Shown: positions 1 to 64,000 of the stretch, piece after piece
Layout of the letters: the number at the start of each line of letters is the position of its first letter
Numbering within the stretch: position 1 is the stretch's first letter
From: Spirochaetota bacterium
GTDB lineage: Bacteria > Spirochaetota > UBA4802 > JAFGJZ01
Length of the DNA stretch: 64,000 bases
Direction of reading: 5' to 3'
Assembly (NCBI GenBank): GCA_027858855.1
Contig: JAQIBV010000031.1
Span: 1-64,000, forward strand
Program-made: the position numbers and the translations under genes
Notes under the pieces: model-generated
Told to the model about the DNA's origin: nothing
The model's input: only the letters and a program-made list of their open reading frames with translations
Database searches by the model: none

Positions 1-60
1 AGTTGAGGAAGTCATGAGTAAAAACAGTACGGTAATTATTGAAATACTAACTGCAAATAA

Positions 61-133
61 AAAGCCCCCTTTGGGGGTTGGGGGCATATAGATTAAGATT
101 TGTGGGTAGAAGTCAGGCCGAAGGCGGGGGGTG
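61..133. other. G-rich patch in AT-rich leader
   Basis: This stretch holds CCCCCTTTGGGGG followed by GGGGGC, and about 50 bases later a second G-run (GGCGGGGGG), inside otherwise AT-rich intergenic DNA. A 25-codon open frame (14-91) with GAGGAA three bases upstream runs through the first part and ends in KKPPLGVGGI; I do not regard it as a proven gene. The patch could be a dispersed repeat or a fragment of one. No function can be assigned. Confidence 0.35.
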
Positions 134-224
134 ACAAACCAACTAATGATATCAATGATGCTTACAGTTAAAATTAGATAATAATCACAAAAATTCATAG
201 TTAATCAATAAAAATCTTTACAAA

Positions 225-239
225 TGATAATGATTATCA
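225..239. promoter_or_regulatory. Fur-type box (7-1-7 palindrome)
   Basis: TGATAATGATTATCA is a perfect 7-1-7 inverted repeat and matches the classical Fur box core. It lies about 215 bases before the rubrerythrin start and about 95 bases before the likely -35. This suggests iron- or peroxide-responsive control by a Fur/PerR-family protein. The distance means it may act from upstream or serve another transcript. Confidence 0.6.
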
Positions 240-260
240 ATTATTGCAGTAGTTCAGCTG

Positions 261-294
261 TTTGAATAAATATGATTGTAAATATTTATTCAAA
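261..294. promoter_or_regulatory. AT-rich perfect hairpin
   Basis: A 13-bp perfect inverted repeat (TTTGAATAAATAT / ATATTTATTCAAA) with an 8-base spacer sits between the Fur-type box and the rubrerythrin promoter. It could be a second operator or an AT-rich hairpin. No T-tract follows, so it is not a typical terminator. Confidence 0.35.
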
Positions 295-332
295 ATTTGA
301 ACTTAATAAATGTTTTGTCGCACCTTTGGCGA

Positions 333-363
333 TTGACAAAAGCCTCTATTTTTGATGTATAAA
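333..363 (+). promoter_or_regulatory. Probable promoter of rubrerythrin gene
   Basis: A perfect TTGACA (333-338) is followed by TGTATAAA; the best -10 is TATAAA at 358-363 with a long 19-base spacer, or TGTATA at 356-361 with 17 bases. Transcription from here gives a leader of about 85 nt before the GAGGAGG ribosome binding site at 442-448. Confidence 0.45.
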
Positions 364-453
364 GGCAATTAAAAAAAATGATGCAGTTTTTTGGTGCTAA
401 CTAGGTTTTTAGAACTCATTAAGATTTAAAAAAATAATATTGAGGAGGGTAGT

Positions 454-975
454 ATGAGTAAAACTATTGAAAATTTACAGGCTGCTTTTGCAGGCGAATC
501 ACAGGCACGTAATAAATATACCTATTGGGCAGAGCAGGCGCGAAAAGAGGGCTTTCACTACATTGCTAAAATTTTTGACGAGACCGCCGAGAATGAGCGT
601 CGACATGCCAAGGATGAGTTTATTCTGCTTGGTGGCATTGGAGATACAGCTGCGAATTTGAAGGCGGCAATGGAAGGTGAGGATTACGAAGTAAAAACTA
701 TGTATTCTGATTTTGCTAAAGAGGCAGACGAAGAGGGAAACAAAGAGGCTGCAAACTTATTTAAACAGATTATTAAGGTAGAGGCACATCACCGTGACCG
801 CTATAAGAGCCTGCTTTCTATGGTCGAAAATGGAACCGTTTTTGAACGCGAAGAGCCGATAAAATGGAAATGCGGAGTTTGTGGATATATTCACGAGGGC
901 AAAACACCACCCGAAAAGTGCCCCTGCTGTAAACATGCAAAAAACCATTATGAACCTGCAAATCTTGATATCTAA
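454..975 (+). CDS. rbr: Rubrerythrin
   Basis: Peroxide-scavenging non-haem iron protein that reduces hydrogen peroxide to water in anaerobes; cytoplasmic. The N-terminal ferritin-like four-helix domain (about residues 1-130) shows the ExxH pairs of the di-iron site (E48-H51 and E110-H113), and the C-terminal rubredoxin-like domain has two CxxC knuckles (C140/C143, C156/C159). Its 173 residues are close to a short classical rubrerythrin, and the sequence appears intact. GAGGAGG ends 5 bases before the ATG. The gene is monocistronic: a strong terminator follows it and a convergent operon begins beyond. A Fur-type box upstream fits iron or peroxide regulation. Electrons would come from rubredoxin or NAD(P)H-rubredoxin reductase, not seen here. 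Confidence 0.95.
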   Translation: MSKTIENLQAAFAGESQARNKYTYWAEQARKEGFHYIAKIFDETAENERRHAKDEFILLGGIGDTAANLKAAMEGEDYEVKTMYSDFAKEADEEGNKEAANLFKQIIKVEAHHRDRYKSLLSMVENGTVFEREEPIKWKCGVCGYIHEGKTPPEKCPCCKHAKNHYEPANLDI

Positions 976-982
976 TAAACAC

Positions 983-1010
983 AAAAGGCGCCATTGGGCG
1001 CCTTTTATTT
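983..1010. terminator. Rho-independent terminator
   Basis: A perfect 10-bp stem (AAAAGGCGCC / GGCGCCTTTT) with loop ATTG is followed by ATTTTGTTC. With A-runs on one side and T-runs on the other it can serve both rubrerythrin (rightward) and the DUF2461 operon (leftward). Confidence 0.9.
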
Positions 1011-1036
1011 TGTTCTATTTTAGTCTCTTATAATTT

Positions 1037-1738
1037 CTATTCCAATTTAACAAGATAATTATAAACATCGCCAAGTGTAATGAAATCGCTGCTTAAAATC
1101 GTGATAAGGTCGGCGCTAAAGAGCTCTTTGTTATGCTCTTTGCTACATGACCAGTAAAAACTTTTTTTCATTAACCATGGGCTCAATTCTTGAATTTGTT
1201 TGGAGTTTAATGTTTCCGGATAATGTTTTACAGGAGGGCGTTTGTAGTTTTCAGCATTAAGTTCTAGTTTTGAGTCTACAACAGCAACTGATTTTAAGAA
1301 TGGTTCAGGTTCTGCTAATAATTTATCACGAAACATTCTCATATAACCTGGGGTGGCAGAATAAAATCCCATGCCGTAACTCCACTTGTCATATGAAATG
1401 TCAAAATAGAAAGAGGGTGTAAAAAGACTGACACTTCCTCTTGGTTTGAAAACTAACCACATATTAGCTCGTAGTGGTGATTTGTTTGATGAAAAACGGA
1501 CGTCTCGAAAAATCTTAGAAATCGTACGACCGACCCTAGGCTCGATATCAATTTGTGGATCAATTGACGAGATTGTTGGTGCCAACTCATTAAACAGTTG
1601 CTTCATTGGGTGCACCAAAACTTTTTCGTATCTATTGCGATTGTCATTTAGCCACTCTTTGCTGTTATTATTTACTGTATCATTTAAAAAGCTTATAGTG
1701 TCTTTTGAAAATCCTTCAAAACTGGAAATTTCAGCCAT
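1037..1738 (-). CDS. DUF2461 family protein
   Basis: Member of the DUF2461 (TIGR02453) family, whose biochemical function is unknown. The family hallmarks are visible: an N-terminal segment of the form FEGFSKDTISFLNDTxxNNSKEWLNDNRxxYE, then a central segment with RVGRTISKIFRDVRFSSNKSPL and a domain rich in aromatic residues. The start chosen is the ATG at 1738, preceded by AGAGGAGAA; longer in-frame starts lie inside the upstream marR-like gene. It overlaps the end of that gene by 8 bases, so translation is probably coupled. It is the last gene of a three-gene operon with a flavin-binding protein and a MarR regulator, which suggests a stress-related role (inference). Confidence 0.85.
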   Translation of the reverse strand: MAEISSFEGFSKDTISFLNDTVNNNSKEWLNDNRNRYEKVLVHPMKQLFNELAPTISSIDPQIDIEPRVGRTISKIFRDVRFSSNKSPLRANMWLVFKPRGSVSLFTPSFYFDISYDKWSYGMGFYSATPGYMRMFRDKLLAEPEPFLKSVAVVDSKLELNAENYKRPPVKHYPETLNSKQIQELSPWLMKKSFYWSCSKEHNKELFSADLITILSSDFITLGDVYNYLVKLE

Positions 1739-2195
1739 TTTTCTTCTCCTCTTCGATACAGTTATCCAGTATGTGTGCAAGATCATCTTCGAAGCGTTCA
1801 ATAGCTTCTTCATTCATCCCTTTGTAAAATATGTCACACATACGTTCAGATATTCGTTTAAATTTGCGTTGAAAAAATCGGTCTTTATCCGTGCGATAAA
1901 TAAGAAGAACTCTTCGGTCTTCAGCAGACGGTTTGCGAATGATAAAGTCATCCCGTTCCAGCCGATCGAGCATTCCTGTCAAAGTTGACCGTTCAAGCAT
2001 TGTTTTTTTTGACAGAGTAGTGATGGGAATGCCGTCCTGTTCCCAAAGGGCAAAAAGAATTCGTCCCTGTGCGGAATTGATTTCGATTACTCCTTCCTGT
2101 TGAAGAATTCTGTTAAAAATTCTTCCCGATACCTGATGTATTTTTGAGATCAAAAAGCCGCCATTTCTTTTTATCATAGTTAACTTAGGCTCCAT
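1731..2195 (-). CDS. MarR-family transcriptional regulator
   Basis: Winged-helix dimeric repressor of 154 residues. The DNA-binding region is typical: helix-turn-helix around ITTLSKKTMLERSTLTGMLDRLERDDFIIRKPS and wing DRRVLLIYRT. Two cysteines lie in the C-terminal dimerisation helices (the MCDIFY and LDNCIEE segments), which might allow redox sensing, though they are not in the N-terminal position of OhrR. It overlaps the preceding flavin-protein gene by 16 bases and the following DUF2461 gene by 8. A perfect palindrome upstream of the operon (2672-2694) is the obvious candidate operator for autoregulation. Confidence 0.9.
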   Translation of the reverse strand: MEPKLTMIKRNGGFLISKIHQVSGRIFNRILQQEGVIEINSAQGRILFALWEQDGIPITTLSKKTMLERSTLTGMLDRLERDDFIIRKPSAEDRRVLLIYRTDKDRFFQRKFKRISERMCDIFYKGMNEEAIERFEDDLAHILDNCIEEEKKNG

Positions 2196-2635
2196 TCGGC
2201 AACTGAGAGGTTTTCATATAAACGTATTCTAATGGGGTTAAGGCGGAGAATTGAATAATCCGGGTCAAACTTACCTCCGGGGTAGTACATCTCCCAGCCT
2301 TGTTGCCAATAAACTGCCTTTTTTTGAGAGTCTAAGATCAATTCCATATCTCCAGAGACCCATACTCCCTTGAATTTATCCGAAAGACAGTAGTAGATTG
2401 AAACTCGATTATTATTATTAATCTGACTGATTTTTGCCGAATTAGTGTTTGTCGTAAATATCAAGGTGTTGCCATCACCAAGCTCGTTAATTATTTTGGA
2501 AAGAGAGGGGTATTGTTGACTATTTCGCAGATTAAGCAGAGCACGTGATTCGGGATATCCATCACTGTTTAATGTGGTAAGAACAGCGACTGGTGCGGAA
2601 GCGATAATTGCCATGGATTTTTCTATTCTGGTCAT
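2180..2635 (-). CDS. Pyridoxamine 5'-phosphate oxidase-like flavin-binding protein
   Basis: Split-barrel FMN-binding protein of the PPOX / general stress protein 26 type, 151 residues, cytoplasmic. The N-terminus (AVLTTLNSDGYPESRAL) is the classical first strands of the family, followed by NTLIFTTNTNSAKISQINNNNRVSIYY and VWVSGDMELI; it ends near IRIRLYENLSVAEW. Substrate is unknown; these proteins often bind FMN, F420 or haem. First gene of the operon with marR and DUF2461. Position under an adjacent MarR regulator suggests induction by a redox-active or phenolic compound (inference). Confidence 0.85.
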   Translation of the reverse strand: MTRIEKSMAIIASAPVAVLTTLNSDGYPESRALLNLRNSQQYPSLSKIINELGDGNTLIFTTNTNSAKISQINNNNRVSIYYCLSDKFKGVWVSGDMELILDSQKKAVYWQQGWEMYYPGGKFDPDYSILRLNPIRIRLYENLSVAEWSLS

Positions 2636-2671
2636 TTTTTATTCTCTATGAGAGATAATGTTTTATAAAGT

Positions 2672-2694
2672 ATATTACTATATAGTAGTAATAT
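2672..2694. promoter_or_regulatory. Palindromic operator candidate for the MarR-like regulator
   Basis: ATATTACTA and TAGTAATAT are exact reverse complements with a 5-base spacer, and the core TACTATATAGTA (2677-2688) is itself a perfect 12-bp palindrome. The site lies about 40 bases before the start of the PPOX-marR-DUF2461 operon. Size and placement fit a MarR dimer site (inference). Confidence 0.6.
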
Positions 2695-2814
2695 AGGTCA
2701 ATTATATTATAAAAAATCTATCTGTTTGACGACAAAAAATTTGATCTGTTTAGCTGTAAACTGTATTTTCAATTTATCAGAATTGATTAAACAGACCTTG
2801 TCGGATGGTAATGG

Positions 2815-3393
2815 ATGAGAATTGCAAATAAGCTTCCACTGCTGATTGCCGCGTGCATGGTTATCTGGCTTATTGCCTGTAACGGATTTTATCTGTACGC
2901 CACCCTCTTTGACGAAAAGCCATGTTCAGAAATTGTCAGTCAACTGAAATCAAATGATGGCGTTTTACCGGATGACACCACTCATGCAGATGAACAGAAA
3001 ATCAGCCTTACTGAAGTCAACTCTCATTCAGTTTTATCAATATTCGATAAGGTCAACTCCCAGATGTATGCCGGATCAACCTATCCTGCTATTCTGATTG
3101 TTATTGTTCTGTTTCAAATAATTCTTATCATCCTCTTCATTAAATCTAATCGTCGTCGTGAAAAAAGTGCGTCAGAATTGCGCCGTTCGCGTGAAATGTT
3201 CACACAGGTCTTTAATCGTTCACCCGCCTATAAGATGATTGTAGAGGGTGAGTCTGGAAAGATAATCAATGCCAATAATATATTTATCGAGCTTGCCGGT
3301 GTCGATGTAATTGGGAAAACCATCTTATTTTACAAATATATTTTGATCAGCTTAATTTTTTCGCGAGTATCTTGTTTACCATCTGAGGGTTAG
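2815..3393 (+). pseudogene. Truncated membrane sensor (PAS) gene remnant
   Basis: The reading frame begins with a membrane segment (LLIAACMVIWLIACNGFYLYA), a roughly 65-residue external loop, a second membrane segment (YPAILIVIVLFQIILIILFI), a basic linker, and the start of a PAS domain (REMFTQVFNRSPAYKMIV ... INANNIFIELAGVDVIGKT). Similarity ends there, near 3325, and the frame runs on through unrelated codons that overlap the 3' end of gatB. A normal protein would continue through PAS into a kinase or GGDEF output. This is therefore a 5' fragment of a sensor gene, cut by a deletion or rearrangement that brought it up against gatB. No strong ribosome binding site is seen. Confidence 0.7.
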
Positions 3394-4777
3394 CCTTACC
3401 TTTAGCAGCCTTCATAACCTGGCCTACAAGAAAGCCCTTGGCCTTGTCCTTTCCGTTTTTAATTTCATCTACAATTTCGGGGTTAGCCTTCAGAACTTCA
3501 TCCACCATCGCTTCAATCGCTCCTGTGTCTGTTACCTGAGTCAGCCCCTCATCCTCGACAATTTTCTTTGGAGAATTACCGGTTTCAACCATTCGGCCAA
3601 GAACAGTTTTGGCAATTTTTCCGCTGATAACGGAAGAGTCGATAAGCTGAAGAAGCTCGGTCATCATTTCATGAGTAACCTTAAAGTTCTGCATCTGCTC
3701 AATGTTTTCCACAAATGAGAGCAGCTCATTTGCAATCCAGTTCGCTGCCTTTTTTGCGTCGATTCCCGTGCTAACAACCTGTTCGAAATAGTCTGCAAGC
3801 GACCTGGAAGAACAGAGTGTCTCTGCGTCAAGATCGGAAAGTGCGTACTCGTCTTTAAAACGTATAAGTTTCTGAATAGGCAATTCGGGTAATTCAGCTC
3901 GCATGGCTTCAATCTGTTCATCAGTAACGCTAATCGGAGCAAGGTCGGGATCGGGAAAGTAGCGATAGTCGTGCGCCTCCTCTTTGGATCGCATACTCTC
4001 GGTTGTGGACTTGTCCGGGTTCCACAGTCGCGTCTCCTGCTTGATGCGCTCTTTATCTTCAATCATAATTGTCTGTCTTTTTATCTCATGCTCAATCGCA
4101 GCCTTAACCGCCTTGAAAGAATTCATGTTCTTAACTTCTACTTTTTCACCAAGTTTAGATTCACCACGTGGTCGTAAAGAGATATTCACATCACAGCGAA
4201 ACGATCCCTCTTCCATGTTACAGTCAGACACGTTTATATAGCGCAGAATTTTCCGAAGATTCATCAGGTACTGGAATGCTTCTTCGCCACTGTGCATGTC
4301 GGGTTCCGACACAATCTCCATAAGCGGTACACCGGTACGGTTATAGTCAACATATGAAACAGGGTTGGATATGTCACTGGAGTGAATATTCTTGCCGGCA
4401 TCCTCTTCCATATGAATACGGGTCAGTTTGATATCGCGAGGGTTACCGTCCGCAACAATAGATACAGTGCCGCCAATGCATATTGGTTTGTCAAACTGTG
4501 AGATCTGGTATGCCTTGGGCAGGTCGGGGTAAAAATAGTTTTTACGGTCAAAGACAGAGTAATTGGCGATTTTGCAGTCAAGTGCATGTCCGGCCAGGAT
4601 TGTCTTTTGAAGAACCTCTTTATTGAGTACGGGTAGCACTCCAGGCATACCTGTACAAACGGGGCATACCTGTGTATTTGACTCTGATCCGAAACCGGTC
4701 GGGCATCCGCAGAAAATCTTGGTCTTTGTGTTTAACTGGGCGTGTACTTCTAAACCAATTACCGCTTCCAAATCCAT
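3347..4777 (-). CDS. gatB: Aspartyl/glutamyl-tRNA amidotransferase subunit B
   Basis: Subunit B of the GatCAB amidotransferase, which converts Glu-tRNA(Gln) and/or Asp-tRNA(Asn) to the amidated forms. The N-terminal signature AVIGLEVHAQL, the zinc-binding cysteines (CGCP and CPVC near residues 24-41), KNYFYPDLPKAYQISQ, HMEEDAGK, DYNRTGVPLMEIVSEPD and the C-terminal YqeY-like tail domain are all present, and the length of 476 residues is normal. Two adjacent ATGs exist; GAGAGG stands 5 bases before the second (4777), which I prefer. gatA and gatC are not in the window. Presence of GatB together with tRNA-Asn (GUU) here is consistent with indirect charging. Confidence 0.97.
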   Translation of the reverse strand: MDLEAVIGLEVHAQLNTKTKIFCGCPTGFGSESNTQVCPVCTGMPGVLPVLNKEVLQKTILAGHALDCKIANYSVFDRKNYFYPDLPKAYQISQFDKPICIGGTVSIVADGNPRDIKLTRIHMEEDAGKNIHSSDISNPVSYVDYNRTGVPLMEIVSEPDMHSGEEAFQYLMNLRKILRYINVSDCNMEEGSFRCDVNISLRPRGESKLGEKVEVKNMNSFKAVKAAIEHEIKRQTIMIEDKERIKQETRLWNPDKSTTESMRSKEEAHDYRYFPDPDLAPISVTDEQIEAMRAELPELPIQKLIRFKDEYALSDLDAETLCSSRSLADYFEQVVSTGIDAKKAANWIANELLSFVENIEQMQNFKVTHEMMTELLQLIDSSVISGKIAKTVLGRMVETGNSPKKIVEDEGLTQVTDTGAIEAMVDEVLKANPEIVDEIKNGKDKAKGFLVGQVMKAAKGKANPQMVNKILAKKLS

Positions 4778-4841
4778 CATAACCTCTCACAAAAAAAATT
4801 AGTTGATCAGTGAATCAAATTCATGTTAGCCTAAGTCGGGC

Positions 4842-4865
4842 GCACTTTTTGTCAAGTAAAAGTGC
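4842..4865. promoter_or_regulatory. Inverted repeat in divergent gatB / 4944 promoter region
   Basis: GCACTTTT and AAAAGTGC form a perfect 8-bp inverted repeat around an 8-base spacer, between divergent genes. It may be an operator or an RNA hairpin. Nothing further supports a specific role. Confidence 0.25.
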
Positions 4866-4943
4866 TTGCTTTCATGGTCTCTGGTTTATGTATGGAAGTG
4901 TAAACGCCTTACATAAAAATATGTTCAGGGAGTATTGGGTGGT

Positions 4944-5423
4944 ATGAGCAGGCAGAGGTTAATAAATCTACTTAAACGTGAAGAGTTACGTTTCGGTCTC
5001 TTCCTGATAGTTATCATGTTTTTGCTTTCTGCATTCGGATACATTTTCACATCATATCTGCAGTCGCGATCGGTATATAATAATTCTCGTATTTTATCTC
5101 TAATTACGCTTCCATCTTTTACCATGAACCGAATTAACAGGCTTATCTATAGCGACTCGGTTGAGAAACGGTTGGCAGGGTACTATTCCGTACTTGATAC
5201 CGGAATCTATGATCGTGACGCACTGCTTAAACGTTTCCAGATGGAGACAAATGAGTCGGTTCGCAAAGCAATTATCTTCATTGTCTATTATTCTGAAAAA
5301 GAGAACGCCAGACCTGTTTTACAAAAACTGGCTTCTGAAAGCGATGAAGTTATTCGTGCATATGTCGAATCCCTGCTAAATCCCGGGGAAACCCCCGTTT
5401 ATAATTCATCAATTAAATTCTGA
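4944..5423 (+). CDS. Small membrane-anchored protein with HEAT-like C-terminus
   Basis: I do not recognise the family. The 159-residue product has a basic N-terminus, one membrane segment (RFGLFLIVIMFLLSAFGYIFTS), and a soluble part of short amphipathic helices (SDSVEKRLAGYYSVL, DALLKRFQMETNESVRKAIIFIVYY, NARPVLQKLASESDEVIRAYVESLL) resembling HEAT repeats. The ATG at 4944 is chosen; a TTG at 4935 with AGGGAG is an alternative. It ends 12 bases before nadD and so heads the nadD-LCP-rsfS transcript. Confidence 0.75.
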   Translation: MSRQRLINLLKREELRFGLFLIVIMFLLSAFGYIFTSYLQSRSVYNNSRILSLITLPSFTMNRINRLIYSDSVEKRLAGYYSVLDTGIYDRDALLKRFQMETNESVRKAIIFIVYYSEKENARPVLQKLASESDEVIRAYVESLLNPGETPVYNSSIKF

Positions 5424-5435
5424 CAGGTCTTTTTT

Positions 5436-6017
5436 ATGCGAATAGCTCTCTTTGGGGGAACATTTAACCCAGTTCATAATGGTCATCTTGAAAACGCACG
5501 GTTTGTCGCCGACGAGTTTGAACTCGATCAGGTATTTTTTATTCCGTCACGTATGCCGGTACATAAGAATATCCATGATGATCCAGGTCCATCCGAGCGT
5601 GCTTTGATGGTCGGCAAGGCTGTATCGTTAGATCACCGGTTTCATCTTTCTACAATAGAGCTTGACCGTGAAACACCCTCGTATATGGTATATACAGTAC
5701 GTGAATTCCGTAAACAGTTTCCGCATGCAGATCTGTTCTTTATTCTTGGTGTTGACAGCCTCAATACCCTTTTCAGCTGGCGGGAGTTTGAGGAGCTCTT
5801 AATCAGTCTGCATTTTATTGTGATGAAACGTCCCAACGAGCAGATTTCTTCAGAAATTGTAAAACAGATTCCACAGTTATCAGTTTCAAAGAACAGCTTG
5901 ATAGATATCAGCTCAACTGATATTCGTCACAAGATTAAGGCAAAAAAAAATTGCAGAGAGCTACTTCCTGCAGATGTGTTATCATATATTATTGAAAAGG
6001 GGTTTTACTCACATTGA
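5436..6017 (+). CDS. nadD: Nicotinate-nucleotide adenylyltransferase
   Basis: Joins nicotinate mononucleotide with ATP to give deamido-NAD, the penultimate step of NAD synthesis. The nucleotidyltransferase signature FGGTFNPVHNGH is at residues 5-16, and the C-terminal ISSTDIR motif precedes the last helix. 193 residues, full length. The stop codon overlaps the TTG start of the LCP gene by four bases. The grouping nadD / LCP protein / rsfS is a recurrent arrangement in spirochaetes and Firmicutes. Confidence 0.95.
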   Translation: MRIALFGGTFNPVHNGHLENARFVADEFELDQVFFIPSRMPVHKNIHDDPGPSERALMVGKAVSLDHRFHLSTIELDRETPSYMVYTVREFRKQFPHADLFFILGVDSLNTLFSWREFEELLISLHFIVMKRPNEQISSEIVKQIPQLSVSKNSLIDISSTDIRHKIKAKKNCRELLPADVLSYIIEKGFYSH

Positions 6018-7129
6018 AAAAACTTATTATTGCTCTTTTTGTCCTTATCGTATTGGGGCTTGTTATAACCAACTTTGTAATTAAGATGAACCTCAGTCGG
6101 CGTAATATTGTTGCTCAGCTTCAGACTGAAAACAGCATGATAAATGTTCTGATTGCAGGAAGTAACAATTTCAACGATAACAGGTTTGCATTTTTTTCAC
6201 TAATCAGTATTAATCCTGACAAAGGAACTGTAGGTATTACATTCATTCCGCCCTCATATAGTGTGGATGCTAATGAAGATGGTTCGGGGGTGCGGATAGA
6301 CTCAGTTGACCTCGATAATTATTCACTAATATCTTCGGCTCTGGAGCGAGATCTGGGGCTTAAGATTCCCTTTTACATATCTCTATATTCCGTTGATGCA
6401 CAGAGGATTACTGATCTTATAGAAGGTCTTGACCTCTTTATTTTTGAGGAAAAAAATATTTTACCCAGTCTTTCGTTCGGAATGAACTATCTTGATGGTG
6501 AAAAAAGCCTGAAATACATTAATAGTGTAGAAAATAATTCCATATTTTATAAATATGATCGAGTAATGGATGTTGTTTTCTCTTTAGCAGAAAATAGGGA
6601 AAAGTATCGTCCCTTCATAAATCGGGCTTTTATTGCTCATGCTTCAGAGACTCTTCGTACGAATTTAACTGTCCGTGAAATAGAGAGTCTTGCACATCTT
6701 GCCGTAGACTCATCACGCATTTTCTGGACACTGCTACCCGGACAACTTGAAGAAGACGGCATCTATGTTATGGATGATCTTGCTCGTAATGTTTATAAGG
6801 AGTCTTTTCTTAAACAGCTTGTAATTGATGAAACCGGAGAAAAGAATATTAAGGTGACAATCCTGAACGGTACAACAATATCCGGATTAGCCATGAAAAC
6901 GCGGAATGCGCTTATGCGTGATGGAATCAATGTTGTGCAATTCGGAACCTATTCGGATCAGAAACTTACGAAAACCATGATAATTGACCAGAAGGGGGAT
7001 CCTGATCGTCTTGAGACCATAAGTGTTAAACTGGGTGTCGAAAATTGCTATCATGTAATTGACAGTACTCAGTTGCACGATATTCTGGTCATAATCGGAA
7101 GAGATCAGGGAGCTGAGCTTAATGAATAA
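6014..7129 (+). CDS. LytR-CpsA-Psr family protein with C-terminal LytR_C domain
   Basis: Membrane-anchored extracytoplasmic protein of 371 residues. One N-terminal membrane helix (about residues 2-23) is followed by an LCP-type core (INVLIAGSNNFNDNRFAFFSLISINPDKGTVGI split over the usual first strands; GMNYLDGEKSLKYI) and a C-terminal LytR_C domain (about 285-365: KVTILNGTTISGLAMKTRNAL). Classical LCP enzymes transfer undecaprenyl-linked glycans to the wall; several of the conserved Arg/Asp residues of that family are not obvious here, so activity is uncertain. The start is TTG at 6014, inside the nadD stop (TTGA), with AAGGGG about 11 bases upstream: translational coupling. Confidence 0.75.
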   Translation: MKKLIIALFVLIVLGLVITNFVIKMNLSRRNIVAQLQTENSMINVLIAGSNNFNDNRFAFFSLISINPDKGTVGITFIPPSYSVDANEDGSGVRIDSVDLDNYSLISSALERDLGLKIPFYISLYSVDAQRITDLIEGLDLFIFEEKNILPSLSFGMNYLDGEKSLKYINSVENNSIFYKYDRVMDVVFSLAENREKYRPFINRAFIAHASETLRTNLTVREIESLAHLAVDSSRIFWTLLPGQLEEDGIYVMDDLARNVYKESFLKQLVIDETGEKNIKVTILNGTTISGLAMKTRNALMRDGINVVQFGTYSDQKLTKTMIIDQKGDPDRLETISVKLGVENCYHVIDSTQLHDILVIIGRDQGAELNE

Positions 7130-7469
7130 TAGTTACGAGAATATATTAATTGATCTTAAAAATGCACTTGAAGCAAAAAAGGGTGAAGAGATTGCCGTTC
7201 TTGATTTAAGCAAAATTCACTCCTATCTTCACTTTTTTATTATTGTAACAGCAGGTTCACGTATTCACAGTCGTTCTCTTGCAAATGAGGCTGCACAGAT
7301 AATGGGTGAAGCTGGGTATAATCCCCGTATGACACCGCACGGAGGCAGTGGCTGGACAATAGTCGATGGGTTTGAAATTGTTGTTCACGTTTTTCTTGAA
7401 GAGGAGCGCGAGTATTATAATCTTGAACATTTATGGGCCGATGCTGCACGACCTTTGTCTCATAGCTGA
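7122..7469 (+). CDS. rsfS: Ribosomal silencing factor RsfS
   Basis: Binds ribosomal protein uL14 and blocks joining of the subunits during starvation. The 115-residue sequence shows the family pattern LDLSKIHSYLHFFIIVTAGSRIHSRSLANE, then GWTIVDGFEIVVHVFLEEEREYYNLEHLWADA. It overlaps the end of the LCP gene by 8 bases. Confidence 0.95.
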   Translation: MNNSYENILIDLKNALEAKKGEEIAVLDLSKIHSYLHFFIIVTAGSRIHSRSLANEAAQIMGEAGYNPRMTPHGGSGWTIVDGFEIVVHVFLEEEREYYNLEHLWADAARPLSHS

Positions 7470-7519
7470 AAACTGATAAACAGGCCGGTTGTATAAGTAT
7501 ATCAAATTTAAGGTGCGAC

Positions 7520-8146
7520 ATGCTGGATAAGAAAACAAATGAGCTGATTGAAGCTCTTACACGGAATCTGTCTCATGAGGTTAAAAACCCTCTTACAACG
7601 ATAAAGGGGTATGCTCAACTTATTGAACTGAAATCGACAGATGAGTTTGCCTTAAAGGCAGTAGGAATTATGAATGAACAGATTGAAGCTATTGAGCAGC
7701 AATTTGACTCAATCTATTCTGTTTTTCAGGCAGATAGCAAGCCCCAGGTCGAATTTGATCTTTTATCACTGATTAATGCTTCAATTGAAGGTGTTGAGTC
7801 AAACCTGAATATTGAATTTGCAAGTGAAGTATCTGAATTGCAGCTCTTGTGTGATAAGAGCAAAATTGTCCGTTTGCTTGATATTTTCCTGACTGGTCTT
7901 AATTTCGAATATTTTGATGGATTACAGGTGAAGATGAGCTGCACTGCTTCACAGATTAAAATAGCTTATGAAAACATTACCCTGCCTGAAGATGAAAGCC
8001 TTATGCTCTTTTTACCCTTTAGCAGTAAGACTCTATTTAAAGAGGGAACATCCTTTTATGAGATCTACCATATCTGCTTTATTGAAAAATTTGAACTAAT
8101 TGTTGAAAACTCACCTTTTCTGACCTTTACAATATCGCTTAAATGA
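7520..8146 (+). CDS. Minimal histidine kinase-like protein (HisKA with degenerate ATPase)
   Basis: The N-terminus is a clear dimerisation/phosphoacceptor domain with an H-box around H19 (LSHEVKNPLTTIKGYAQL). The remaining about 140 residues should hold the ATP-binding domain, but no N-box (NLxxNA), G1 (DxGxG) or G2 box can be seen, and there is no membrane or sensor domain. The protein is only 208 residues. It overlaps the next gene by ATGA, so it is almost certainly the partner of that sigma-54 response regulator. It may be a phosphotransfer protein or a phosphatase rather than a kinase (inference). Confidence 0.8.
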   Translation: MLDKKTNELIEALTRNLSHEVKNPLTTIKGYAQLIELKSTDEFALKAVGIMNEQIEAIEQQFDSIYSVFQADSKPQVEFDLLSLINASIEGVESNLNIEFASEVSELQLLCDKSKIVRLLDIFLTGLNFEYFDGLQVKMSCTASQIKIAYENITLPEDESLMLFLPFSSKTLFKEGTSFYEIYHICFIEKFELIVENSPFLTFTISLK

Positions 8147-9579
8147 ATGAATTTCATAAAATCATTGTTGCTGATGACGAACCCTCTATCTGCACACTGT
8201 TAACTGATCTTTTGTCTGATCGCTTTGATGTTATTACCGTTTCACGTGGCGATCAGGTTCTGGAAACCATTAAACGTGAGCAGGCCGAAATTGTTATACT
8301 AGATATTCATCTTCCCGGTCTTGATGGTATCGAAATTTTGAAACAGATATCGGGTTCATCTTTAAAGGTTACGGTCGTTGTATTAACAGCGTCAAATAGT
8401 GTTCAAATGGCAATTACAGCAATGCGCCTTGGCGCTTACGATTACATTGTAAAGCCCTTCGATAATGATAAACTTCTGATTATATTAAAGAATATCAGTG
8501 ATAAGCTTAAACTGGAAAGCGAAGTTGAAGATCTTCGCGGAGAGATTGGCAAAAAACTTAAGTTCGATTCGCTCGTCGGTCATTCCTCTTCAATCCAGGC
8601 AATCTACTCGACAATAGAGAAGGTAATAAATACTAACTCGACCATTCTTATTTCAGGTGCAAGCGGAACCGGTAAGGGGGTTCTTGCACGGGCTATTCAC
8701 TTTAACAGTGATCGGCGTGATCTGCCGTTTAAGGCTCTCGACTGCAGTACAATTCCCGGAGAGCTGATTGCTTCTGAGCTCTTTGGTCATGAGAAGGGTA
8801 GCTTTACCGGTGCGGTAAATCGAAAAATTGGTAAGTTTGAAGCCGTTGCAAGTGGCACACTCTTTCTTGACGAGATCAGTAATCTTAGTTTTGATATGCA
8901 GGCTAAACTGCTGATGGTAATACAGGAGCGTGAGTTCGAGCGGATTGGCAGTAATGCTATAATACCGGTTAATGCGCGCATTATTGCTGCGTCTAACCGT
9001 AATTTGCTCGAGATGGTGAATGAGGGGCTTTTCCGTGAAGATTTATATTATCGTCTTAATGTTGTTCCCGTTTTTATTCCTCCTCTTAAGAACCGCAGGG
9101 AAGATATCCCCGAGTTTATTGAGTTTTTCTTAAAAAAATATAACAATGAATATGGACGCTCAATTCAGATAGACATGAAAGCTCGAATTTATTTAACTGA
9201 ATACAATTGGCCTGGAAACGTGCGCCAACTTGAGAATACAATTCGACGCCTTGTTCTGCTTGCGGATCATGATACTGTAGTGCGCGCTGATATAGAGACG
9301 GTTCTGGTGAATCAGCAGGATCTTCGTAGCAACAATTCTGCCACGCAAAAAAGTCTGCCTGCTTTTTCAGTGTCCATTCTTTCGCCACAGGGTGAACAAC
9401 TCACTTTTGAAGAGCTTGAAAAAGGTATAATTTTAAAGTCTCTTGAATTTAACAGGTATAACATAACTAAAACCGCCCATAATTTAGGTTTGGCCCGTAA
9501 AACCCTTCATAACAAAATCAGAGGATATAATATTGTTATCGAGAAGCATGGTGTTCTGGGAGCATTTCCCGAAAAATAA
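8143..9579 (+). CDS. NtrC-type sigma-54 response regulator
   Basis: Three-domain regulator of 478 residues. The receiver has D11/D12, the phosphorylation site D54 and K104 (residues 1-120). The AAA+ domain has Walker A GASGTGKG (172-179), the sigma-54 contact loop as GSFTGA (219-224, with Ser in place of the usual Ala), a Walker B segment TLFLDEI and the PGNVRQLEN motif. The C-terminal Fis-type helix-turn-helix ends in NITKTAHNLGLARKTLHNKIRGYNI. It activates sigma-54 promoters. Coupled to the short histidine-kinase-like gene before it; targets are not evident in the window. Confidence 0.95.
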   Translation: MNEFHKIIVADDEPSICTLLTDLLSDRFDVITVSRGDQVLETIKREQAEIVILDIHLPGLDGIEILKQISGSSLKVTVVVLTASNSVQMAITAMRLGAYDYIVKPFDNDKLLIILKNISDKLKLESEVEDLRGEIGKKLKFDSLVGHSSSIQAIYSTIEKVINTNSTILISGASGTGKGVLARAIHFNSDRRDLPFKALDCSTIPGELIASELFGHEKGSFTGAVNRKIGKFEAVASGTLFLDEISNLSFDMQAKLLMVIQEREFERIGSNAIIPVNARIIAASNRNLLEMVNEGLFREDLYYRLNVVPVFIPPLKNRREDIPEFIEFFLKKYNNEYGRSIQIDMKARIYLTEYNWPGNVRQLENTIRRLVLLADHDTVVRADIETVLVNQQDLRSNNSATQKSLPAFSVSILSPQGEQLTFEELEKGIILKSLEFNRYNITKTAHNLGLARKTLHNKIRGYNIVIEKHGVLGAFPEK

Positions 9580-9891
9580 CAGTTCAAACTCTCATGTAAC
9601 TAATCAGGTCACTTCTGTTTTCTTTTAAAAATATTCGTTATATGCAACTTAATAAATAGTCAGTAGTTAGCTGCGCCCGATTATTTGCATAACCCCGGCA
9701 TATAAAAAACAGACAATCCGTCCGGATCGTCTATGCAAAAAAAAAGAGTTGCAATTTATAATGTTATATTCATAATCCCAGAACTAATTCATGGGCCTTT
9801 AGTTCCTGCCACTTTTCTAATCTCTTTTTGACAATGCCACTGCTTATTTAGATAACCCATGATTCATCTGATTTTAAGGAGCGACATATTA
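9580..9891. other. Intergenic region with imperfect hairpin
   Basis: The region carries AGACAATCCG / CGGATCGTCT (9711-9732), a stem with one mismatch and a 2-base loop. It is followed on the minus strand by GTTTTTT and on the plus strand by an A-run, so it is not a terminator for the regulator gene to its left. No coding frame is convincing. Confidence 0.35.
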
Positions 9892-11031
9892 ATGAAAAAA
9901 ACAGTTCTTACAGTTTTAACCCTGTTCTTTATGGTTTCGGTTTTTTTTACATGCGCTGATGAAACAACGCCAGAAGAGAAGTCAGAAAACCAAAAAACTG
10001 ACTATACAGTCAGTTTCCAGACTAACGGCGAAACTGCTATATCGGATCAGAGTGTTGCGGAGGGTGATACGATAACACGCCCTGATGATCCTGTAAAAAG
10101 TGGCTATAACTTAGAGGGCTGGTATTCTAACAGCAGCCTGACCGCTGAATGGAATTTCTCGACAGTGGTAACAGAAGACATGACGCTCTATGCGAAGTGG
10201 ACTGCCGTTTCTGTTATAAGCTATACAGTCAGTTTCCAGACTAATGGCGGAACTGCAGTATCAGATCAGACGGTGGCGGAAGGCGATACGATAACACGCC
10301 CCGGTGATCCTGTAAAAAGTGGCTATAACTTAGAGGGCTGGTATTCTAACAGCAGCCTGACCGCTGAGTGGAATTTCTCGACAGTGGTAACAGAAGACAT
10401 GACGCTCTATGCGAAGTGGACTGATCTTTCTATTGAGTATAAAATAAGGCTGACCTTTAATGGCCCTTCGGTCAGCCCGGCATCAGTATATGCCTGTTGG
10501 ATTGAAAACGAGGACGGCACCCTGCTTCAGAACATATATATATGTAAAAGGGTCGCAACCAAGGTAGAACCTGAAAGTGGTGTTAGTCCACTGCTTGGTG
10601 ATGCCATACCGTACTGGCTGATTCAAAAATACCCTGATTCAGATGTTGATGTCATAACCGGTGCATCGGTGCAGGGATCTGTCGGACTATCTGTAACTCG
10701 TGATCTTGCACTTGCACTATCGGGAGAACAATTCAGAGTCGTTTTTGAAATAGATCGCTCAGCAAACGGTAATGACTATTTTATTGATAGACCCTCATTT
10801 ATATACCGAAGCGAATTGATTGATACCGGCTCTTTGCTGGTTGAGTATCCTCTTTCGCTTTATGGTTGGATGGCTAATGATACAACGTCAGCAGGTCAAT
10901 ATAGTCAGGCTCTTCATGAAGGTGTAACAATTCCGGGGTTTGCGCCATATGTATTGATGACAGATCTGGGCTATATTTCAGATGTTGATGATATGGTTAC
11001 AGAGCTTAAGGTGGTTGTTGAAGAGAAATAG
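9892..11031 (+). CDS. Lipoprotein with two InlB-type repeats and DUF2271-like domain
   Basis: Probable surface or periplasmic lipoprotein of 379 residues. The signal peptide ends in VFFTC (Cys21). Two tandem repeats of about 67 residues follow, each of the InlB B-repeat / Flg_new type (YTVSFQTNG ... GYNLEGWYSNSSLTAEW ... MTLYAKW). The C-terminal about 190 residues resemble DUF2271 (VYACWIENEDG ... DVITGASVQG). The start at 9892 is preferred over an ATG at 9859 because AAGGAG (9876-9881) precedes it and a signal peptide follows directly. It stands alone, between non-coding DNA and a small ORF. Confidence 0.8.
   Translation: MKKTVLTVLTLFFMVSVFFTCADETTPEEKSENQKTDYTVSFQTNGETAISDQSVAEGDTITRPDDPVKSGYNLEGWYSNSSLTAEWNFSTVVTEDMTLYAKWTAVSVISYTVSFQTNGGTAVSDQTVAEGDTITRPGDPVKSGYNLEGWYSNSSLTAEWNFSTVVTEDMTLYAKWTDLSIEYKIRLTFNGPSVSPASVYACWIENEDGTLLQNIYICKRVATKVEPESGVSPLLGDAIPYWLIQKYPDSDVDVITGASVQGSVGLSVTRDLALALSGEQFRVVFEIDRSANGNDYFIDRPSFIYRSELIDTGSLLVEYPLSLYGWMANDTTSAGQYSQALHEGVTIPGFAPYVLMTDLGYISDVDDMVTELKVVVEEK
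10003..10423 (+). repeat. Tandem 219-bp repeat within lipoprotein gene
   Basis: Copy 1 is 10003-10204 and copy 2 is 10222-10423, with a period of 219 bp (73 codons). The two copies are nearly identical at DNA level, including long stretches with no change. This indicates recent duplication or ongoing gene conversion. Confidence 0.9.
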
Positions 11032-11060
11032 CAATTACGTAAAAAATCAGTTCTACTATT

Positions 11061-11198
11061 GTGAACGAGACGCCTCAACAATTTCGTAGAACTATGATTT
11101 CTTTGAGAACCTACGCAATAAATGCGGAAGATCTTAATTCAATTACCCAGGAGTTAAAAAACATTACTCGGATTCTTGTAGAAGAGCTTGAAGAGTAG
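11061..11198 (+). CDS. Possible 45-codon ORF or gene remnant
   Basis: A frame open from a GTG at 11061 (or ATG at 11094) to TAG at 11198 encodes a helical peptide (RRTMISLRTYAINAEDLN ... ITRILVEELEE). Codon choice looks protein-like, but no convincing ribosome binding site is seen and the family is unknown. It may be the 3' end of a decayed gene. Confidence 0.3.
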   Translation: MNETPQQFRRTMISLRTYAINAEDLNSITQELKNITRILVEELEE

Positions 11199-11207
11199 TT
11201 GAATTAC

Positions 11208-11891
11208 TTATAAAAATGGAAGAGAAAGAATAGCATTAATAAAAAAATCGATAAATTTCCCAATAACATTGAACTGTTCGCCTAATATACGTGGCATAAA
11301 GATCAGTATTATAAGTATAATAAAGCCGAGTCTTCCATCAAGCTTTGCATAACGGGAACCCAATGATGGCGGAAGAAGCCCCATTACTATTTTTCCTCCA
11401 TCAAGCGGAGGAAGTGGTAACAGGTTGAAAATACCCAACACCAGGTTAAGAAGAATCGTATTCATAAAGCTGGTATAAAAAAATACCGGTATAATGTTTT
11501 CCAGTGATGAAAAACTTTGTAAAAGATAAAGAAAAACAGTAAACAGTCCCGCTAGAATAAAGTTTGTACATGGTCCAGAGGCTGCGACCAGAATCATTCC
11601 CCTTCGAGGATCCTTAAGCCGGGAGAAATTTACAGGAACCGGTTTAGCATATCCAAAAACAAAGCCGGTATTTGAAGCCATTAAAAAAATAGGAATTATG
11701 ATCGTACCGTAAAGATCTATATGTTTAATAGGGTTTAAAGAGAGTCGGCCTGCCTCTTTGGCAGTGGGGTCACCAAGACGGTAAGCAACATAACCGTGGG
11801 CAACCTCGTGTGGAATAATTGAAAAAAGAAGCGGTATTATCCAGGTCGCTGCCATTATTATTGAAATAATTGTATCATCATTAATGTTCAT
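11208..11891 (-). CDS. Site-2 protease-like M50 metalloprotease
   Basis: Intramembrane zinc metalloprotease of the small rhomboid-unrelated S2P type (227 residues, about six membrane segments). The zinc motif HEVAH is at residues 28-32 and the third ligand lies in NLLPLPPLDGGKI (D164). No PDZ domain is present, which places it with the short SpoIVFB/YwhC-like group. Substrate unknown; possible roles are anti-sigma or signal-peptide remnant cleavage. It reads leftward and is not obviously in an operon. Confidence 0.9.
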   Translation of the reverse strand: MNINDDTIISIIMAATWIIPLLFSIIPHEVAHGYVAYRLGDPTAKEAGRLSLNPIKHIDLYGTIIIPIFLMASNTGFVFGYAKPVPVNFSRLKDPRRGMILVAASGPCTNFILAGLFTVFLYLLQSFSSLENIIPVFFYTSFMNTILLNLVLGIFNLLPLPPLDGGKIVMGLLPPSLGSRYAKLDGRLGFIILIILIFMPRILGEQFNVIGKFIDFFINAILSLPFL

Positions 11892-12117
11892 AGATAGACT
11901 GATATTTATAGGTCAACCCTTGTCAACCTTTTTGTCTCAATATAAAGTCGTATAAATCAGTGATTATGTCTAATATTCTCATCAAACCCCCTACACTTAA
12001 GTCAGTCATAACAAATCCTCAAAAACAATCAAGAATTTACAACTTAACTTTATAACTAAAACAATAATCTATTATCTTTATCAGTTTACTTCATGAGTCT
12101 CGTTCCTGATATAATTT

Positions 12118-13452
12118 TTATCGCAAGAGCTCCAGTAACCGCGTCTTCTGTGCAGGACGTTTTGTGTTTTGTGCAAGAATATAGGCTGTCTCGCTTTTGT
12201 TTGACTGAATTGATTTATCTGCGCCATGGTTTATTAAAAATTCGCAGATATCGGCATGTCCAAACCAGGCGGCATAGTGAAGTGCTGTGTATCCACGTTT
12301 TTCCTGGTAATTAATATCCACCTTGCCGGTGGCCAGTAAAAGCCGTACCGATTGTAAATTTCCAGAATATACGGCCATATGAAGAGCATTCTCTCCGCTT
12401 TTAAAAATGTAGTCCACTATGGCTCCATTTTTTATCAACGTTTCAATTATACGATAATTACCCCTGATTGCCGCACGGTCAAGGGGAGCATAACCGTTAC
12501 GGGCATAGCTGTTAACGTTATTTAATTTATTCACTATCAGGTGATTTACCGTTTCCAGCCTGTCTTTATATGCTGCATGATGTATTGGATAGGCTCCACC
12601 TGTATCCTGAACTTCAAGTTTTGCACCATAACTGTTCAATAGTTTAACAATCGGGGTATGCCCAAAAAAGGCGGCATAATGAATTGCGTAAAACCCATTT
12701 TTATCAGTAGTGTCCGGGTTGACACCCGATTTTAAAAGCTCGTCGACTTTGCGTGTATTACCTTTTACAATGTAATAGATAAGGTTGTGCCCTGTTGCCG
12801 TTTCAGAAGTCTCTTCATCAGGAGAGAGACGCATAGCAGCAGCTTCAAGACCGATGGCTATTGTAGAGCTCGAGGTAATCACCGTACCATCAGAGGTACG
12901 TAGTTCAATATTAAGCAGGCCAGAGCCGGTTAATGCAGGGTCGAATGGGAAAGTGATACGCCTGTCTGAAACGTAAGCGACAGAAGAGATCGGATATCTT
13001 TTGCCACCTTCCATTTTAACTAATGATACTTTTAAATCAGTAGTTAAATTTCGGCCATTAACAGTTATTCTGTTAGTACCTGTTTCCGGAGTTATATAAT
13101 CAGGAGTTACCGAGTCGATAACTGGTCTTGCAATTGTTCGTATAGTAAGCATCTGCCATGAAGAATCAGAGGAGTCAACACGGTTGAACTTGTTTATGGG
13201 AGATATCTGTATATAGTAGATACCTTTGGATAAAGACATTTCTGCACTATTTCCGGTTACACGTCTGTTAAAAATAATCTTGCCTGATGAATCTTTTACG
13301 GATACCGAGTAAGCGATAGCTCCCGGTGATTTTTCCCATTTTACTATAGAGTTTTTACCAGCATCGGCAAAAAGTGTTATACAAAGGAGAGCCATAAGCA
13401 AAATAAAGATTAATGGCTTTTGTGAATACCTATTCGGAAATTGTAATTTCAT
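12118..13452 (-). CDS. Exported ankyrin-repeat protein
   Basis: 444 residues. After a signal peptide (about residues 12-30) comes a fibronectin/Ig-like segment (IVKWEKSPGAIAYSVSVKD), an IPT/TIG-like segment (about 112-200) and at least five ankyrin repeats from about residue 220 to the end (AIHYAAFFGHTPIVKLL, PIHHAAYKDRLETVNHL, ALHMAVYSGNLQSVRLLL, ALHYAAWFGHADICEFLI). It is probably a periplasmic or surface interaction protein. Its start overlaps the end of the FecR-domain gene by 23 bases. Together with that gene and the upstream cyclase-like gene it forms a three-gene unit. Confidence 0.85.
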   Translation of the reverse strand: MKLQFPNRYSQKPLIFILLMALLCITLFADAGKNSIVKWEKSPGAIAYSVSVKDSSGKIIFNRRVTGNSAEMSLSKGIYYIQISPINKFNRVDSSDSSWQMLTIRTIARPVIDSVTPDYITPETGTNRITVNGRNLTTDLKVSLVKMEGGKRYPISSVAYVSDRRITFPFDPALTGSGLLNIELRTSDGTVITSSSTIAIGLEAAAMRLSPDEETSETATGHNLIYYIVKGNTRKVDELLKSGVNPDTTDKNGFYAIHYAAFFGHTPIVKLLNSYGAKLEVQDTGGAYPIHHAAYKDRLETVNHLIVNKLNNVNSYARNGYAPLDRAAIRGNYRIIETLIKNGAIVDYIFKSGENALHMAVYSGNLQSVRLLLATGKVDINYQEKRGYTALHYAAWFGHADICEFLINHGADKSIQSNKSETAYILAQNTKRPAQKTRLLELLR

Positions 13453-15514
13453 TTGTAATAAGTCCTGGTTTTTGTAATGGTTGTAACAGTATATTAAACT
13501 CGGATTCGGTACTACCGGAAACTTCTTTCGTATCGCTAGGAGATATTCTTATAACGAAAGAGCCTCGATCTAGCTTTGAAAGTTCGGTAATTGTATAGTT
13601 GTTTCGGGTAGTCTGTTTCTTAATTAGAGAAATCCCATCTTTAAGAAGTTCTACTGTATAACGATCAAAATCTTTATCACTTTTCCATGATATTTTCAAT
13701 AATGACTGGTTCGTCATATCAATTGATGATCTGTTTTTAGGAGATACTATTACAATCGTTGATGAGAGATCGCCGCTATCTCCGCTGACGGCAAAGGTTC
13801 CACCGGTATAGGTCGAAATCGGAAGCCCCTTATCATCAAGTCGTGATATGCGCCAGAAATAGCTTCCTTCAGCAACATGAACATCCGCGTGATTATTACG
13901 GGTTACAATCGATTCGCTAATATCCTTAAATTCGTGGTCCTTTGAGAGTTCAATACGGTAATAGTTCCAATCTGATGAATCTTTCCATCGAATACGTATC
14001 GTTTTATCTGATGATATTACAGCTCGGTTTCCCGGAGAGATCGGTTCAATGGCTGTTTCTGAACTGACAGTAAAACTTCTAACATCGCTGTATGTGTACT
14101 TATCTTTTGCTTTATCGAAATAGTGAAGACGCCAGTAATAAGTACCTGGCGGCAGATGTTTCTCTACATAAAGAGCGGTGTTAGCAGTTTTACCGGAGTA
14201 GTAGAGTGTTTCAAAATCAAGTCGCTCTGAGATCTGCAACTCATATTCATTAATGTCGGCATTGCGGCTCCAATTAAAGAGCAGTCGGTTTTTCTTGAAA
14301 AAATCGCTGCTGAAGGTATCGTTGTTTGATGGTCTCAGCAGATCGGGTAGCTGTACACTGTCGGATTTTTTTATTGCAAACATGCCGGCGTTGCTACTTA
14401 CGTTAGTGTCGGATGCTGAAAAGTTGTACATAGAGGTAACGTTCCAATAGTATGTGCCGAAAGAGAGGGTATCTATTGTGGCTTTTTTTTGATCCGTAAT
14501 TTTAGTGGCAACCTTGTCTTTTAAAGCCTTATCAGAATAAATATTAAGAGTGTATGATGTAGGAAATGCCGATGAACTCCAGCTGAACGTTATGACCGGA
14601 TTCCGTGAGTAGCTAAGAACAGTGCTTCTGTTTTCCGGCAAAAGAAGAAACGGCTCTGCATCCTGAATAACAGAAAATTTGCCGATTATGCTCATCGCAT
14701 CAGACTCACGGTGTGAAACTTTCCAGTAATAACTACCGGGCTTAAAATTTGCTTTTTCAGATTTTGTATCGCAAAGAACGGTTTTTTCATCAGAAAAATC
14801 GCGAGATGAAGAGATATGTAGAACGAAAGGAGCAGTTAATGTGCTCTGCCACGTAAAGTTTACGGTTATATCTGTGTCGGCAGAGATAATGAAACGGTTC
14901 AAAGGTGGTTCAATGAGCGATATTTGACTTCGATCTATTTTAAAACCCGAGTCGGAAATTATTACTGTGTCGTCTCTAGTAATGGTTTCAGTACCGTCCC
15001 TGTCTGTTATGGTGCCAGAACCAGAACGTACTGCCATAGTAACAGTATTATCACTGTTCTTAATCAGTGAGGCTTCCGCATCTTCAAGTTCAACGACAGT
15101 ATCACCATATTTTATAATGAACGGTTTGCCGGGAGTACTGTTTCGAATATAGACGGCTCCTTCAAGAAAATCAATTGTTACATTATCCTCATCAATTTCA
15201 ATATAGACAAGTGTGTTCTCATCCAGTTCAAGCTCGTTACCATTTTCAAAATGAATAATTGAAAGAGAGTCGTCTGATGTGCGTATCATATCCCGGTTAA
15301 AAACGGGGGAGTCTTTGTACAGCAGTTCCCATGATGAGTTGGAGTCAAGCTTTCGCTGAGCGGTTTTTCGCTTAAATACAATGGTTCCAATTTGGGTGGT
15401 TATGCCTCCACTCTTTTTAGAAAGTGAATGATACAACAGCCCGGATGAAACCGCTATTGCGCTCAGGCAGAGTAAGACAATTATTATCTCTTTTTTTTTG
15501 GTATTGCGACGCAC
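13430..15514 (-). CDS. FecR-domain protein with Ig/fibronectin-like repeats
   Basis: 694 residues with one N-terminal membrane segment (about 8-29). A FecR-like domain follows (about 35-190: IIHFENGNELELDENTLVYIEI ... ITIDFLEGAVYIRNS). After that come five or six repeated beta-sandwich modules of about 95 residues, each starting with a Pro-rich strand and containing GxYYWRV-like motifs (PGSYYWKVSH, FGTYYWNVTS, PGTYYWRLHY, EGSYFWRISR). Such FecR plus cyclase neighbourhoods are common in spirochaetes. In this context the protein may be an envelope-spanning sensor or structural protein; there is no TonB receptor or sigma factor beside it to suggest a true Fec system. Confidence 0.85.
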   Translation of the reverse strand: MRRNTKKKEIIIVLLCLSAIAVSSGLLYHSLSKKSGGITTQIGTIVFKRKTAQRKLDSNSSWELLYKDSPVFNRDMIRTSDDSLSIIHFENGNELELDENTLVYIEIDEDNVTIDFLEGAVYIRNSTPGKPFIIKYGDTVVELEDAEASLIKNSDNTVTMAVRSGSGTITDRDGTETITRDDTVIISDSGFKIDRSQISLIEPPLNRFIISADTDITVNFTWQSTLTAPFVLHISSSRDFSDEKTVLCDTKSEKANFKPGSYYWKVSHRESDAMSIIGKFSVIQDAEPFLLLPENRSTVLSYSRNPVITFSWSSSAFPTSYTLNIYSDKALKDKVATKITDQKKATIDTLSFGTYYWNVTSMYNFSASDTNVSSNAGMFAIKKSDSVQLPDLLRPSNNDTFSSDFFKKNRLLFNWSRNADINEYELQISERLDFETLYYSGKTANTALYVEKHLPPGTYYWRLHYFDKAKDKYTYSDVRSFTVSSETAIEPISPGNRAVISSDKTIRIRWKDSSDWNYYRIELSKDHEFKDISESIVTRNNHADVHVAEGSYFWRISRLDDKGLPISTYTGGTFAVSGDSGDLSSTIVIVSPKNRSSIDMTNQSLLKISWKSDKDFDRYTVELLKDGISLIKKQTTRNNYTITELSKLDRGSFVIRISPSDTKEVSGSTESEFNILLQPLQKPGLITNEITISE

Positions 15515-15589
15515 TTTAGTTTATCCCTGTTCCTTATGGAATTTGTTTAAGGTTCATTATTCGGTAACTTCTTTTATTTCTACTACTTA

Positions 15590-17200
15590 TTATATAGTTA
15601 GTGCAAACCTTTTTTGTAACTCTTCTACGGTTTTCGGTGAATTTCTGTCATCTTTTCTGCCAAGTACCGCCCATACTGTCATTGTACCAGATTCGCCCTT
15701 TATTTGAATAGGTTTCATTTTTTGAAGATAAAATTTTTCTTTTACATTTCTGTATACAGGAAGTGTAATTAGAATATCTGTTCCCAAAAGGGAGTTCAAA
15801 TGTTCGATATGCGACGCCTTTTTTATTGTGTCTCCGATTACTCCATAATTGTGACAGTTGGCCGTACCGATATCACCAGCAAGAATTGAGCCCGTATTGA
15901 TACCGCATCTCATGCTTATTGGGAATTTACGGTTATGTTTTTTATTATAATTATAGATTTTTTGTCTTATCATAATTGCGCATAAAACAGCTTTTTCACA
16001 ATTTGTTTCGGGACGGCCGGAAAAACTGAACATGGCTGTCATCACATCACCAAGAATACTATTGGTCCTTCCTCCAGCTGTTCGAATGGAAAAAATTATG
16101 CGTTTCATATAGTTATTTATATGAGCACGTGCTGTTTTTGGCTTAAATTGTTGAGTTATTCCTGCGAAGGATTGAAAATTTAGATACATGAATGCGGCCT
16201 TATCGTAACTGGATGAAGTAAAAGACGTTTCAGGAAGCCTTTTCTTTATTTTTTTTATTTTAACCGATGCATTTTTTCCCCGCAAGAATATGAAAGCACA
16301 TAATATTGCGACACTCATAATGATTATCATAATGAGCAGGTTCTGATATAGCAGTAAATCAGAACCTGCAAAAATAGTTTCAGTTTCTGTAAAAGATATC
16401 ACACCTGGATAACCATCTGCATATCTGTAAAAATAACCGGTATACTGTGTTCCTTGTGAGTCTTTGAAGTTCAGTTGGCCATTGTTAACCTGACTGGTGA
16501 ACATCTGATGTACAATTGGAAGCTCGGCTAAAGAGAGACGTTGTTCTACTGCTGATGAAGGATTACCGGCAATGACGGTTCCGTCAGGAGTTACAATGAG
16601 GGACTGTATCTGTTCATTAGGCACCTGTGAGCTAATAAGTGAAGCGGCGTCGATTGTGATAATTATTATTGGAGGTTTGGATTTACTCGGATCTTTGTAT
16701 GCCGAAAAGGCCATGCTTATGGCTGGTATACCAAGTTCAGGGGAAATATTTCTTAAGGATGGAATGGTTACTCCCTTTACATTAAAAAAATCTCTGTTTT
16801 TATGAAGTGCACTTAAAAGGTTTTCTTCAGTAATCATATTACTTTCAACAAACAGCGGGTTGATTATTTTTTTAAGAATGGTAGTAGTATTGTTCTTGGT
16901 AGTTAAGGTATGAATTGAAATAATTGCACCATTATCCGTCAATAGATCATCATCGAGTTGCCGGCTATATGGAACCATTCGGGCAATTGCACCATAAGTG
17001 TCGATACTTGTTTTCAGAGAATTTGCAGATGCAGAAGTCTGAAGCAGTCTGTTATTGTTAATCCTGAGTCGGATATCAGATTTATACAGATATGAGACTA
17101 GAAAAACGAAAGATATCAACGATAACAGGAGTAAAAAGGAGAATGTGAGAAGAATTCTCGATCTGGTTGCACGCAGTCGTCTTACTGATTTTCGTATCAT
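15590..17200 (-). CDS. Membrane sensor with degenerate class III cyclase domain
   Basis: 536 residues: membrane helix (15-40), a large extracytoplasmic Cache-like sensor (41-280), a second helix (284-307) and a cytoplasmic class III adenylate/guanylate cyclase homology domain (330-536). The fold is clear (ILGDVMTAMFSF, RCGINTGSILAGDIG, NYGVIGDTI). However, one of the two metal-binding Asp is Asn (N341 in YLNFQSF; D385 is kept). In the substrate/transition-state motif the usual Asn and Arg are Lys460 and His464. Cyclisation therefore looks unlikely and a binding or regulatory role is more plausible (inference). It heads the unit with the FecR and ankyrin genes, 75 bases before the FecR gene. 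Confidence 0.85.
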   Translation of the reverse strand: MIRKSVRRLRATRSRILLTFSFLLLLSLISFVFLVSYLYKSDIRLRINNNRLLQTSASANSLKTSIDTYGAIARMVPYSRQLDDDLLTDNGAIISIHTLTTKNNTTTILKKIINPLFVESNMITEENLLSALHKNRDFFNVKGVTIPSLRNISPELGIPAISMAFSAYKDPSKSKPPIIIITIDAASLISSQVPNEQIQSLIVTPDGTVIAGNPSSAVEQRLSLAELPIVHQMFTSQVNNGQLNFKDSQGTQYTGYFYRYADGYPGVISFTETETIFAGSDLLLYQNLLIMIIIMSVAILCAFIFLRGKNASVKIKKIKKRLPETSFTSSSYDKAAFMYLNFQSFAGITQQFKPKTARAHINNYMKRIIFSIRTAGGRTNSILGDVMTAMFSFSGRPETNCEKAVLCAIMIRQKIYNYNKKHNRKFPISMRCGINTGSILAGDIGTANCHNYGVIGDTIKKASHIEHLNSLLGTDILITLPVYRNVKEKFYLQKMKPIQIKGESGTMTVWAVLGRKDDRNSPKTVEELQKRFALTI

Positions 17201-17368
17201 CTGTATTATCCTTTCCGGAAGTTACTTTTTATCGCTGTTGTTTTCCGGTTTGTCAACCATTTCATTTTTATAGCTAAATAAATAGTTAAGTTGCTAAAAA
17301 ATAGTTGTCGATCGGTAGGGGGGCGGGGAAGGTGTATTTTCAGTTCAACGATACCAGGGAGGGAATTA

Positions 17369-18421
17369 ATGGAAGCTAATGACTTTGATCTTATGTCAAC
17401 GGTCGAATCGGGTGGGTGTTCTGCTAAACTACCGGCCGGAGTGTTAAAAGAACTTCTTGCTGGAATACCTCAGGTGAAATCGGATAATTTGCTCATTGGA
17501 AATGATACCAGTGATGACGCACTTGTTTACAGGCTAAACGATACTACGGCATTGATACAAACTACCGATTTTTTCCCGCCTCTCTGCTCTGATCCTTACA
17601 CTTTTGGATTTATTGCTGCGGCTAATGCTTTGAGTGATATTTTTGCTATGGGAGGTCGTGCAGTAACGGCCTTGAATATAGTCATGTTTCCGACTACACA
17701 AATGCCAGTTACTGTTCTCAAGTCCATTCTTGAGGGTGGAGCGGATGCTGCAGCTGAGGCCGGAGCCGTGCTTGCAGGCGGGCATACAATAGATGGCCCC
17801 GTTCCGGTATATGGGCTCTCGGTTACTGGAACCGTACATCCAGATAAAATAATCTCAAACCATGGAGCCCGTCCAGGTGATATCCTTCTTCTGACAAAGG
17901 GTGTTGGAACCGGCGCCTTAACCGCAGCTTTGCGTGTTAATGAGCTTAAATCCTCTGAATACGATGATGCCTTGTACTCAATGAAACAGCTGAACATGAA
18001 GGGTGCAGATATTATGCAACAGTTTCCTGTTCATGCTGCAACTGACATAACCGGATTCAGTCTTGCTGGCCATGCTTTAGAGATGGCTGTTGCGTCCGGT
18101 GTTCATCTTAAACTCTACAGTGAAGAGATCCCGCTCCTCGATAACGCGTATCGCGTAACAGAAGCCGGTTGTATTCCCTGTGCTTCGTTTCGTAATCTGC
18201 AATATGTAGAATCATCTGTGAACTTTTCCGATAAGATAGACTATAACCGGAAAATGCTGGCGGTTGATGCCCAGACTTCAGGAGGTCTTCTTATTAGCGT
18301 AGCAGCAGATTCGGCTCGAAAACTGCATGAGGCTCTGATGGCAGCGGGCTATGGATACACTTCAATCATAGGTGAGGTTTTTCCACGAGATGCTAATGAT
18401 AGTTTTATAGAGGTAGTATAG
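17369..18421 (+). CDS. selD: Selenide, water dikinase (selenophosphate synthetase)
   Basis: Makes selenophosphate from selenide and ATP, the selenium donor for tRNA and protein selenation. The catalytic Cys17 and Lys20 are in SGGCSAK, followed by the glycine-rich AIR-synthase-type fold (DFFPPLCSDPYTFG, AANALSDIFAMGG, AGGHTIDGPVPVYGLSVTG, TDITGFSLAGHALEMA, AQTSGGLL). The second Cys seen in some relatives (CxC) is Ala here. The ATG at 17369 is chosen because GGGAGGG lies just before it and the family starts here; the frame is open further upstream. The stop codon touches the start of selU, so the pair is an operon. Confidence 0.95.
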   Translation: MEANDFDLMSTVESGGCSAKLPAGVLKELLAGIPQVKSDNLLIGNDTSDDALVYRLNDTTALIQTTDFFPPLCSDPYTFGFIAAANALSDIFAMGGRAVTALNIVMFPTTQMPVTVLKSILEGGADAAAEAGAVLAGGHTIDGPVPVYGLSVTGTVHPDKIISNHGARPGDILLLTKGVGTGALTAALRVNELKSSEYDDALYSMKQLNMKGADIMQQFPVHAATDITGFSLAGHALEMAVASGVHLKLYSEEIPLLDNAYRVTEAGCIPCASFRNLQYVESSVNFSDKIDYNRKMLAVDAQTSGGLLISVAADSARKLHEALMAAGYGYTSIIGEVFPRDANDSFIEVV

Positions 18422-19465
18422 ATGGCCGAAAAAATTGAAATCGCCCGCTTTATGGAGATGGCAAAGACAATACCGATTGTTGATGTTCGCTCTCCAGGTG
18501 AATATGAAGCGGGACACATTCCCGGAGCTGTCAATATACCTCTTTTTGACAATGATCAACGCGCCGAGGTCGGAACCATATATAAGCAGACAGGACGTGA
18601 GCCCGCGATAATGCGTGCGCTGGAGATTGTCGGCCCAAAGCTTACATGGTATGTGAATGAGACAAAAAAACATGCTGTTAATGGAGAGGTTCTGGTTCAT
18701 TGCTGGCGTGGAGGCATGAGAAGCAGCAGCTTTGCCTGGTTTTGCGAAACTGTAGATATTTCTGTATCTCTGCTAGATGGCGGGTATAAAGCATATCGTC
18801 GATATATCCGCGAGAGTTTTTTATTAGCACAGAATCTGATAGTAGTTGGTGGTTTTACCGGCTCTGGTAAAACAGAGATACTTGGTGAGCTTCAAAAGAT
18901 GGGGGAGCAGGTTATAGATCTTGAAAAAAAGGCCAATCACAAGGGGTCTGCGTTTGGTGCAATCGGTCAAAAAGAGCAACCGACTACCGAACAATTTGAG
19001 AATGATATCGCCATTGAATGGCTAACCTTCGACATGCAGCGCCCTGTTTTTGTTGAAGATGAGAGCCTTAAAATTGGAACTGTTGTAATCAATGAAAATC
19101 TTTTTTCTTTGATGCGAGATGTTCCGCTCTTTGTTATTCAGATTCCACGTGAAGAGCGCATATGCAGAATTGAGCGTGACTACTGTGTCGTACCGGCAGA
19201 AGTTCTGGTCGAAATTGTAAAACGGATTGAACGCCGGTTAGGGGGAGACCGCTGTCATGAGTGTTGTGGACTATTCCTGTCCGGTGACTACTATAATGCG
19301 ATCTCGATTTTACTCGATTACTATGATAAGGGTTACGCTCATGGTATGTCAAAACGTAATCAGGATAAAATGACCGTGGTTGAGGTGCCTACCGGTGATC
19401 CGGCAGAGGCTGCCCGGGCATTACTCAGGTCTGTTTATGCAGCTAAACAGCCATTTCACGCATAA
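18422..19465 (+). CDS. selU: tRNA 2-selenouridine synthase
   Basis: SelU/MnmH (YbbB) replaces sulfur with selenium at the wobble 2-thiouridine of tRNAs through a geranylated intermediate. The N-terminal rhodanese domain has VDVRSPGEYEAGHIPGAVNIP and the catalytic Cys94 in HCWRGGMRS. The C-terminal P-loop domain has GFTGSGKT (144-151). 347 residues, normal length. It follows selD without a gap, which directly supports use of selenophosphate for tRNA in this organism. selA and selB are not in the window. Its last 23 bases overlap the 3' end of the convergent dehydrogenase gene. Confidence 0.95.
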   Translation: MAEKIEIARFMEMAKTIPIVDVRSPGEYEAGHIPGAVNIPLFDNDQRAEVGTIYKQTGREPAIMRALEIVGPKLTWYVNETKKHAVNGEVLVHCWRGGMRSSSFAWFCETVDISVSLLDGGYKAYRRYIRESFLLAQNLIVVGGFTGSGKTEILGELQKMGEQVIDLEKKANHKGSAFGAIGQKEQPTTEQFENDIAIEWLTFDMQRPVFVEDESLKIGTVVINENLFSLMRDVPLFVIQIPREERICRIERDYCVVPAEVLVEIVKRIERRLGGDRCHECCGLFLSGDYYNAISILLDYYDKGYAHGMSKRNQDKMTVVEVPTGDPAEAARALLRSVYAAKQPFHA

Positions 19466-20489
19466 GATCATCTGATAAAATAAATTCAATCACCTCTTCA
19501 ATAGCGTTTGCCTGTGATAGAACCGTATAAAAATTCTCTTTCATTGAAGGGGCGTGCCTGACTGCAGTAATAAGATCTTCACGGTTCAGTGGGTTTTCCT
19601 GTACATATTGTAAAAAACCACAACTTACTATCGACTCCTTTACCATATTATGAGTCTCTTTTTGTACCGCACTAACGGCGTACGCAGCTACTCCTGTTTG
19701 AATACCATGTAGTGAGGGCGAAGACGACAGCTTGTCGTAGGCGTGAGAAATCAGATGTTCGCTTCCGCTTGCAGGGCGGCTAGTACCTGCAATTTCCATC
19801 GCAATTCCTGTCATCATCAGTGAAGATGCGATGGTGCGCACATAATCTGAATTTTCCAGATCTTTTACCGGATAGTTAAGAAAGGCATCTAGAGCAGTGC
19901 GTACTATTATCACCGAGAAATCATTTACATATTCACCGGTTTTTTTATACGAAAGCTTCCAGTCGTATATTGCTGTTGTTTTACACAGAAGATCACCCAT
20001 ACCAGAGTAGATATATTTACGTGGTGCATTCTGCAGAATGTCGGTATCTATTACAACACTGAAGGGTAGATGAGTACTTATTGATCGTTTCTTGTCTTTA
20101 ACATAGAGTGAAGCGACGGGTGAGCAGAAACTGTCGTTTGAAATAATGGTTGGAATTGTGAACAGCTTCTTCTTGAGTATGAATGCAATATATTTGCAGT
20201 AGTCTATAACCTGTCCCCCTCCAATGGCTACAACGGCGGATGCTCCGGACGGGATATCCAAGCTGGTGTCAAAAATTTCTTCTATAGATGTCGTATCGAC
20301 GACAGTTTCGTGCACAATAGAAATTCCCGATGATTCGAGGGAGACTATAACTGTTTTACGAAACAGATCCTGTAATCCCTCTCCCCAAAAAAGGGCAATA
20401 TCATTACAATCTGATGTACGCAGATATTTTCCGATTCGCTGCAAGGCCTGAGGTTTTATACGTACCAGTTCGGGAACAACAATTTCCAT
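19443..20489 (-). CDS. Glycerol-1-phosphate dehydrogenase, AraM/EgsA-like
   Basis: NAD(P)-dependent reduction of dihydroxyacetone phosphate to sn-glycerol-1-phosphate, the archaeal lipid backbone stereochemistry, by a metal-dependent dehydrogenase. Features: GGGQVIDYCKYIA nucleotide-binding segment, TIISNDSFCSPVASLYV, the metal-binding region GMGDLLCKTTAIYDW, SGSEHLISHAYDKL and a metal histidine in LHGIQTGVAAY. 348 residues. The immediately upstream gene is an AraL/NagD-like phosphatase, the same order as araL-araM in the Bacillus subtilis arabinose operon. In bacteria the product may feed heptaprenylglyceryl lipid synthesis; the role here is not known. Confidence 0.85.
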   Translation of the reverse strand: MEIVVPELVRIKPQALQRIGKYLRTSDCNDIALFWGEGLQDLFRKTVIVSLESSGISIVHETVVDTTSIEEIFDTSLDIPSGASAVVAIGGGQVIDYCKYIAFILKKKLFTIPTIISNDSFCSPVASLYVKDKKRSISTHLPFSVVIDTDILQNAPRKYIYSGMGDLLCKTTAIYDWKLSYKKTGEYVNDFSVIIVRTALDAFLNYPVKDLENSDYVRTIASSLMMTGIAMEIAGTSRPASGSEHLISHAYDKLSSSPSLHGIQTGVAAYAVSAVQKETHNMVKESIVSCGFLQYVQENPLNREDLITAVRHAPSMKENFYTVLSQANAIEEVIEFILSDDLMREMAV

Positions 20490-20601
20490 AATATCTCCAT
20501 AATTTTATATAAGTCGAATATCATATTATTAAAGTTATCTATACAAGCGCACCATATAGAATTCCGGTTTATAGTTTTCAGTTTTGTGTTCAGTAGGTTC
20601 C

Positions 20602-21393
20602 TTATAGCGCTTCAGTTTCTTTTAGTAAAAGGTCAAAATCAATTTCGCCGACGTTCTGATGAATATAGGTTGGCCGGTATGGGAAAGCCGAAAGTGTATT
20701 CATATCTGAAACTCCCGATAAAACCAGACAGGTGCGCATACCAGCTTCCAGCCCAGAAACAATATCGGTATCCATACGGTCGCCGACCATGACGGTTTGA
20801 GCCGAGTGAACGCCAAGCATCTGTTTTGCAATCATCATCATTAGCGCATTCGGTTTTCCTACAACATAGGGTTGTTTTCCTGTTGCAGCTTCGATAGCGG
20901 CTATTATCGTACCACAGGCTGGTTCAAGACCGTTCTCAACAGGGTCAACCATATCGGGGTTAGTTGCAATAAATTTTGCGCCTCTGTTTATCAGGTTGAT
21001 AGCTCTCTTCAACATGTCAAAGTTAAGTCCCTTCGTTTTTCCGACTACAACATAGTCGGGATCGGTCTCGGTTAAGGAGAATCCGGCCTTGTAAAGCTCA
21101 TTCGAGAGCGCAGCACCACCAATGGTGTAGGCAGTTCCATTAGGTTTTTGCGTTTTTAGAAAAGTTGCGGTTGCCATGGCGGATGTTATGAAATTATTCT
21201 CCTGTAAGCCCTCGATTCCAAGATTTTTAAGCTTACGAAGTAGATCAAGTTGAGTCTGCTCGGAGTTATTCGTTAAGAACAGAAAGGGGATATTTCGTTC
21301 TTTCATACGAGAAACAAAATCGCTTGCTCCCTCTATTAATCGTCCCCCCCGGTAAATTACCCCGTCCATATCAGAAATTACTGCCAGTTCCAT
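20602..21393 (-). CDS. HAD phosphatase, class IIA (NagD/AraL-like)
   Basis: 263-residue haloacid-dehalogenase-family phosphatase with a C2 cap. Motif I is DMDGVIYRG (Asp nucleophile at residue 8), motif II FLTNNS, motif III around VGKPNALM and motif IV GDRMDTDIVSGLEAGM. The family acts on small sugar or glycerol phosphates. The neighbouring glycerol-1-phosphate dehydrogenase lies 112 bases downstream on the same strand. A phosphatase acting on glycerol phosphate is one possibility suggested by this context (inference). Confidence 0.9.
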   Translation of the reverse strand: MELAVISDMDGVIYRGGRLIEGASDFVSRMKERNIPFLFLTNNSEQTQLDLLRKLKNLGIEGLQENNFITSAMATATFLKTQKPNGTAYTIGGAALSNELYKAGFSLTETDPDYVVVGKTKGLNFDMLKRAINLINRGAKFIATNPDMVDPVENGLEPACGTIIAAIEAATGKQPYVVGKPNALMMMIAKQMLGVHSAQTVMVGDRMDTDIVSGLEAGMRTCLVLSGVSDMNTLSAFPYRPTYIHQNVGEIDFDLLLKETEAL

Positions 21394-21563
21394 AAAAAAC
21401 TCCTCTTATAATATTCCTCAATACTCTGAATATCCTTGATTTCAGTCAACCGATAATTAGGTCTGTTTAGTTTCATGTTAACGCCTTTTTTTATGAAGTC
21501 TGATGATTATTTCAAAAGAGATGAATGATTATCCAAGAAAGAAGTAGATTATTTTCAGGCTGA

Positions 21564-21592
21564 GTGATAAAAAATATTAGGGTCAATATAAT
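21564..21592 (+). promoter_or_regulatory. Possible promoter of xylanase gene
   Basis: TATAAT at 21587-21592 with GTGATA 17 bases upstream fits a sigma-70-type promoter (perfect -10, four of six at -35). This would give a leader of roughly 110 nt. The rest of the 317-base divergent intergenic region (21394-21710) shows no gene. Confidence 0.4.
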
Positions 21593-21710
21593 TTAAATCA
21601 GGATATGCCGCCTTCTTGAAGATTCTATATTTTAAGGTTACATGCAGCCATAAACTGTATTTAATTTCAGGACGTATATGTTGATCACCAAAATTTTTAA
21701 GGAGATTGAA

Positions 21711-23954
21711 ATGAAAAAAAGTTTTTATTTCAGAGCTTTTCTTTACTGCACTGTTATAGTTCTTTTGTCAGTTAGCTTGACCGGTTGTAAAAAGAAATCG
21801 GATCTGCGCAAGGCTGCTGACAAACAGGGAATTCTTATTGGTACTGCTGTTGCAACGGACCAACTTGAGGATCCTAAATACTATAAGACGCTTGCAGAGA
21901 ATTTTAATGTAGTAACTGCGGAAAATATCATGAAGTGGGAGACTATTCACCCACGACGAGATACCTACGATTTTACTGAAAGTGATAAACTGGTAAAATT
22001 TGCGAAAAAACATAATATGAAGGTTCGCGGCCATACCCTGGTTTGGCATAACCAGAATCCGAACTGGCTTCTTTCACAGCCCTGGGACAAGGATGATTTG
22101 TGGAAGGTACTTGAGGATCATATTAAGACAGTTGTAACCCACTATAAAGGCGATATTTATGCCTGGGATGTTGTTAATGAGGCCCTTGATGAAGAGGATT
22201 ACAGGGAAACTTTCTGGTACTTGTATCTTGGACCGGAATATATTGAGAAAGCCTTCAGGTGGGCTCACGAAGCCGACCCGGATGCTCTTTTGTTTTATAA
22301 CGATTATAGTAATGAAGAGATAAATGATAAATCAAATCGAATGTACAGCATGGTCAAAAAATTACTGGATGACGGAGTTCCTATTCATGGAGTTGGACTA
22401 CAGGGGCATTTGAGTCTTGAGTATGGCTTTGATTTTGAAGGTCTTTACATGAATGTTATCCGATTTGCTGAACTTGGCTTAAAGGTCGATTTCACAGAGA
22501 TTGATATACGTATAAAAAAGCCTGAGTCAGAGGCTGATTTTAAAGAACAGGCTGTTCGTTACAGAAAGCTGATGGAAATAATGCTTGCTATTGAAAACGC
22601 TAATTCGTTTACAGTCTGGGGGGTGAGTGATGCTCACTCGTGGGTTCCACAATTTTTTCAGGGAACCGACAGTGCTCTTCTTTTTGACCGCGAGATGGAG
22701 CCGAAACTTGCATATCACACCCTTGTCGAGACCTTAGAAAAGGGACCGGTTAAATTGAACTACAGCAAAAATTTTGCTGACAAGTTCAGAAGCCGTAAGG
22801 CTATACCTCCTTTTAAGGCTCATGCAGTTAACTCGGCACCAAAAATTGATGGCACTCCTAACGATAAAGAGTGGGCAAAGGGTGTAACCTATCCAATTAC
22901 ATTTAATCAGCTTAACCTTTATGATTTTCGTACACCTCCTCACGATGATCTTTGGGGCGAGTGGACTGTTGTTTACCGGGGAAATACCATTTATGGAATT
23001 ATTCGTCGGCACGATGATAAGGATCGCACTGATCATAAGCTTGATTATGAAAATGACAACATTGAGGTCTTCTTTCACTTAGGTGACATCTTTGCTCAGT
23101 TACGTTCTATTGTTGGACAGGGCTGGGAGCCTAACTCTTATGAGGGTGAAAGAAATATTGCCTGGAACAAAGAGGGCACTGTATGCGAGTATTCGGTGAC
23201 TCTTCCTGAAAGCGACCTTACAGGCCTGATTGCCGGTTGGAACATCTCTCTGTCAGATAATGATGGTAAGGATAACCGTGACCATCAGCTTTACCCAATA
23301 ACCGGTCAAAATGATGGATGGCAGGGGAAAAACCTTGGAACTATTCAGTTCGTTGGAAACTCTCCCCGAGTTCCTGAAAAATCACGTGTAGTCATGCCAT
23401 TTATAGCAGCTGCTGCATCGGATACTCCTGAAATTGACGGAACCTTTTCTGAAGATGAGTGGATGGATGCAATCAAGTATCAGTTTGCCTATAATCAGCT
23501 TGATTCTATGAATCAGAGTGTAGGATTTAATAATAATGCGATTTCCGGTTCCTGGGGAATTGTACGGAAGGATAATTTTCTTTACGGATTTGTACTAAGA
23601 AAGGATGCGAAGACAGTAACTTCTAATGATGATCCTGAACTTAATGATAATGTTGCGGTCTATCTGGAGATTGAGGATGGAACGGCTGTAGTGTTCCGTT
23701 CAGTAGTCGGTAAGGATTGGGAATCTCCTGCACTTTCTGGCAGTCATAAGGCTCAGTGGAGCAGTGACGGGTCAGTTCTTGAATTTGTTATAGAACTACC
23801 GGAAGAGGCTGCTTCAAGAAAGATGCTGGGTTTTAACATTTCTCTTTCTGATAATGATGGTGGAGATAAACTGGATTATAAGCTCTACTCAATTACCGGT
23901 GAAAACAAGAGTAGCGAAGCAAAAGGACTGGCTGAATTGGAATTACAGCTGTAA
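21711..23954 (+). CDS. Lipoprotein endo-1,4-beta-xylanase GH10 with two CBM9-like modules
   Basis: Hydrolyses beta-1,4-xylan; probably anchored to the cell surface as a lipoprotein (lipobox SLTGC, Cys26). The GH10 domain (about 30-350) has GHTLVWHNQNP, the acid/base Glu157 in WDVVNEA and the nucleophile Glu263 in DFTEIDIRI. Two CBM9/CBM9-like beta-sandwich modules follow (about 370-560 and 575-747), both with IDG ... W ... YRGNTIYGIIRR-type strands and WEPNSYE/WESPALS motifs. ATG at 21711 is preceded by AAGGAG; a longer start at 21678 would disrupt the signal peptide. 747 residues. A bidirectional terminator separates it from the CE4 gene. Confidence 0.95.
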   Translation: MKKSFYFRAFLYCTVIVLLSVSLTGCKKKSDLRKAADKQGILIGTAVATDQLEDPKYYKTLAENFNVVTAENIMKWETIHPRRDTYDFTESDKLVKFAKKHNMKVRGHTLVWHNQNPNWLLSQPWDKDDLWKVLEDHIKTVVTHYKGDIYAWDVVNEALDEEDYRETFWYLYLGPEYIEKAFRWAHEADPDALLFYNDYSNEEINDKSNRMYSMVKKLLDDGVPIHGVGLQGHLSLEYGFDFEGLYMNVIRFAELGLKVDFTEIDIRIKKPESEADFKEQAVRYRKLMEIMLAIENANSFTVWGVSDAHSWVPQFFQGTDSALLFDREMEPKLAYHTLVETLEKGPVKLNYSKNFADKFRSRKAIPPFKAHAVNSAPKIDGTPNDKEWAKGVTYPITFNQLNLYDFRTPPHDDLWGEWTVVYRGNTIYGIIRRHDDKDRTDHKLDYENDNIEVFFHLGDIFAQLRSIVGQGWEPNSYEGERNIAWNKEGTVCEYSVTLPESDLTGLIAGWNISLSDNDGKDNRDHQLYPITGQNDGWQGKNLGTIQFVGNSPRVPEKSRVVMPFIAAAASDTPEIDGTFSEDEWMDAIKYQFAYNQLDSMNQSVGFNNNAISGSWGIVRKDNFLYGFVLRKDAKTVTSNDDPELNDNVAVYLEIEDGTAVVFRSVVGKDWESPALSGSHKAQWSSDGSVLEFVIELPEEAASRKMLGFNISLSDNDGGDKLDYKLYSITGENKSSEAKGLAELELQL

Positions 23955-23965
23955 ATTAAATAAAA

Positions 23966-23993
23966 AACACCGCAATCATACGATTGCGGTGTT
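23966..23993. terminator. Bidirectional terminator between xylanase and deacetylase genes
   Basis: A perfect 12-bp stem (AACACCGCAATC / GATTGCGGTGTT) with loop ATAC, flanked by an A-run on the left and CCTTTCTT on the right. It can stop transcription from both convergent genes. Confidence 0.9.
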
Positions 23994-24015
23994 CCTTTCT
24001 TAGATCACGCAGTTG

Positions 24016-24744
24016 TTATTCAACATATACATACATCATTTCGGATGAAGAGTCGGGAGTTACACCTTTTCGTTCAAATAGTTCACTCAGCGTTACGAAT
24101 TCATATCCTTCACGTTTTAGTTTCGGAATAATAACATCGATAGCTTCAGGAGTAGGGTGTGGCTTCGGCTGTACATCATGCAACAAAATAATTGCTCCAT
24201 CTTTCATACCGCTCATAACCTTTTCAACTACAAGCTCGGCTGTATCTCCGCCTCCGCCCGGCCAGTCAAAACCAAGCACTCCACTTGCAAATGGTAAATC
24301 GATAACTTCATACATTGTGTTACTTGCAGAAAGGTTAGGAGCACGAAAAAATTTGGGTGTTACCCCGGCGTACTCTTCAATAATTGCGGTAGTATCGTTG
24401 ATATACTTTTTAACCTGCTTCTCACTCATATTTTGCATGCCATCGTAGGTCCATGAGTGGTTGCCAATTTCATGCCCTAAAGAAACCATACGCTTAACAA
24501 TGTCTTTTGTAGAATCATCAAAGTTCTGACCAACCAGAAAAAATGTAGCGGGTACGTTGTGCTTTTCAAGTGTGTCCAGAACCTGAGGCGTAAGCTCTGC
24601 ATCCGCGCTTGGGCCGTCATCAAAGGTTAAGGCGCAAAGTTTGTCGGCTTTTGGATAGGGCTCACCCGTTTGGGGATCAATATCTTTTTTTGTGCAAGAA
24701 GATATCATAATAGTAATCACTGCCAATAAAAATAATTTTTTCAT
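24016..24744 (-). CDS. Polysaccharide deacetylase lipoprotein (CE4/NodB)
   Basis: 242 residues. Lipoprotein signal ends at ISSC (Cys17). The NodB domain has motif 1 TFDDGPS (catalytic/metal Asp pair at 42-43), motif 2 HEIGNHSW (metal His91 and His96), motif 3 FRAPN and motif 5 ILLHD. The enzyme removes N- or O-acetyl groups; given the neighbouring xylanase, acetylxylan is a sensible substrate, but peptidoglycan or chitin oligomers cannot be excluded. It follows the membrane AraC regulator gene on the same strand after 176 bases. Confidence 0.92.
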   Translation of the reverse strand: MKKLFLLAVITIMISSCTKKDIDPQTGEPYPKADKLCALTFDDGPSADAELTPQVLDTLEKHNVPATFFLVGQNFDDSTKDIVKRMVSLGHEIGNHSWTYDGMQNMSEKQVKKYINDTTAIIEEYAGVTPKFFRAPNLSASNTMYEVIDLPFASGVLGFDWPGGGGDTAELVVEKVMSGMKDGAIILLHDVQPKPHPTPEAIDVIIPKLKREGYEFVTLSELFERKGVTPDSSSEMMYVYVE

Positions 24745-24920
24745 ACTTCCTCCATATAATAATGAGAGGATTATATAGTTTTAATCGAATCGATTCTAAC
24801 TCTTTTTTATACAAAAGCAGTTCTTTTTGTGATTGCTCAATAATTTATCATAAATCTGATTTTTCCTTCTGCCATCAGCAGAGAGAAACGAGTTATTTAA
24901 GTCTAAATTATAATATGGTT

Positions 24921-26033
24921 TTAGGCCTTGTGCTTTTGACGAAACTCTTTTGGTGAAAGCTGCTCTTGACCTTTAAACAGCTTATTAAAGTGAGCAATCG
25001 AGTTATAACCCACAGCAAATGCGATATCAATTATCTTACTATCACTATTTAACAAAAGATTCTTGGCTTCATCGACGCGAATAAGATTGATATACTGCTT
25101 AAAAGAGAGTTTGGTATAGATAGTAATAATTTTGGGTACTTTGTAGGGAGATATGTGTTGAGCGTCGGCAACTTGCTGTACGGAAATATAGGGGTCGTTA
25201 TAGTGAGCCGAAAGATATTCGAACAGCTTGGCAGCTTCACGTTCTTTCTCGTTGCCTAAGTCAAGGTTTGAATGGATTCGGATAACATCACGGGCGTTTT
25301 TAACGGCTTTTTGTGATAACAACATCTGATATATAAAAACACAGAGAGAAATGGCAATCAGCAGGGTGATTGCGGATATTATAATATAAAATATAAGATC
25401 TTTTTCTAAACTCATGTGATCGATTGTTATGCTCTGAACTGTATCTGTTGTGTCTATCGAACTGGTCAGTATCTCTACCGCCCAGATAGGATTGCTTTTC
25501 ATCGGGTCAATACTCTGTTTCTTAATCTTATGTTTGACCAAAAACCACTCAGGGGTTGAAAACTCGGAAAGAGGAATCGTTACTTCAGTAAATTTAGACT
25601 CGACATCAATAATTGATGTATAGTAGTAGTATGAGATATCGCGCGCAGAATTGCGGGTGTCCTGCGAGTCAGTATCAACACGGGTAATAATATTAATTTT
25701 GAGTGATGTTTTATTTGAGGCCTGAGCTCGTATTGTGAAGTAATCAAACCCGGATGTGGATAAGTTATTTGTATAAAGGAGCTCTACGCCAAGACCGACA
25801 TAGGGAAAGGCAAATCCCTCTTTTAAAAGATATTCAAGATGAATTGTCTTGTTGTCGGTCATAAAATCGACTATTTCCGAATTTCCGGAATCGCTCCGAT
25901 CATTTATCTGGTAAATACGAATCGTATCCTGTGGATAGATCATATAATAACGGGAGTTTACAATAAACATTATAAGCACAAAAATGACAGACAAGGGAAT
26001 TAATAGTAAAAAAAATATTTTTCGTGTATTCAT
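24921..26033 (-). CDS. Membrane-bound AraC-family regulator with extracytoplasmic sensor
   Basis: 370 residues in an unusual layout: N-terminal membrane helix (about 5-25), an outward-facing beta-rich domain of about 190 residues (26-215), a second membrane helix (about 218-243) and a C-terminal AraC-type double helix-turn-helix (about 270-370: YISVQQVADAQHISPYKVPKIITIYTKLSF, then DSKIIDIAFAVGYNSIAHFNKLFKGQE). The outer domain has the look of a carbohydrate-binding beta-sandwich (FDYFTIRAQASNKTSLKINIITR ... FTEVTIPLSEFSTPEWF). It would bind a ligand outside and contact DNA inside while in the membrane. Its position between a CE4 gene and DUF1460, close to a xylanase, suggests polysaccharide sensing (inference). 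Confidence 0.88.
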   Translation of the reverse strand: MNTRKIFFLLLIPLSVIFVLIMFIVNSRYYMIYPQDTIRIYQINDRSDSGNSEIVDFMTDNKTIHLEYLLKEGFAFPYVGLGVELLYTNNLSTSGFDYFTIRAQASNKTSLKINIITRVDTDSQDTRNSARDISYYYYTSIIDVESKFTEVTIPLSEFSTPEWFLVKHKIKKQSIDPMKSNPIWAVEILTSSIDTTDTVQSITIDHMSLEKDLIFYIIISAITLLIAISLCVFIYQMLLSQKAVKNARDVIRIHSNLDLGNEKEREAAKLFEYLSAHYNDPYISVQQVADAQHISPYKVPKIITIYTKLSFKQYINLIRVDEAKNLLLNSDSKIIDIAFAVGYNSIAHFNKLFKGQEQLSPKEFRQKHKA

Positions 26034-26060
26034 GGTTTTGTAACTCTTTTATGAAAATAG

Positions 26061-26092
26061 ATTACTCCCCTCTTATTGAAGAGGGGAGTAAT
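26061..26092. terminator. Perfect 14-bp hairpin downstream of DUF1460 gene
   Basis: ATTACTCCCCTCTT and its exact complement flank loop ATTG. On the minus strand CTATTTTC follows, so it likely ends the DUF1460 transcript. It is only 28 bases upstream of the AraC-type gene, so an attenuator role is also possible. Confidence 0.6.
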
Positions 26093-26149
26093 TGACAATA
26101 AAAAAACTCCTTTTAAAAAGAAAGTTAAATAGTCTCGTCTTTTTCAAAC

Positions 26150-26983
26150 CTAATCGGCTCTGTTAATTGTTAAAACCATAATTCCAATACTTGTTTTACT
26201 GTTATCAAGATATTTATACAGCGGTTCTCTGGAAATAACAACTTTTTTTCGTCGCTGTGAAGCGTGTTGCAGGTGGGTCGTATTATTGATGGTTCGTGCA
26301 AAACCTGTATGAGAAATGAATATTCTCTGATTAGAAGTAACTATTGCGATTATCGATCCATCAGGCAATGGACCTGTCATGTTTCTAACATTTTTTTTAG
26401 GTAAATAGTAAAAGGTATGTTCGGACAGATTAGCTTCGCTTATTTTAATCTGTTTTAATATAGTGTTGCTAATAATGCCGGGATACAAATCCGGTTTTGA
26501 ACTCATGAGTGATACGTTGCGTTTTATGGGAACTCCACCTAATTGCTTAGTAATATCTGTCAAAACTCCAGTACTACTGTTTTGAATACTCCATTCACTG
26601 AAGTAGTGTAGCCTTGATCCGTAACCGTTTATAATACCGTCGCGATAACGAAGTTTTCTGATAGTGTCATTGAAGTCAGAGAAGGATTTATTTGGTGAAA
26701 AGGATACAAGAGTCAGAGCAGTGATAGTTTCAACATAGGTGACACAGTCAAAGACATCAAGTTTTATAGTAAGCTTCTCCTCGCCATCATTTTCCAGGGT
26801 ATTTGCCCTATATGGTTTGTTTAGAAAGAGGTCGGCGAAGTGGTTGATCCGTTTTTCTGGTTTTGATGCTAAAAGGGGAGCAGAGAAAATTTGCGAGTAG
26901 AGCTGTTTCTGAAGATCATAGGCCCTCAGCGGGGTGATAAAACAGCAGAAGACAAATGTGATAATGTATAGACGATAATTCAT
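26150..26983 (-). CDS. DUF1460 amidase-like protein
   Basis: Exported protein of 277 residues (signal peptide about 1-21) of the DUF1460 family, an NlpC/P60-like fold whose characterised members are N-acetylmuramoyl-L-alanine amidases. The catalytic Cys is in FDCVTYVET, the second block is YRDGIINGYGSRLHYFSEW, and the His is in SHTGFA followed by HASQRRKKVVIS. It probably trims peptidoglycan fragments in the periplasm. First of a leftward series with the AraC regulator and CE4 deacetylase. Confidence 0.88.
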   Translation of the reverse strand: MNYRLYIITFVFCCFITPLRAYDLQKQLYSQIFSAPLLASKPEKRINHFADLFLNKPYRANTLENDGEEKLTIKLDVFDCVTYVETITALTLVSFSPNKSFSDFNDTIRKLRYRDGIINGYGSRLHYFSEWSIQNSSTGVLTDITKQLGGVPIKRNVSLMSSKPDLYPGIISNTILKQIKISEANLSEHTFYYLPKKNVRNMTGPLPDGSIIAIVTSNQRIFISHTGFARTINNTTHLQHASQRRKKVVISREPLYKYLDNSKTSIGIMVLTINRAD

Positions 26984-27100
26984 TCAAAACTCCCGAAACA
27001 GTCAGCAGCTAATTCGGAACACTCTAACACATTATAGATTATACGTCAATACATACGAGAGAAAGACAGGTCGGTGTGGCAAATAGCCCTGTAAAAAGCG

Positions 27101-27126
27101 AAAGGAGATCCACATGGATCTCCTTT
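27101..27126 (-). terminator. Terminator of tRNA-Asn
   Basis: An 11-bp perfect stem (AAAGGAGATCC / GGATCTCCTTT) with loop ACAT lies just beyond the 3' end of tRNA-Asn. On the minus strand it is followed by CGCTTTTTAC. Confidence 0.85.
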
Positions 27127-27133
27127 TGTAATG

Positions 27134-27206
27134 CTCCCCCGGTAAGACTCGAACTTACGACAAATAGATTAACAGTCTACTGCTCTACCAACTGAGCTAC
27201 AGGGGA
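27134..27206 (-). tRNA. tRNA-Asn (anticodon GUU)
   Basis: A 73-nt cloverleaf on the minus strand: acceptor TCCCCTG / CGGGGGA, D-arm AGCTCAGTTGGTAGAGC, anticodon loop CTGTTAA (GTT), T-arm GTAAG TTCGAGT CTTAC, discriminator G. CCA is not encoded. Confidence 0.97.
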
Positions 27207-27303
27207 ATGTTTAATTGAGTATGGTGGATATATATAAACGAGCTAATATACTGTCAAGTATATTCACAAAAAAGAAAATAAATTTTGGCGAAAAAAAATT
27301 TTG

Positions 27304-27332
27304 TTAACATATTCGGGCTATTGTATGATAAT
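27304..27332 (+). promoter_or_regulatory. Promoter of the 27392 gene cluster
   Basis: TTAACA (27304-27309) and GATAAT (27327-27332) are separated by 17 bases, each one mismatch from sigma-70 consensus. They lie about 60 bases before the first gene of the envelope cluster, and directly after the divergent tRNA gene. Confidence 0.55.
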
Positions 27333-27391
27333 AGAGATATGACCCCGTATAAAATTGAAAATAAGTATTACGAATAAGTGAGGCTGCAGTC

Positions 27392-28432
27392 ATGAAAACT
27401 TTGGATCTACCGGATTACAACCATGAGGATGAAGAGGGCATTTCTGATGAGCAGCTGGAGAAGATTCGCGAGAAAACCTTCACCTCCGATTTAACCGGTC
27501 TTATTTCGAAGGTGACAACTCACACAGGTGAAGAAACAAACAGTGAAACTGTAACTCAGGAGAGTGTCGGCTCAAAAAAAACTGTGCCCTCGCTATTGAG
27601 CCGTATCCACTCCCTGATGTACCTTGCCTTTGCTGATCTTCAAAAAAAGCAGAGATTATCTCTTAAAACTGATACTGATGCTGATATTGGACTTTTTGAA
27701 TACGAGTTGCAGCGTTTCAATATCAGTAAGTACGCCTTTTATTGTTATTCAATGACCGACGAAGCATATAAGGCGGTATACTCGCGTATGGTTAACAAAG
27801 AGTATATTGGTGTTTACAGCTCAATACTTGAACAGGCTATAAGTAATCTGTATGCAGTTGATGGCGAGTACGTATATCTATCTTTTTATCGTATGCTTCG
27901 TTATATGGATCCCGATTGCCCCGTGAACAGCCGGCTTATGCCGATTGCAGTAATATATGCCCCCGATTTTGATGAGACAGTCTATCGTTCGCTGGTGAAT
28001 AAAACCTCATTGCCACAGATCCTTACAGGTATGACACGGAACTGCTCAGGTGCACATACAAATAAATCTCGGATAACAATCAAGAAAATTCACCTTGAGG
28101 TTGCCCGGCTTCAGCACAACTATTATCTGATATCAGAAAGTATCTGTTATATTTTCACATATAAAGACAGTGATTCTCCAATTCAAATTCGCAGATGTGT
28201 TCAACTTTACAAGAATTTAAAGAATGTGATTGGTAATGATTCGACTCTTTATCTTTTTAATAATACGACCATCATTGCCTTTGTTGTAAAAGAGGATATT
28301 ACAACAGTTCATAATCATTATCTGACTGTACGTTCGCAGGATTTGCTCCTTTTCAACCTTGACGATTTCAAGGGAAAGAATTTCTTAAAACGAGTCTATT
28401 CAATAGCGTATAATAAAAAAATGCAGTCGTAA
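27392..28432 (+). CDS. Uncharacterised cytoplasmic protein
   Basis: I do not recognise this 346-residue protein. No signal peptide or membrane segment is seen. The first 90 residues are acidic and low-complexity; from about residue 65 onward it is a mixed alpha/beta domain rich in Tyr (KYAFYCYSMTDEAYKAVYSRM, YVYLSFYRMLRYMD, RRCVQLYKNLKNVI, IIAFVVKEDI). It ends 9 bases before the UPF0164 gene, so the two are co-transcribed. It may be a spirochaete-specific protein. Confidence 0.7.
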   Translation: MKTLDLPDYNHEDEEGISDEQLEKIREKTFTSDLTGLISKVTTHTGEETNSETVTQESVGSKKTVPSLLSRIHSLMYLAFADLQKKQRLSLKTDTDADIGLFEYELQRFNISKYAFYCYSMTDEAYKAVYSRMVNKEYIGVYSSILEQAISNLYAVDGEYVYLSFYRMLRYMDPDCPVNSRLMPIAVIYAPDFDETVYRSLVNKTSLPQILTGMTRNCSGAHTNKSRITIKKIHLEVARLQHNYYLISESICYIFTYKDSDSPIQIRRCVQLYKNLKNVIGNDSTLYLFNNTTIIAFVVKEDITTVHNHYLTVRSQDLLLFNLDDFKGKNFLKRVYSIAYNKKMQS

Positions 28433-28441
28433 AGCGGGTTC

Positions 28442-29620
28442 ATGAGAACGTTACTGATACCAATCTTTCTTGCAGGAATTTTTTCTGCTGGATCCGCGCT
28501 TTTTGCAGCGGGAAGTATCGGCACATCAGGAGCAGATTTTCTTGAGCTTGGTGTCAGTCCGCGTGCAGCGGCCATGTCTGAAGCCGCTACTTCTCTTCAT
28601 AATGATATAGGCGCTGTCTATTACAATCCTGCAATAACTGGAACTCTACCGTATCGTCAGGTTTTCTTTTCACACCAGGAGCTGATTGATGATTCGCGGC
28701 TTGAACATATTTCGGGTATCATACCTCTGAAAAGAGGGGGGATCGGTTTAGGTAATCTTTACCTGGCACAGACATTGTTCTGGGTTCCGCCATTCGATAA
28801 AATTGATGAGTATGGAGAGACTCAGGGAGAGGTAAATTTTTATAACTCCGCAACTGCTGTTGGATACGGGTACGGTTTTGGAAACTTTTCGCTGGGCATT
28901 ACAACTAAATATATTTTTCAGCAGATCGATGAGCTTGTTACTCATTCGATCGCAGCCGATATCGGAGCTATCGGTGCTCTAACAGTTTACTCTCCCTTCA
29001 GGTCGCCTCCCGATAATCTTTATCTTGGCATTTCTTTTCTGAATCTTGGTACTGCCGCCTATGATGACCCTCTTCCTCGTCGAGTGCGGCTTGGTATTTC
29101 GTATCTGCCCCTAGAGTGGATGCGCGTAAGCACCGATTTTCATGAGAGTCTGATCGAAGCTGATGATATTGCAGATTTCACCTATGGCTTTGACGAAAGT
29201 TTTAGTATAAACACAGGGCTCGAGATGAATTATGAGAAGATGATTTTCTTCAGGGCAGGGTATGCTTTTAACGATGGAACAACATTTTCATTCGGAGGTG
29301 GGTTTCAGTATGCCATTGGACGCACTGCATTCTCTGTTGATATGGGGATAGCACAAACCTCCTATTTCGGCAATGTCTATTCAATCTCTTTTGGTGTAAT
29401 GCTGGTTCCTAAGGTAACCAGTGAAGATAAAAAGTTTGCGGAACGATTCTATATGCAGGGAATAAGGCACTATGTTTCAGGAGACCTCGAAAATGCGATA
29501 GAGTCACTTGAGAAAGCAAGAGGGTATAATCCCTATTATAAGGATATTGATAAAAAACTGAATGAAATGAAAGAGTTGAAAAAGATTAAAGAGGAAAACG
29601 ACCGTTTTGACTACGAGTAG
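28442..29620 (+). CDS. UPF0164/PorV-like outer-membrane beta-barrel protein
   Basis: 392 residues with signal peptide (about 1-23). The mature start GTSGADFLELGVSPRAAAMSEAATSLHNDIGAVYYNPAI is the hallmark of the UPF0164 / PorV-PorQ group, FadL-related barrels abundant in spirochaetes. The middle is a series of amphipathic strands (GNFSLGITTKYIF, MRVSTDFHESL, FFRAGYAFNDGTTFSFGGGFQY). The C-terminal about 50 residues are a single TPR-like helical hairpin (FYMQGIRHYVSGDLENAIESLEKAR) plus a charged tail, presumably periplasmic. This gene is one of the stronger taxonomic pointers in the window. Confidence 0.85.
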   Translation: MRTLLIPIFLAGIFSAGSALFAAGSIGTSGADFLELGVSPRAAAMSEAATSLHNDIGAVYYNPAITGTLPYRQVFFSHQELIDDSRLEHISGIIPLKRGGIGLGNLYLAQTLFWVPPFDKIDEYGETQGEVNFYNSATAVGYGYGFGNFSLGITTKYIFQQIDELVTHSIAADIGAIGALTVYSPFRSPPDNLYLGISFLNLGTAAYDDPLPRRVRLGISYLPLEWMRVSTDFHESLIEADDIADFTYGFDESFSINTGLEMNYEKMIFFRAGYAFNDGTTFSFGGGFQYAIGRTAFSVDMGIAQTSYFGNVYSISFGVMLVPKVTSEDKKFAERFYMQGIRHYVSGDLENAIESLEKARGYNPYYKDIDKKLNEMKELKKIKEENDRFDYE

Positions 29621-29719
29621 ATTGATTTAAAAATAATAATTATGGAATAGATACAATCTGCCGATTTTTAAATAGCGGCAGGTGAAATATCATTTAAAAT
29701 TATTAGGGGATGCCAATTC

Positions 29720-29737
29720 TTCGAAGTTCCCTATTGT
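29720..29737. repeat. Dispersed intergenic 18-mer, copy 1
   Basis: TTCGAAGTTCCCTATTGT occurs here, 22 bases before the barrel gene at 29759, and identically at 59035-59052. Each copy is followed by A-rich sequence that could pair with CCTATT. It may be part of a small intergenic repeat family or a shared leader element. Confidence 0.5.
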
Positions 29738-29758
29738 AAATAACAGGGTAGATGTTAT

Positions 29759-30574
29759 ATGAAAATCAGAGTTAAATTCCTTATAGTTATTATCTCATTT
29801 ATTGTGACCGGATCGCTCAGTGCACAGCAATTTTCACGATATACCTCCGTAGTAAATACTCCAACAGCATTTACTATTGGTCACGGAACTTATCAATTCG
29901 GTTATCGTGGTTACCATGAGGGTGGGGCGGAGTTTAAAACGACAGTTGGACTCACTGATATTCTTAATATTGGAGTCTCGTTTGATCTTGAACATGCGAT
30001 CGGCCAGCGTAAAATTAAACCTCATGTTCCCGGAGTAATTGCAAAGTTAAAGTTTACAGATGGATCTGACTCTTTCCCAATCTCTATTGCAGCCGGGTAC
30101 GACTCCTTTTACATGGGCTTAACCAATACTTTTAAAAAAAGTACTACAACGTCTTCGGAACCCGAGACATGGGACGAAACATCATCAGATGATTCCGATG
30201 ATGATGATCAGAAGACATACAGTTCATATAATCAGATGATATACGGTCCCTACCTGGTTGTTACTAAACCAATCTATATTATGGACGAGGAGCAACATTT
30301 CAGTTTTGGTGTGCGAAGCCCAGTACAACCAAGTTACGTGCCGAATGACACCTCTTATTTTGTCTCTCTTGATATCCCGTTAGGCGGTTATTTTGCTTTC
30401 AAAGCCGAGGTAGAGCGTATTTACTGGAATTTCTCACGTTTAGAGCAGGTTATGTTTAATGTAGGCTTCAGATACAATATTTTTGCAAAAGTCGGCCTCG
30501 AATTGGATATTATTGTTGAAAAAGAATACGGTGTGAACAGAGTAGTAAGAGTTGAATACACAGAAGAGTTCTAA
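29759..30574 (+). CDS. Predicted outer-membrane beta-barrel protein
   Basis: 271 residues: signal peptide ending near SLSAQ (residue 22), then alternating strands typical of a small barrel (GTYQFGYRGYHEGGAEFKTTVGL, LNIGVSFDLEHAIG, VMFNVGFRYNIFAKVGLELDIIV). A low-complexity acidic and Ser/Thr-rich loop (TTTSSEPETWDETSSDDSDDDD) is probably surface-exposed. No specific family is recognised. Three bases separate it from the DUF192 gene. Confidence 0.75.
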   Translation: MKIRVKFLIVIISFIVTGSLSAQQFSRYTSVVNTPTAFTIGHGTYQFGYRGYHEGGAEFKTTVGLTDILNIGVSFDLEHAIGQRKIKPHVPGVIAKLKFTDGSDSFPISIAAGYDSFYMGLTNTFKKSTTTSSEPETWDETSSDDSDDDDQKTYSSYNQMIYGPYLVVTKPIYIMDEEQHFSFGVRSPVQPSYVPNDTSYFVSLDIPLGGYFAFKAEVERIYWNFSRLEQVMFNVGFRYNIFAKVGLELDIIVEKEYGVNRVVRVEYTEEF

Positions 30575-30577
30575 ACT

Positions 30578-31051
30578 ATGAATTGTAAAAAGATTTCAGT
30601 ATTTCTGCTTTTTTTATTATCAGTTTCCTTCGTGACCTATGCAGCCGGCAAGGCTCAGCCTAAATTGCCGGTTTGTGCTGTTACTATCGTTAATGAAGAT
30701 GGCAAACAGTTAAAACTGAAGGCCGAGATCGCTGATTCTCCCACTTCACGTGCTTATGGACTTATGCATCGTGAAAAACTGGATAAAAACAGTGCCATGA
30801 TTTTTATCTTCAAGGTGGATGATTATCTCAATTTCTGGATGAAAAATGTAACTCTTCCACTTAGTATCGCCTTTATCGATAATACCGGTACAATTAAAGA
30901 TATTCACAGAATGAAGCCTCTTGATGCGTCTGTCTCATACCTTTCAAGTGTTCCTGTCAGGTATGCTTTGGAAGTGAATCAGGGGTGGTTCAAAACAAAT
31001 AAAGTGAAAGTGGGTCATAAAGTAATATTAGATGGATGCATCAGTCAATAG
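30578..31051 (+). CDS. DUF192 family exported protein
   Basis: 157 residues, signal peptide about 1-23, then the compact DUF192 domain: LKAEIADSPTSRAYGLMHREKL, MIFIFKVDDYLNFWMKNVTLPLSIAFID, VRYALEVNQGWF. The function of the family is unknown. It overlaps the start of hflX by 20 bases. Confidence 0.9.
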   Translation: MNCKKISVFLLFLLSVSFVTYAAGKAQPKLPVCAVTIVNEDGKQLKLKAEIADSPTSRAYGLMHREKLDKNSAMIFIFKVDDYLNFWMKNVTLPLSIAFIDNTGTIKDIHRMKPLDASVSYLSSVPVRYALEVNQGWFKTNKVKVGHKVILDGCISQ

Positions 31052-32174
31052 AATCCCCTCATCCCGCGATGAAAAAAGTTTTCTTCTTTCAATACAACTT
31101 CCTGATATGTCAAGAGAGGAGGCGGAGTACTCTCTTGAAGAGTTAAAAATGCTTGTAACAACGGCAGGTGGTCTTGTCTGCGAAAGCCGCATCATCCGCA
31201 GAAAGAAGTATGACAGCTCGTTTATAGCTGGTAAAGGTTTCTGGGAAGAGAGCGCCTCCATGTTCGATGAGCTTGGTGTTAAGCTCGTAGTACTGGATGT
31301 AAATAATCTTCGTCCCGGACAGATCCGCAATATTGAAGAAAAACTGAACGTTCGTGTTATTGGCCGTACCGAGATTATTCTGGATATATTTGCCTGTCGT
31401 GCCCGCAGTCATGAGGCTCAGATGCAAGTAGAGCTTGCAAAATTGAGTTACATGCTGCCCCGACTTAAAGGTTATGGTTCTGTGCTTTCTCGACAGGGCG
31501 GAGGTATTGGTTCGCGCGGGGCAGGTGAGTCGATGCTGGAAAAAGACCGCCGCCACATTCAGAAGCGAATTACGACAATTAAGAGCAGCCTGAAAAAAGT
31601 CCAGAATCATCGTTCTCTTACCCGTAAATCTAGAAAAGGGGCAATTACCTGTGCTGTTGCCGGATATACCAATGCCGGAAAATCTACTCTTATAAACTCT
31701 CTGGCTGGTGATGATCTTTTTGTAGAAAACCGCCTATTTGCCACTCTAGAATCCTATACTAGAAGTGCATACATTGGAAATAACAGAACAATGCTTTTAA
31801 CCGACACTGTTGGTTTTATCCGTAATCTTCCACATGATCTTATTGCATCCTTCCGTTCAACATTTGAGGAGATTACTGCGGCTGATATCATTCTTCATGT
31901 TGTTGACTGTAACTCTATAGATATTGGATCAAATATTTCGACTGTAGAGGCTGAATTAGATCGTATAGAAGGTGAGAAACTCTCTGTAATTCTCTATTTT
32001 AATAAGGCTGATGCTGTTTCAGAGGATTTCCGCCGTGATCTTTCCTCACAGTATCCGAATGCAGTATTTGGTTCTGCATTAAAAAAATCGGGCCTTGCAG
32101 ATCTTATGGAAGCTCTAAATTCGGCCTTCGAAGATGTTGCGGGGCGCAAGTATCCCCACTATCTGAACCTTTAA
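31032..32174 (+). CDS. hflX: GTPase HflX
   Basis: Ribosome-associated GTPase that splits stalled or hibernating ribosomes after heat or other stress. N-terminal HflX domain (about 1-190) with the glycine-rich GGGIGSRGAGES linker; G domain with G1 AGYTNAGKST, the switch II region DTVGFIRNLPH and G4 NKAD. The usual LFATLDTTTR is LFATLESYTR here, a mild substitution. 380 residues. Confidence 0.95.
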   Translation: MDASVNRIPSSRDEKSFLLSIQLPDMSREEAEYSLEELKMLVTTAGGLVCESRIIRRKKYDSSFIAGKGFWEESASMFDELGVKLVVLDVNNLRPGQIRNIEEKLNVRVIGRTEIILDIFACRARSHEAQMQVELAKLSYMLPRLKGYGSVLSRQGGGIGSRGAGESMLEKDRRHIQKRITTIKSSLKKVQNHRSLTRKSRKGAITCAVAGYTNAGKSTLINSLAGDDLFVENRLFATLESYTRSAYIGNNRTMLLTDTVGFIRNLPHDLIASFRSTFEEITAADIILHVVDCNSIDIGSNISTVEAELDRIEGEKLSVILYFNKADAVSEDFRRDLSSQYPNAVFGSALKKSGLADLMEALNSAFEDVAGRKYPHYLNL

Positions 32175-32257
32175 GACAATAATTATCCTCCATTTTTTTT
32201 AAGTTTCATGCAATTCTTTGTTTTAAGCGAAACGACATAATATCCGATATAATATAT

Positions 32258-33397
32258 ATGAAAGATAAAGTGATGCTTCTGTATATTATTCTGGCCGTTT
32301 TTTCTGCAAGTTGTTTTACACTTTTTGCAGCAACTGGAAGTGTGTATCTTGTTGAGGGATTTGATTCTCTAGACGGTCAGCTGCAATATGTCGAAGACAC
32401 TCTTCTTATAGATACACTAGAGATGAACTCGGAAGATGTAAACAGGGTTGTTCATGATGAAGATCAGGTCGAGGCGAACGGTTCGATCATTTATGATGAT
32501 AATTTCATCGATAACGATGAAGTCGAAACAATAAAGAAGGTGTCGGTTTCTCCGCAAAAAAATAGTAAAAAGGAAATACTAAAAGAACTGCAGCGTAAAG
32601 ACTACCGCTGGCATGTGAGTGAACATACAATAAAAGAGGGCGAAAATATCTGGAATATTGCTCGAAAATACGGCGTCAGCCATACAATAATAATTACTTA
32701 CAACAATATAACAACACCCGATAAAATTCGTCCCTGCAATAAAATTGGTGTGCCAAACAAGCGTGGGATAGAATATGATGTAAAAAAGGGCGATACCCTG
32801 AGTGAAATCGCACTGACCTATAAGGTTCCTTTAAAAAAAGCCAAAGAATTTAATAAGAATAGAAGTAATATAAAGATTGGCCAAAAACTGTTTCTTCCGG
32901 ATGCAACGAAAATAGTTCCTAAAACTGAAGCTGTTAAAACGGACTCACATGCTGTTGCATCGGTATCGAAATCAACAGATAACCGTAAAAGGGCTGCTGT
33001 TAACAGTGGAGGATTAATTTTCAACTGGCCTTTACATGGAGCAATAACTTCCAGTTTCGGAATGCGAAGGCATCCTATAACCGGCAATCGACAATTTCAT
33101 AATGGAATTGATATCCGCGCAGGTATCAATACAACAGTACGTGCTGCTGAAGCGGGACAGGTAATATATAACGGTTGGAAAGATGGTTATGGCAAGATGA
33201 TCGTAGTGAAACATAAAAATAACTATATTACTGTTTATGCTCATCTTAATGATTACGTAGTGAAAAATAATGATAAAGTAAAAAAGGGTGAGCGTATTGG
33301 TTTAAGTGGTAATACCGGACTTTCTACAGGACCTCATCTACATTTTGAAATACGTAAATACGAGACTCCTCTTAATCCGGCGCGGATGATAAAATGA
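32258..33397 (+). CDS. LysM / M23 peptidase-like envelope protein
   Basis: 379 residues: signal peptide (about 6-25), an acidic linker, two LysM domains (about 122-168 and 172-216; EGENIWNIARKYGVS and KGDTLSEIALTYKVP) for peptidoglycan binding, and a C-terminal LytM/M23 domain (about 255-378) with HNGIDI, YAH and HLHFE zinc motifs. The enzyme may cleave cross-links, or regulate amidases. ATG at 32258 lacks a good ribosome binding site and directly follows TATAAT; a second ATG at 32273 is possible. It overlaps the TPR gene by ATGA. Confidence 0.88.
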   Translation: MKDKVMLLYIILAVFSASCFTLFAATGSVYLVEGFDSLDGQLQYVEDTLLIDTLEMNSEDVNRVVHDEDQVEANGSIIYDDNFIDNDEVETIKKVSVSPQKNSKKEILKELQRKDYRWHVSEHTIKEGENIWNIARKYGVSHTIIITYNNITTPDKIRPCNKIGVPNKRGIEYDVKKGDTLSEIALTYKVPLKKAKEFNKNRSNIKIGQKLFLPDATKIVPKTEAVKTDSHAVASVSKSTDNRKRAAVNSGGLIFNWPLHGAITSSFGMRRHPITGNRQFHNGIDIRAGINTTVRAAEAGQVIYNGWKDGYGKMIVVKHKNNYITVYAHLNDYVVKNNDKVKKGERIGLSGNTGLSTGPHLHFEIRKYETPLNPARMIK

Positions 33398-34431
33398 GAA
33401 CAAAAATAGTAATTCTTTCAATTCTTCTCATATTTTTTACTCAGACATTAGTGTCGCAGACAGCAGTGTCTGAGCGGATAACTATGTTCAATTCTGAAAC
33501 AGAGACTCCCGGATGGATTGGAGTAGTCCTTGGCAGGGTGGTCTCTTTGGGTGTTCGCGAAATTGCTGACGAAGATTTGCGTCAGTTAGCTCAGGAGCGT
33601 ACTAAAGTAACTGTGCGACTACAAAGCAAGGAGGGTATTCTTAAAGGAGATACTCTCTATATTGTAAATGCCAAAAATTTAATAGTATCCCGATTCGAGG
33701 TGATAACAATAACTGAGAGTCGCTCTTTTGGTTATCTGCTTGTCGGTTACGGTAATTTCAGGCGGGTTCAAACTAATTTTCGTGTTGTACAGCATTCTAA
33801 AGAATCAGCTGGAAAGACTGCCTATATACATAAAGCACGGGGGGATTATCATCGTAAGAATGGTGATGTTGCAAAAGCTATTGTTGAATATGAACGTTCA
33901 GTTCATCTGAATGATAAGTATGCTGAATCTCATATAGAACTTGGGTATATTTATCTGAAGAAGAATATATATCAGTATGCGCTTCGTGCCTTCGAAAAAG
34001 CCTATAAAGCTCGTGCGTTCATATATGATAATGAAGATCTGTTGCGCCTCTATTCGGGTATAATCCAGGTGAGAAGCTACAATGCCTATACTCTTGAGAT
34101 TTCGAACCGTGCAATAATAAAACGAAACATTGATGAAGGAATCAAGGTGGCAAAAGAGGCTAGTGAGAAATTTCCTGATGTTTATCAGTTTCATTTTGAT
34201 CTGGGACGCTTTTATTATGAAAATCCTGAGTCACAAGATGTTAAGGCGAAATATCATTTTTTAAAGGTAATCGAACTACGACCCGACCATGTTGAGTCGC
34301 TGGTAATGCTTGCAGAACTGTATTTGAAACACAACAATCCGGATCGTGCAACCAGCTATGCACGAAAAGCCCTCGAAAGTGACCCCACAAATAATCGCGC
34401 ACGCGATATTGTTTACAGGGTCGAAAATTAA
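33394..34431 (+). CDS. Exported TPR protein
   Basis: 345 residues. A signal peptide (about 1-21) is followed by a beta-rich domain (about 35-125: VTVRLQSKEGILKGDTLYIVN) and four or five tetratricopeptide repeats (HKARGDYHRKNGDVAKAIVEYERS, SHIELGYIYLKKNIYQYALRAFEKA, LVMLAELYLKHNNPDRATSYARKALES). Probably periplasmic scaffold for envelope assembly; coupled by ATGA overlap to the LysM-M23 gene. Confidence 0.8.
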   Translation: MRTKIVILSILLIFFTQTLVSQTAVSERITMFNSETETPGWIGVVLGRVVSLGVREIADEDLRQLAQERTKVTVRLQSKEGILKGDTLYIVNAKNLIVSRFEVITITESRSFGYLLVGYGNFRRVQTNFRVVQHSKESAGKTAYIHKARGDYHRKNGDVAKAIVEYERSVHLNDKYAESHIELGYIYLKKNIYQYALRAFEKAYKARAFIYDNEDLLRLYSGIIQVRSYNAYTLEISNRAIIKRNIDEGIKVAKEASEKFPDVYQFHFDLGRFYYENPESQDVKAKYHFLKVIELRPDHVESLVMLAELYLKHNNPDRATSYARKALESDPTNNRARDIVYRVEN

Positions 34432-34780
34432 TCAAACTAATCCAGTAAAATACCCTACCACAAAAATCAGAGCTTATCCTGGAATAACTAACAAAGTATT
34501 TATCAAATACTATACAATATAGTATTTGACAAGCAGATGTTATAAACAGGATATAAACAAAAGCGTATACTATAACAGATAATGTGTATGATTTACTATA
34601 ATCAATATTTAGCTTTTCAAGGCTACATTCTGGAAAATGGAACTTTTATAGTGTTCTATGCTAATTTTAGAATTTCCTTTTTGTGATTAAACTTGATCAT
34701 ATATTTAATGATGTTATCTTTAGTTGACTGCAATATTACTTATTAAGAGGTTACTTTATAATGATTTTGGTTAGTTGGAT
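34432..34780. promoter_or_regulatory. Regulatory region before the cyclase-like genes, with inverted repeat
   Basis: CAAATACTATA and TATAGTATTTG (34504-34528) are a perfect 11-bp inverted repeat with spacer CAA. Its right arm runs into TTGACA (34526-34531), a perfect -35, so the repeat would cover the promoter like an operator. A -10 at TATAAA (34552-34557) would need a 20-base spacer. ATACTATA recurs about 50 bases downstream. The rest is AT-rich without a gene. Confidence 0.5.
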
Positions 34781-35701
34781 ATGAAAGCGGACAAGGATTT
34801 TACTAAACTCGTCGCTCAATCTCTGTCTGAATCCATAGATCAGAGGTCAATGGTTCATCTTGCGCGTGAAATAATGCCTGAGTATAATATTGAATCTTAC
34901 TCAAATTTACCGAGCAGCCTTGATATCCCACGGTTGGATGTAGCCCGACAAATCGTAGCCGACATGAATAACTTTAATCTGCTAATTCCTTTTGTAAATG
35001 TTTTTTTCTCTATACAATCAAAAGGATATAAGGGGCGCAAATACAAAATATCAAAATTGCGAAGTATTGTTGTTAAACTCTTCGATATGGGATTTAGTAT
35101 AGATCCGGTCACAGGGCAGGTTTACGAAGATCCTCAATACAGGATAAGCAAAAACTGGGGTGTTCTTCAGGAGGGTATTGACTATCCCTTTACTTTTGTC
35201 TGGTATGATATTGTTGAATCATCAATACATCTTAAAAAAAATTCTCATCGTGATGTTCTTGCATTTTATCAAAAATATCATAATCTTGTACGGTCATCAA
35301 CAGAATCAAGGAATGGACGAATCTGGCATATTGAAGGTGACGGTATTTTAACTGCTTTTCACTTTGGAGATCACTCCTCAACGGCTCTGTTCAGTGGTAT
35401 TGAGGTTCTACACAGCCTTTACAAGTATAACCTTTTTGAAAACGTACTTGATAATCCTATCAAAATACGCATTGGACTTAACACAGGTGTAACCGATTAT
35501 ATTGAAAATCATGATATGTTAAAAACAAAAGAGCCTGTAAAGGACGTGATCAATCTGGAAAAAATATCACTATCAGACACAATAGTCGCGACAAATACGG
35601 TTATGACATCTGTTGAAGGGGTACTTGCCTCAGTATTTGAATTCAAAGATTTGAACAAGAAAGGTTCATATTTTGTCTATGATGTGAAATGGGAGAATTA
35701 G
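34781..35701 (+). CDS. Class III cyclase-like protein (partly degenerate)
   Basis: 306 residues, soluble. Residues 1-130 form a helical domain of unknown family. Residues 135-306 are a class III nucleotidyl cyclase homology domain: first metal Asp143 in YDIVESS, second Asp187 in GDGILTAF, then KIRIGLNTGV. In the last motif the Asn is kept (N258 in VINLEK) but the Arg is Ile262, so activity is doubtful though better preserved than in the 15590 protein. ATG at 34781 is preferred over TTG at 34775; no strong ribosome binding site. The next gene follows with no gap. Confidence 0.75.
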   Translation: MKADKDFTKLVAQSLSESIDQRSMVHLAREIMPEYNIESYSNLPSSLDIPRLDVARQIVADMNNFNLLIPFVNVFFSIQSKGYKGRKYKISKLRSIVVKLFDMGFSIDPVTGQVYEDPQYRISKNWGVLQEGIDYPFTFVWYDIVESSIHLKKNSHRDVLAFYQKYHNLVRSSTESRNGRIWHIEGDGILTAFHFGDHSSTALFSGIEVLHSLYKYNLFENVLDNPIKIRIGLNTGVTDYIENHDMLKTKEPVKDVINLEKISLSDTIVATNTVMTSVEGVLASVFEFKDLNKKGSYFVYDVKWEN

Positions 35702-36688
35702 ATGAATATATATCTTTTTACTAACAGCAAAAAAATCAGTTCTCTTTTTTCATCTATTTCGAAAGACTACGAGCTTCTTACTCTTAAACGGGATATGTAT
35801 GCTGATACAATCAATTCTGTTAGTCCAGGTGATCTAATCTATTATGACATACAGGGTTTAACCTCCGATCAACTTTTTCAGAATATTTCAGATTTTTTGG
35901 AAAATGTTGCGATCAATTTCGGAATAATAGACCCAACATCCGAAATCGCATCTATTTCTGATCTTTTTTTTGACGGGTTTTGTGATTATATTTCAAAAAA
36001 AGAGCTTATGCATCCTATCAGTCCGGCAAGAATAAAAAAAGTCCGCAATTATAAGAATTTTTGTATAACTAATCAAGTAGTTAAAAACAGTGCTACACCT
36101 ATCAATATCAAGAAACCGGTACAGGGTTGGAAATCAATAAAAGAGGGTGATGAGTACACATTTTATATATTATATTTCCGTCTGGAAGAGGTGGCTTTAC
36201 TTCAGAATCATTTCGGATATGAGTTTACCGAATCAATTATAAATACAGTACGTGATTATCTAAGATCTTTTTTCGGCTCATATGAAGGGAAATTATGGAT
36301 TACTGATGATAATAAGGCTCTGTTTTTGTTTCCCTATAAAGAGAACAATCAGCGGATTATTCTGGGTATTTACCAATTCCTTTTAAATAAAATACTGTTT
36401 TCAGGTGAAATACTTAAATCTCCTGTAATTGTAAACCCCACCTTTATTCTTCATCTTGGCAACATTATGTATTTAAACGAAGAAATGTCTGGTAAGTCTG
36501 TATCAGACGCCTTGAATTTCATATTTCATGCTGCCAACTCGTATGTGACTGCTGGTAATTTTTATGTATCAGATTCTGTATTCAACATCATACCAACTCC
36601 TATTGCCTCATTTTTCAAAAGAGCTCCATCTTTTGAGGGGCATGATTTTATGGTAATGCGCAATCAGATAATCGGTGATAAGGGATAG
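35702..36688 (+). CDS. Uncharacterised protein, receiver-like N-terminus and cyclase/GGDEF-like core
   Basis: 328 residues, soluble. The N-terminal 110 residues resemble a pseudo-receiver (IYLFTNSKKISSLFSSI ... PGDLIYYDIQGL ... FGIIDPTSEI). The C-terminal part is a mixed alpha/beta domain (YTFYILYFRLEEVALLQNHFGYEFTESIINTVRDYLRSFF ... GKLWITDDNKALFLFPY) whose strand order recalls cyclase or GGDEF domains. It lacks metal-binding Asp residues and the GGDEF signature. Translationally coupled to the preceding cyclase-like gene, so the two probably act together. Family assignment is tentative. Confidence 0.6.
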   Translation: MNIYLFTNSKKISSLFSSISKDYELLTLKRDMYADTINSVSPGDLIYYDIQGLTSDQLFQNISDFLENVAINFGIIDPTSEIASISDLFFDGFCDYISKKELMHPISPARIKKVRNYKNFCITNQVVKNSATPINIKKPVQGWKSIKEGDEYTFYILYFRLEEVALLQNHFGYEFTESIINTVRDYLRSFFGSYEGKLWITDDNKALFLFPYKENNQRIILGIYQFLLNKILFSGEILKSPVIVNPTFILHLGNIMYLNEEMSGKSVSDALNFIFHAANSYVTAGNFYVSDSVFNIIPTPIASFFKRAPSFEGHDFMVMRNQIIGDKG

Positions 36689-36706
36689 TACTATAAGTCT
36701 TTTAAA

Positions 36707-36728
36707 AGTACTTTTTCTATGAGGCAAT
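36707..36728 (+). repeat. Island repeat, copy 1 (left boundary)
   Basis: AGTACTTTTT-CTATGAGGCAAT, one T shorter than copy 2. It lies 19 bases after the stop of the 35702 gene and is followed by a hairpin-capable segment (GACAAA ... TTTGTC, 36740-36757). About 70% of positions still match copy 3 over the next 20-25 bases. Confidence 0.6.
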
Positions 36729-36760
36729 GTGGTGCTTCTGACAAAGAAAATTTTGTCTTA

Positions 36761-36807
36761 GGTCGCACCCCCAGGACGCCGAGCAGCAAAGACCTTGATT
36801 TGCGACC
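36761..36807. repeat. GC-rich stem-loop in AT-rich island
   Basis: GGTCGCA and TGCGACC are exact inverted repeats 33 bases apart. The enclosed bases are GC-rich, unlike the surroundings. The element sits directly after repeat copy 1 and may be part of a recombination or regulatory site. The region from here to 37008 holds no other convincing gene. Confidence 0.45.
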
Positions 36808-37008
36808 AGGGCATTACAAAGGATAACATGAGTTCGACAAAACTTTGCAGTACTAAAATAGGTTCATTGTGAATGCGGCACCTGTTTTAAACTTCCTGTT
36901 ATAGGTGTGATTTATAGCCTTCCTGCCATATCAAAAAATTTTTTGTTCTCTTATACAATACTCTTCAGTCAGGGGTACCTGAAAGACAAAAAGAAGGAGT
37001 GAATTATT

Positions 37009-37107
37009 ATGAATGAGCAAGAAGAAAAACCTGAGAAAAAACAAAATTATATAAACCAAAAATCAATTGAAACTGAAAATTCAGAAAATTTAGATCAAAT
37101 GTTGTGA
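37009..37107 (+). CDS. Predicted 32-residue peptide
   Basis: ATG at 37009 is preceded by AAGAAGGAG with a 9-base spacer, one of the better ribosome binding sites in the region. The peptide is highly charged and hydrophilic (MNEQEEKPEKKQNYINQKS ... LDQML) with no membrane segment. It ends at TGA; the frame then stays open for 26 more codons (IYQKNFFCKCE ...) to TAA at 37188. It lies 370 bases upstream of the caspase-like gene on the same strand. It could be a leader-type or substrate peptide (inference) or a gene remnant. Confidence 0.5.
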   Translation: MNEQEEKPEKKQNYINQKSIETENSENLDQML

Positions 37108-37478
37108 ATTTACCAAAAAAATTTTTTCTGTAAATGTGAAATTCTAATATCTTTGCGTAACAAGAACTTCTTTTTACCAGCTATTTAAGATTGTTTCGAA
37201 CTAATTTTTATTAGGGAGTGGGGTGGTTTTTTTCTAACGTGAATTTATGCGAAGTCAAATATTCTATAGGCTATTGACGTTGTTGTGTGTAATATAAGAT
37301 ATTCTTGTTTTAAAGATAAAATCGTTTATTGATGTCAGGTTTATGCGCAACTACGTTAAGACTTCTATCAGTTATATGATGTTGCCGTAAGTTTCTATGA
37401 ATATATTAGTAATTTAATTGACGTTTAAATTTATTGTATTCAAATTATCCAAAATTAAATGAAAATCAAGGGTATTAC
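37108..37478. other. AT-rich non-coding segment between peptide and caspase-like gene
   Basis: No gene is supported here. Directly after the peptide stop codon ATTTAC and GTAAAT flank an A-run/T-run pair (37108-37135), able to form a weak hairpin that could act as terminator. A TTG at 37434 opens the caspase-like frame but lacks a ribosome binding site. Confidence 0.4.
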
Positions 37479-38084
37479 ATGCATAATCCATTCAAAGTAA
37501 AAATTAAAATTATTTGCGATATTGAAACACATGATTGGGCTATTTCTATTAGAACCTTTTTAGAGCTTCTATTATTCCAATGTGATTTATGCTATTTTCA
37601 ATGGAAGTCCCATATCGATGACTATATCAATTGCTCAGAAAACTATGACTTTACAATTTTATGCCTGCATGGTATGCATCAAAAAAATGACAGGTATCAC
37701 TTAATAAGTGTAATTGACACAGACATACAAGATGCTGAGAAAAATAGAATTAGGTATGAATTTAGAAATAAAGAGTATGTAATAAAAAATAAATCTGGAA
37801 TATTGATTTCAATTGGGTGTGGAATTGGCGGAAAAGAGTTCGCCGAAGTAGTGAAAAAAATGGGTTATTCTAATTTTATTGGAAATAAAACTGAATTATT
37901 AACTTTTGGGCAGGTTATTCTTTGGATACAATTATTTTTTGAATTTATTACTCGCCCTAATTTTATTAGTCATTCAACCATTGAATTATTAAATTTAAAT
38001 CAAAACAATATAGTAGATGCCACAAATTACAGTAATTACATTTGTGAAACAAAAAAAAAGCATTTTGCTTTATTTTCCTTTTAA
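37479..38084 (+). CDS. Caspase/CHAT-like predicted cysteine peptidase
   Basis: 201 residues, soluble, no family named with certainty. The order of elements fits a clan CD (caspase/CHAT) core: a first strand (KVKIKIICDI), a long helix, a hydrophobic strand ending in His-Gly (FTILCLHGM, His64), and a later strand ending in Gly-Cys (GILISIGCGIGG, Cys114). After that come a helix (KEFAEVVKKMG) and a strand (NFIG), as in CHAT domains. The dyad would be His64/Cys114. ATG at 37479 has AAGGG upstream; the TTG at 37434 would add 15 residues not matching the fold. AT-rich codon use differs from neighbours. It lies in the repeat-bracketed island with a small peptide gene upstream. Confidence 0.55.
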   Translation: MHNPFKVKIKIICDIETHDWAISIRTFLELLLFQCDLCYFQWKSHIDDYINCSENYDFTILCLHGMHQKNDRYHLISVIDTDIQDAEKNRIRYEFRNKEYVIKNKSGILISIGCGIGGKEFAEVVKKMGYSNFIGNKTELLTFGQVILWIQLFFEFITRPNFISHSTIELLNLNQNNIVDATNYSNYICETKKKHFALFSF

Positions 38085-38284
38085 AAAATAAAATAATGTA
38101 TATTTTTTGACATAATAGACAATATCTTATATGGTTTATCGAAACTGGAGCTGTACGTCCGTTTTAGCGATTAGCGCGGTTTGTGCGAATGCACAAAACC
38201 GTGCCAAAGTACAGTTTGCCATAAATATTCAAAAAGCATTTTCCATTTATCTCTGACGATCTCATTACACTCGATCGCAGATAT

Positions 38285-38310
38285 TTGGAGTACTTTTTTC
38301 TATGAGGCAA
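38285..38310 (+). repeat. Island repeat, copy 2
   Basis: TTGGAGTACTTTTTTCTATG followed by AGGCAA. The 3' 21 bases match copy 1 except for one inserted T. It is tandem with copy 3 at a 36-base period. Confidence 0.7.
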
Positions 38311-38320
38311 CAACATTGGT

Positions 38321-38346
38321 TTGGAGTACCTTTTTACTTGAGGCAA
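38321..38346 (+). repeat. Island repeat, copy 3
   Basis: TTGGAGTACCTTTTTACTTG followed by AGGCAA: 22 of 26 bases match copy 2. Its 3' flank aligns with the 3' flank of copy 1, including a palindromic segment in the equivalent place. Confidence 0.7.
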
Positions 38347-38359
38347 TATGTTACTTCCG

Positions 38360-38373
38360 ATAAGATATCTTAT
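38360..38373. repeat. Perfect 14-bp palindrome
   Basis: ATAAGATATCTTAT reads the same on both strands. It occupies the position, relative to repeat copy 3, that a GACAAA/TTTGTC inverted repeat has relative to copy 1, so pairing is kept although the bases differ. A second palindrome, CATAGATCTATG, follows at 38401-38412. Confidence 0.65.
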
Positions 38374-38687
38374 GTCTCATTAGAAAATTTGGCTTTTGCT
38401 CATAGATCTATGGTTTATACCCCTCTCAGATAATTCCGTTAATAGTGAAGAAATAATCAGCAGTATATCCTTCTATTTTAGCTTTTGCAGAAAAAGAAAA
38501 GACATGTCGTCTCCAAGAGCCTGTCCGTTTCTGAATGTTTTAATATCCGTGAAGAGCTGTTTGTAGATGGACTTTATCGGGGTATTAAGAACTTTGAACA
38601 ATATTTTAAAAAATCTTGAAGCTCCATATTCTACATTGTTAGTATCTGTCTGTTCTTCAATATGTTGTTTTTTTCGGCTTTATTTGA

Positions 38688-40229
38688 TTATGCTTTTTCC
38701 GGAGAGAAAAGTCGATTGTAGATAGTATTGCAGCGTTTGAGAAATAGAGCTTCTTCGGATATATGATGGATGTTTTTTAACTGCCAGCGCCAGTTGGAGT
38801 GATTCATAGTGCCGGGAGTGTTTGTGCGAAACTCTCCTGAAAACCCTAAAAGATCCTGTACCGGAATAATTACAGTTTGCGCTGTGCTACGTAGAGCCGT
38901 TTTAATAAACTTTTTATGGAAACTGCTGTTGTTTTCTATGTCAAGATACTCCTTGATATAGTCACGTGTTTCCTGGTTGATATCAGTGCCATAAAACCAG
39001 CCATTGCTGGTATTGTTATCGTGAGTACCCGTGTAGAGTATGGTATTAGGATCATCTATCGAATGCGGCAGATAGTCGTTGTCCGGTGTAAAGTCGAAAG
39101 CGAACTGTAACACCTTCATTCCTGGCAACCCCAATTCGTTACGCAGCTTACTAACCTGAGGAGTTATCATTCCAAGGTCTTCAGCAATAAAAGGCAGACT
39201 ACCAAGCTTTGCCTTCAGGAAGTCAAAGATATCTTTTCCTGGCCCCTTCTCCCACTTACCTACTATGGCGGTTTTTTCATCTTCTGGTATTGCCCAGAAA
39301 GATTCGAAAGCACGAAAATGGTCTATTCTGATTACGTCTGTCACTCCCAACAAATGGGAAAAACGGCGGTACCACCATTCGTATACCATCTCGGAGGGAG
39401 ATCCGTTTTCAAACCAGCGGTAGATCGGGTTGCCCCATCTTTGTCCGGTTTCACTAAAATAGTCAGGAGGAACGCCTGCTACCGGATCGGGCTTACCTTT
39501 TTGGTTTAATAAAAAGAGTCCCGGATTCGCCCAAGCGTCGGCACTGTCGTAGCTTATGTATATGGGAATATCTCCGATAATTTCTACAAATTTTTTATTA
39601 CAGTATTTTTTCAGATCGTGCCACTGAGTAAAAAAGAGAAACTGTATAAACATAATCTGAAGGATACTTGCCTGATAATCATTGTGAGCTTTAGCAATTG
39701 CGGAACTGTCACGTTCGGATAAAGGTTGCGGCCATGTTGTCCAGGCATAGGTTCGGTAAATGTCAGATAGCACTGTGTATAAGGCGTAGTCTTCGAGCCA
39801 ATAGCTGTTTTGTTGTCGGAACTTCTCGAACAGGTTTTTTTCTTCTGATGTGGCTTTAGTAGAGAATGCGTGATAAACTCGGCTGAAGAAACGGTTGTAC
39901 TCATCCTCAACAGTCTCGTAAGAGATAAAGTCTGAGGGTTCCATGATAGGAGGCAGCATTTCCTGCGATGTGAATGAGTAGTGATCAATAACCGAGTCAC
40001 AGTCAATAAGCATTGAGTTACCTGCGAATGCAGATGTGGATGCATAGGGAGAGAAGCCAAACTGACTTATAACCGGATTAAATGGAAGAATTTGCCAGTA
40101 TCGCACACCGGTGTTACGGAGGAAGTCTGCAAAAAAGCGGGCGTTCTTTCCAAGTGACCCGATTCCATAGGGGCCGCCCAATGATGTAATATGCAGCAAT
40201 AGTCCCGTACTTCTTTGTTGGTGATGCAT
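38688..40229 (-). CDS. malQ: 4-alpha-glucanotransferase (GH77)
   Basis: Amylomaltase transferring alpha-1,4-glucan segments in maltodextrin and glycogen metabolism. 513 residues, normal length. Motifs: RSTGLLLHITSLGGPYGIGSLG at the start, QILPFNP, the catalytic nucleophile Asp in VIRIDHFRAFESFWAIP, the acid/base Glu in FIAEDLGMI, and TGTHDNNTSNGW. It reads leftward and is separated from the phosphatase gene upstream by only 24 bases, so both may be co-transcribed. Confidence 0.97.
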   Translation of the reverse strand: MHHQQRSTGLLLHITSLGGPYGIGSLGKNARFFADFLRNTGVRYWQILPFNPVISQFGFSPYASTSAFAGNSMLIDCDSVIDHYSFTSQEMLPPIMEPSDFISYETVEDEYNRFFSRVYHAFSTKATSEEKNLFEKFRQQNSYWLEDYALYTVLSDIYRTYAWTTWPQPLSERDSSAIAKAHNDYQASILQIMFIQFLFFTQWHDLKKYCNKKFVEIIGDIPIYISYDSADAWANPGLFLLNQKGKPDPVAGVPPDYFSETGQRWGNPIYRWFENGSPSEMVYEWWYRRFSHLLGVTDVIRIDHFRAFESFWAIPEDEKTAIVGKWEKGPGKDIFDFLKAKLGSLPFIAEDLGMITPQVSKLRNELGLPGMKVLQFAFDFTPDNDYLPHSIDDPNTILYTGTHDNNTSNGWFYGTDINQETRDYIKEYLDIENNSSFHKKFIKTALRSTAQTVIIPVQDLLGFSGEFRTNTPGTMNHSNWRWQLKNIHHISEEALFLKRCNTIYNRLFSPEKA

Positions 40230-40253
40230 TAGTTACCTCTGATTTAAGGTTTG

Positions 40254-41186
40254 TTAACTGGATCTTACAAGTGGAAAGTCGATAAGTACAGCAGTCATAT
40301 CATCGAACTGTCGTTCCGGTCGCCCTATGAATTCATATATTTTTTCGTACATGGTATTTACAATTGCCTGTGGATATAGGTGAATATTTTCTTTCAGACA
40401 TTCAATTAGCCTGTCGGAACCGAACTCCTCATTCGGTTGATCCAGAGCTGTTCCTTCAATAAGACCGTCACTGAAAAAGAAAAGTGAATCGCCCTCATAA
40501 ACTACAAAATGGCACGACGTATATTTGTTGTATTTTTCTCCCAGAAGATCTCGGATCTCGGAACCCATAAGATGGCTTTTAAGGGGGATCCACCCCTTTT
40601 CGCGATTATTAAGGTTATAGATGTCCATCAGAGAGTTTTGAAAACGCCTTGCAATAAAAGGAAAGTGCATGCCGCGCGAAAAAAAGGTTAAATGAAACTT
40701 GTCGTCATCATTGGTAATGAACGTAAAAATTATACTGGCGAAATCTTTGGAATTTGAAGCCTCAAGGATGTCGGTGAAGGTGTTTCCGATTTCACGAACT
40801 ATATCTATGTATTCGAAGTGATTTTTATTGCGGTATCTTTTTTCGTACATTTTAAGTGTTGAAGTGATTGCTGAACGGAGCCTAATGAGCGTGGTATAGG
40901 CCGGAAGCCCGTGGCCGCTGATATCGGCAAATATGAACAGGTAGTTGGAATCAGGCAGCTTATACAGCTCAAAATAGTCTCCTGAAAGTATAGATCCGTA
41001 TGCACGCTGGAATCCAATACCCACATTGAGGCTTTTGCCGTAAAAATTTCCGAAAAGGTTTTTTACGGTCAATTTATCGTTTTTTCGAACCTCTTCGGCC
41101 TCAGCCTCTATCATGGAGTACTGGCGGATAATGCTTTCTATAGAGAGATTCGCATTTTTCATAAGTTTATATTGAATGTCTGACAT
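40254..41186 (-). CDS. PP2C/SpoIIE-type protein phosphatase
   Basis: 310 residues, cytoplasmic. A short helical N-terminus (about 1-50) precedes a PPM/SpoIIE serine phosphatase domain: GDYFELY, FADISGHGLPAY, FFSRGMHFPF, FFFSDGLIEGTA and a C-terminal FDDMTAVLIDF, so all metal-binding Asp residues are kept. Such RsbU-like enzymes act on anti-sigma-factor antagonists; no antagonist gene is adjacent. Upstream of malQ on the same strand. Confidence 0.9.
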   Translation of the reverse strand: MSDIQYKLMKNANLSIESIIRQYSMIEAEAEEVRKNDKLTVKNLFGNFYGKSLNVGIGFQRAYGSILSGDYFELYKLPDSNYLFIFADISGHGLPAYTTLIRLRSAITSTLKMYEKRYRNKNHFEYIDIVREIGNTFTDILEASNSKDFASIIFTFITNDDDKFHLTFFSRGMHFPFIARRFQNSLMDIYNLNNREKGWIPLKSHLMGSEIRDLLGEKYNKYTSCHFVVYEGDSLFFFSDGLIEGTALDQPNEEFGSDRLIECLKENIHLYPQAIVNTMYEKIYEFIGRPERQFDDMTAVLIDFPLVRSS

Positions 41187-41246
41187 AGAGTCCTATAATA
41201 CACCTGTGATACAAGTTGATACATTACTGTTTTTTTATCATGAGTG

Positions 41247-41624
41247 TCAAGTAAGTTGGTCAGCTCGAAAAAAATTATTATAAATAGCATCAGTTTTCAC
41301 ATGTATCTGTAGATAGTTTATAAACATCTCTTTGGAGTCGACCATAAGTGTTGAGAAAGGAATCGGATCGCCCTCTTTAAGTTTGACATATAATTCGTCG
41401 TTTTTTTTATCAATAAAGATTGCTGTTGACTCTAGAAGTTTACAGCAGCTTCCGTCACATAGAGGAAAAATAGTCGTATGTTCAAAGATGTTCTCCTCGC
41501 ATCGTTTTACCATGATGCGTGCTATTTCGTCATACTCACAGCTTATGGAGTAAGAGTGCTGATTAAGCATAATAATTTTCTGATCAATCTCCTCATTCAG
41601 CTGATTAAATTGAGAATAGTTCAT
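41247..41624 (-). CDS. Uncharacterised small protein
   Basis: 125 residues, not recognised. The central part has the pattern EHTTIFPLCDGSCCKLLESTAIFIDKKN with a Cys cluster (CDGSCC). It contains no membrane segment. The ATG at 41624 is chosen because AAGGAAGG precedes it; a longer frame starts at 41675. It lies 60 bases upstream of the PP2C phosphatase gene and may share its transcript. Confidence 0.65.
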   Translation of the reverse strand: MNYSQFNQLNEEIDQKIIMLNQHSYSISCEYDEIARIMVKRCEENIFEHTTIFPLCDGSCCKLLESTAIFIDKKNDELYVKLKEGDPIPFSTLMVDSKEMFINYLQIHVKTDAIYNNFFRADQLT

Positions 41625-41852
41625 AATAACCTTCCTTGAAATTGGAGCATTAAAGTGAATAAAAATAAAAGACACCCTCTTCTGTTAGATATCGACACAT
41701 TTTAATGTTTCATTAGGCCAGTATTAAAAATGGCTGAAAATTGCTAATATTAATCAATTTTTATGAGTATAATTGACTCATTACTATAACATATTGACAA
41801 ATAAGCGGTCAAAAATAAAGATTATACTTCACCTTTTATAGAATGGTTGTTA

Positions 41853-42740
41853 ATGATAATAAAAAAATTAAATATAATATCTCTAATGCTTTTAACATCA
41901 CTCATCTTTGCTCAGGATCATCCGCAATTGACAGGATTACAGGTGTCATATGGCAAGCTTTACAGAGGGATTTCACTTCGTTGGAGCCTTGTTACTGGAG
42001 CAACAGGCTATGAGGTGTACCGATCTGACCGTAAAAACGGAAGAGTCAGCCGTATCACCTCCGTTGCCGATACTGTTTTTCTGGACAACAGTTGCGAACC
42101 CGGTGTTGAGTATTTCTATAAGGTGGCTCCTGTCTTTGGCTCACGGCGTGGAAAGTTTTCACGGGAAAAATCCGGTTATCGTCTTATTGATGTCTCTAAT
42201 CTTTATACTCTTAACTCGATCATTGATAAAAAAAATCGAAAGGTTGCAATACAGAGCGCTATAGTCAAAAGACGACTTGAGCTTATTGATGAAGAATATA
42301 TCGGCTGGTTAAAGATTAAGTTTATTCTGTTTGTTTCTAAACCCTATTTTTTAAATAGTAAAGTAATTGTTTTGACCGATTTCGATCAGTTTTCGACACG
42401 GAATGATCAAAATACGATACATTTTCATCCGGATAACGAGAATTACGCCCTCTCTTTTTACGGACAACGACCATTTAATCTTTTAAAACGTACAAATGAT
42501 ACCGAACTTTTCAACAGATTGCTTCGTAACAGCATAGCCTTTTGTGTTTATCAAGGGGATGTTAAGATTCGGGATTCAAAGGGGCGTAATAAGTTTATTC
42601 CTCAGTACGAGGCAATCGGGCTTGCGACACAGTACTATAAATATGCAGATAACTGGGCTTCGCGCACAATTCTTTTTTCATCCGAGCGGGATGAGATAAT
42701 GCAGCAGGTTCGCAAAATTGAAGAGGAGTCGCGTGATTAA
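41853..42740 (+). CDS. Exported protein with fibronectin type III-like domain
   Basis: 295 residues with signal peptide (about 1-21, SLIFAQ). A fibronectin III-like module (about 25-105: GISLRWSLVTGATGYEVYRSD ... VEYFYKVAPVFGSRRGKFS) is followed by a domain of unknown type (about 120-295) beginning IDKKNRKVAIQSAIVKRRL. Starts at 41847 (TTG) and 41853 (ATG) are possible; neither has a strong ribosome binding site. It converges with the kinase-phosphatase fusion gene with a 4-base overlap. Confidence 0.7.
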   Translation: MIIKKLNIISLMLLTSLIFAQDHPQLTGLQVSYGKLYRGISLRWSLVTGATGYEVYRSDRKNGRVSRITSVADTVFLDNSCEPGVEYFYKVAPVFGSRRGKFSREKSGYRLIDVSNLYTLNSIIDKKNRKVAIQSAIVKRRLELIDEEYIGWLKIKFILFVSKPYFLNSKVIVLTDFDQFSTRNDQNTIHFHPDNENYALSFYGQRPFNLLKRTNDTELFNRLLRNSIAFCVYQGDVKIRDSKGRNKFIPQYEAIGLATQYYKYADNWASRTILFSSERDEIMQQVRKIEEESRD

Positions 42741-43468
42741 CCTTTAAAGAAGATGTGATATAGTCCCCATGTAATTGAAGTACCCACCACAATTCCGACA
42801 CAGACCTCATAGACCGAATGAATCTTTCTAACCACCCGGCTTACAGCAATTGAAAGTGCGATTACAAAAACAATTATTGTAAGAAGGTCGTTCTTAAAGA
42901 TGAATACAACATTGACCCACCATGTAAATGCAATTGCACTATGTCCTGAAGGCAACCCACCTCGAAGCGGATGCCCTTTGCCTACATAGGCCTTCATCAT
43001 TATTACAATTATTAATACAATAATGGTCGTACCAAAGATTAGGTCGACCACACCATGCTGGGCAATAACAATTCCATATTCGAGGAAATAGTGAAAATAG
43101 GGATAAAAGATTAAAAATGCCATAATCGCCGCTGAAGCAGCCGCAACCAGTACAGCACCGGCGGCAATGTCTTTTGCTATGCGCGCCATTTCGCTGTGTT
43201 CGGGCGAGGCTATGTCTACGGTGACCTCTATTGCGCTGTTTAACATTTCTGCAATGATTACCATTGTTGCCAGTGTTGTTAGTATTACAAATTCGGATGG
43301 TGAAATTCCAATTGTAAAACAGAGCAGAAGCAGAAAACATGCAGCGGTTAGGTGAAAACGTACATGGCTTTGTGTTTTGGCCGCATGCAATATTCCTTCA
43401 ATGGCATAGTTAATTGAGTCGTAGTATTTTCTTAAAAAATAGTATAAAAATCTAAAAAAGTTCATCAT
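42737..43468 (-). CDS. Fusion of DgkA-type lipid kinase and PAP2 phosphatase
   Basis: 243 residues, integral membrane. Residues 1-125 are a DgkA-type undecaprenol/diacylglycerol kinase with the EMLNSAIE signature (74-81) and Asp100. Residues 130-243 are a PAP2 phosphatase with PSGHS (173-177) and SRVVRKIHSVYE (210-221, where the final Asp of the motif is Glu). One chain would thus hold both kinase and phosphatase activity on polyprenol or diacylglycerol lipids. These are opposite reactions, probably for recycling undecaprenyl pyrophosphate and salvaging undecaprenol (inference). Confidence 0.88.
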   Translation of the reverse strand: MMNFFRFLYYFLRKYYDSINYAIEGILHAAKTQSHVRFHLTAACFLLLLCFTIGISPSEFVILTTLATMVIIAEMLNSAIEVTVDIASPEHSEMARIAKDIAAGAVLVAAASAAIMAFLIFYPYFHYFLEYGIVIAQHGVVDLIFGTTIIVLIIVIMMKAYVGKGHPLRGGLPSGHSAIAFTWWVNVVFIFKNDLLTIIVFVIALSIAVSRVVRKIHSVYEVCVGIVVGTSITWGLYHIFFKG

Positions 43469-43492
43469 TGTCCCTACCAGGTTTTAAAAATG

Positions 43493-44236
43493 CTACATGT
43501 TTAAAAATGAGTAATTCATTTTTTTAAGACGTTGTCTTTTTAATTTAGTGTCTGGAATGATCTGTGTAACAAGATTCCAGAAACGGGGGCTATGATTCTT
43601 ATGTACGGTATGAGCCAGTTCATGAATTATTACATATTCCGTCAGCTCCCGTGGCAATAGAACCAGTCGTATGTTCAGCGATATATTATTGTTTGAAGAA
43701 CAGCTGCCCCATCTTGTCTTCTGGTTTCGAAATGAGAGTGAACCATATTTGAACGAGTATTTTGCTGCAAGTTCTTTTACCAATAGTGGTAAAAGTTTAC
43801 GAGCGTAGCGTGATGCGTTTTGAATGATTGCTTTAATAGCCGCACCTGCAATTTCGTAGTTACAAAGGTCTTCTTCGGTATGATAATAAAAGGTAGATAA
43901 ACCTTTACGTGTTATACAGGTTCCCCACTTGTGTTTGTCACTACTTTGTATAAACTGAAGTTTTCTGTCTCCGAATTTTAATTCATATTTATTAATGCTA
44001 ATGAAATCAAAAAGAGCGTTTGTGTTATCATTATGTTTAAGGTAGGAGTCGCGAATCGTATCTGCACGGTTAAGAATGAAGTCATTTACAACTGATAGAG
44101 AAACAGAGGCGGGATAGCTGACATCCAGAGTTCTGAAAGCCCCAGCTTTGATTTTTATAGATTTTGAACGTGCTTGAGGCTTGTATCTTAAAGTAAAACC
44201 TGGAAGTAGGGAAATTTCCATAAGAGTATCTACCAT
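43493..44236 (-). CDS. YgjP-like zinc metalloprotease
   Basis: 247 residues of the YgjP/DUF45 (M48-related) family. Zinc motif HELAHTVHKNHSPRFW in the C-terminal half, preceded by the family signature NQKTRWGSCSSNNNISLNIRLVLLPRELTEYVIIHEL and an N-terminal beta domain. No membrane segment, so cytoplasmic. Substrates are unknown. 25 bases upstream of the DgkA-PAP2 gene, likely same transcript. Confidence 0.92.
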   Translation of the reverse strand: MVDTLMEISLLPGFTLRYKPQARSKSIKIKAGAFRTLDVSYPASVSLSVVNDFILNRADTIRDSYLKHNDNTNALFDFISINKYELKFGDRKLQFIQSSDKHKWGTCITRKGLSTFYYHTEEDLCNYEIAGAAIKAIIQNASRYARKLLPLLVKELAAKYSFKYGSLSFRNQKTRWGSCSSNNNISLNIRLVLLPRELTEYVIIHELAHTVHKNHSPRFWNLVTQIIPDTKLKRQRLKKMNYSFLNM

Positions 44237-44379
44237 ATCTGTATCAATTTTGCTTAGAAAAGAGGGAACTCATAAAACAGATTAATGAGATTCCCAGAGC
44301 TCATATATGCATTGAAACTTTCCACCAGAACCTTCAGAATCATTTTCAGGAGTAAGGGCCTTTCTGCAACAAAAAAAAG

Positions 44380-45348
44380 TTATGAGGTTATCTGTTTGAA
44401 AATCTCAGCGCACTCATCCAGGTTTTTAACAAAAAGAAGATTGTCTTTTTTTACCGTACCTGCTTCGCGCAGGTTGATCAGCGTTTTTTTCTGGTTTTTC
44501 GCGATATAGGTGAAGGGATACTTTTTAAAATAGTCCAGAATTCCATCAGCTTCATCTGCTGTAAAAATGTTTTTCTTAATTAGTAGACTTCCAAGTGGAG
44601 TTTCACTGTATCTGATAGGAGAAAGATCACTATTCAATGTGTAGTCTGTTAAGTCGAACATGGCTTCGATGTGGTTAGATGAGATGTGATAGATACGGCG
44701 CACCTGGTTGTACCAGGGAATTGGACTTTTTTTACCAGGAAGAATACCAGCTTCTGAGAATTTTGTAAAAAGAGAATAATTCAGTTGATCAATTGTGTGT
44801 CCATTACAGCAGCATATGGAGAAGATAAGAATATTTGATTTTTCTGTATAACTCTTGAGAATAGCTGGTATATCGTAGTTAACTACAAAGATTCCGTTTA
44901 TACGCTTGATGGAATTACCGTGAAAAAGAAGAAAGTCTTTCTCGTTGGCGTAAAAATGAAACAGGCTCTCTTCGTCGAATCTGTCATTATATTCAGATTG
45001 CAGGTATTCAAAGGAACCAAGAACATGTGCGTCTTTAACTGATATTCGAAATTTATTTTGAAAGGCTTCCGAGAATTCGGGATATTTTAGAACTTCCTCT
45101 TTACCATGCAGAGCAAAAAGATAATGAAGAAAGTAGTGATTCAGCACTATATGTCTTTTACTTATCACCTCACCGTTATAATTAGCCATAAAAAATGGTG
45201 TTCCGATTCCTTTCATTCCCTGAGCAATCAGAGCCTCGTAATCTACCCTGTTCGATTCCGGTCGTACAAATAGTGAGATAAGGATGGAGTTGTCTGTAAT
45301 ACGCTCTTTGTTATAAGGAATGAGCACATCGGCGGATCTCTCTTTCAT
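44380..45348 (-). CDS. Uncharacterised protein
   Basis: 322 residues, not recognised, no signal peptide or membrane segment. Recognisable stretches are DVLIPYNKERITDNSILISLFVRPESN, FFMANYNGEVISKRHIVLNHYFLHYLF and NILIFSICCCNGHTIDQLNY. The C-terminal about 90 residues (SETPLGSLLIKKNIFTADEADGILDYFKKYPFTY) resemble the helical 'lower module' found in type II secretion ATPases and spirochaete regulators. A signalling role is possible but unproven. Confidence 0.65.
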   Translation of the reverse strand: MKERSADVLIPYNKERITDNSILISLFVRPESNRVDYEALIAQGMKGIGTPFFMANYNGEVISKRHIVLNHYFLHYLFALHGKEEVLKYPEFSEAFQNKFRISVKDAHVLGSFEYLQSEYNDRFDEESLFHFYANEKDFLLFHGNSIKRINGIFVVNYDIPAILKSYTEKSNILIFSICCCNGHTIDQLNYSLFTKFSEAGILPGKKSPIPWYNQVRRIYHISSNHIEAMFDLTDYTLNSDLSPIRYSETPLGSLLIKKNIFTADEADGILDYFKKYPFTYIAKNQKKTLINLREAGTVKKDNLLFVKNLDECAEIFKQITS

Positions 45349-45552
45349 GTTTTATCCTGAATTGCAATTTTAAGACAAAAGTATCAGTGTAGTATACAAC
45401 TATAACAGTAATAGCAATTTATTAGGAAGTCCACAGGAAAATGCTAATTAATATTGGCAAACAGCCGATAATTTTAATGAGACATAATACTGATTTACAA
45501 ACTGAGTAAAAATATACAATTGGTAGTTAACAAAAAATTATAAGGAGGAGTA

Positions 45553-45777
45553 ATGAAAGGCCGACAAAAAATACCTATGAGCTTTAAAGAGATGCTCGAT
45601 AAATACATATCAATTAAGGGACTCGATATTGTTGTGCATCTTAAGGATGGTAATTCGATAGAACTGAACAAAAACAGGGATCTTGTTGAGGATGAGATAG
45701 TAATGTTCGACAAGAAGAATCTTGAAACCCGTATCTCCCTACCCGATGTTTCATACATCGATCTTTATGCAATGTAG
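45553..45777 (+). CDS. Small conserved-looking protein
   Basis: 74 residues, unknown family. AGGAGGAG precedes the ATG by 3 to 4 bases. The core KGLDIVVHLKDGNSIELNKNRDLVEDEIVMFDKKNLETRISLPDVSYIDL has the rhythm of a small SH3-like or Sm-like beta barrel (inference). Monocistronic, ended by a strong hairpin. Confidence 0.75.
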   Translation: MKGRQKIPMSFKEMLDKYISIKGLDIVVHLKDGNSIELNKNRDLVEDEIVMFDKKNLETRISLPDVSYIDLYAM

Positions 45778-45788
45778 TTTCATCACAT

Positions 45789-45825
45789 CTATTCGATTTT
45801 GCAACAGAGTTGCGAAATCGAATAG
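45789..45825. terminator. Terminator hairpin between convergent genes
   Basis: CTATTCGATTT / AAATCGAATAG pairs perfectly and continues into GCAAC / GTTGC across a T-G mismatch, loop AGA. It separates the 74-residue gene from the convergent lipoprotein gene. T-rich bases follow. Confidence 0.75.
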
Positions 45826-45842
45826 GTTTGAAATCTTTCTCT

Positions 45843-46382
45843 TTATAAGTTTTTTAAAATACGTAAAGTAATATCTTCGGCGATACCTTTGGGAGCCTCA
45901 TCTTCATACAGGTAATCAGCTGACCCGTTAATCTGTCCGGATGCATCTTTTTCCTCTTTTTTAGTTATACGTCCCCGTTCGTCATAATAGAAGTTTACGA
46001 TGCCTGTAATTATTTCGTTTTGGTCTTTCATAGTAGAACGAACACGCCGGTTTTTATCATATTCATTTTCTGCAACTATCGTTGTACCGCCGCTTGTGGT
46101 GACTTTTTTAGTTAGAAGTCCTTCGCTACTATATTCAAACGATGTAATGCTCTGCGTGTTGCCTTCACTGTCTTTAACAATCCGCATGGAAAGGTATCCA
46201 CGATCATTATAGGAATATGTTTCTGAATAAGTATCAGTGACCGTTCCATTAACATTTACCGCAGCAATACGGAAGTCCAACTTTTCGGAAGCACCCCCTT
46301 GCGGTTCTTCTTCTATCTCGCAGGATAAAAAGACTGTTAAAACCATAATTAATATCAGAGATAGTATTTTTCGTATTTTCAT
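45843..46382 (-). CDS. Lipoprotein with YD/RHS-like repeats
   Basis: 179 residues; lipobox VFLSC (Cys20). The mature part has short repeats of the YD type (YSYNDRGYLSMRIVKDSEGNT, FEYSSEGLLTKKVTTSGGT, NEYDKNRRVRS, FYYDERGRITKKEEKDASGQ), which form a beta strip in wall-associated and RHS proteins. Probably a surface or periplasmic lipoprotein. It stands alone. Confidence 0.8.
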   Translation of the reverse strand: MKIRKILSLILIMVLTVFLSCEIEEEPQGGASEKLDFRIAAVNVNGTVTDTYSETYSYNDRGYLSMRIVKDSEGNTQSITSFEYSSEGLLTKKVTTSGGTTIVAENEYDKNRRVRSTMKDQNEIITGIVNFYYDERGRITKKEEKDASGQINGSADYLYEDEAPKGIAEDITLRILKNL

Positions 46383-46582
46383 AACTGCTCCTATAACTCT
46401 AAAATATCAATACCCCATACTTTCTGCAATGTTGTTAGGCAAAAACAGGGTACTCTTCTTTTATATAATCGGCATGGCTTACTGAATTGCTTTAAAACTC
46501 TTTTAGCGAAATAAATATTTTTGTGATTTTGAATATGGATTGACATAAAACAGGGGCATAAATATAAGGACTTATATTGATC

Positions 46583-46653
46583 GCGGGTGTAGTTCAATGG
46601 TAGAACTTCAGCCTTCCAAGCTGATAGCGTGGGTTCGATTCCCATCACCCGCT
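46583..46653 (+). tRNA. tRNA-Gly (anticodon UCC)
   Basis: 71-nt cloverleaf: acceptor GCGGGTG / CACCCGC, D-arm GTTC-AATGGTA-GAAC, anticodon loop CTTCCAA (TCC), T-arm GTGGG TTCGATT CCCAT, discriminator T. CCA is not encoded. A terminator follows within 5 bases. Confidence 0.97.
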
Positions 46654-46657
46654 CATT

Positions 46658-46705
46658 AAAACCTTAGTCCTGAATAACTTGTTTATTCGATACTAAGGTT
46701 TTTTT
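46658..46705 (+). terminator. Terminator of tRNA-Gly
   Basis: AAAACCTTAGT (46658-46668) pairs with ACTAAGGTTTT (46692-46702), with an inner GAATAA/TTATTC pairing, and is followed by more Ts. Confidence 0.85.
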
Positions 46706-46978
46706 ATGCAATAGCACTTGTTCTGCCTCCATTGCTGACCTCATCTCTCACATAAGTGGCTAACAATCCTTAAAATTGCACTCCGGCCTTGCTTCAATAA
46801 AGTAAGTGCCAACTTTAAAAATCGGTCAGGATGCAATTGAATAGTTCAACTTGTATTATTTTGCCAGTTTCCAGTCCTGAAGTCAGGTTTGCCTGGGACG
46901 GCAACTCTAAAAAAAATACTTTACAATGGTGTACATATCTCTTCAATTGACTGATAAGTTTTGTATCGGGAGACAACA
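46706..46978. other. Leader region of the Rnf cluster
   Basis: No gene is seen. The region holds a short stem TTGCC / GGCAA around TGGGAC (46889-46904), a palindrome CCTGA-AG-TCAGG and a -10-like TACAAT (46922-46927). A flavin or other riboswitch was considered but no consensus could be matched. Confidence 0.35.
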
Positions 46979-47260
46979 ATGACTAAAGAAAAAATATTCT
47001 GTGCAAACTGCAAGAATTGTACTGTAATACGCCAGCATGAATCAGAACCAGACAAGTACGTATTACGTGTTAAGTGTCAACTTCGCAAATGGGTCAAAAG
47101 ATCTGGTGAAGAAAAGCTCTATAAATATTTTACAGTAGCACGTCGTATCATGGATGAGTGTGAAGATTATGTAGAGTCAGGAGAACTTTTCCCCTACATC
47201 AAGAATCTTAGAAAAGAACTTCCTATCAAAGACGAAATTTACTCTACTAAGGAACAGTAA
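46979..47260 (+). CDS. Small Cys-motif protein preceding rnfC
   Basis: 93 residues. The N-terminus carries CANCKNC, a possible metal or Fe-S ligand set with a fourth Cys in RVKCQLRKW and a fifth in DECEDYV. The rest is charged and helical. Start at 46979 follows GGGAG; a longer frame begins at 46961. Only 3 bases separate it from rnfC, so it is part of the Rnf operon and may be an accessory factor for the complex (inference). No family recognised. Confidence 0.8.
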   Translation: MTKEKIFCANCKNCTVIRQHESEPDKYVLRVKCQLRKWVKRSGEEKLYKYFTVARRIMDECEDYVESGELFPYIKNLRKELPIKDEIYSTKEQ

Positions 47261-47263
47261 TCC

Positions 47264-48580
47264 ATGTTCAGGCCCTCTTTCAAGGGAGGTATTCACCCCC
47301 CTGAAAACAAAAAACAGACAGAGCAGAGGTCCGTCGAGAATCTCTCCATTCCCCACCGGTGTTTTGTACCGGTACAGCAGCATATAGGTAAACCTGCTGT
47401 ACCAGTTGTCGAGGTGGGTGATTATGTGCAGGTCGGCCAGCTTATTGCAAAGGCCGACGGCTTTGTCAGCGCTAATATTCATGCCTCTATTCCGGGCAAG
47501 ATTACCTCAATAGATAAACACCCTACCCCCTTTTCACCAGCGGGACTTGTTATACAGATCGAAACACATGGTAACTTTACTCACGAGAAAGCGCCCTCAA
47601 AAAAACAGTGGAGCGACCTTACTCCAAAAGAGCTTCTTGACAAGGTGTTTGACTCGGGTATTGCCGGGATGGGCGGGGCTTCGTTTCCTACTCATGTTAA
47701 ATTATCGCCTCCAGCAAATGCAAAAATTGACATGCTTATTGTTAATGCAGCTGAATGTGAGCCCTATTTAACAGTAGATGATGCTCTAATTAAGCGCTCA
47801 TATCAGGATATTATCGAAGGTATTATGGTTACCCGTACGATTCTGGGTATCAAAAAGGTAATTATTGGTTTAGAGGATAATAAAAAGAGCTCGTATCTTA
47901 CAATAAAGAATTATCTGAAACAGATTAACGAGAAAGATATAAAAGTAGCTCTGCTTAAAACAAAGTATCCGCAAGGTGCAGAAAAGCAGCTCATCTACTC
48001 CCTTTCTAGACGTGTTGTTCCTTCAGGAGCTCTTCCGCTGGATATCGGTGTGGTTGTTCAGAATGTCGGCACCTGTTTTGCAATTCAGCAGGCTGTCTGC
48101 TACGATACGCCACTTTATGAACGTCTTGTTACCGTCAGTGGTTCGCTGATAAATAACCCCGGTAACTACAAAGTACGTATCGGTACCCCCATCTCTGATA
48201 TTATTAAGGAGTGCGGTGGCCTTAAAGCTGAGCCGCATAAGATCATACTTGGTGGCCCTATGTGTGGTCAATCTGTAGAAAATCTGGATATTCCGGTGGT
48301 TAAGGGAACTTCAGGGGTACTCTTCCTTACGAAAAAGGAGTGCTCTGCCAGTCGTTACACCAACTGTATTCGCTGTGGCCGCTGTGTGCAGGCCTGTCCT
48401 ATAAATCTTCTTCCTTTCGAAATAGCCGCTCATGTCGAAATTGCAATGCCTCAAAACACAGAGAATCTTTCACCTCTTGACTGTATTCAGTGTGGAGCAT
48501 GCAGCTACACCTGTCCTTCTCAACGTCCGGTAAGCCATTTTATAAAAGTTGCGCAAGACTATATCAGATCAAAAAGGTAG
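47264..48580 (+). CDS. rnfC: Electron transport complex subunit RnfC
   Basis: NADH-interacting peripheral subunit of the Rnf ferredoxin:NAD oxidoreductase, an ion pump. 438 residues. Features: N-terminal HIPPxN-like GGIHPPENK, GIAGMGGASFPTHVKL flavin/NADH-binding glycine-rich region, NAAECEPYLTVDD, and two 4Fe-4S motifs CIRCGRCVQACP and CIQCGACSYTCP near the C-terminus. Followed by rnfD after 9 bases. Confidence 0.97.
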   Translation: MFRPSFKGGIHPPENKKQTEQRSVENLSIPHRCFVPVQQHIGKPAVPVVEVGDYVQVGQLIAKADGFVSANIHASIPGKITSIDKHPTPFSPAGLVIQIETHGNFTHEKAPSKKQWSDLTPKELLDKVFDSGIAGMGGASFPTHVKLSPPANAKIDMLIVNAAECEPYLTVDDALIKRSYQDIIEGIMVTRTILGIKKVIIGLEDNKKSSYLTIKNYLKQINEKDIKVALLKTKYPQGAEKQLIYSLSRRVVPSGALPLDIGVVVQNVGTCFAIQQAVCYDTPLYERLVTVSGSLINNPGNYKVRIGTPISDIIKECGGLKAEPHKIILGGPMCGQSVENLDIPVVKGTSGVLFLTKKECSASRYTNCIRCGRCVQACPINLLPFEIAAHVEIAMPQNTENLSPLDCIQCGACSYTCPSQRPVSHFIKVAQDYIRSKR

Positions 48581-48589
48581 TTTCTATCT

Positions 48590-49666
48590 ATGAATCAAAA
48601 AACGACTTATACATTATCCTTGGCTCCGCATATAAAAAATAAGCAGAATGTTCCTATTGTAATGTGGCTGGTTGTGCTTGCGCTTCTTCCATCTACTGTA
48701 TTCGCGGTTATCACCTTTGGAATGCATATTCTTCTGGTTATTGCAGTTGCCATCCTTTCTGCCTGTGCTTCTGAACTATTATTCAGAAAGGTGCTTGGTC
48801 GTGATATAACAATCTTTAACGGATCAGCTGTCATTACCGGTCTTCTTCTTGCCATGAACCTTCCACCCCTAGTGCCTTTGTGGATACCAGCAGTTGGTTC
48901 TGCTTTTGCAATAATAATCGCTAAAGAGCTCTTTGGCGGATTAGGACATAATATCTTTAACCCGGCTTTGGTCGGCAGAGCCTTTCTTGTCGCGTCGTGG
49001 CCGGTGCTTATGACAACTAAGTGGGCACCACTTCCTAACGGTTCCATTCTCAGTGGTTCGTTTCCATCATCTTCCATTGTACCGCAAGCTGCAATTGATG
49101 CACTTTCACAGGCCACACCGCTTGCAGCCCTCAGTTCTGTACCATCCGTTGTCAGTTCAGTCGATGGTCTCTATTCTTCATATAATGTCTATCCGCTGTT
49201 GTTCGATAGTGCAACACTGAAATCACTTGCCGTTGGAAACATCGGAGGTTGCATCGGAGAGACCTCGGCTCTTCTTCTTCTGGTTGGAGCTCTTCTGCTT
49301 CTTTTTACCAGAATCATTACCTGGAAAATCCCTGTTGCCTATATCGGCACATTTTCACTGCTTGTCTTCGCCTACTACTATCTGACCGGTTTTTACATGC
49401 CCTACCATGCCCTGCTTTATCATCTGCTTTCTGGCGGTCTTTTTCTGGGTGCTTTTTTCATGGCAACCGACATGGTTACATCGCCTGTAACTGGTAAGGG
49501 TATGCTTATTTTCGGTGCCGGCTGTGGCCTTTTAACCTTTGCTATCCGTATCTGGGGTGGTTACCCTGAAGGTGTCTCTTACTCAATTCTGCTGATGAAT
49601 GCGACTGTTCCGCTTATTGATAAATGTACCGTTCCTAAGATCTTCGGTAAAAGGAAAACGGCTTAA
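48590..49666 (+). CDS. rnfD: Electron transport complex subunit RnfD
   Basis: Integral membrane subunit with covalently bound FMN. 358 residues, about nine membrane helices. The FMN attachment Thr is T176 in DALSQATPLAAL; NGSAVITGLLLAMNLPP and HNIFNPALVGRAFL are family signatures. Its stop overlaps the rnfG start by one base (TAATG). Confidence 0.96.
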   Translation: MNQKTTYTLSLAPHIKNKQNVPIVMWLVVLALLPSTVFAVITFGMHILLVIAVAILSACASELLFRKVLGRDITIFNGSAVITGLLLAMNLPPLVPLWIPAVGSAFAIIIAKELFGGLGHNIFNPALVGRAFLVASWPVLMTTKWAPLPNGSILSGSFPSSSIVPQAAIDALSQATPLAALSSVPSVVSSVDGLYSSYNVYPLLFDSATLKSLAVGNIGGCIGETSALLLLVGALLLLFTRIITWKIPVAYIGTFSLLVFAYYYLTGFYMPYHALLYHLLSGGLFLGAFFMATDMVTSPVTGKGMLIFGAGCGLLTFAIRIWGGYPEGVSYSILLMNATVPLIDKCTVPKIFGKRKTA

Positions 49667-50319
49667 TGAAAGAGATTGGTAAATCGACTACAATTCTTGC
49701 GGTTGTAACACTCATCGCATCTTTGCTTCTTGCGTCGATCTATGCGCTAACAAAAGATCGCATCGCTTTTCTTGAAAGCGAAAAAGAAAAAAACGCACTT
49801 GCAGTTGTCTTGCCCGGTTTTACCATCGTGGAAACACGAACCAAAGACGACTCTTCACAATACTGGGTTGCCGAAAAAAAATCTAAAAATGGTGAAACCA
49901 TAAAGGGGTATGCCTTTATCAGTGAAGCTTCTGGCTATTCAGGAACAATACGCTGTATGATAGGTGTCGATCACTCTTTAACTATCCTTGGTATTTCGAT
50001 TCTTCAACAGACCGAAACACCTGGTTTGGGTGCTCGCTCTGTAGAGATCGCCTCTAAATACACATTCTGGGATGTTATTACCGGTTCGGCGAAGGACGAG
50101 GGGGAACAGCTTCCCTGGTTTCAAAAGCAGTTTCAGCAACTGAGCGGTTCAGACCCAATAAGTATTGTTAAAAAAGGCGACTGGAACCAGAACATGGCCG
50201 ATGAACTTCGCGAAACAAATTCTGTGTCTGCAATTACAGGAGCCACAATTACAACCAAAGCTATTGTTACCTGCATCGAAAAGGGTCTTAACGAATACAG
50301 CGCAATAATAAACGAGTGA
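49666..50319 (+). CDS. rnfG: Electron transport complex subunit RnfG
   Basis: Membrane-anchored periplasmic flavoprotein. 217 residues; one N-terminal helix (about 8-28), then an FMN-binding domain with TETPGLGAR and the flavinylation motif TGAT (191-194, FMN on T194) in SAITGATITTKAI. FMN attachment needs an ApbE-type transferase, not in this window. Confidence 0.96.
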   Translation: MKEIGKSTTILAVVTLIASLLLASIYALTKDRIAFLESEKEKNALAVVLPGFTIVETRTKDDSSQYWVAEKKSKNGETIKGYAFISEASGYSGTIRCMIGVDHSLTILGISILQQTETPGLGARSVEIASKYTFWDVITGSAKDEGEQLPWFQKQFQQLSGSDPISIVKKGDWNQNMADELRETNSVSAITGATITTKAIVTCIEKGLNEYSAIINE

Positions 50320-50323
50320 CATT

Positions 50324-50920
50324 ATGAGTGTAAAAAAAGAATTTTTTAAAGGTCTTGTAGATAAGAATCCTGTTATGGTGCTGGGGATAGGTTTATGTCC
50401 GGCGCTTGCAGTCACAACTTCTGTGTCAAATGCACTTTGGATGATGCTTGCGACTACCTTTGTTTTGACCTGCTCTAACATACTAGTCTCGTTGGTAAAA
50501 AACATTATTCCAGCTCATGTCAGAATTCCGGTTTTTATTACAATCATTGCAACTTTTGTAACGGTTGTTGAAATTGTACTGAAAGCCTATCAGCCCGAAG
50601 TCTACACCAGTCTTGGAATTTTTATTCCACTGATTGTTGTAAACTGCATGATCTTGGGGCGCGCCGAAGAGTTTGCTTCACGTAATGGAGTGTTTATGTC
50701 AATTGTTGATGCACTTGGTATGGGTATTGGTTTTGGTCTGACCCTTACTGTTCTTGCATTTTTTCGAGAAACGCTCGGTGCAAATAAACTTTTCGGTTAC
50801 ACCCTGATTCCGGGTTTCGAACCGGCCGGCATCATGACTGTAGCCCCCGGTGCCTTTATTACACTTGGCTTAATGCTCTGGGCAATGAACAGCATAATGA
50901 CCTCTCGAAAAAAGCATTAG
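50324..50920 (+). CDS. rnfE: Electron transport complex subunit RnfE
   Basis: Integral membrane subunit, 198 residues, six helices. Signatures: NPVMVLGIGLCPALAVTTS, and GIFIPLIVVNCMILGRAEEFAS with the conserved half-helix Cys pattern shared by RnfE and RnfA. Five bases after rnfG. Confidence 0.96.
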   Translation: MSVKKEFFKGLVDKNPVMVLGIGLCPALAVTTSVSNALWMMLATTFVLTCSNILVSLVKNIIPAHVRIPVFITIIATFVTVVEIVLKAYQPEVYTSLGIFIPLIVVNCMILGRAEEFASRNGVFMSIVDALGMGIGFGLTLTVLAFFRETLGANKLFGYTLIPGFEPAGIMTVAPGAFITLGLMLWAMNSIMTSRKKH

Positions 50921-51030
50921 AAAAGAATTAGCAAAAAATAATCATTTGCAAACAAGTCTATAAAAATATAGTTGAATACCATAAGCTTTATATAGGATCA
51001 TAAACAGCAACAAGGGGTTATGAAAGTAAG

Positions 51031-51630
51031 ATGGAAATAAAGATTTTTTTAACAATACTTTTTTCGACAATTTTTATCAATAACTATGTCCTCTCACAAA
51101 CCCTGGGAATTTGTCCCTTTCTTGGTGTATCTAAGAAGACCGATTCTGCCGCCGGTATGGGCTTTGCAGTAATTTTTGTCATGACCATCGCGTCTATTAT
51201 CACCTATTTTATCTATAAATATATTTTGCTACGTTATGACATTGTCTATCTACGTACAATTGCTTTCATTCTTGTTATTGCCTCTATCGTTCAGCTTGTA
51301 GAGATGGCCATAAACAAATTGTCTCCTGTTCTTTACCGTGCCCTGGGAATTTTTTTACCACTAATTACAACCAACTGTGCCGTTCTGGGTGTTGCTGTAC
51401 TTAACGTCGAATCCGGTTTCATTACCAGTGAATATGGTCTTCTGATGACAATGGTACAGGGCTTTGGCGCCGGAGTCGGATTCCTTCTGGCTCTTATGCT
51501 GATGTCGGGAATACGTGAGCGTCTTGAAACTGCGGATATCCCCTTTAATCTTAAAGGAATGCCAATCACCTTTATAATCGCAGGTCTTTTATCACTCGCC
51601 TTCATGGGTTTTGCTGGGATGAGCTTCTGA
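51031..51630 (+). CDS. rnfA: Electron transport complex subunit RnfA
   Basis: Integral membrane paralogue of RnfE, 199 residues: FINNYVLSQTLGICPFLGVSKK and GIFLPLITTNCAVLGVAV. The two Cys line the membrane iron-sulfur site between RnfA and RnfE. It is set off from rnfE by 110 AT-rich bases and overlaps thyX by one base (TGATG). rnfB, which normally follows rnfA, is absent here. Confidence 0.96.
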   Translation: MEIKIFLTILFSTIFINNYVLSQTLGICPFLGVSKKTDSAAGMGFAVIFVMTIASIITYFIYKYILLRYDIVYLRTIAFILVIASIVQLVEMAINKLSPVLYRALGIFLPLITTNCAVLGVAVLNVESGFITSEYGLLMTMVQGFGAGVGFLLALMLMSGIRERLETADIPFNLKGMPITFIIAGLLSLAFMGFAGMSF

Positions 51631-52265
51631 TGAAACAGGTAAAGATTGATGTATCACTACTGGCTGTAACGCCCGATTCTGAAAAACTAATTGAAGAGGC
51701 CGGTCGTACCTGTTATCTTTCGTTCGATAAATCCGGCACTAATGAGAATTTCATCACCAATGCTATAAAACGGGGGCATCTTTCTATTATTGAGCATGCC
51801 TCGGCATCGTTTCGTATCAAGGGGGCTTCGCGCGCCTTTACACACCAACTTGTTCGTCATCGTGTTGCTAGCTTTTCTCAACAGTCTCAGCGATACGTCG
51901 ACGAAAACAACTTTAACTATGCTGTTCCTGAATCTATCCAAAATAATCCAGAAGCCCTTGAACTCTATACTTCATTTATGCAGCAGGCCCAGAGTACCTA
52001 TAGTCAGCTTCGCAATATGAAAATACTGAAAGAAGATGCCCGCTTCATCTTACCCAACGCCTTAGAGAGTGAAATTGTTTTTACCGCAAACTTCCGTGAG
52101 CTCCGTCATTTCTTCGATATTCGTCTTGAGAAAAAAGCTCAATGGGAGATCCGTATTGTTGCCTTCAAAATGTTGCAGATCCTTCAGCATGAAGCTCCAC
52201 AAGTCTTTGGCGATTACATATCTGATCAAGAGAATTTCACCGCCCAATCAAAATACAACAACTAA
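51630..52265 (+). CDS. thyX: Flavin-dependent thymidylate synthase
   Basis: Makes dTMP from dUMP with methylene-tetrahydrofolate and NADPH through FAD. 211 residues. ThyX signature RHRVASFSQQS (R76-H77-R78-X7-S86) followed by QRY; the C-terminal ELRHFFDIRLEKKAQWEIR helix is also typical. It is translationally linked to rnfA by a one-base overlap. Folate supply is matched by folC later in the window. Confidence 0.96.
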   Translation: MKQVKIDVSLLAVTPDSEKLIEEAGRTCYLSFDKSGTNENFITNAIKRGHLSIIEHASASFRIKGASRAFTHQLVRHRVASFSQQSQRYVDENNFNYAVPESIQNNPEALELYTSFMQQAQSTYSQLRNMKILKEDARFILPNALESEIVFTANFRELRHFFDIRLEKKAQWEIRIVAFKMLQILQHEAPQVFGDYISDQENFTAQSKYNN

Positions 52266-52283
52266 CGTGAGGTAACAGTAATT

Positions 52284-52961
52284 ATGGGGAACTCCAAAGA
52301 GGAGAAACACTATTACGAAACTTCATTAACGGCAAATATGGAGGATTATATTGAAACAATTGCCCTCCTCTCTAAAAAAAATCGGGTTGTTCGGGTTCGT
52401 GACATCGCCCGCGAGCTGAATATCAAGATGCCCTCTGTTTCAGCCGCGCTGAATAAACTAAAAGAACTAAAGCTCATAGATTATGAAAAATATGGCTATA
52501 TCGAACTTACACCATCCGGTGCAATAATTGCAGAAAAAATTTACGACAAACATTCGCTCATTGCTCGCTTCCTTCATGAACTTCTGAAACTTGATGAAAA
52601 CCAAGCTTCTGAAGAGGCCTGTCGTCTGGAACACTATCTTTCACCGGAAAGTTGCAGCCAGATTTACAAGCTGATGAAATTCTTTAATCGTGAATCTGAA
52701 GACAAAGCCGATTGGACCGAGCACCTAAACATAATCATGAAGCGTCGCACCTTAATAAACTACTCTATTGGCGATATGCTACGCATAATCGACCACGGTT
52801 CTGTTGACAATTCAGTCTGTCCTTTAGGAGCCTGCTGTACCATTCATGATGTTAATAACGAAAATTCGGTTATCACAATAGATTGTAATAACCGGTTTGT
52901 AGATATTCCTTTTGAACAGGCAAGCACTGTCTATGCCTCTTATGCGGATCCTCTTATATGA
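52284..52961 (+). CDS. DtxR/MntR-family metal-dependent regulator
   Basis: 225 residues: N-terminal winged helix (VRVRDIARELNIKMPSVSAALNKLKELKLIDYEKYGYIELT), metal-binding/dimerisation domain (DKHSLIARFLHELLKLDENQASEEACRLEHYLSPE, the usual H, E, C, E, H residues being visible) and a C-terminal FeoA/SH3-like domain (about 160-225). This resembles the TroR/IdeR group that senses Mn or Fe. It overlaps the next gene by ATGA. Its operator is not identified. Confidence 0.93.
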   Translation: MGNSKEEKHYYETSLTANMEDYIETIALLSKKNRVVRVRDIARELNIKMPSVSAALNKLKELKLIDYEKYGYIELTPSGAIIAEKIYDKHSLIARFLHELLKLDENQASEEACRLEHYLSPESCSQIYKLMKFFNRESEDKADWTEHLNIIMKRRTLINYSIGDMLRIIDHGSVDNSVCPLGACCTIHDVNNENSVITIDCNNRFVDIPFEQASTVYASYADPLI

Positions 52962-53608
52962 AACGGTTGTTAATTATAATCTTAACACCTGTTCTTCTGC
53001 TCTCTCTATTATTTTTTGTTCTTTTTAAAACCTACACCATGTTGCCGGATACAAATACACTCGACAATGTTGCCCGCTCGTGTGCTGGTTTCGAGGTTAA
53101 CCGTGTACTTATTAAGTCCTTTGCCGCCGCTCAAAAGTTTTCTGATAAACCTCTCTGTTATTCAATAATGAAGATTTTTTACCGCAAAAACATCTTTTCT
53201 GATGACTCATACATTTTGCAATATACCCTTTCGCGCAACCTGCTTTTGGTTGCAACAGACGAACGGCAGCCACAACATGTATCACAGATTCAAATCATGT
53301 TCATGATTCGACATATTGGTAAACAGATTAAAGATGATAATCAACTTACATGCCTCTATCTTGCCGCCTTGCGACACGGCAGTTTCACAGGCGCTGAAAT
53401 AAGCAGATACTATTTTGGTAAACCTGTATCAGAATTATCGCTTACTGAAACTGTACGCCTTGCGGTACTAACAGTTTATCCTGAAGAAACGCCCTACTCT
53501 AACTCAGAAAAATTTAAAGTACGCGCCGCACAGATACTAAAACACCTGTATCGACAGAATATTATTTCATCATCAGACTACCGGCTTTCACTCCTTGATT
53601 TCCGCTAA
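52958..53608 (+). CDS. Degenerate GT51-like (transglycosylase) membrane protein
   Basis: 216 residues: N-terminal signal anchor (about 3-27) and a reduced GT51 peptidoglycan transglycosylase domain. The C-terminal half matches the family well (GAEISRYYFGKPVSELSLTETVRLAVLTVYPEETPYS ... ILKHLYRQNIISSSDYRL). The catalytic EDxxFxxHxG motif appears only as ATDERQPQHVS, so the essential Glu is missing. Probably inactive as polymerase and perhaps a regulator or scaffold for wall synthesis (inference). Coupled to the DtxR-like gene by a 4-base overlap. Confidence 0.7.
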   Translation: MKRLLIIILTPVLLLSLLFFVLFKTYTMLPDTNTLDNVARSCAGFEVNRVLIKSFAAAQKFSDKPLCYSIMKIFYRKNIFSDDSYILQYTLSRNLLLVATDERQPQHVSQIQIMFMIRHIGKQIKDDNQLTCLYLAALRHGSFTGAEISRYYFGKPVSELSLTETVRLAVLTVYPEETPYSNSEKFKVRAAQILKHLYRQNIISSSDYRLSLLDFR

Positions 53609-53658
53609 CAATCAGGGCGAAATTCCCCCGAATCAACTTCTGTAAAAATTATTCTTAG

Positions 53659-55326
53659 TTAAAAATAATTTTTAAATCTTTTTTTGTACGATTTGTTAAA
53701 GAGTTTCAGTCCAAGCTTATTGTGTTCGGCAATGATTTCTTTAATAATTGAAGTTGTAGTAAGCGGGTTTATGGTAACTGCACGCAGCACCACAATTTCA
53801 TCAGGGGCATATCTTGTTGATTCAAGAACGGTACGCGAAACAAACGAAAGATCGTTATTACGGATATCACGATGCAGCTGAATATTAACTTCGTTTAAGC
53901 TGCTGTTAATGCGTGACGCCATTTTAAGTGTTTCGGCGCTGTTTTCAGAAATGAGCGATTCAAGATGCTTCTTGATTTTTACCGGAATGAAACGATAATT
54001 GAAAATAAAAAGTTCCGGATCATTTAAACTCTCGAAGTTTGGATGGATATCTATCTGGGTTTTAAAGTATGAGCTTATTGTAAATGCCTTTTCAAAAAGC
54101 AGTTTGAAACCTTCGGAACCTATAACCTTCAGTGCGACCCATGGACGCAGGGCGGCAAATGGGCGTGAACCCTCAATGGTAAAACGACCCTGGTCACGAG
54201 AATCAGGACGCACAACATATTGTGTTGTATGTTGAAGCGACTGAAGATCTTTCTGGTTGTTAAATAAAACCATTCCCATGGAAAGCGGAAGATACAGCAG
54301 TTTATGTGAATCAAAGGTAACCGAATCGGCATCCTCGATTCCCTTAAAAAGATGCGAATAATCGTCAACAAACAGAACCGGTCCGCCCCAAGCTGCGTCT
54401 ACATGAAAGCGAGTGTTATATTTTCTGGCAAGTCTATTCATCTCGTAAAGATTATCAATATTACCGGTTTCGGTTGTACCTGCAATACCTATAAGGGACA
54501 GTATTTTAATCTTCTGTTCATGGTTTTGGTTATAGGCTTCTATCTCATTCAGCTCTTTTCGCAGAATATTCAGGTCAATTTTGTTTGAACCTGTATCTAC
54601 AGGAATCTTTATTACATTGCTGTCACCTATTCCACATGTGTCGGCAATCTTATCGAATGAATAGTGCCCCCGCTTCGAAATCAGAATCACAGTGCGCTCG
54701 CAGTTATAATGACGGTAGGCCTCAGCAATTCCAGCACGTGCAATCCCCGGGAAACGACCATCCGGCGCAAACAGCAGATTACGTGCAACCATCATTGCAG
54801 TCAGGTTTGCCAGTGTTCCGTCAGAAGTCACATTCCCCAATGCTACTCTGTGATTCTGTACAGTCTCACGGTAAAACTTGGCGCTCTTCTGATAGATCAA
54901 CCGGTGAATCCAGCAGAGCAATTCACGTTCAACAAAGGTCGACGCCTTTGCGGTCTCTATCTTAACCTGATTCTGATTAAGCGAGCTAATTATCATATCA
55001 ATAAGGATGGTAAAATAGGGAATTGCGCTGGTCATGTGACCAATATAATAGGGGCTGTAAACCTTTACAGAATGTGAGGCAATTTTATTCTCAATTTCGG
55101 GAAAGATATCTCGTAAAAGTTGAGGGTCACGTGGTATTGATATGTCTGAAAAGAGTGATGTAAGCTCATCAAGAGTAATCGAGCTGTGCAACCCGCCCTT
55201 CTGCTTGAAAGATTTATACATCATGTCAAGAATCTGTTTACCAAATTCAAGAAACTTGTCCTGTGATTCGGGAAAAACAAAGAGCTTTCGGAGGTGTTCT
55301 ATGTCGGTACTGATTTTCTCATACAT
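53659..55326 (-). CDS. PLP-dependent group II decarboxylase (PanP/GadB-like)
   Basis: 555 residues, fold type I PLP enzyme. The substrate/PLP-binding features are SPYYIGHMTSAIPYF, GNVTSDGTLANLTAMMVARN, FHVDAAWGGP (PLP Asp) and the Schiff-base Lys in FDSHKLLYLPLSMG. This matches the aspartate 1-decarboxylase PanP / glutamate decarboxylase group; the substrate cannot be fixed from sequence alone. If aspartate, it would supply beta-alanine for pantothenate. The ATG at 55326 is preferred to a longer frame that overlaps the upstream gene. Last gene of the sppA operon. Confidence 0.88.
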   Translation of the reverse strand: MYEKISTDIEHLRKLFVFPESQDKFLEFGKQILDMMYKSFKQKGGLHSSITLDELTSLFSDISIPRDPQLLRDIFPEIENKIASHSVKVYSPYYIGHMTSAIPYFTILIDMIISSLNQNQVKIETAKASTFVERELLCWIHRLIYQKSAKFYRETVQNHRVALGNVTSDGTLANLTAMMVARNLLFAPDGRFPGIARAGIAEAYRHYNCERTVILISKRGHYSFDKIADTCGIGDSNVIKIPVDTGSNKIDLNILRKELNEIEAYNQNHEQKIKILSLIGIAGTTETGNIDNLYEMNRLARKYNTRFHVDAAWGGPVLFVDDYSHLFKGIEDADSVTFDSHKLLYLPLSMGMVLFNNQKDLQSLQHTTQYVVRPDSRDQGRFTIEGSRPFAALRPWVALKVIGSEGFKLLFEKAFTISSYFKTQIDIHPNFESLNDPELFIFNYRFIPVKIKKHLESLISENSAETLKMASRINSSLNEVNIQLHRDIRNNDLSFVSRTVLESTRYAPDEIVVLRAVTINPLTTTSIIKEIIAEHNKLGLKLFNKSYKKRFKNYF

Positions 55327-55333
55327 ACAGCAG

Positions 55334-55762
55334 CTAAACCGGCCTTTTTCGGTAACGGGATATAAAACCAAGAAGAGCCATGGCGCCTGCAATCAGAAAG
55401 AAATAGAATGCTGTCTTCATTCCTAACTCGGTACCCAGCATGCGGTAGGCCAGAAGCATTTCAAGGTATTCGATATATTCTGTGGAAATGGCTCCATTTA
55501 CTTTGTATTCATGATTCAGGATTGCAAGTGGTTCTTCCACAACAACACTGGTACCATCAAGCCCGGTATAACCAGCAAACGGTGATGGATTCATCAATAG
55601 TGTATAGGCTTCAGTAATCTGTTTCTGTGAACCCTTAAGCAGTTCAGATACATGTGGTTCATAGGAGTGACGTGAATAGAGAGCAATCGAAATAATTATA
55701 GCGGCTGCCATAAAAAAAATTATAGATGTGGCAAAAAAAATTGAGCTGTCTTTAACATTCAT
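55334..55762 (-). CDS. Two-helix membrane protein
   Basis: 142 residues, not recognised. Helix one (about 8-28, FFATSIIFFMAAAIIISIALY) and helix two near the C-terminus (about 115-135) flank an extracytoplasmic segment with a coiled region. It ends 7 bases before the decarboxylase start, so the two are likely translationally linked. Confidence 0.7.
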   Translation of the reverse strand: MNVKDSSIFFATSIIFFMAAAIIISIALYSRHSYEPHVSELLKGSQKQITEAYTLLMNPSPFAGYTGLDGTSVVVEEPLAILNHEYKVNGAISTEYIEYLEMLLAYRMLGTELGMKTAFYFFLIAGAMALLGFISRYRKRPV

Positions 55763-55834
55763 GGCTACTCCTATGGAATGTTTTACTTCATATACTTGTA
55801 GCTTTTTGAGGTCAATTAAAATACTGAAGGTCTG

Positions 55835-56545
55835 TTATTTGAGTCGTTCACGCAAAATAGCGGGTATAACAATGGATGCAGTTTCGGCCTTCAACTGGTT
55901 TAAAGACAACTTAAAGGTCTGCCAATCGTTTTTGCATGCCGCAGATAGCTCTGAATCATCAAAGCCACCCTCAGGGCCTACGGCTATCAATGTGTCACCA
56001 ATTAGCAGATCACTATTTAACTCTGTACTACTGTGAACATGGGCGATGAGCGCTGTACATGAATGCTGAACAAACAGATCTTCAGATGTAATTGCGTGCT
56101 CAAGAACAGGCATGTCGTGAGCCATACACTGTTTGAAGGTCTCTTCGATAATACGTAACCAGCGCGGCTCTTTTTTTGCGCACGAGTCATAATCGGGAAT
56201 TGAACGCTTATAGACAACAGGTATTATTCGGTTAACTCCGATCTCCACACATTTTTCAATTATCAGATCGTTGCATTTCCCTTTTAAAAGCGGCATTGCT
56301 ACACTCAAAGAGTTTTCAAAAGAGTGGCACTCTTCGATACTTTTCACTAAAAGTGAGCAACAGCCGTCTGAGGCCGAGTGCAATGATGTATGTACCAGAT
56401 TACCATTACCAAGACGAAGTAAAATTGTATCACCAGTTTTATGGCGACGAACATTAACTATGTGATGATACAGTTCTCCACGTAACTCTGCAATGTCACC
56501 GACATAGAGTTCCCCATTTGTCTGGTCGTATAGGTACTGTGGCAC
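55835..56545 (-). CDS. rsmE: 16S rRNA m3U1498 methyltransferase
   Basis: SPOUT-fold methyltransferase using S-adenosylmethionine to methylate U1498. 236 residues: PUA-like N-terminal domain (HHIVNVRRHKTGDTILL), MPLLKGKCNDLIIEKCVEIGVNRIIPV, the knot loop LIAVGPEGGFDDSEL and C-terminal LNQLKAETASI. Overlaps the LolA-like gene by one base. Confidence 0.95.
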   Translation of the reverse strand: MPQYLYDQTNGELYVGDIAELRGELYHHIVNVRRHKTGDTILLRLGNGNLVHTSLHSASDGCCSLLVKSIEECHSFENSLSVAMPLLKGKCNDLIIEKCVEIGVNRIIPVVYKRSIPDYDSCAKKEPRWLRIIEETFKQCMAHDMPVLEHAITSEDLFVQHSCTALIAHVHSSTELNSDLLIGDTLIAVGPEGGFDDSELSAACKNDWQTFKLSLNQLKAETASIVIPAILRERLK

Positions 56546-57309
56546 TATTTTACCGAGGCCATATTTTCATGGCGAAATGTTGTATTTGGAAATGTGACTT
56601 TATGGTCATAATCTGAAAATTCAATTATTGAGAGCGTTCCACTGCCAATGTGAAGCATGTCGTAGCGTACTGGAAAGTTGCGCTTATTGAACGATGACAT
56701 CTTTGTAAAAGATAGAGTTTTCGTAATAGCATTGTCGTTGTCATGGTAATCAATACGAATAGGAAGATAGTTAGAAGCTGCCACATAAAGAGTCAGCTTA
56801 CCATATTTACCATCCTTGAAAATCGGGTCCAGGTTCAGGATAATAACATCGTTACTTTTATAGGTAGTTTTTCGTAATATTTTACCTGTGTAGTTACTCT
56901 GAAGGTCGGCATTAGAGATGTCTATGAACGAAAAGTTTGATTCGAATATAGGGTCATACCTGTCGACATCCACCTTGTGAAAAAGCTTTAGTGAAAGGAT
57001 ATTGTACACCCAGGTATCCTCACCACCAAGATTATAAAGAATTCGTATTTCGTTACCACGTTGTTTACTGGAAAAGGTAAAAAGATAGTTATCTTTGGCA
57101 ACATAAGTAAGTATATCTCGTACAACTGAGCGACCATCCGGATAGATGTGCATAAGGTTTCCCTTCATTTGGCCAGACGGATACTGTAACACATCGTCAA
57201 CGCGGGCAAGAATCTCTTGCGCGGTGACCTCAACAAGGCGGCTCTCCTGTGAAGTAATTATTAGTGGTACAAAGAATAACAACAGAAGAATAATTTTTAT
57301 ATAACGCAT
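56545..57309 (-). CDS. LolA-like outer-membrane lipoprotein-sorting protein
   Basis: 254 residues, signal peptide about 1-20. Beta-sheet domain of the COG2834 / LolA-LolB type (GQMKGNLMHIYPDGRSVVRDILTYVAKDNYLFTFSSKQRGNEIRILYNLGGEDTWVYN ... YGKLTLYVAASNYLPIRIDYHD). Probably periplasmic and lipid-carrying. In an operon with sppA and rsmE. Confidence 0.8.
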   Translation of the reverse strand: MRYIKIILLLLFFVPLIITSQESRLVEVTAQEILARVDDVLQYPSGQMKGNLMHIYPDGRSVVRDILTYVAKDNYLFTFSSKQRGNEIRILYNLGGEDTWVYNILSLKLFHKVDVDRYDPIFESNFSFIDISNADLQSNYTGKILRKTTYKSNDVIILNLDPIFKDGKYGKLTLYVAASNYLPIRIDYHDNDNAITKTLSFTKMSSFNKRNFPVRYDMLHIGSGTLSIIEFSDYDHKVTFPNTTFRHENMASVK

Positions 57310-57324
57310 AAATTGTTTTCCACA

Positions 57325-57942
57325 TCAAAGATATTGTGATATTGCATAAAACATAATCATAAATGAGCCTGTAGCAATAAAAAAGAGCAGGCATCCGGTA
57401 ATAAATAGCGGCATAATTGTTGAAGCAAAACTCTTCATCATGCTTATCTTATGTAAAAAGGCAACAGACCTTACAGCAAACATTATAGAGACGATGTTCA
57501 AAACAGAAAAAGATGTTGCGGCTAAAAGTCCGGGTGCTGTATATACAGGATGTATGGATACTAGAAACACTGTAATCGGTAGAACAAACAACCGTGGAAA
57601 AGAGGCCAGATTCAGAATAGAAAAAATTCTTAGAGTATCCGGTGTAACCTTCATCAGGCTGAGCGCAAAAGATGCCAGCGACGCCTTAATAACTTCCAGC
57701 AATAGCAGGAATAAAGCTAACGAAAAAAATCCGTATGAGAGCTTAACAAAAAAAAGGCTGCTATTTTCTCTTTTAAGCGTGGAAACAGTAAGAATAAGGA
57801 AAAGTGCGTGCAAAATCGGAAAGACTACTGTTGCCGGCAAAAATGGTTTTCCCTCTTCAAGCAGAACAGCAAGCCGTTCGTTATCGAATAGCAGACAATA
57901 GAGATAGTCAGCCCACCTCAGTGTTCGTATAGCTTCAATCAT
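57325..57942 (-). CDS. Yip1-like multi-pass membrane protein
   Basis: 205 residues with about five hydrophobic segments; topology and size resemble Yip1/YIF1-domain bacterial proteins, but this is weak. Its start overlaps the end of sppA by four bases. Confidence 0.65.
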   Translation of the reverse strand: MIEAIRTLRWADYLYCLLFDNERLAVLLEEGKPFLPATVVFPILHALFLILTVSTLKRENSSLFFVKLSYGFFSLALFLLLLEVIKASLASFALSLMKVTPDTLRIFSILNLASFPRLFVLPITVFLVSIHPVYTAPGLLAATSFSVLNIVSIMFAVRSVAFLHKISMMKSFASTIMPLFITGCLLFFIATGSFMIMFYAISQYL

Positions 57943-58877
57943 TGTATGTACCGGTATTCAACAAGAGATTTTGTTACTGGTGCTATTGCTCCATTCATAA
58001 AAGAGAGTCGGCCTTCTATTGATCCAAGAAACTGATTGAAAGGTGATACCGGCTCTTTATAAACGGGTGAGTTTTCATCAAGCTTAGCCATCTCTTTTGC
58101 CTTTTTGATCGAATCGCTGTAAGTACCAATCTCATCTACTAACTTGTATTCCAGAGCCTGTGTACCGCTGAAGATCCTTCCATCAGCATATTCACGGAAC
58201 TCGTCTATTGGAAGATTTCGTCCAAGCGAGACATCTTTCAGAAACTGCTTGTAGGTGCTGTCGATAACAGACTGCAACAGTTCACGTTCGTCATCGGTCA
58301 TCTCGCGTGAAGCCGAAAGTATGTCCTTATAACGTCCGCTCTTTATGATATTCATACTGATACCATATTTGTCAAAAAGGCCTTTCAGTGACGGTGAAGA
58401 GATAATGACGCCAATTGACCCTGTGATTGTTCCCTGGTTCGCGAAAATATAGCTGCATCCCGAGGCCACATAGTACCCCCCCGAAGCTGCTAAATCGCTC
58501 ATTGATGCGACAACCGGGATATTCTTCTGACGAATCTCTGTAATTTTTCTGAAAATTTCCTGTGTGGCAGCAACTGTTCCACCCGGTGAATTGATACGTA
58601 TTACAATTGCCTTTATTTTGGGATCGTTCTCCAGCCGGTCCAGGTGCTCAACAATGGCATCAGAACCTTTTACATTTGAAAAAGCGGCCGATTCTCCGGA
58701 AGTTGTAATCGGTCCATACAGTTGAACGATGGCTACTCCGGGTGCCGTATCCGGAAAAGATACTGACCCAGAGGTCGGAGTTTTATTTACAGTTATGCTG
58801 ATTTGAATTATAGAAAGAATTGCAGAAACCGCAAGGAAGAGAACAATGATTGTTAAAACCTGTCTGTTTTTATCCAT
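57939..58877 (-). CDS. sppA: Signal peptide peptidase SppA
   Basis: Membrane-bound Ser/Lys protease that degrades cleaved signal peptides. 312 residues, short 36K form; N-terminal helix (8-28). Nucleophile Ser in MSDLAASGGYYVASGC and general base Lys in SGRYKDILS; INSPGGTV is the family oxyanion segment. First gene of the leftward operon. Confidence 0.94.
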   Translation of the reverse strand: MDKNRQVLTIIVLFLAVSAILSIIQISITVNKTPTSGSVSFPDTAPGVAIVQLYGPITTSGESAAFSNVKGSDAIVEHLDRLENDPKIKAIVIRINSPGGTVAATQEIFRKITEIRQKNIPVVASMSDLAASGGYYVASGCSYIFANQGTITGSIGVIISSPSLKGLFDKYGISMNIIKSGRYKDILSASREMTDDERELLQSVIDSTYKQFLKDVSLGRNLPIDEFREYADGRIFSGTQALEYKLVDEIGTYSDSIKKAKEMAKLDENSPVYKEPVSPFNQFLGSIEGRLSFMNGAIAPVTKSLVEYRYIQ

Positions 58878-59199
58878 AGTTATCCCGATATAGTAATATA
58901 ATGTCGGTACGCAATACCCAATACCGGTGCAGTGTTAACATATATTATGTTTTTATTGACAGGGGAGCACGAAATTTACTCTTAAATACGGGACTGAATA
59001 AGTAGCCGTTCAAGCCGTAAAAAATATCAAAAGTTTCGAAGTTCCCTATTGTTAAGAAATAGTTTAGTAGTTGTATTATTATTTTCAATTACTTTTTTTA
59101 TTATGTGAAGGTAAAAACGTTGTGCAACCGTATGAATTCATACAGATTCGTAAGAATATCTTAAATACCACTGAAAATTTTTAAATAGAGAAAGCCGAT
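58878..59199. other. Divergent intergenic region sppA / folC
   Basis: No gene is seen. The region contains the dispersed 18-mer TTCGAAGTTCCCTATTGT (59035-59052), identical to the copy at 29720-29737, followed by an AATAG that could pair with CTATT. Confidence 0.5.
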
Positions 59200-60423
59200 A
59201 TGTCATTTGAAACCAGTTTAAAACCCTATCTTAATAACGAGCAGAGTAGTGGCAATTTCAGTCGCTACTCCCCAGACGGCATAAAAGCGGCCGCTTCTGC
59301 TTTACAGAATCCACAGAACACCTACCCCGTCTTCCACATTGCCGGCACCAACGGGAAAGGATCAGTCGCTCACTATTTAGCCGAGATATTGATACGATCC
59401 GGCTACACAACCGCGGTTTTCACCTCGCCGCATCTGTGTACGGTACACGAACGCATCCGAATTAACAGAAAAATGATCGACGATCACACTGCTGTACAAA
59501 TTATCGACTACATCGAACAGCACTGTGATACCTCCGCCCTAACCTGGTTTGACATGCTGACTCTAATCGCTTTCGAATACTTCAAGCGAATGAAGGTCGA
59601 CTATGCCGTTATTGAATGCGGTCTGGGCGGGCGACTAGACAGTACCAATATCTGTTCACAATCTGATGCGCTTATAACCTCTATTTCTCTCGATCACACC
59701 TCAATTCTTGGTAATACTCTTGAATCAATTACCGCTGAAAAAGCTGCAATAATTAAGGGGGGCTCTGTAATTACCACAAACCGCGACGAACGCATTATTA
59801 AGATCATTGAGCAGTATTGTAAAAAGGCAAAGGCTGAGCTTTTGCTTCCCGACCGTGATTATCAGAGTTTCTGCCCTGAAAACAGAACAATAAATGTCAC
59901 AGTTGGCGATCGTCTTTTTGAGGCGATACCATTTGACTCGCCCTCGCCAGTGCAGAGGCAGAACTTTGCAGCAGCACTTACACTTGCGACAACATGTGGA
60001 ATTAACTTAAGCGTTTCAATTCTAAACGAAACTCCATTTAGCCCACCGCATGGACGTTTCGAGCTTATTAGCAGCAATCCCCTTGTCGTTTATGACTGTG
60101 CGCATAATTCTGACGCAATTGCCGAAATGTTGTTGAACATTACCCGCTCCGGATACAGTAAAACGACCATCTTTTTATCTTTAATGAAAGATAAAAATTC
60201 TGAAGAGATTCTGTCACAAATAAAAGCGAGTGGACATAGAATCCTGTATGTGACTCTTTCCGACGAACGAGCCTGGTGTCCGACAGAATCTGATAATCTT
60301 ACTATTGTGAAGCCTTCAGAGGTAGCAAGCCATATCTCTTCTGACGGATCGCTTAATCTTTTTTGTGGTTCTTTCAGATTATTTCCGATTCTGGCCGATA
60401 TTATTGATAAAGGGTTCCTGTAA
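59200..60423 (+). CDS. folC: Folylpolyglutamate / dihydrofolate synthase
   Basis: Mur-ligase-type enzyme adding glutamate to folates. 407 residues: P-loop HIAGTNGKGSVAHYL, TSPHLCTVHERIRIN, ECGLGGRLDSTN, ISLDHTSILG, and the C-terminal domain motif PPHGRFELIS ... VYDCAHNSDAI. Complete. It is followed within 40 bases by an uncharacterised gene. Confidence 0.95.
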   Translation: MSFETSLKPYLNNEQSSGNFSRYSPDGIKAAASALQNPQNTYPVFHIAGTNGKGSVAHYLAEILIRSGYTTAVFTSPHLCTVHERIRINRKMIDDHTAVQIIDYIEQHCDTSALTWFDMLTLIAFEYFKRMKVDYAVIECGLGGRLDSTNICSQSDALITSISLDHTSILGNTLESITAEKAAIIKGGSVITTNRDERIIKIIEQYCKKAKAELLLPDRDYQSFCPENRTINVTVGDRLFEAIPFDSPSPVQRQNFAAALTLATTCGINLSVSILNETPFSPPHGRFELISSNPLVVYDCAHNSDAIAEMLLNITRSGYSKTTIFLSLMKDKNSEEILSQIKASGHRILYVTLSDERAWCPTESDNLTIVKPSEVASHISSDGSLNLFCGSFRLFPILADIIDKGFL

Positions 60424-60462
60424 AAAAAATAAATAATGCCGCCAATTCAACGGAGTATAGAA

Positions 60463-61335
60463 ATGACAATGGAAAATCAGCTTCAACAGGTAATTGAAGA
60501 TTGTGTAAAACTGAGCGAAGAGATCTATCTTGGCTCAGATAAAGAGGATATCGAAAAATCGCTTGAAAAGCTTGTTCGTGTTTACGAGAATATAGAAACT
60601 GGGGCTGATGAACATGATGTTGCTCCACTTTTCGAATCGCTGCTGAATACCTTTAATGCCGAGTTCTGTTCTCTGTATTCACAGCTGAGTTATAGCGAAA
60701 ATGGTGAGCAACACTTCTACTGTGTGGGTGAACCTTTTATTACCGATAGTATAAAAGCAGAGGATTTTTCTAACATTAATACCGGAACCGTCCACTCGCG
60801 CCAGTTGCAGACAGATAGCGGAACCTTTCTTCTCTATTACTTTAGTATTCAGGAAGAACAGTCTGTTTTAGAGTTTATTTCCATAACCTCCTCCCCATTC
60901 TCGACTGAACTATTTTTCCGTGAGTTCACCGAAAAACTGTATAGTCTTGTTCTAATGATTAGAAACAAAAGCTATGACTACACCTACTACAATGAAAAAT
61001 TCGGTCAGCAGTTAAACAGTTATTCCAGCGATCTGTTTCTCTTCTATTACAATTTTAAAAATCTATATAAAATTTTTAATCATCTGGGTATCGATACAGT
61101 AGAGGATATTTCAGAATATATTCTTTCTCGGCTAAAAGACAAATACAACGATTCAATCTTCATTTATCAACTTTCTCTTGAAAAGATCTGTGTCTTTTTT
61201 GAAAATGAGACAGAGGATAAGCGTATCATCTTTGAATATAACGAAACCCCCATTCCCTATAAAATGAAACGAGTTCTTGTTAAAGGATCTTCAAAATTTG
61301 ACAAACTGATCGATTTTATTGCAGAAAATCAGTAG
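60463..61335 (+). CDS. Uncharacterised protein
   Basis: 290 residues, not recognised, no membrane segment. Helical N-terminus (about 1-50), a GAF-like middle (about 55-165: APLFESLLNTFNAEFCSLYSQLSY ... GTFLLYYFSIQEEQSVLEFISI) and a C-terminal domain. A sensory role is possible. ATG at 60463 is preferred for the GGAG 8 bases upstream. Confidence 0.65.
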   Translation: MTMENQLQQVIEDCVKLSEEIYLGSDKEDIEKSLEKLVRVYENIETGADEHDVAPLFESLLNTFNAEFCSLYSQLSYSENGEQHFYCVGEPFITDSIKAEDFSNINTGTVHSRQLQTDSGTFLLYYFSIQEEQSVLEFISITSSPFSTELFFREFTEKLYSLVLMIRNKSYDYTYYNEKFGQQLNSYSSDLFLFYYNFKNLYKIFNHLGIDTVEDISEYILSRLKDKYNDSIFIYQLSLEKICVFFENETEDKRIIFEYNETPIPYKMKRVLVKGSSKFDKLIDFIAENQ

Positions 61336-61396
61336 TAGAAGCTTTACGGTTTCCCGCAAATTTCGCTTTGTTTCAAAGAAAATTTTCCTCACAAGG

Positions 61397-61520
61397 CTTG
61401 AAAAAGCGCCCAATATAATCGCTTTGAAGACAGCGATTATATTGGTTCATGGAGAATTTTTCTCGCTATCTCTCGAAAAAACGCTCAATATAATCGCTTT
61501 AAAGACAGCGATTCTATTGG
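61397..61520 (-). repeat. Tandem hairpin repeat, twin terminators of rpoD
   Basis: Two 49-bp copies (61397-61445 and 61472-61520, period 75) each hold a 14-bp stem (CCAATATAATCGCT / AGCGATTATATTGG in the first copy, perfect) with an 8-base loop. On the minus strand each hairpin is followed by GCGTTTTTTCG or GCGCTTTTTC. They therefore form a duplicated terminator directly after rpoD. Similarity continues upstream of each copy. Confidence 0.8.
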
Positions 61521-61521
61521 C

Positions 61522-63318
61522 TTATATGTATTCTAAATAATCTTTAAGTTTGCGTGAGCGGGTTGGGTGGCGGAGGCGGCGGAGGGCTTTGGCCTCGATC
61601 TGTCGAATCCGTTCACGTGTTACATTGAATACGTATCCAACCTCTTCCAGTGTATGCTGATAACCGTCCTCAAGGCCGAAGCGCATGCGAATAACTCGCT
61701 TTTCTCGTTCGGGCAGTGTGCTTAGAACTTTGTTGATATGTTCTGTTAAAAGCTGATAGGCTGCTGCATTTGCTGGTGAATCGACATCCTTATCTTCGAT
61801 AAAGTCACCAAGAAGAGAGTCTTCCTCTTCGCCCACCGGAGTCTCAAGAGAGATAGGTTCACGCGCTACGTTTTTAACAGCTTTTACCTTGGCAACAGGC
61901 CATCCTAAACGGTCGGCCAGCTCTTCGGGTATCGGCTCACGGCCGAACTCCTGCTGAAACAGGCGTGTCTCGCGGGTAATCTTGTTTATCTGCTCAATCA
62001 TGTGTACCGGAACACGGATAGTCCGTGCCTGATCTGAAATAGCACGTGTAATTGCCTGACGGATCCACCAGGTTGCGTATGTCGAAAATTTATAACCTTT
62101 ACGATATTCGAATTTATCTACGGCCTTTATCAGACCGATGTTACCTTCCTGAATAAGGTCAAAAAAGTGCATTCCGCGGTTTGCGTATTTTTTAGCGATA
62201 GAGACAACCAGTCTCAGGTTTGCATTAATAAGCTGTTTTTTAGCCACAGAGATTTTTCTTTGTCCAAGAAAAATCTGTTTTCCCCACTCCAGAATGTCAT
62301 CAGCATTTGTACCGGCTTCCTGCTCAATACGACGAATCTTACGCTCGTTGTTTCGGATGTCTTTTACTATCTCATGGAGTATTTCTGGATCTTTAATCTT
62401 GTATTTAGAGAGAATCTCGTCCATCTCTTCATTCTTCTCAATTTTTCGGGCATCATGTTTTATGTTCTTAATGTCGGTATCATATTTACGTTCGATATCA
62501 CGGAAAAATTTCTTGGTATCTTTAATTCGAGACACCATCGACTGAATTTTGGACGACAGCTTGTTTATCTCATTTTCGTGAATTTCAATGGCCTTGATAT
62601 GTTTAACAATGACTTCATACGATTTGGTGTACTGCTCTTCAGCCTTTTTAATAGTCTCTTCATCAATGTCGGTTTTCTTCAGACGTGTCATCGCCTGAAT
62701 CATCAGTTTGTCTTCTTTTACGATTACTTCCATATTCGAGTAGTAGCGCTCTTCAAGAGCCTTCATATCAAATGATGAAAAATAGTAGAGCCGGTTAATC
62801 TTTAACAGGTCAGTCAGTTTCATCTTACCCTGTTTAACCTTCGGGTAATTTTTTATAAGGTCGTTTATAAGAAGTGTCGAGCGGATTACAGCCTCTTCGA
62901 TAAGAATTTCACCCTCTTCTATCTTCTTGGCAAGATCGACCTCTTCTTCTCCTGAAAGAAGTGAAACCTTTCCAATTTCTCGAAGATAAAGGCGTATTGG
63001 GTCGTCTACACCGGATTCATCTTTTTTCTTGGCCGCTTTCTTTGCGCCCTTAGCCGCCTTCTTTTTAACTACAGGTTTCTTTTCAAGAATTGCACCGACT
63101 TCAGCCAGAACAGTACCTTTTCGGGTAGACTCTTCGACAACTTCGATACCAAGCTGATTGATTAATATAAAAACATCATCGATCTTATCAGAATTGAGTA
63201 GCTTATCAGGCAAAATATCGTTAATTTCATCATAGGTAATTTCACCGTTTGTCTTACCCAGATTAACCAACTTCTGAATTTCGGCATTCGAATCCAAAGC
63301 TATATCACTCTTGCTCAT
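61522..63318 (-). CDS. rpoD: Primary sigma factor RpoD
   Basis: Housekeeping sigma-70, 598 residues. Region 1.1 (about 1-80), a Lys/Ala-rich linker ([17 protein letters not shown]), region 1.2 ([22 protein letters not shown]), a long non-conserved insertion (about 140-350, coiled coil), region 2 ([60 protein letters not shown]), region 3 and region 4 ([42 protein letters not shown]). ATG at 63318 has GAGGT upstream; a longer start at 63351 does not. Follows dnaG as in many bacteria. Confidence 0.97.
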
Positions 63319-63567
63319 AATACCTCTTTTTTTTTGATAGTGCGCCTTCAAGAAACAGACTTTGCAATGCTTTATCGCTTAATTTGTCTCTTTTAAGCAT
63401 TCTGTATTTTTATACGGTTATTTTGATACAGTTTCAGGTGTTATGTTACCGTTTGTCTTTTTAGCACACGCTCTGGTGTGCGTTTTGCGGTTTCACCCTC
63501 TGTAAAAAAACCGGTATTAGAATATTGTTCTTTTGTTTTATTGTTCTTTTATCGCAGCTATCTGTTT
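63319..63567. other. dnaG-rpoD intergenic region
   Basis: 249 bases without a gene. A small hairpin GCACAC / GTGTGC (63464-63481) is visible, perhaps a processing or terminator site between the two genes. Confidence 0.4.
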
Positions 63568-64000
63568 CTATCTGTTTTTTGCTACAAAAGAAAAAGAATT
63601 TTTACTGTAAATATAACTCGATAGTTTATCCTTTTCGCGTCTCCAGATATCAATTTCCGTTAATATTCTTGAACTGTCCGTGCTTGTAGCACATTTTCTT
63701 AATAACTGATTAAAATGAGCTAGCTTCATATCAATTGAGTGAATCTTCATGTTCAGATATATCTCTGTATATGCCGACTCCGGGTTTTCTATTACATAAT
63801 CGGCAGATAAACGTTCAGAAAGAAATTGCTTTTCGCGTTCACCCTCAATAAAATCAAAAATTTTTTCAGTTGTAATGGCGTCATCATGTTCATATAAATC
63901 AAAAATTTTGTTTACTAAACCTTTTAAAAACTGATCATCTATTTCAAACTCCTGAAAATCAATCATCGATTTTTCAATCAGATCAGGATAATTCAGCATA
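63568..64000 (-). CDS. dnaG: DNA primase, C-terminal part (5' end outside window)
   Basis: About 143 residues reaching the window edge. The content (MLNYPDLIEKSMIDFQEFEI ... FLSERLSADYVIENPESAYTEIYLNMKIHSIDMKLAHFNQLLRK) matches the helicase-binding domain of DnaG, and the dnaG-rpoD order supports it. The catalytic part lies beyond position 64000, so the in-frame ATG at 63999 is not the true start. Confidence 0.8.
   Translation of the reverse strand, partial: MLNYPDLIEKSMIDFQEFEIDDQFLKGLVNKIFDLYEHDDAITTEKIFDFIEGEREKQFLSERLSADYVIENPESAYTEIYLNMKIHSIDMKLAHFNQLLRKCATSTDSSRILTEIDIWRREKDKLSSYIYSKNSFSFVAKNR

Follow-up and report, generated by a model that had tools for sequence, protein, structure and literature searches.

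The AT-rich interval between a conserved gene pair and malQ in this Spirochaetota genome very probably represents scar tissue at the chromosomal dif site, left by insertion sequences (IS) of the ISLbi1 group that home on dif, with unrelated cargo lying between two scars. The window, meaning the whole stretch of DNA analysed, comprises positions 1 to 64,000 of contig JAQIBV010000031.1 (assembly GCA_027858855.1, 63 contigs), and all positions below refer to it unless another contig is named. A preliminary description of the same interval had called it gene-poor and AT-rich, and both properties were borne out (27% GC at 37-38 kb).

The chromosomal dif site

Just past the right-hand repeats of the island lies the sequence ACTTCCGATAA-GATATC-TTATGTCTCAT (38353-38380). 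The consensus of the lineage, the best score in the contig and the skew peak together identify this site as the chromosomal dif, in the replication terminus. With up to three mismatches, the dif pattern was found in 43 of 98 relatives, mostly as a single match per genome, while matches to the reversed pattern were few. The site obtained the top score in the 98-kb contig (39.2, the runner-up reaching 8.1), and the cumulative GC skew, calculated for this 98-kb contig only, has its maximum at 45,717, about 7 kb from dif. The genome encodes a XerD above the curated cut-off (359 versus 330) and a second recombinase that is nearest to XerC yet falls below its cut-off (288 versus 335).

A plasmid-like contig of the same genome (C48; L045, 9258-11420), with partition-type genes recognized by eye, has a second perfect dif site and, ahead of other genes, three more XerD-like half-sites, TATGTCTCATT(A/G). 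Between dif and malQ, an ORF that is intact in a same-genus genome is reduced in the window to a remnant (Table 1).

The repeats of the island are insertion sequence ends

Comparison of the window with itself located three copies of a motif of approximately 27 bp (36701-36727, 38284-38310 and 38320-38346). This agrees with the earlier report of a 22-26 bp motif, present once on the left and as a tandem pair on the right. The arrangement exceeds chance: in its 26-bp form, and with no more than three mismatches, the motif matches both right copies, where 100 dinucleotide shuffles predict 0, and a shorter pattern derived from the organism's own genome matches the left copy exactly. The left copy resembles the second of the right copies over 48 nt (71% identity), because a Xer-type site comes after each.

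A further copy in the same genome is located beside a decayed DDE transposase (contig C21), and contig C97 of the same-genus genome G001 contains an intact IS encoding a transposase of 439 aa, counted from the first ATG. In this intact element, the motif forms inverted tandem pairs at both ends, and TACCT flanks the element as a direct repeat; the motif is therefore the end of an insertion sequence, with GAGGCAATATG as the left tip and GAGGCAAGTCG as the right tip. The right pair of the window is 97% identical over 68 bp to the left end of the C97 element and, once some 60 bp of internal DNA are included, 97% identical over 88 bp to the left end of the C21 element. Both IS ends in the window share one orientation, and no transposase, right IS end or target duplication remains there. 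The repeats are accordingly broken-off left ends of a dif-seeking IS and not the ends of a cassette.

The transposase of the IS contains an rve core domain, and the G001 protein shares 56% identity with the transposase of ISLbi1 from plasmid p74 of Leptospira biflexa. These similarities and the end repeats place in the ISLbi1 group of ISNCY the IS that shares its left end with the window at 97% identity; the window itself holds ends only. Membership of the IS1202 family was considered and dropped: a single pairwise BLASTP against ISSen13, which is not a profile comparison, gave an E-value of 0.21, and the tips, CATATTGCC and CGACTTGCC, are unlike the 5'-TGT / ACA-3' outer ends of that family.

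Table 1. Features of the island and its right flank, in window coordinates.
Feature	Positions	Strand	Supporting observations
Further solo left IS end, with one repeat	36701..36731	+	Motif match; sits where similarity to G001 ends
Degenerate dif-like site	36734..36761	+	8/11 matches in each arm; same distance to the IS tip as at dif
Dispersed repeat of the own genome, with hairpin and degenerate signal-peptide leader	36762..36990	+	Copies on contigs C38, C1, C50, C41, C21 and C5
32-codon ORF	37009..37107	+	Tail of the leader repeat serves as its RBS
Orphan gene, 201 aa, possibly CHAT/caspase-like (His64, Cys114)	37479..38084	+	Motif pattern; no relative
Hairpin past the orphan gene, partly attC-like, cut by the IS remnant (tentative)	38118..38222	+	z -3.6; resembles sites on C41 and C25
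ISLbi1-group IS, left end (side of the transposase start), cut at 38224	38224..38350	+	Tandem end repeats; tip GAGGCAATATG; matches the left ends on C21 and C97
Chromosomal dif	38353..38380	+	XerC arm 38353-38363, spacer 38364-38369, XerD arm 38370-38380
Gene remnant	38527..38661	-	47% in tblastx (45 codons) against the L044 ORF 7667-8947

A fixed position relative to dif

The left tip of the IS remnant at the right of the interval stops 2 bp short of the XerC arm of dif, and this placement recurs in related elements. Within the clade that includes ISLbi1, five copies were identified through their transposase (G001:C97, G000:C21, where G000 is the genome of the window, G136:C2, G201 and ISLbi1 itself), and each of the five has a XerD-like half-site at a distance of exactly 19 nt to its left tip; these copies are recoverable by transposase regardless of dif, and some of them came earlier through end or dif patterns. 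A XerD-like arm at +19 is also present at both window copies and at G001:C111, while the copy on G001:C22 has no XerD-like site at that position. Four alphaproteobacterial relatives carry the same end repeats, yet no XerD-like site was found at +19 in them.

A pattern search identified an IS end at dif in nine of 393 genomes, and the reversed control gave zero; the search had listed ten genomes, of which G124 was left out, as only the dif half matches there. The transposase-start side faces the XerC arm both in G136:C2, which contains a complete IS at a dif-like site, and in G203:C6, where the beginning of an IS lies at dif. The contig starts of G203:C6 and C7 (L110 1-315 and L111 1-156) hold the same IS left end at different dif sites and spacers. 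Genomes G020 and G033 have a single IS end at dif and no transposase in the flank read, as is the case for the left copy of the window. Most relatives lack the IS end motif at dif.

A sister clade associated with promoters

The transposase tree unites the dif-seeking members in one clade, on one side of a branch with support 99/98. The transposase searches also retrieved a sister clade, whose tips end in GCG (ACG in one) and whose promoter-seeking members are set apart from the dif-seeking ones. Its 19 left flanks, several of which are copies within one genome with differing flanks, have a TTGACA-like sequence at +6 to +11 and TATACT at +29 to +34 (T17 A18 T13 A12 C13 T18 of 19). These flanks come from loci L195-L218 of genomes G310, G355, G368, G287, G183, G214, G331, G371, G358, G303 and G216. 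Members of the sister clade land the same way round, 5 bp upstream of the -35 box in a sigma-70 promoter, which lies at a constant distance.

The left scar and the synteny breakpoint

The left IS end starts 12 bp past the stop of the gene at 35702-36688, and DNA similarity to G001 ends at this IS end, which marks a synteny breakpoint. In G001, the same gene pair runs on into a GGDEF-type gene (domain named by eye). The two genes to the left had been described as degenerate cyclase genes. Pfam revealed no cyclase domain in them, and both are kept in the same-genus genome at 80% and 72% amino acid identity, so they are not decaying.

Beside the left IS end, the site at 36734-36761 obtained the second-best dif score in the contig, and its right part, TGTCTTAGGTCGCA, is also found in the dispersed repeat. 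Since the right arm is common to that repeat, our reading of the site as a plain dif copy was softened: possible readings are that dif was copied and has decayed, that the repeat contains a dif-like stretch, or that the two have fused.

The cargo between the scars

The DNA between the scars is an unrelated, partly foreign patchwork composed of the dispersed repeat, the 32-codon ORF and the orphan gene for a 201-aa protein. Counterparts of the dispersed repeat (L096, L097, L098, L099, L100 and L095) share a leader, MKYLLVLITILLSSTLLFSQ, which encodes a signal peptide at the other loci. With its hairpins and RBS, this leader is joined to differing downstream DNA, often close to contig ends. The GC-rich stem-loop noted previously near 36760 is present, but it barely folds better than shuffled sequences (z -1.5) and belongs to this repeat.

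The 32-aa ORF begins just past the leader. That this ORF and the 201-aa ORF exist was confirmed, but the "excellent" ribosome binding site attributed to the former is AAGAAGGAG, the tail of a dispersed, degenerate signal-peptide leader, formed by the leader's lysine codons. The peptide has no similarity to any sequence in the libraries and genomes searched, and the ORF is probably not a dedicated peptide gene.

The 201-aa protein has no relative in related genomes, GTDB contigs, IMG/VR, plasmids or phages, and no Pfam, PHROGs, PADLOC or NCBIfam family reached its cut-off. Weak matches at L006, L007 and L009 were rejected as homologues, as they coincide with unrelated genes, mostly in another frame or on the other strand. 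The preliminary description assigned the protein to the clan CD or CHAT peptidases, and the order and spacing of His64 and Cys114 fit this assignment; the fold and the profile give it no such backing. A single-sequence AlphaFold model was uninformative (pLDDT 39), and in hhalign against CHAT the His and Cys columns were collinear at a score below that of shuffles. The His/Cys pattern (a hydrophobic residue and HG, 30-100 residues, a hydrophobic residue followed by Cys-Gly, then G..[VIL]G) was devised after seeing the protein; 9 of 20,000 shuffles also fit it. Among 396 ORFs, it was found in two others, both of which start with TPR-like repeats and are therefore probably TPR-CHAT proteins; the His-to-Cys spacing is 50 residues in the 201-aa protein and 50-52 in these two ORFs of related genomes. 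Given that the pattern is post hoc and that five of seven CHAT sequences fail it, the match is suggestive only, and the gene is possibly CHAT/caspase-like. Like CHAT/caspase peptidases, the protein has an HG after a hydrophobic stretch and a Cys 50 residues on; unlike them, it has no profile match or TPR part, and its fold is not reliably predicted.

Origin of the interval

The most probable history starts from an IS that encodes a DDE transposase, has its end repeats in tandem and inserts at a fixed place in front of a dif or dif-like site: 2 bp separate its left tip from the XerC arm, and 19 nt separate it from the XerD arm. The transposase presumably chooses its target through the Xer proteins or their site. 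Because neither a right end nor a target duplication remains in the window, we infer from the ends alone that there were two separate insertions. Each would have lost its transposase and right end, leaving one solo left end at dif and another 1.62 kb to the left, beside the degenerate dif-like site. The interval would then have grown through repeated IS insertion, loss of IS bodies, and rearrangement and/or XerCD recombination of the two sites. In G136:C1 (L102, 5751-7327), an IS end paired with a dif-like site occurs twice, in direct orientation and at a spacing of 1.49 kb; the DNA that these twin modules enclose is other cargo and includes no transposase. This layout, which resembles that of the window, favours a recurring process.

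An Xer-mobilized element of the IMEX or dif-module type, in which a circle carrying a dif-like site was integrated at dif by XerCD, is compatible with the IS part of this account, and we regard it as possible though rather unlikely. The two modules are direct repeats 1,619 bp apart, the cargo between them is foreign and orphan, the G136 arrangement encloses different cargo, and the genome has XerD and XerC-like genes. Against this, the left site, unlike the perfect right one, matches at only 8/11 positions per arm and has a right arm common to the dispersed repeat, the cargo contains no replication or mobility gene, and no empty or circular form was seen, the G001 assembly breaking at its IS copy. 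Far less credible is the mobile cassette originally proposed, in which the repeats would be the element's own ends and the contents a caspase-like peptidase with a dedicated small peptide. Its repeat-bracketed layout, its AT-rich, foreign-looking DNA, its link to mobile DNA and the breakpoint in synteny on its left all stand, and the His64/Cys114 pattern speaks for it; but the repeats belong to an IS, of which they are solo left ends, and they occur without the cargo in other genomes. The RBS of the peptide stems from the dispersed leader, and no second copy of either gene was found, which leaves the peptidase-plus-peptide system unsupported. It is equally improbable that the motif by dif is a host accessory site for chromosome dimer resolution rather than an IS end. 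The single copies in G020 and G033, with no transposase nearby in the sequence read, are what such a site would look like, whereas the motif is missing at the dif of most relatives, forms the inverted tandem ends of an intact IS and also occurs away from dif.

For the orphan gene itself, an origin as an integron cassette was considered, with the trailing hairpin as its decayed attC; an IntI-like recombinase encoded elsewhere in this genome would once have moved it. We consider this unlikely. The hairpin at 38146-38221 folds better than shuffled sequences (z -3.6), Rfam returned chance matches only, and by eye the hairpin shares a core with sites on C25 and C41. Contig C25 (L164, 150-1944) encodes an IntI-like tyrosine recombinase and a toxin-antitoxin-like gene pair, with an attC-like site on the 3' side. 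The recombinase exceeds the NF040815 cut-off (230 bits versus 220), but it lies below that of TIGR02249 (221 versus 265), and the RYYYAAC and GTTRRRY boxes are unrecognizable in the window hairpin, for which the likeness of the core was judged by eye. The reports of spirochaete integrons that we found are from Treponema only.

Comparison with known systems

ISLbi1 resembles the IS whose ends lie in the window in its tandem end repeats and in the placement of its left tip, which a stretch of 19 nt separates from the XerD arm. The site concerned is dif-like (TCTTCCGATAA-TATAGA-TTATGTCGCTT). ISLbi1 is intact on plasmid p74, whereas the window keeps left ends only. The papers that the literature search returned for ISLbi1 are genome papers, and none of them appears to describe dif targeting.

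Members of the IS1202 family of the ISAjo2 type are found beside dif, all the same way round, so that the left end faces the XerC arm (PMC10132070). They share with the present elements a DDE transposase, an internal repeat of the end and a 5-bp target duplication (PMC10132070), but ISAjo2-type elements lie 5 bp from the XerC arm, compared with 2 bp here, and the tips here are not TGT/ACA. Dif seeking is thus known for the IS1202 family; the transposase group described here has the same habit at a fixed distance of its own, and BLAST detected no similarity between it and the single IS1202 member compared.

In IMEX and in the dif modules of Acinetobacter, too, sites of the Xer type enclose cargo at dif or in its vicinity (PMC5357621, PMC10132070). 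In contrast to both, the interval has one strongly degenerate site and no mobility gene, and its movement is conjectural; the Acinetobacter modules have inversely oriented sites (PMC10132070), whereas those of the window are direct repeats.

Implications

In a literature search whose coverage of subscription journals was thin, neither the dif rule nor the promoter rule was found described. The resolution of an apparent peptidase cassette into IS scars and patchwork cargo calls for caution in annotation.

These findings point to a dif-seeking habit in a phylum for which we found no report of it, alongside a sister clade fixed on promoters. We propose, tentatively and with somewhat less than even confidence, that an ISLbi1-related family has split into clades homing on dif bound by XerCD and on sigma-70 promoters bound by RNA polymerase, and that IS/Xer modules at dif trap orphan cargo. 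The sister elements make it a testable question how a lone transposase reads an Xer or a polymerase site, and IS at dif may partly explain both the breaks of assemblies at dif and the build-up of cargo in the terminus.
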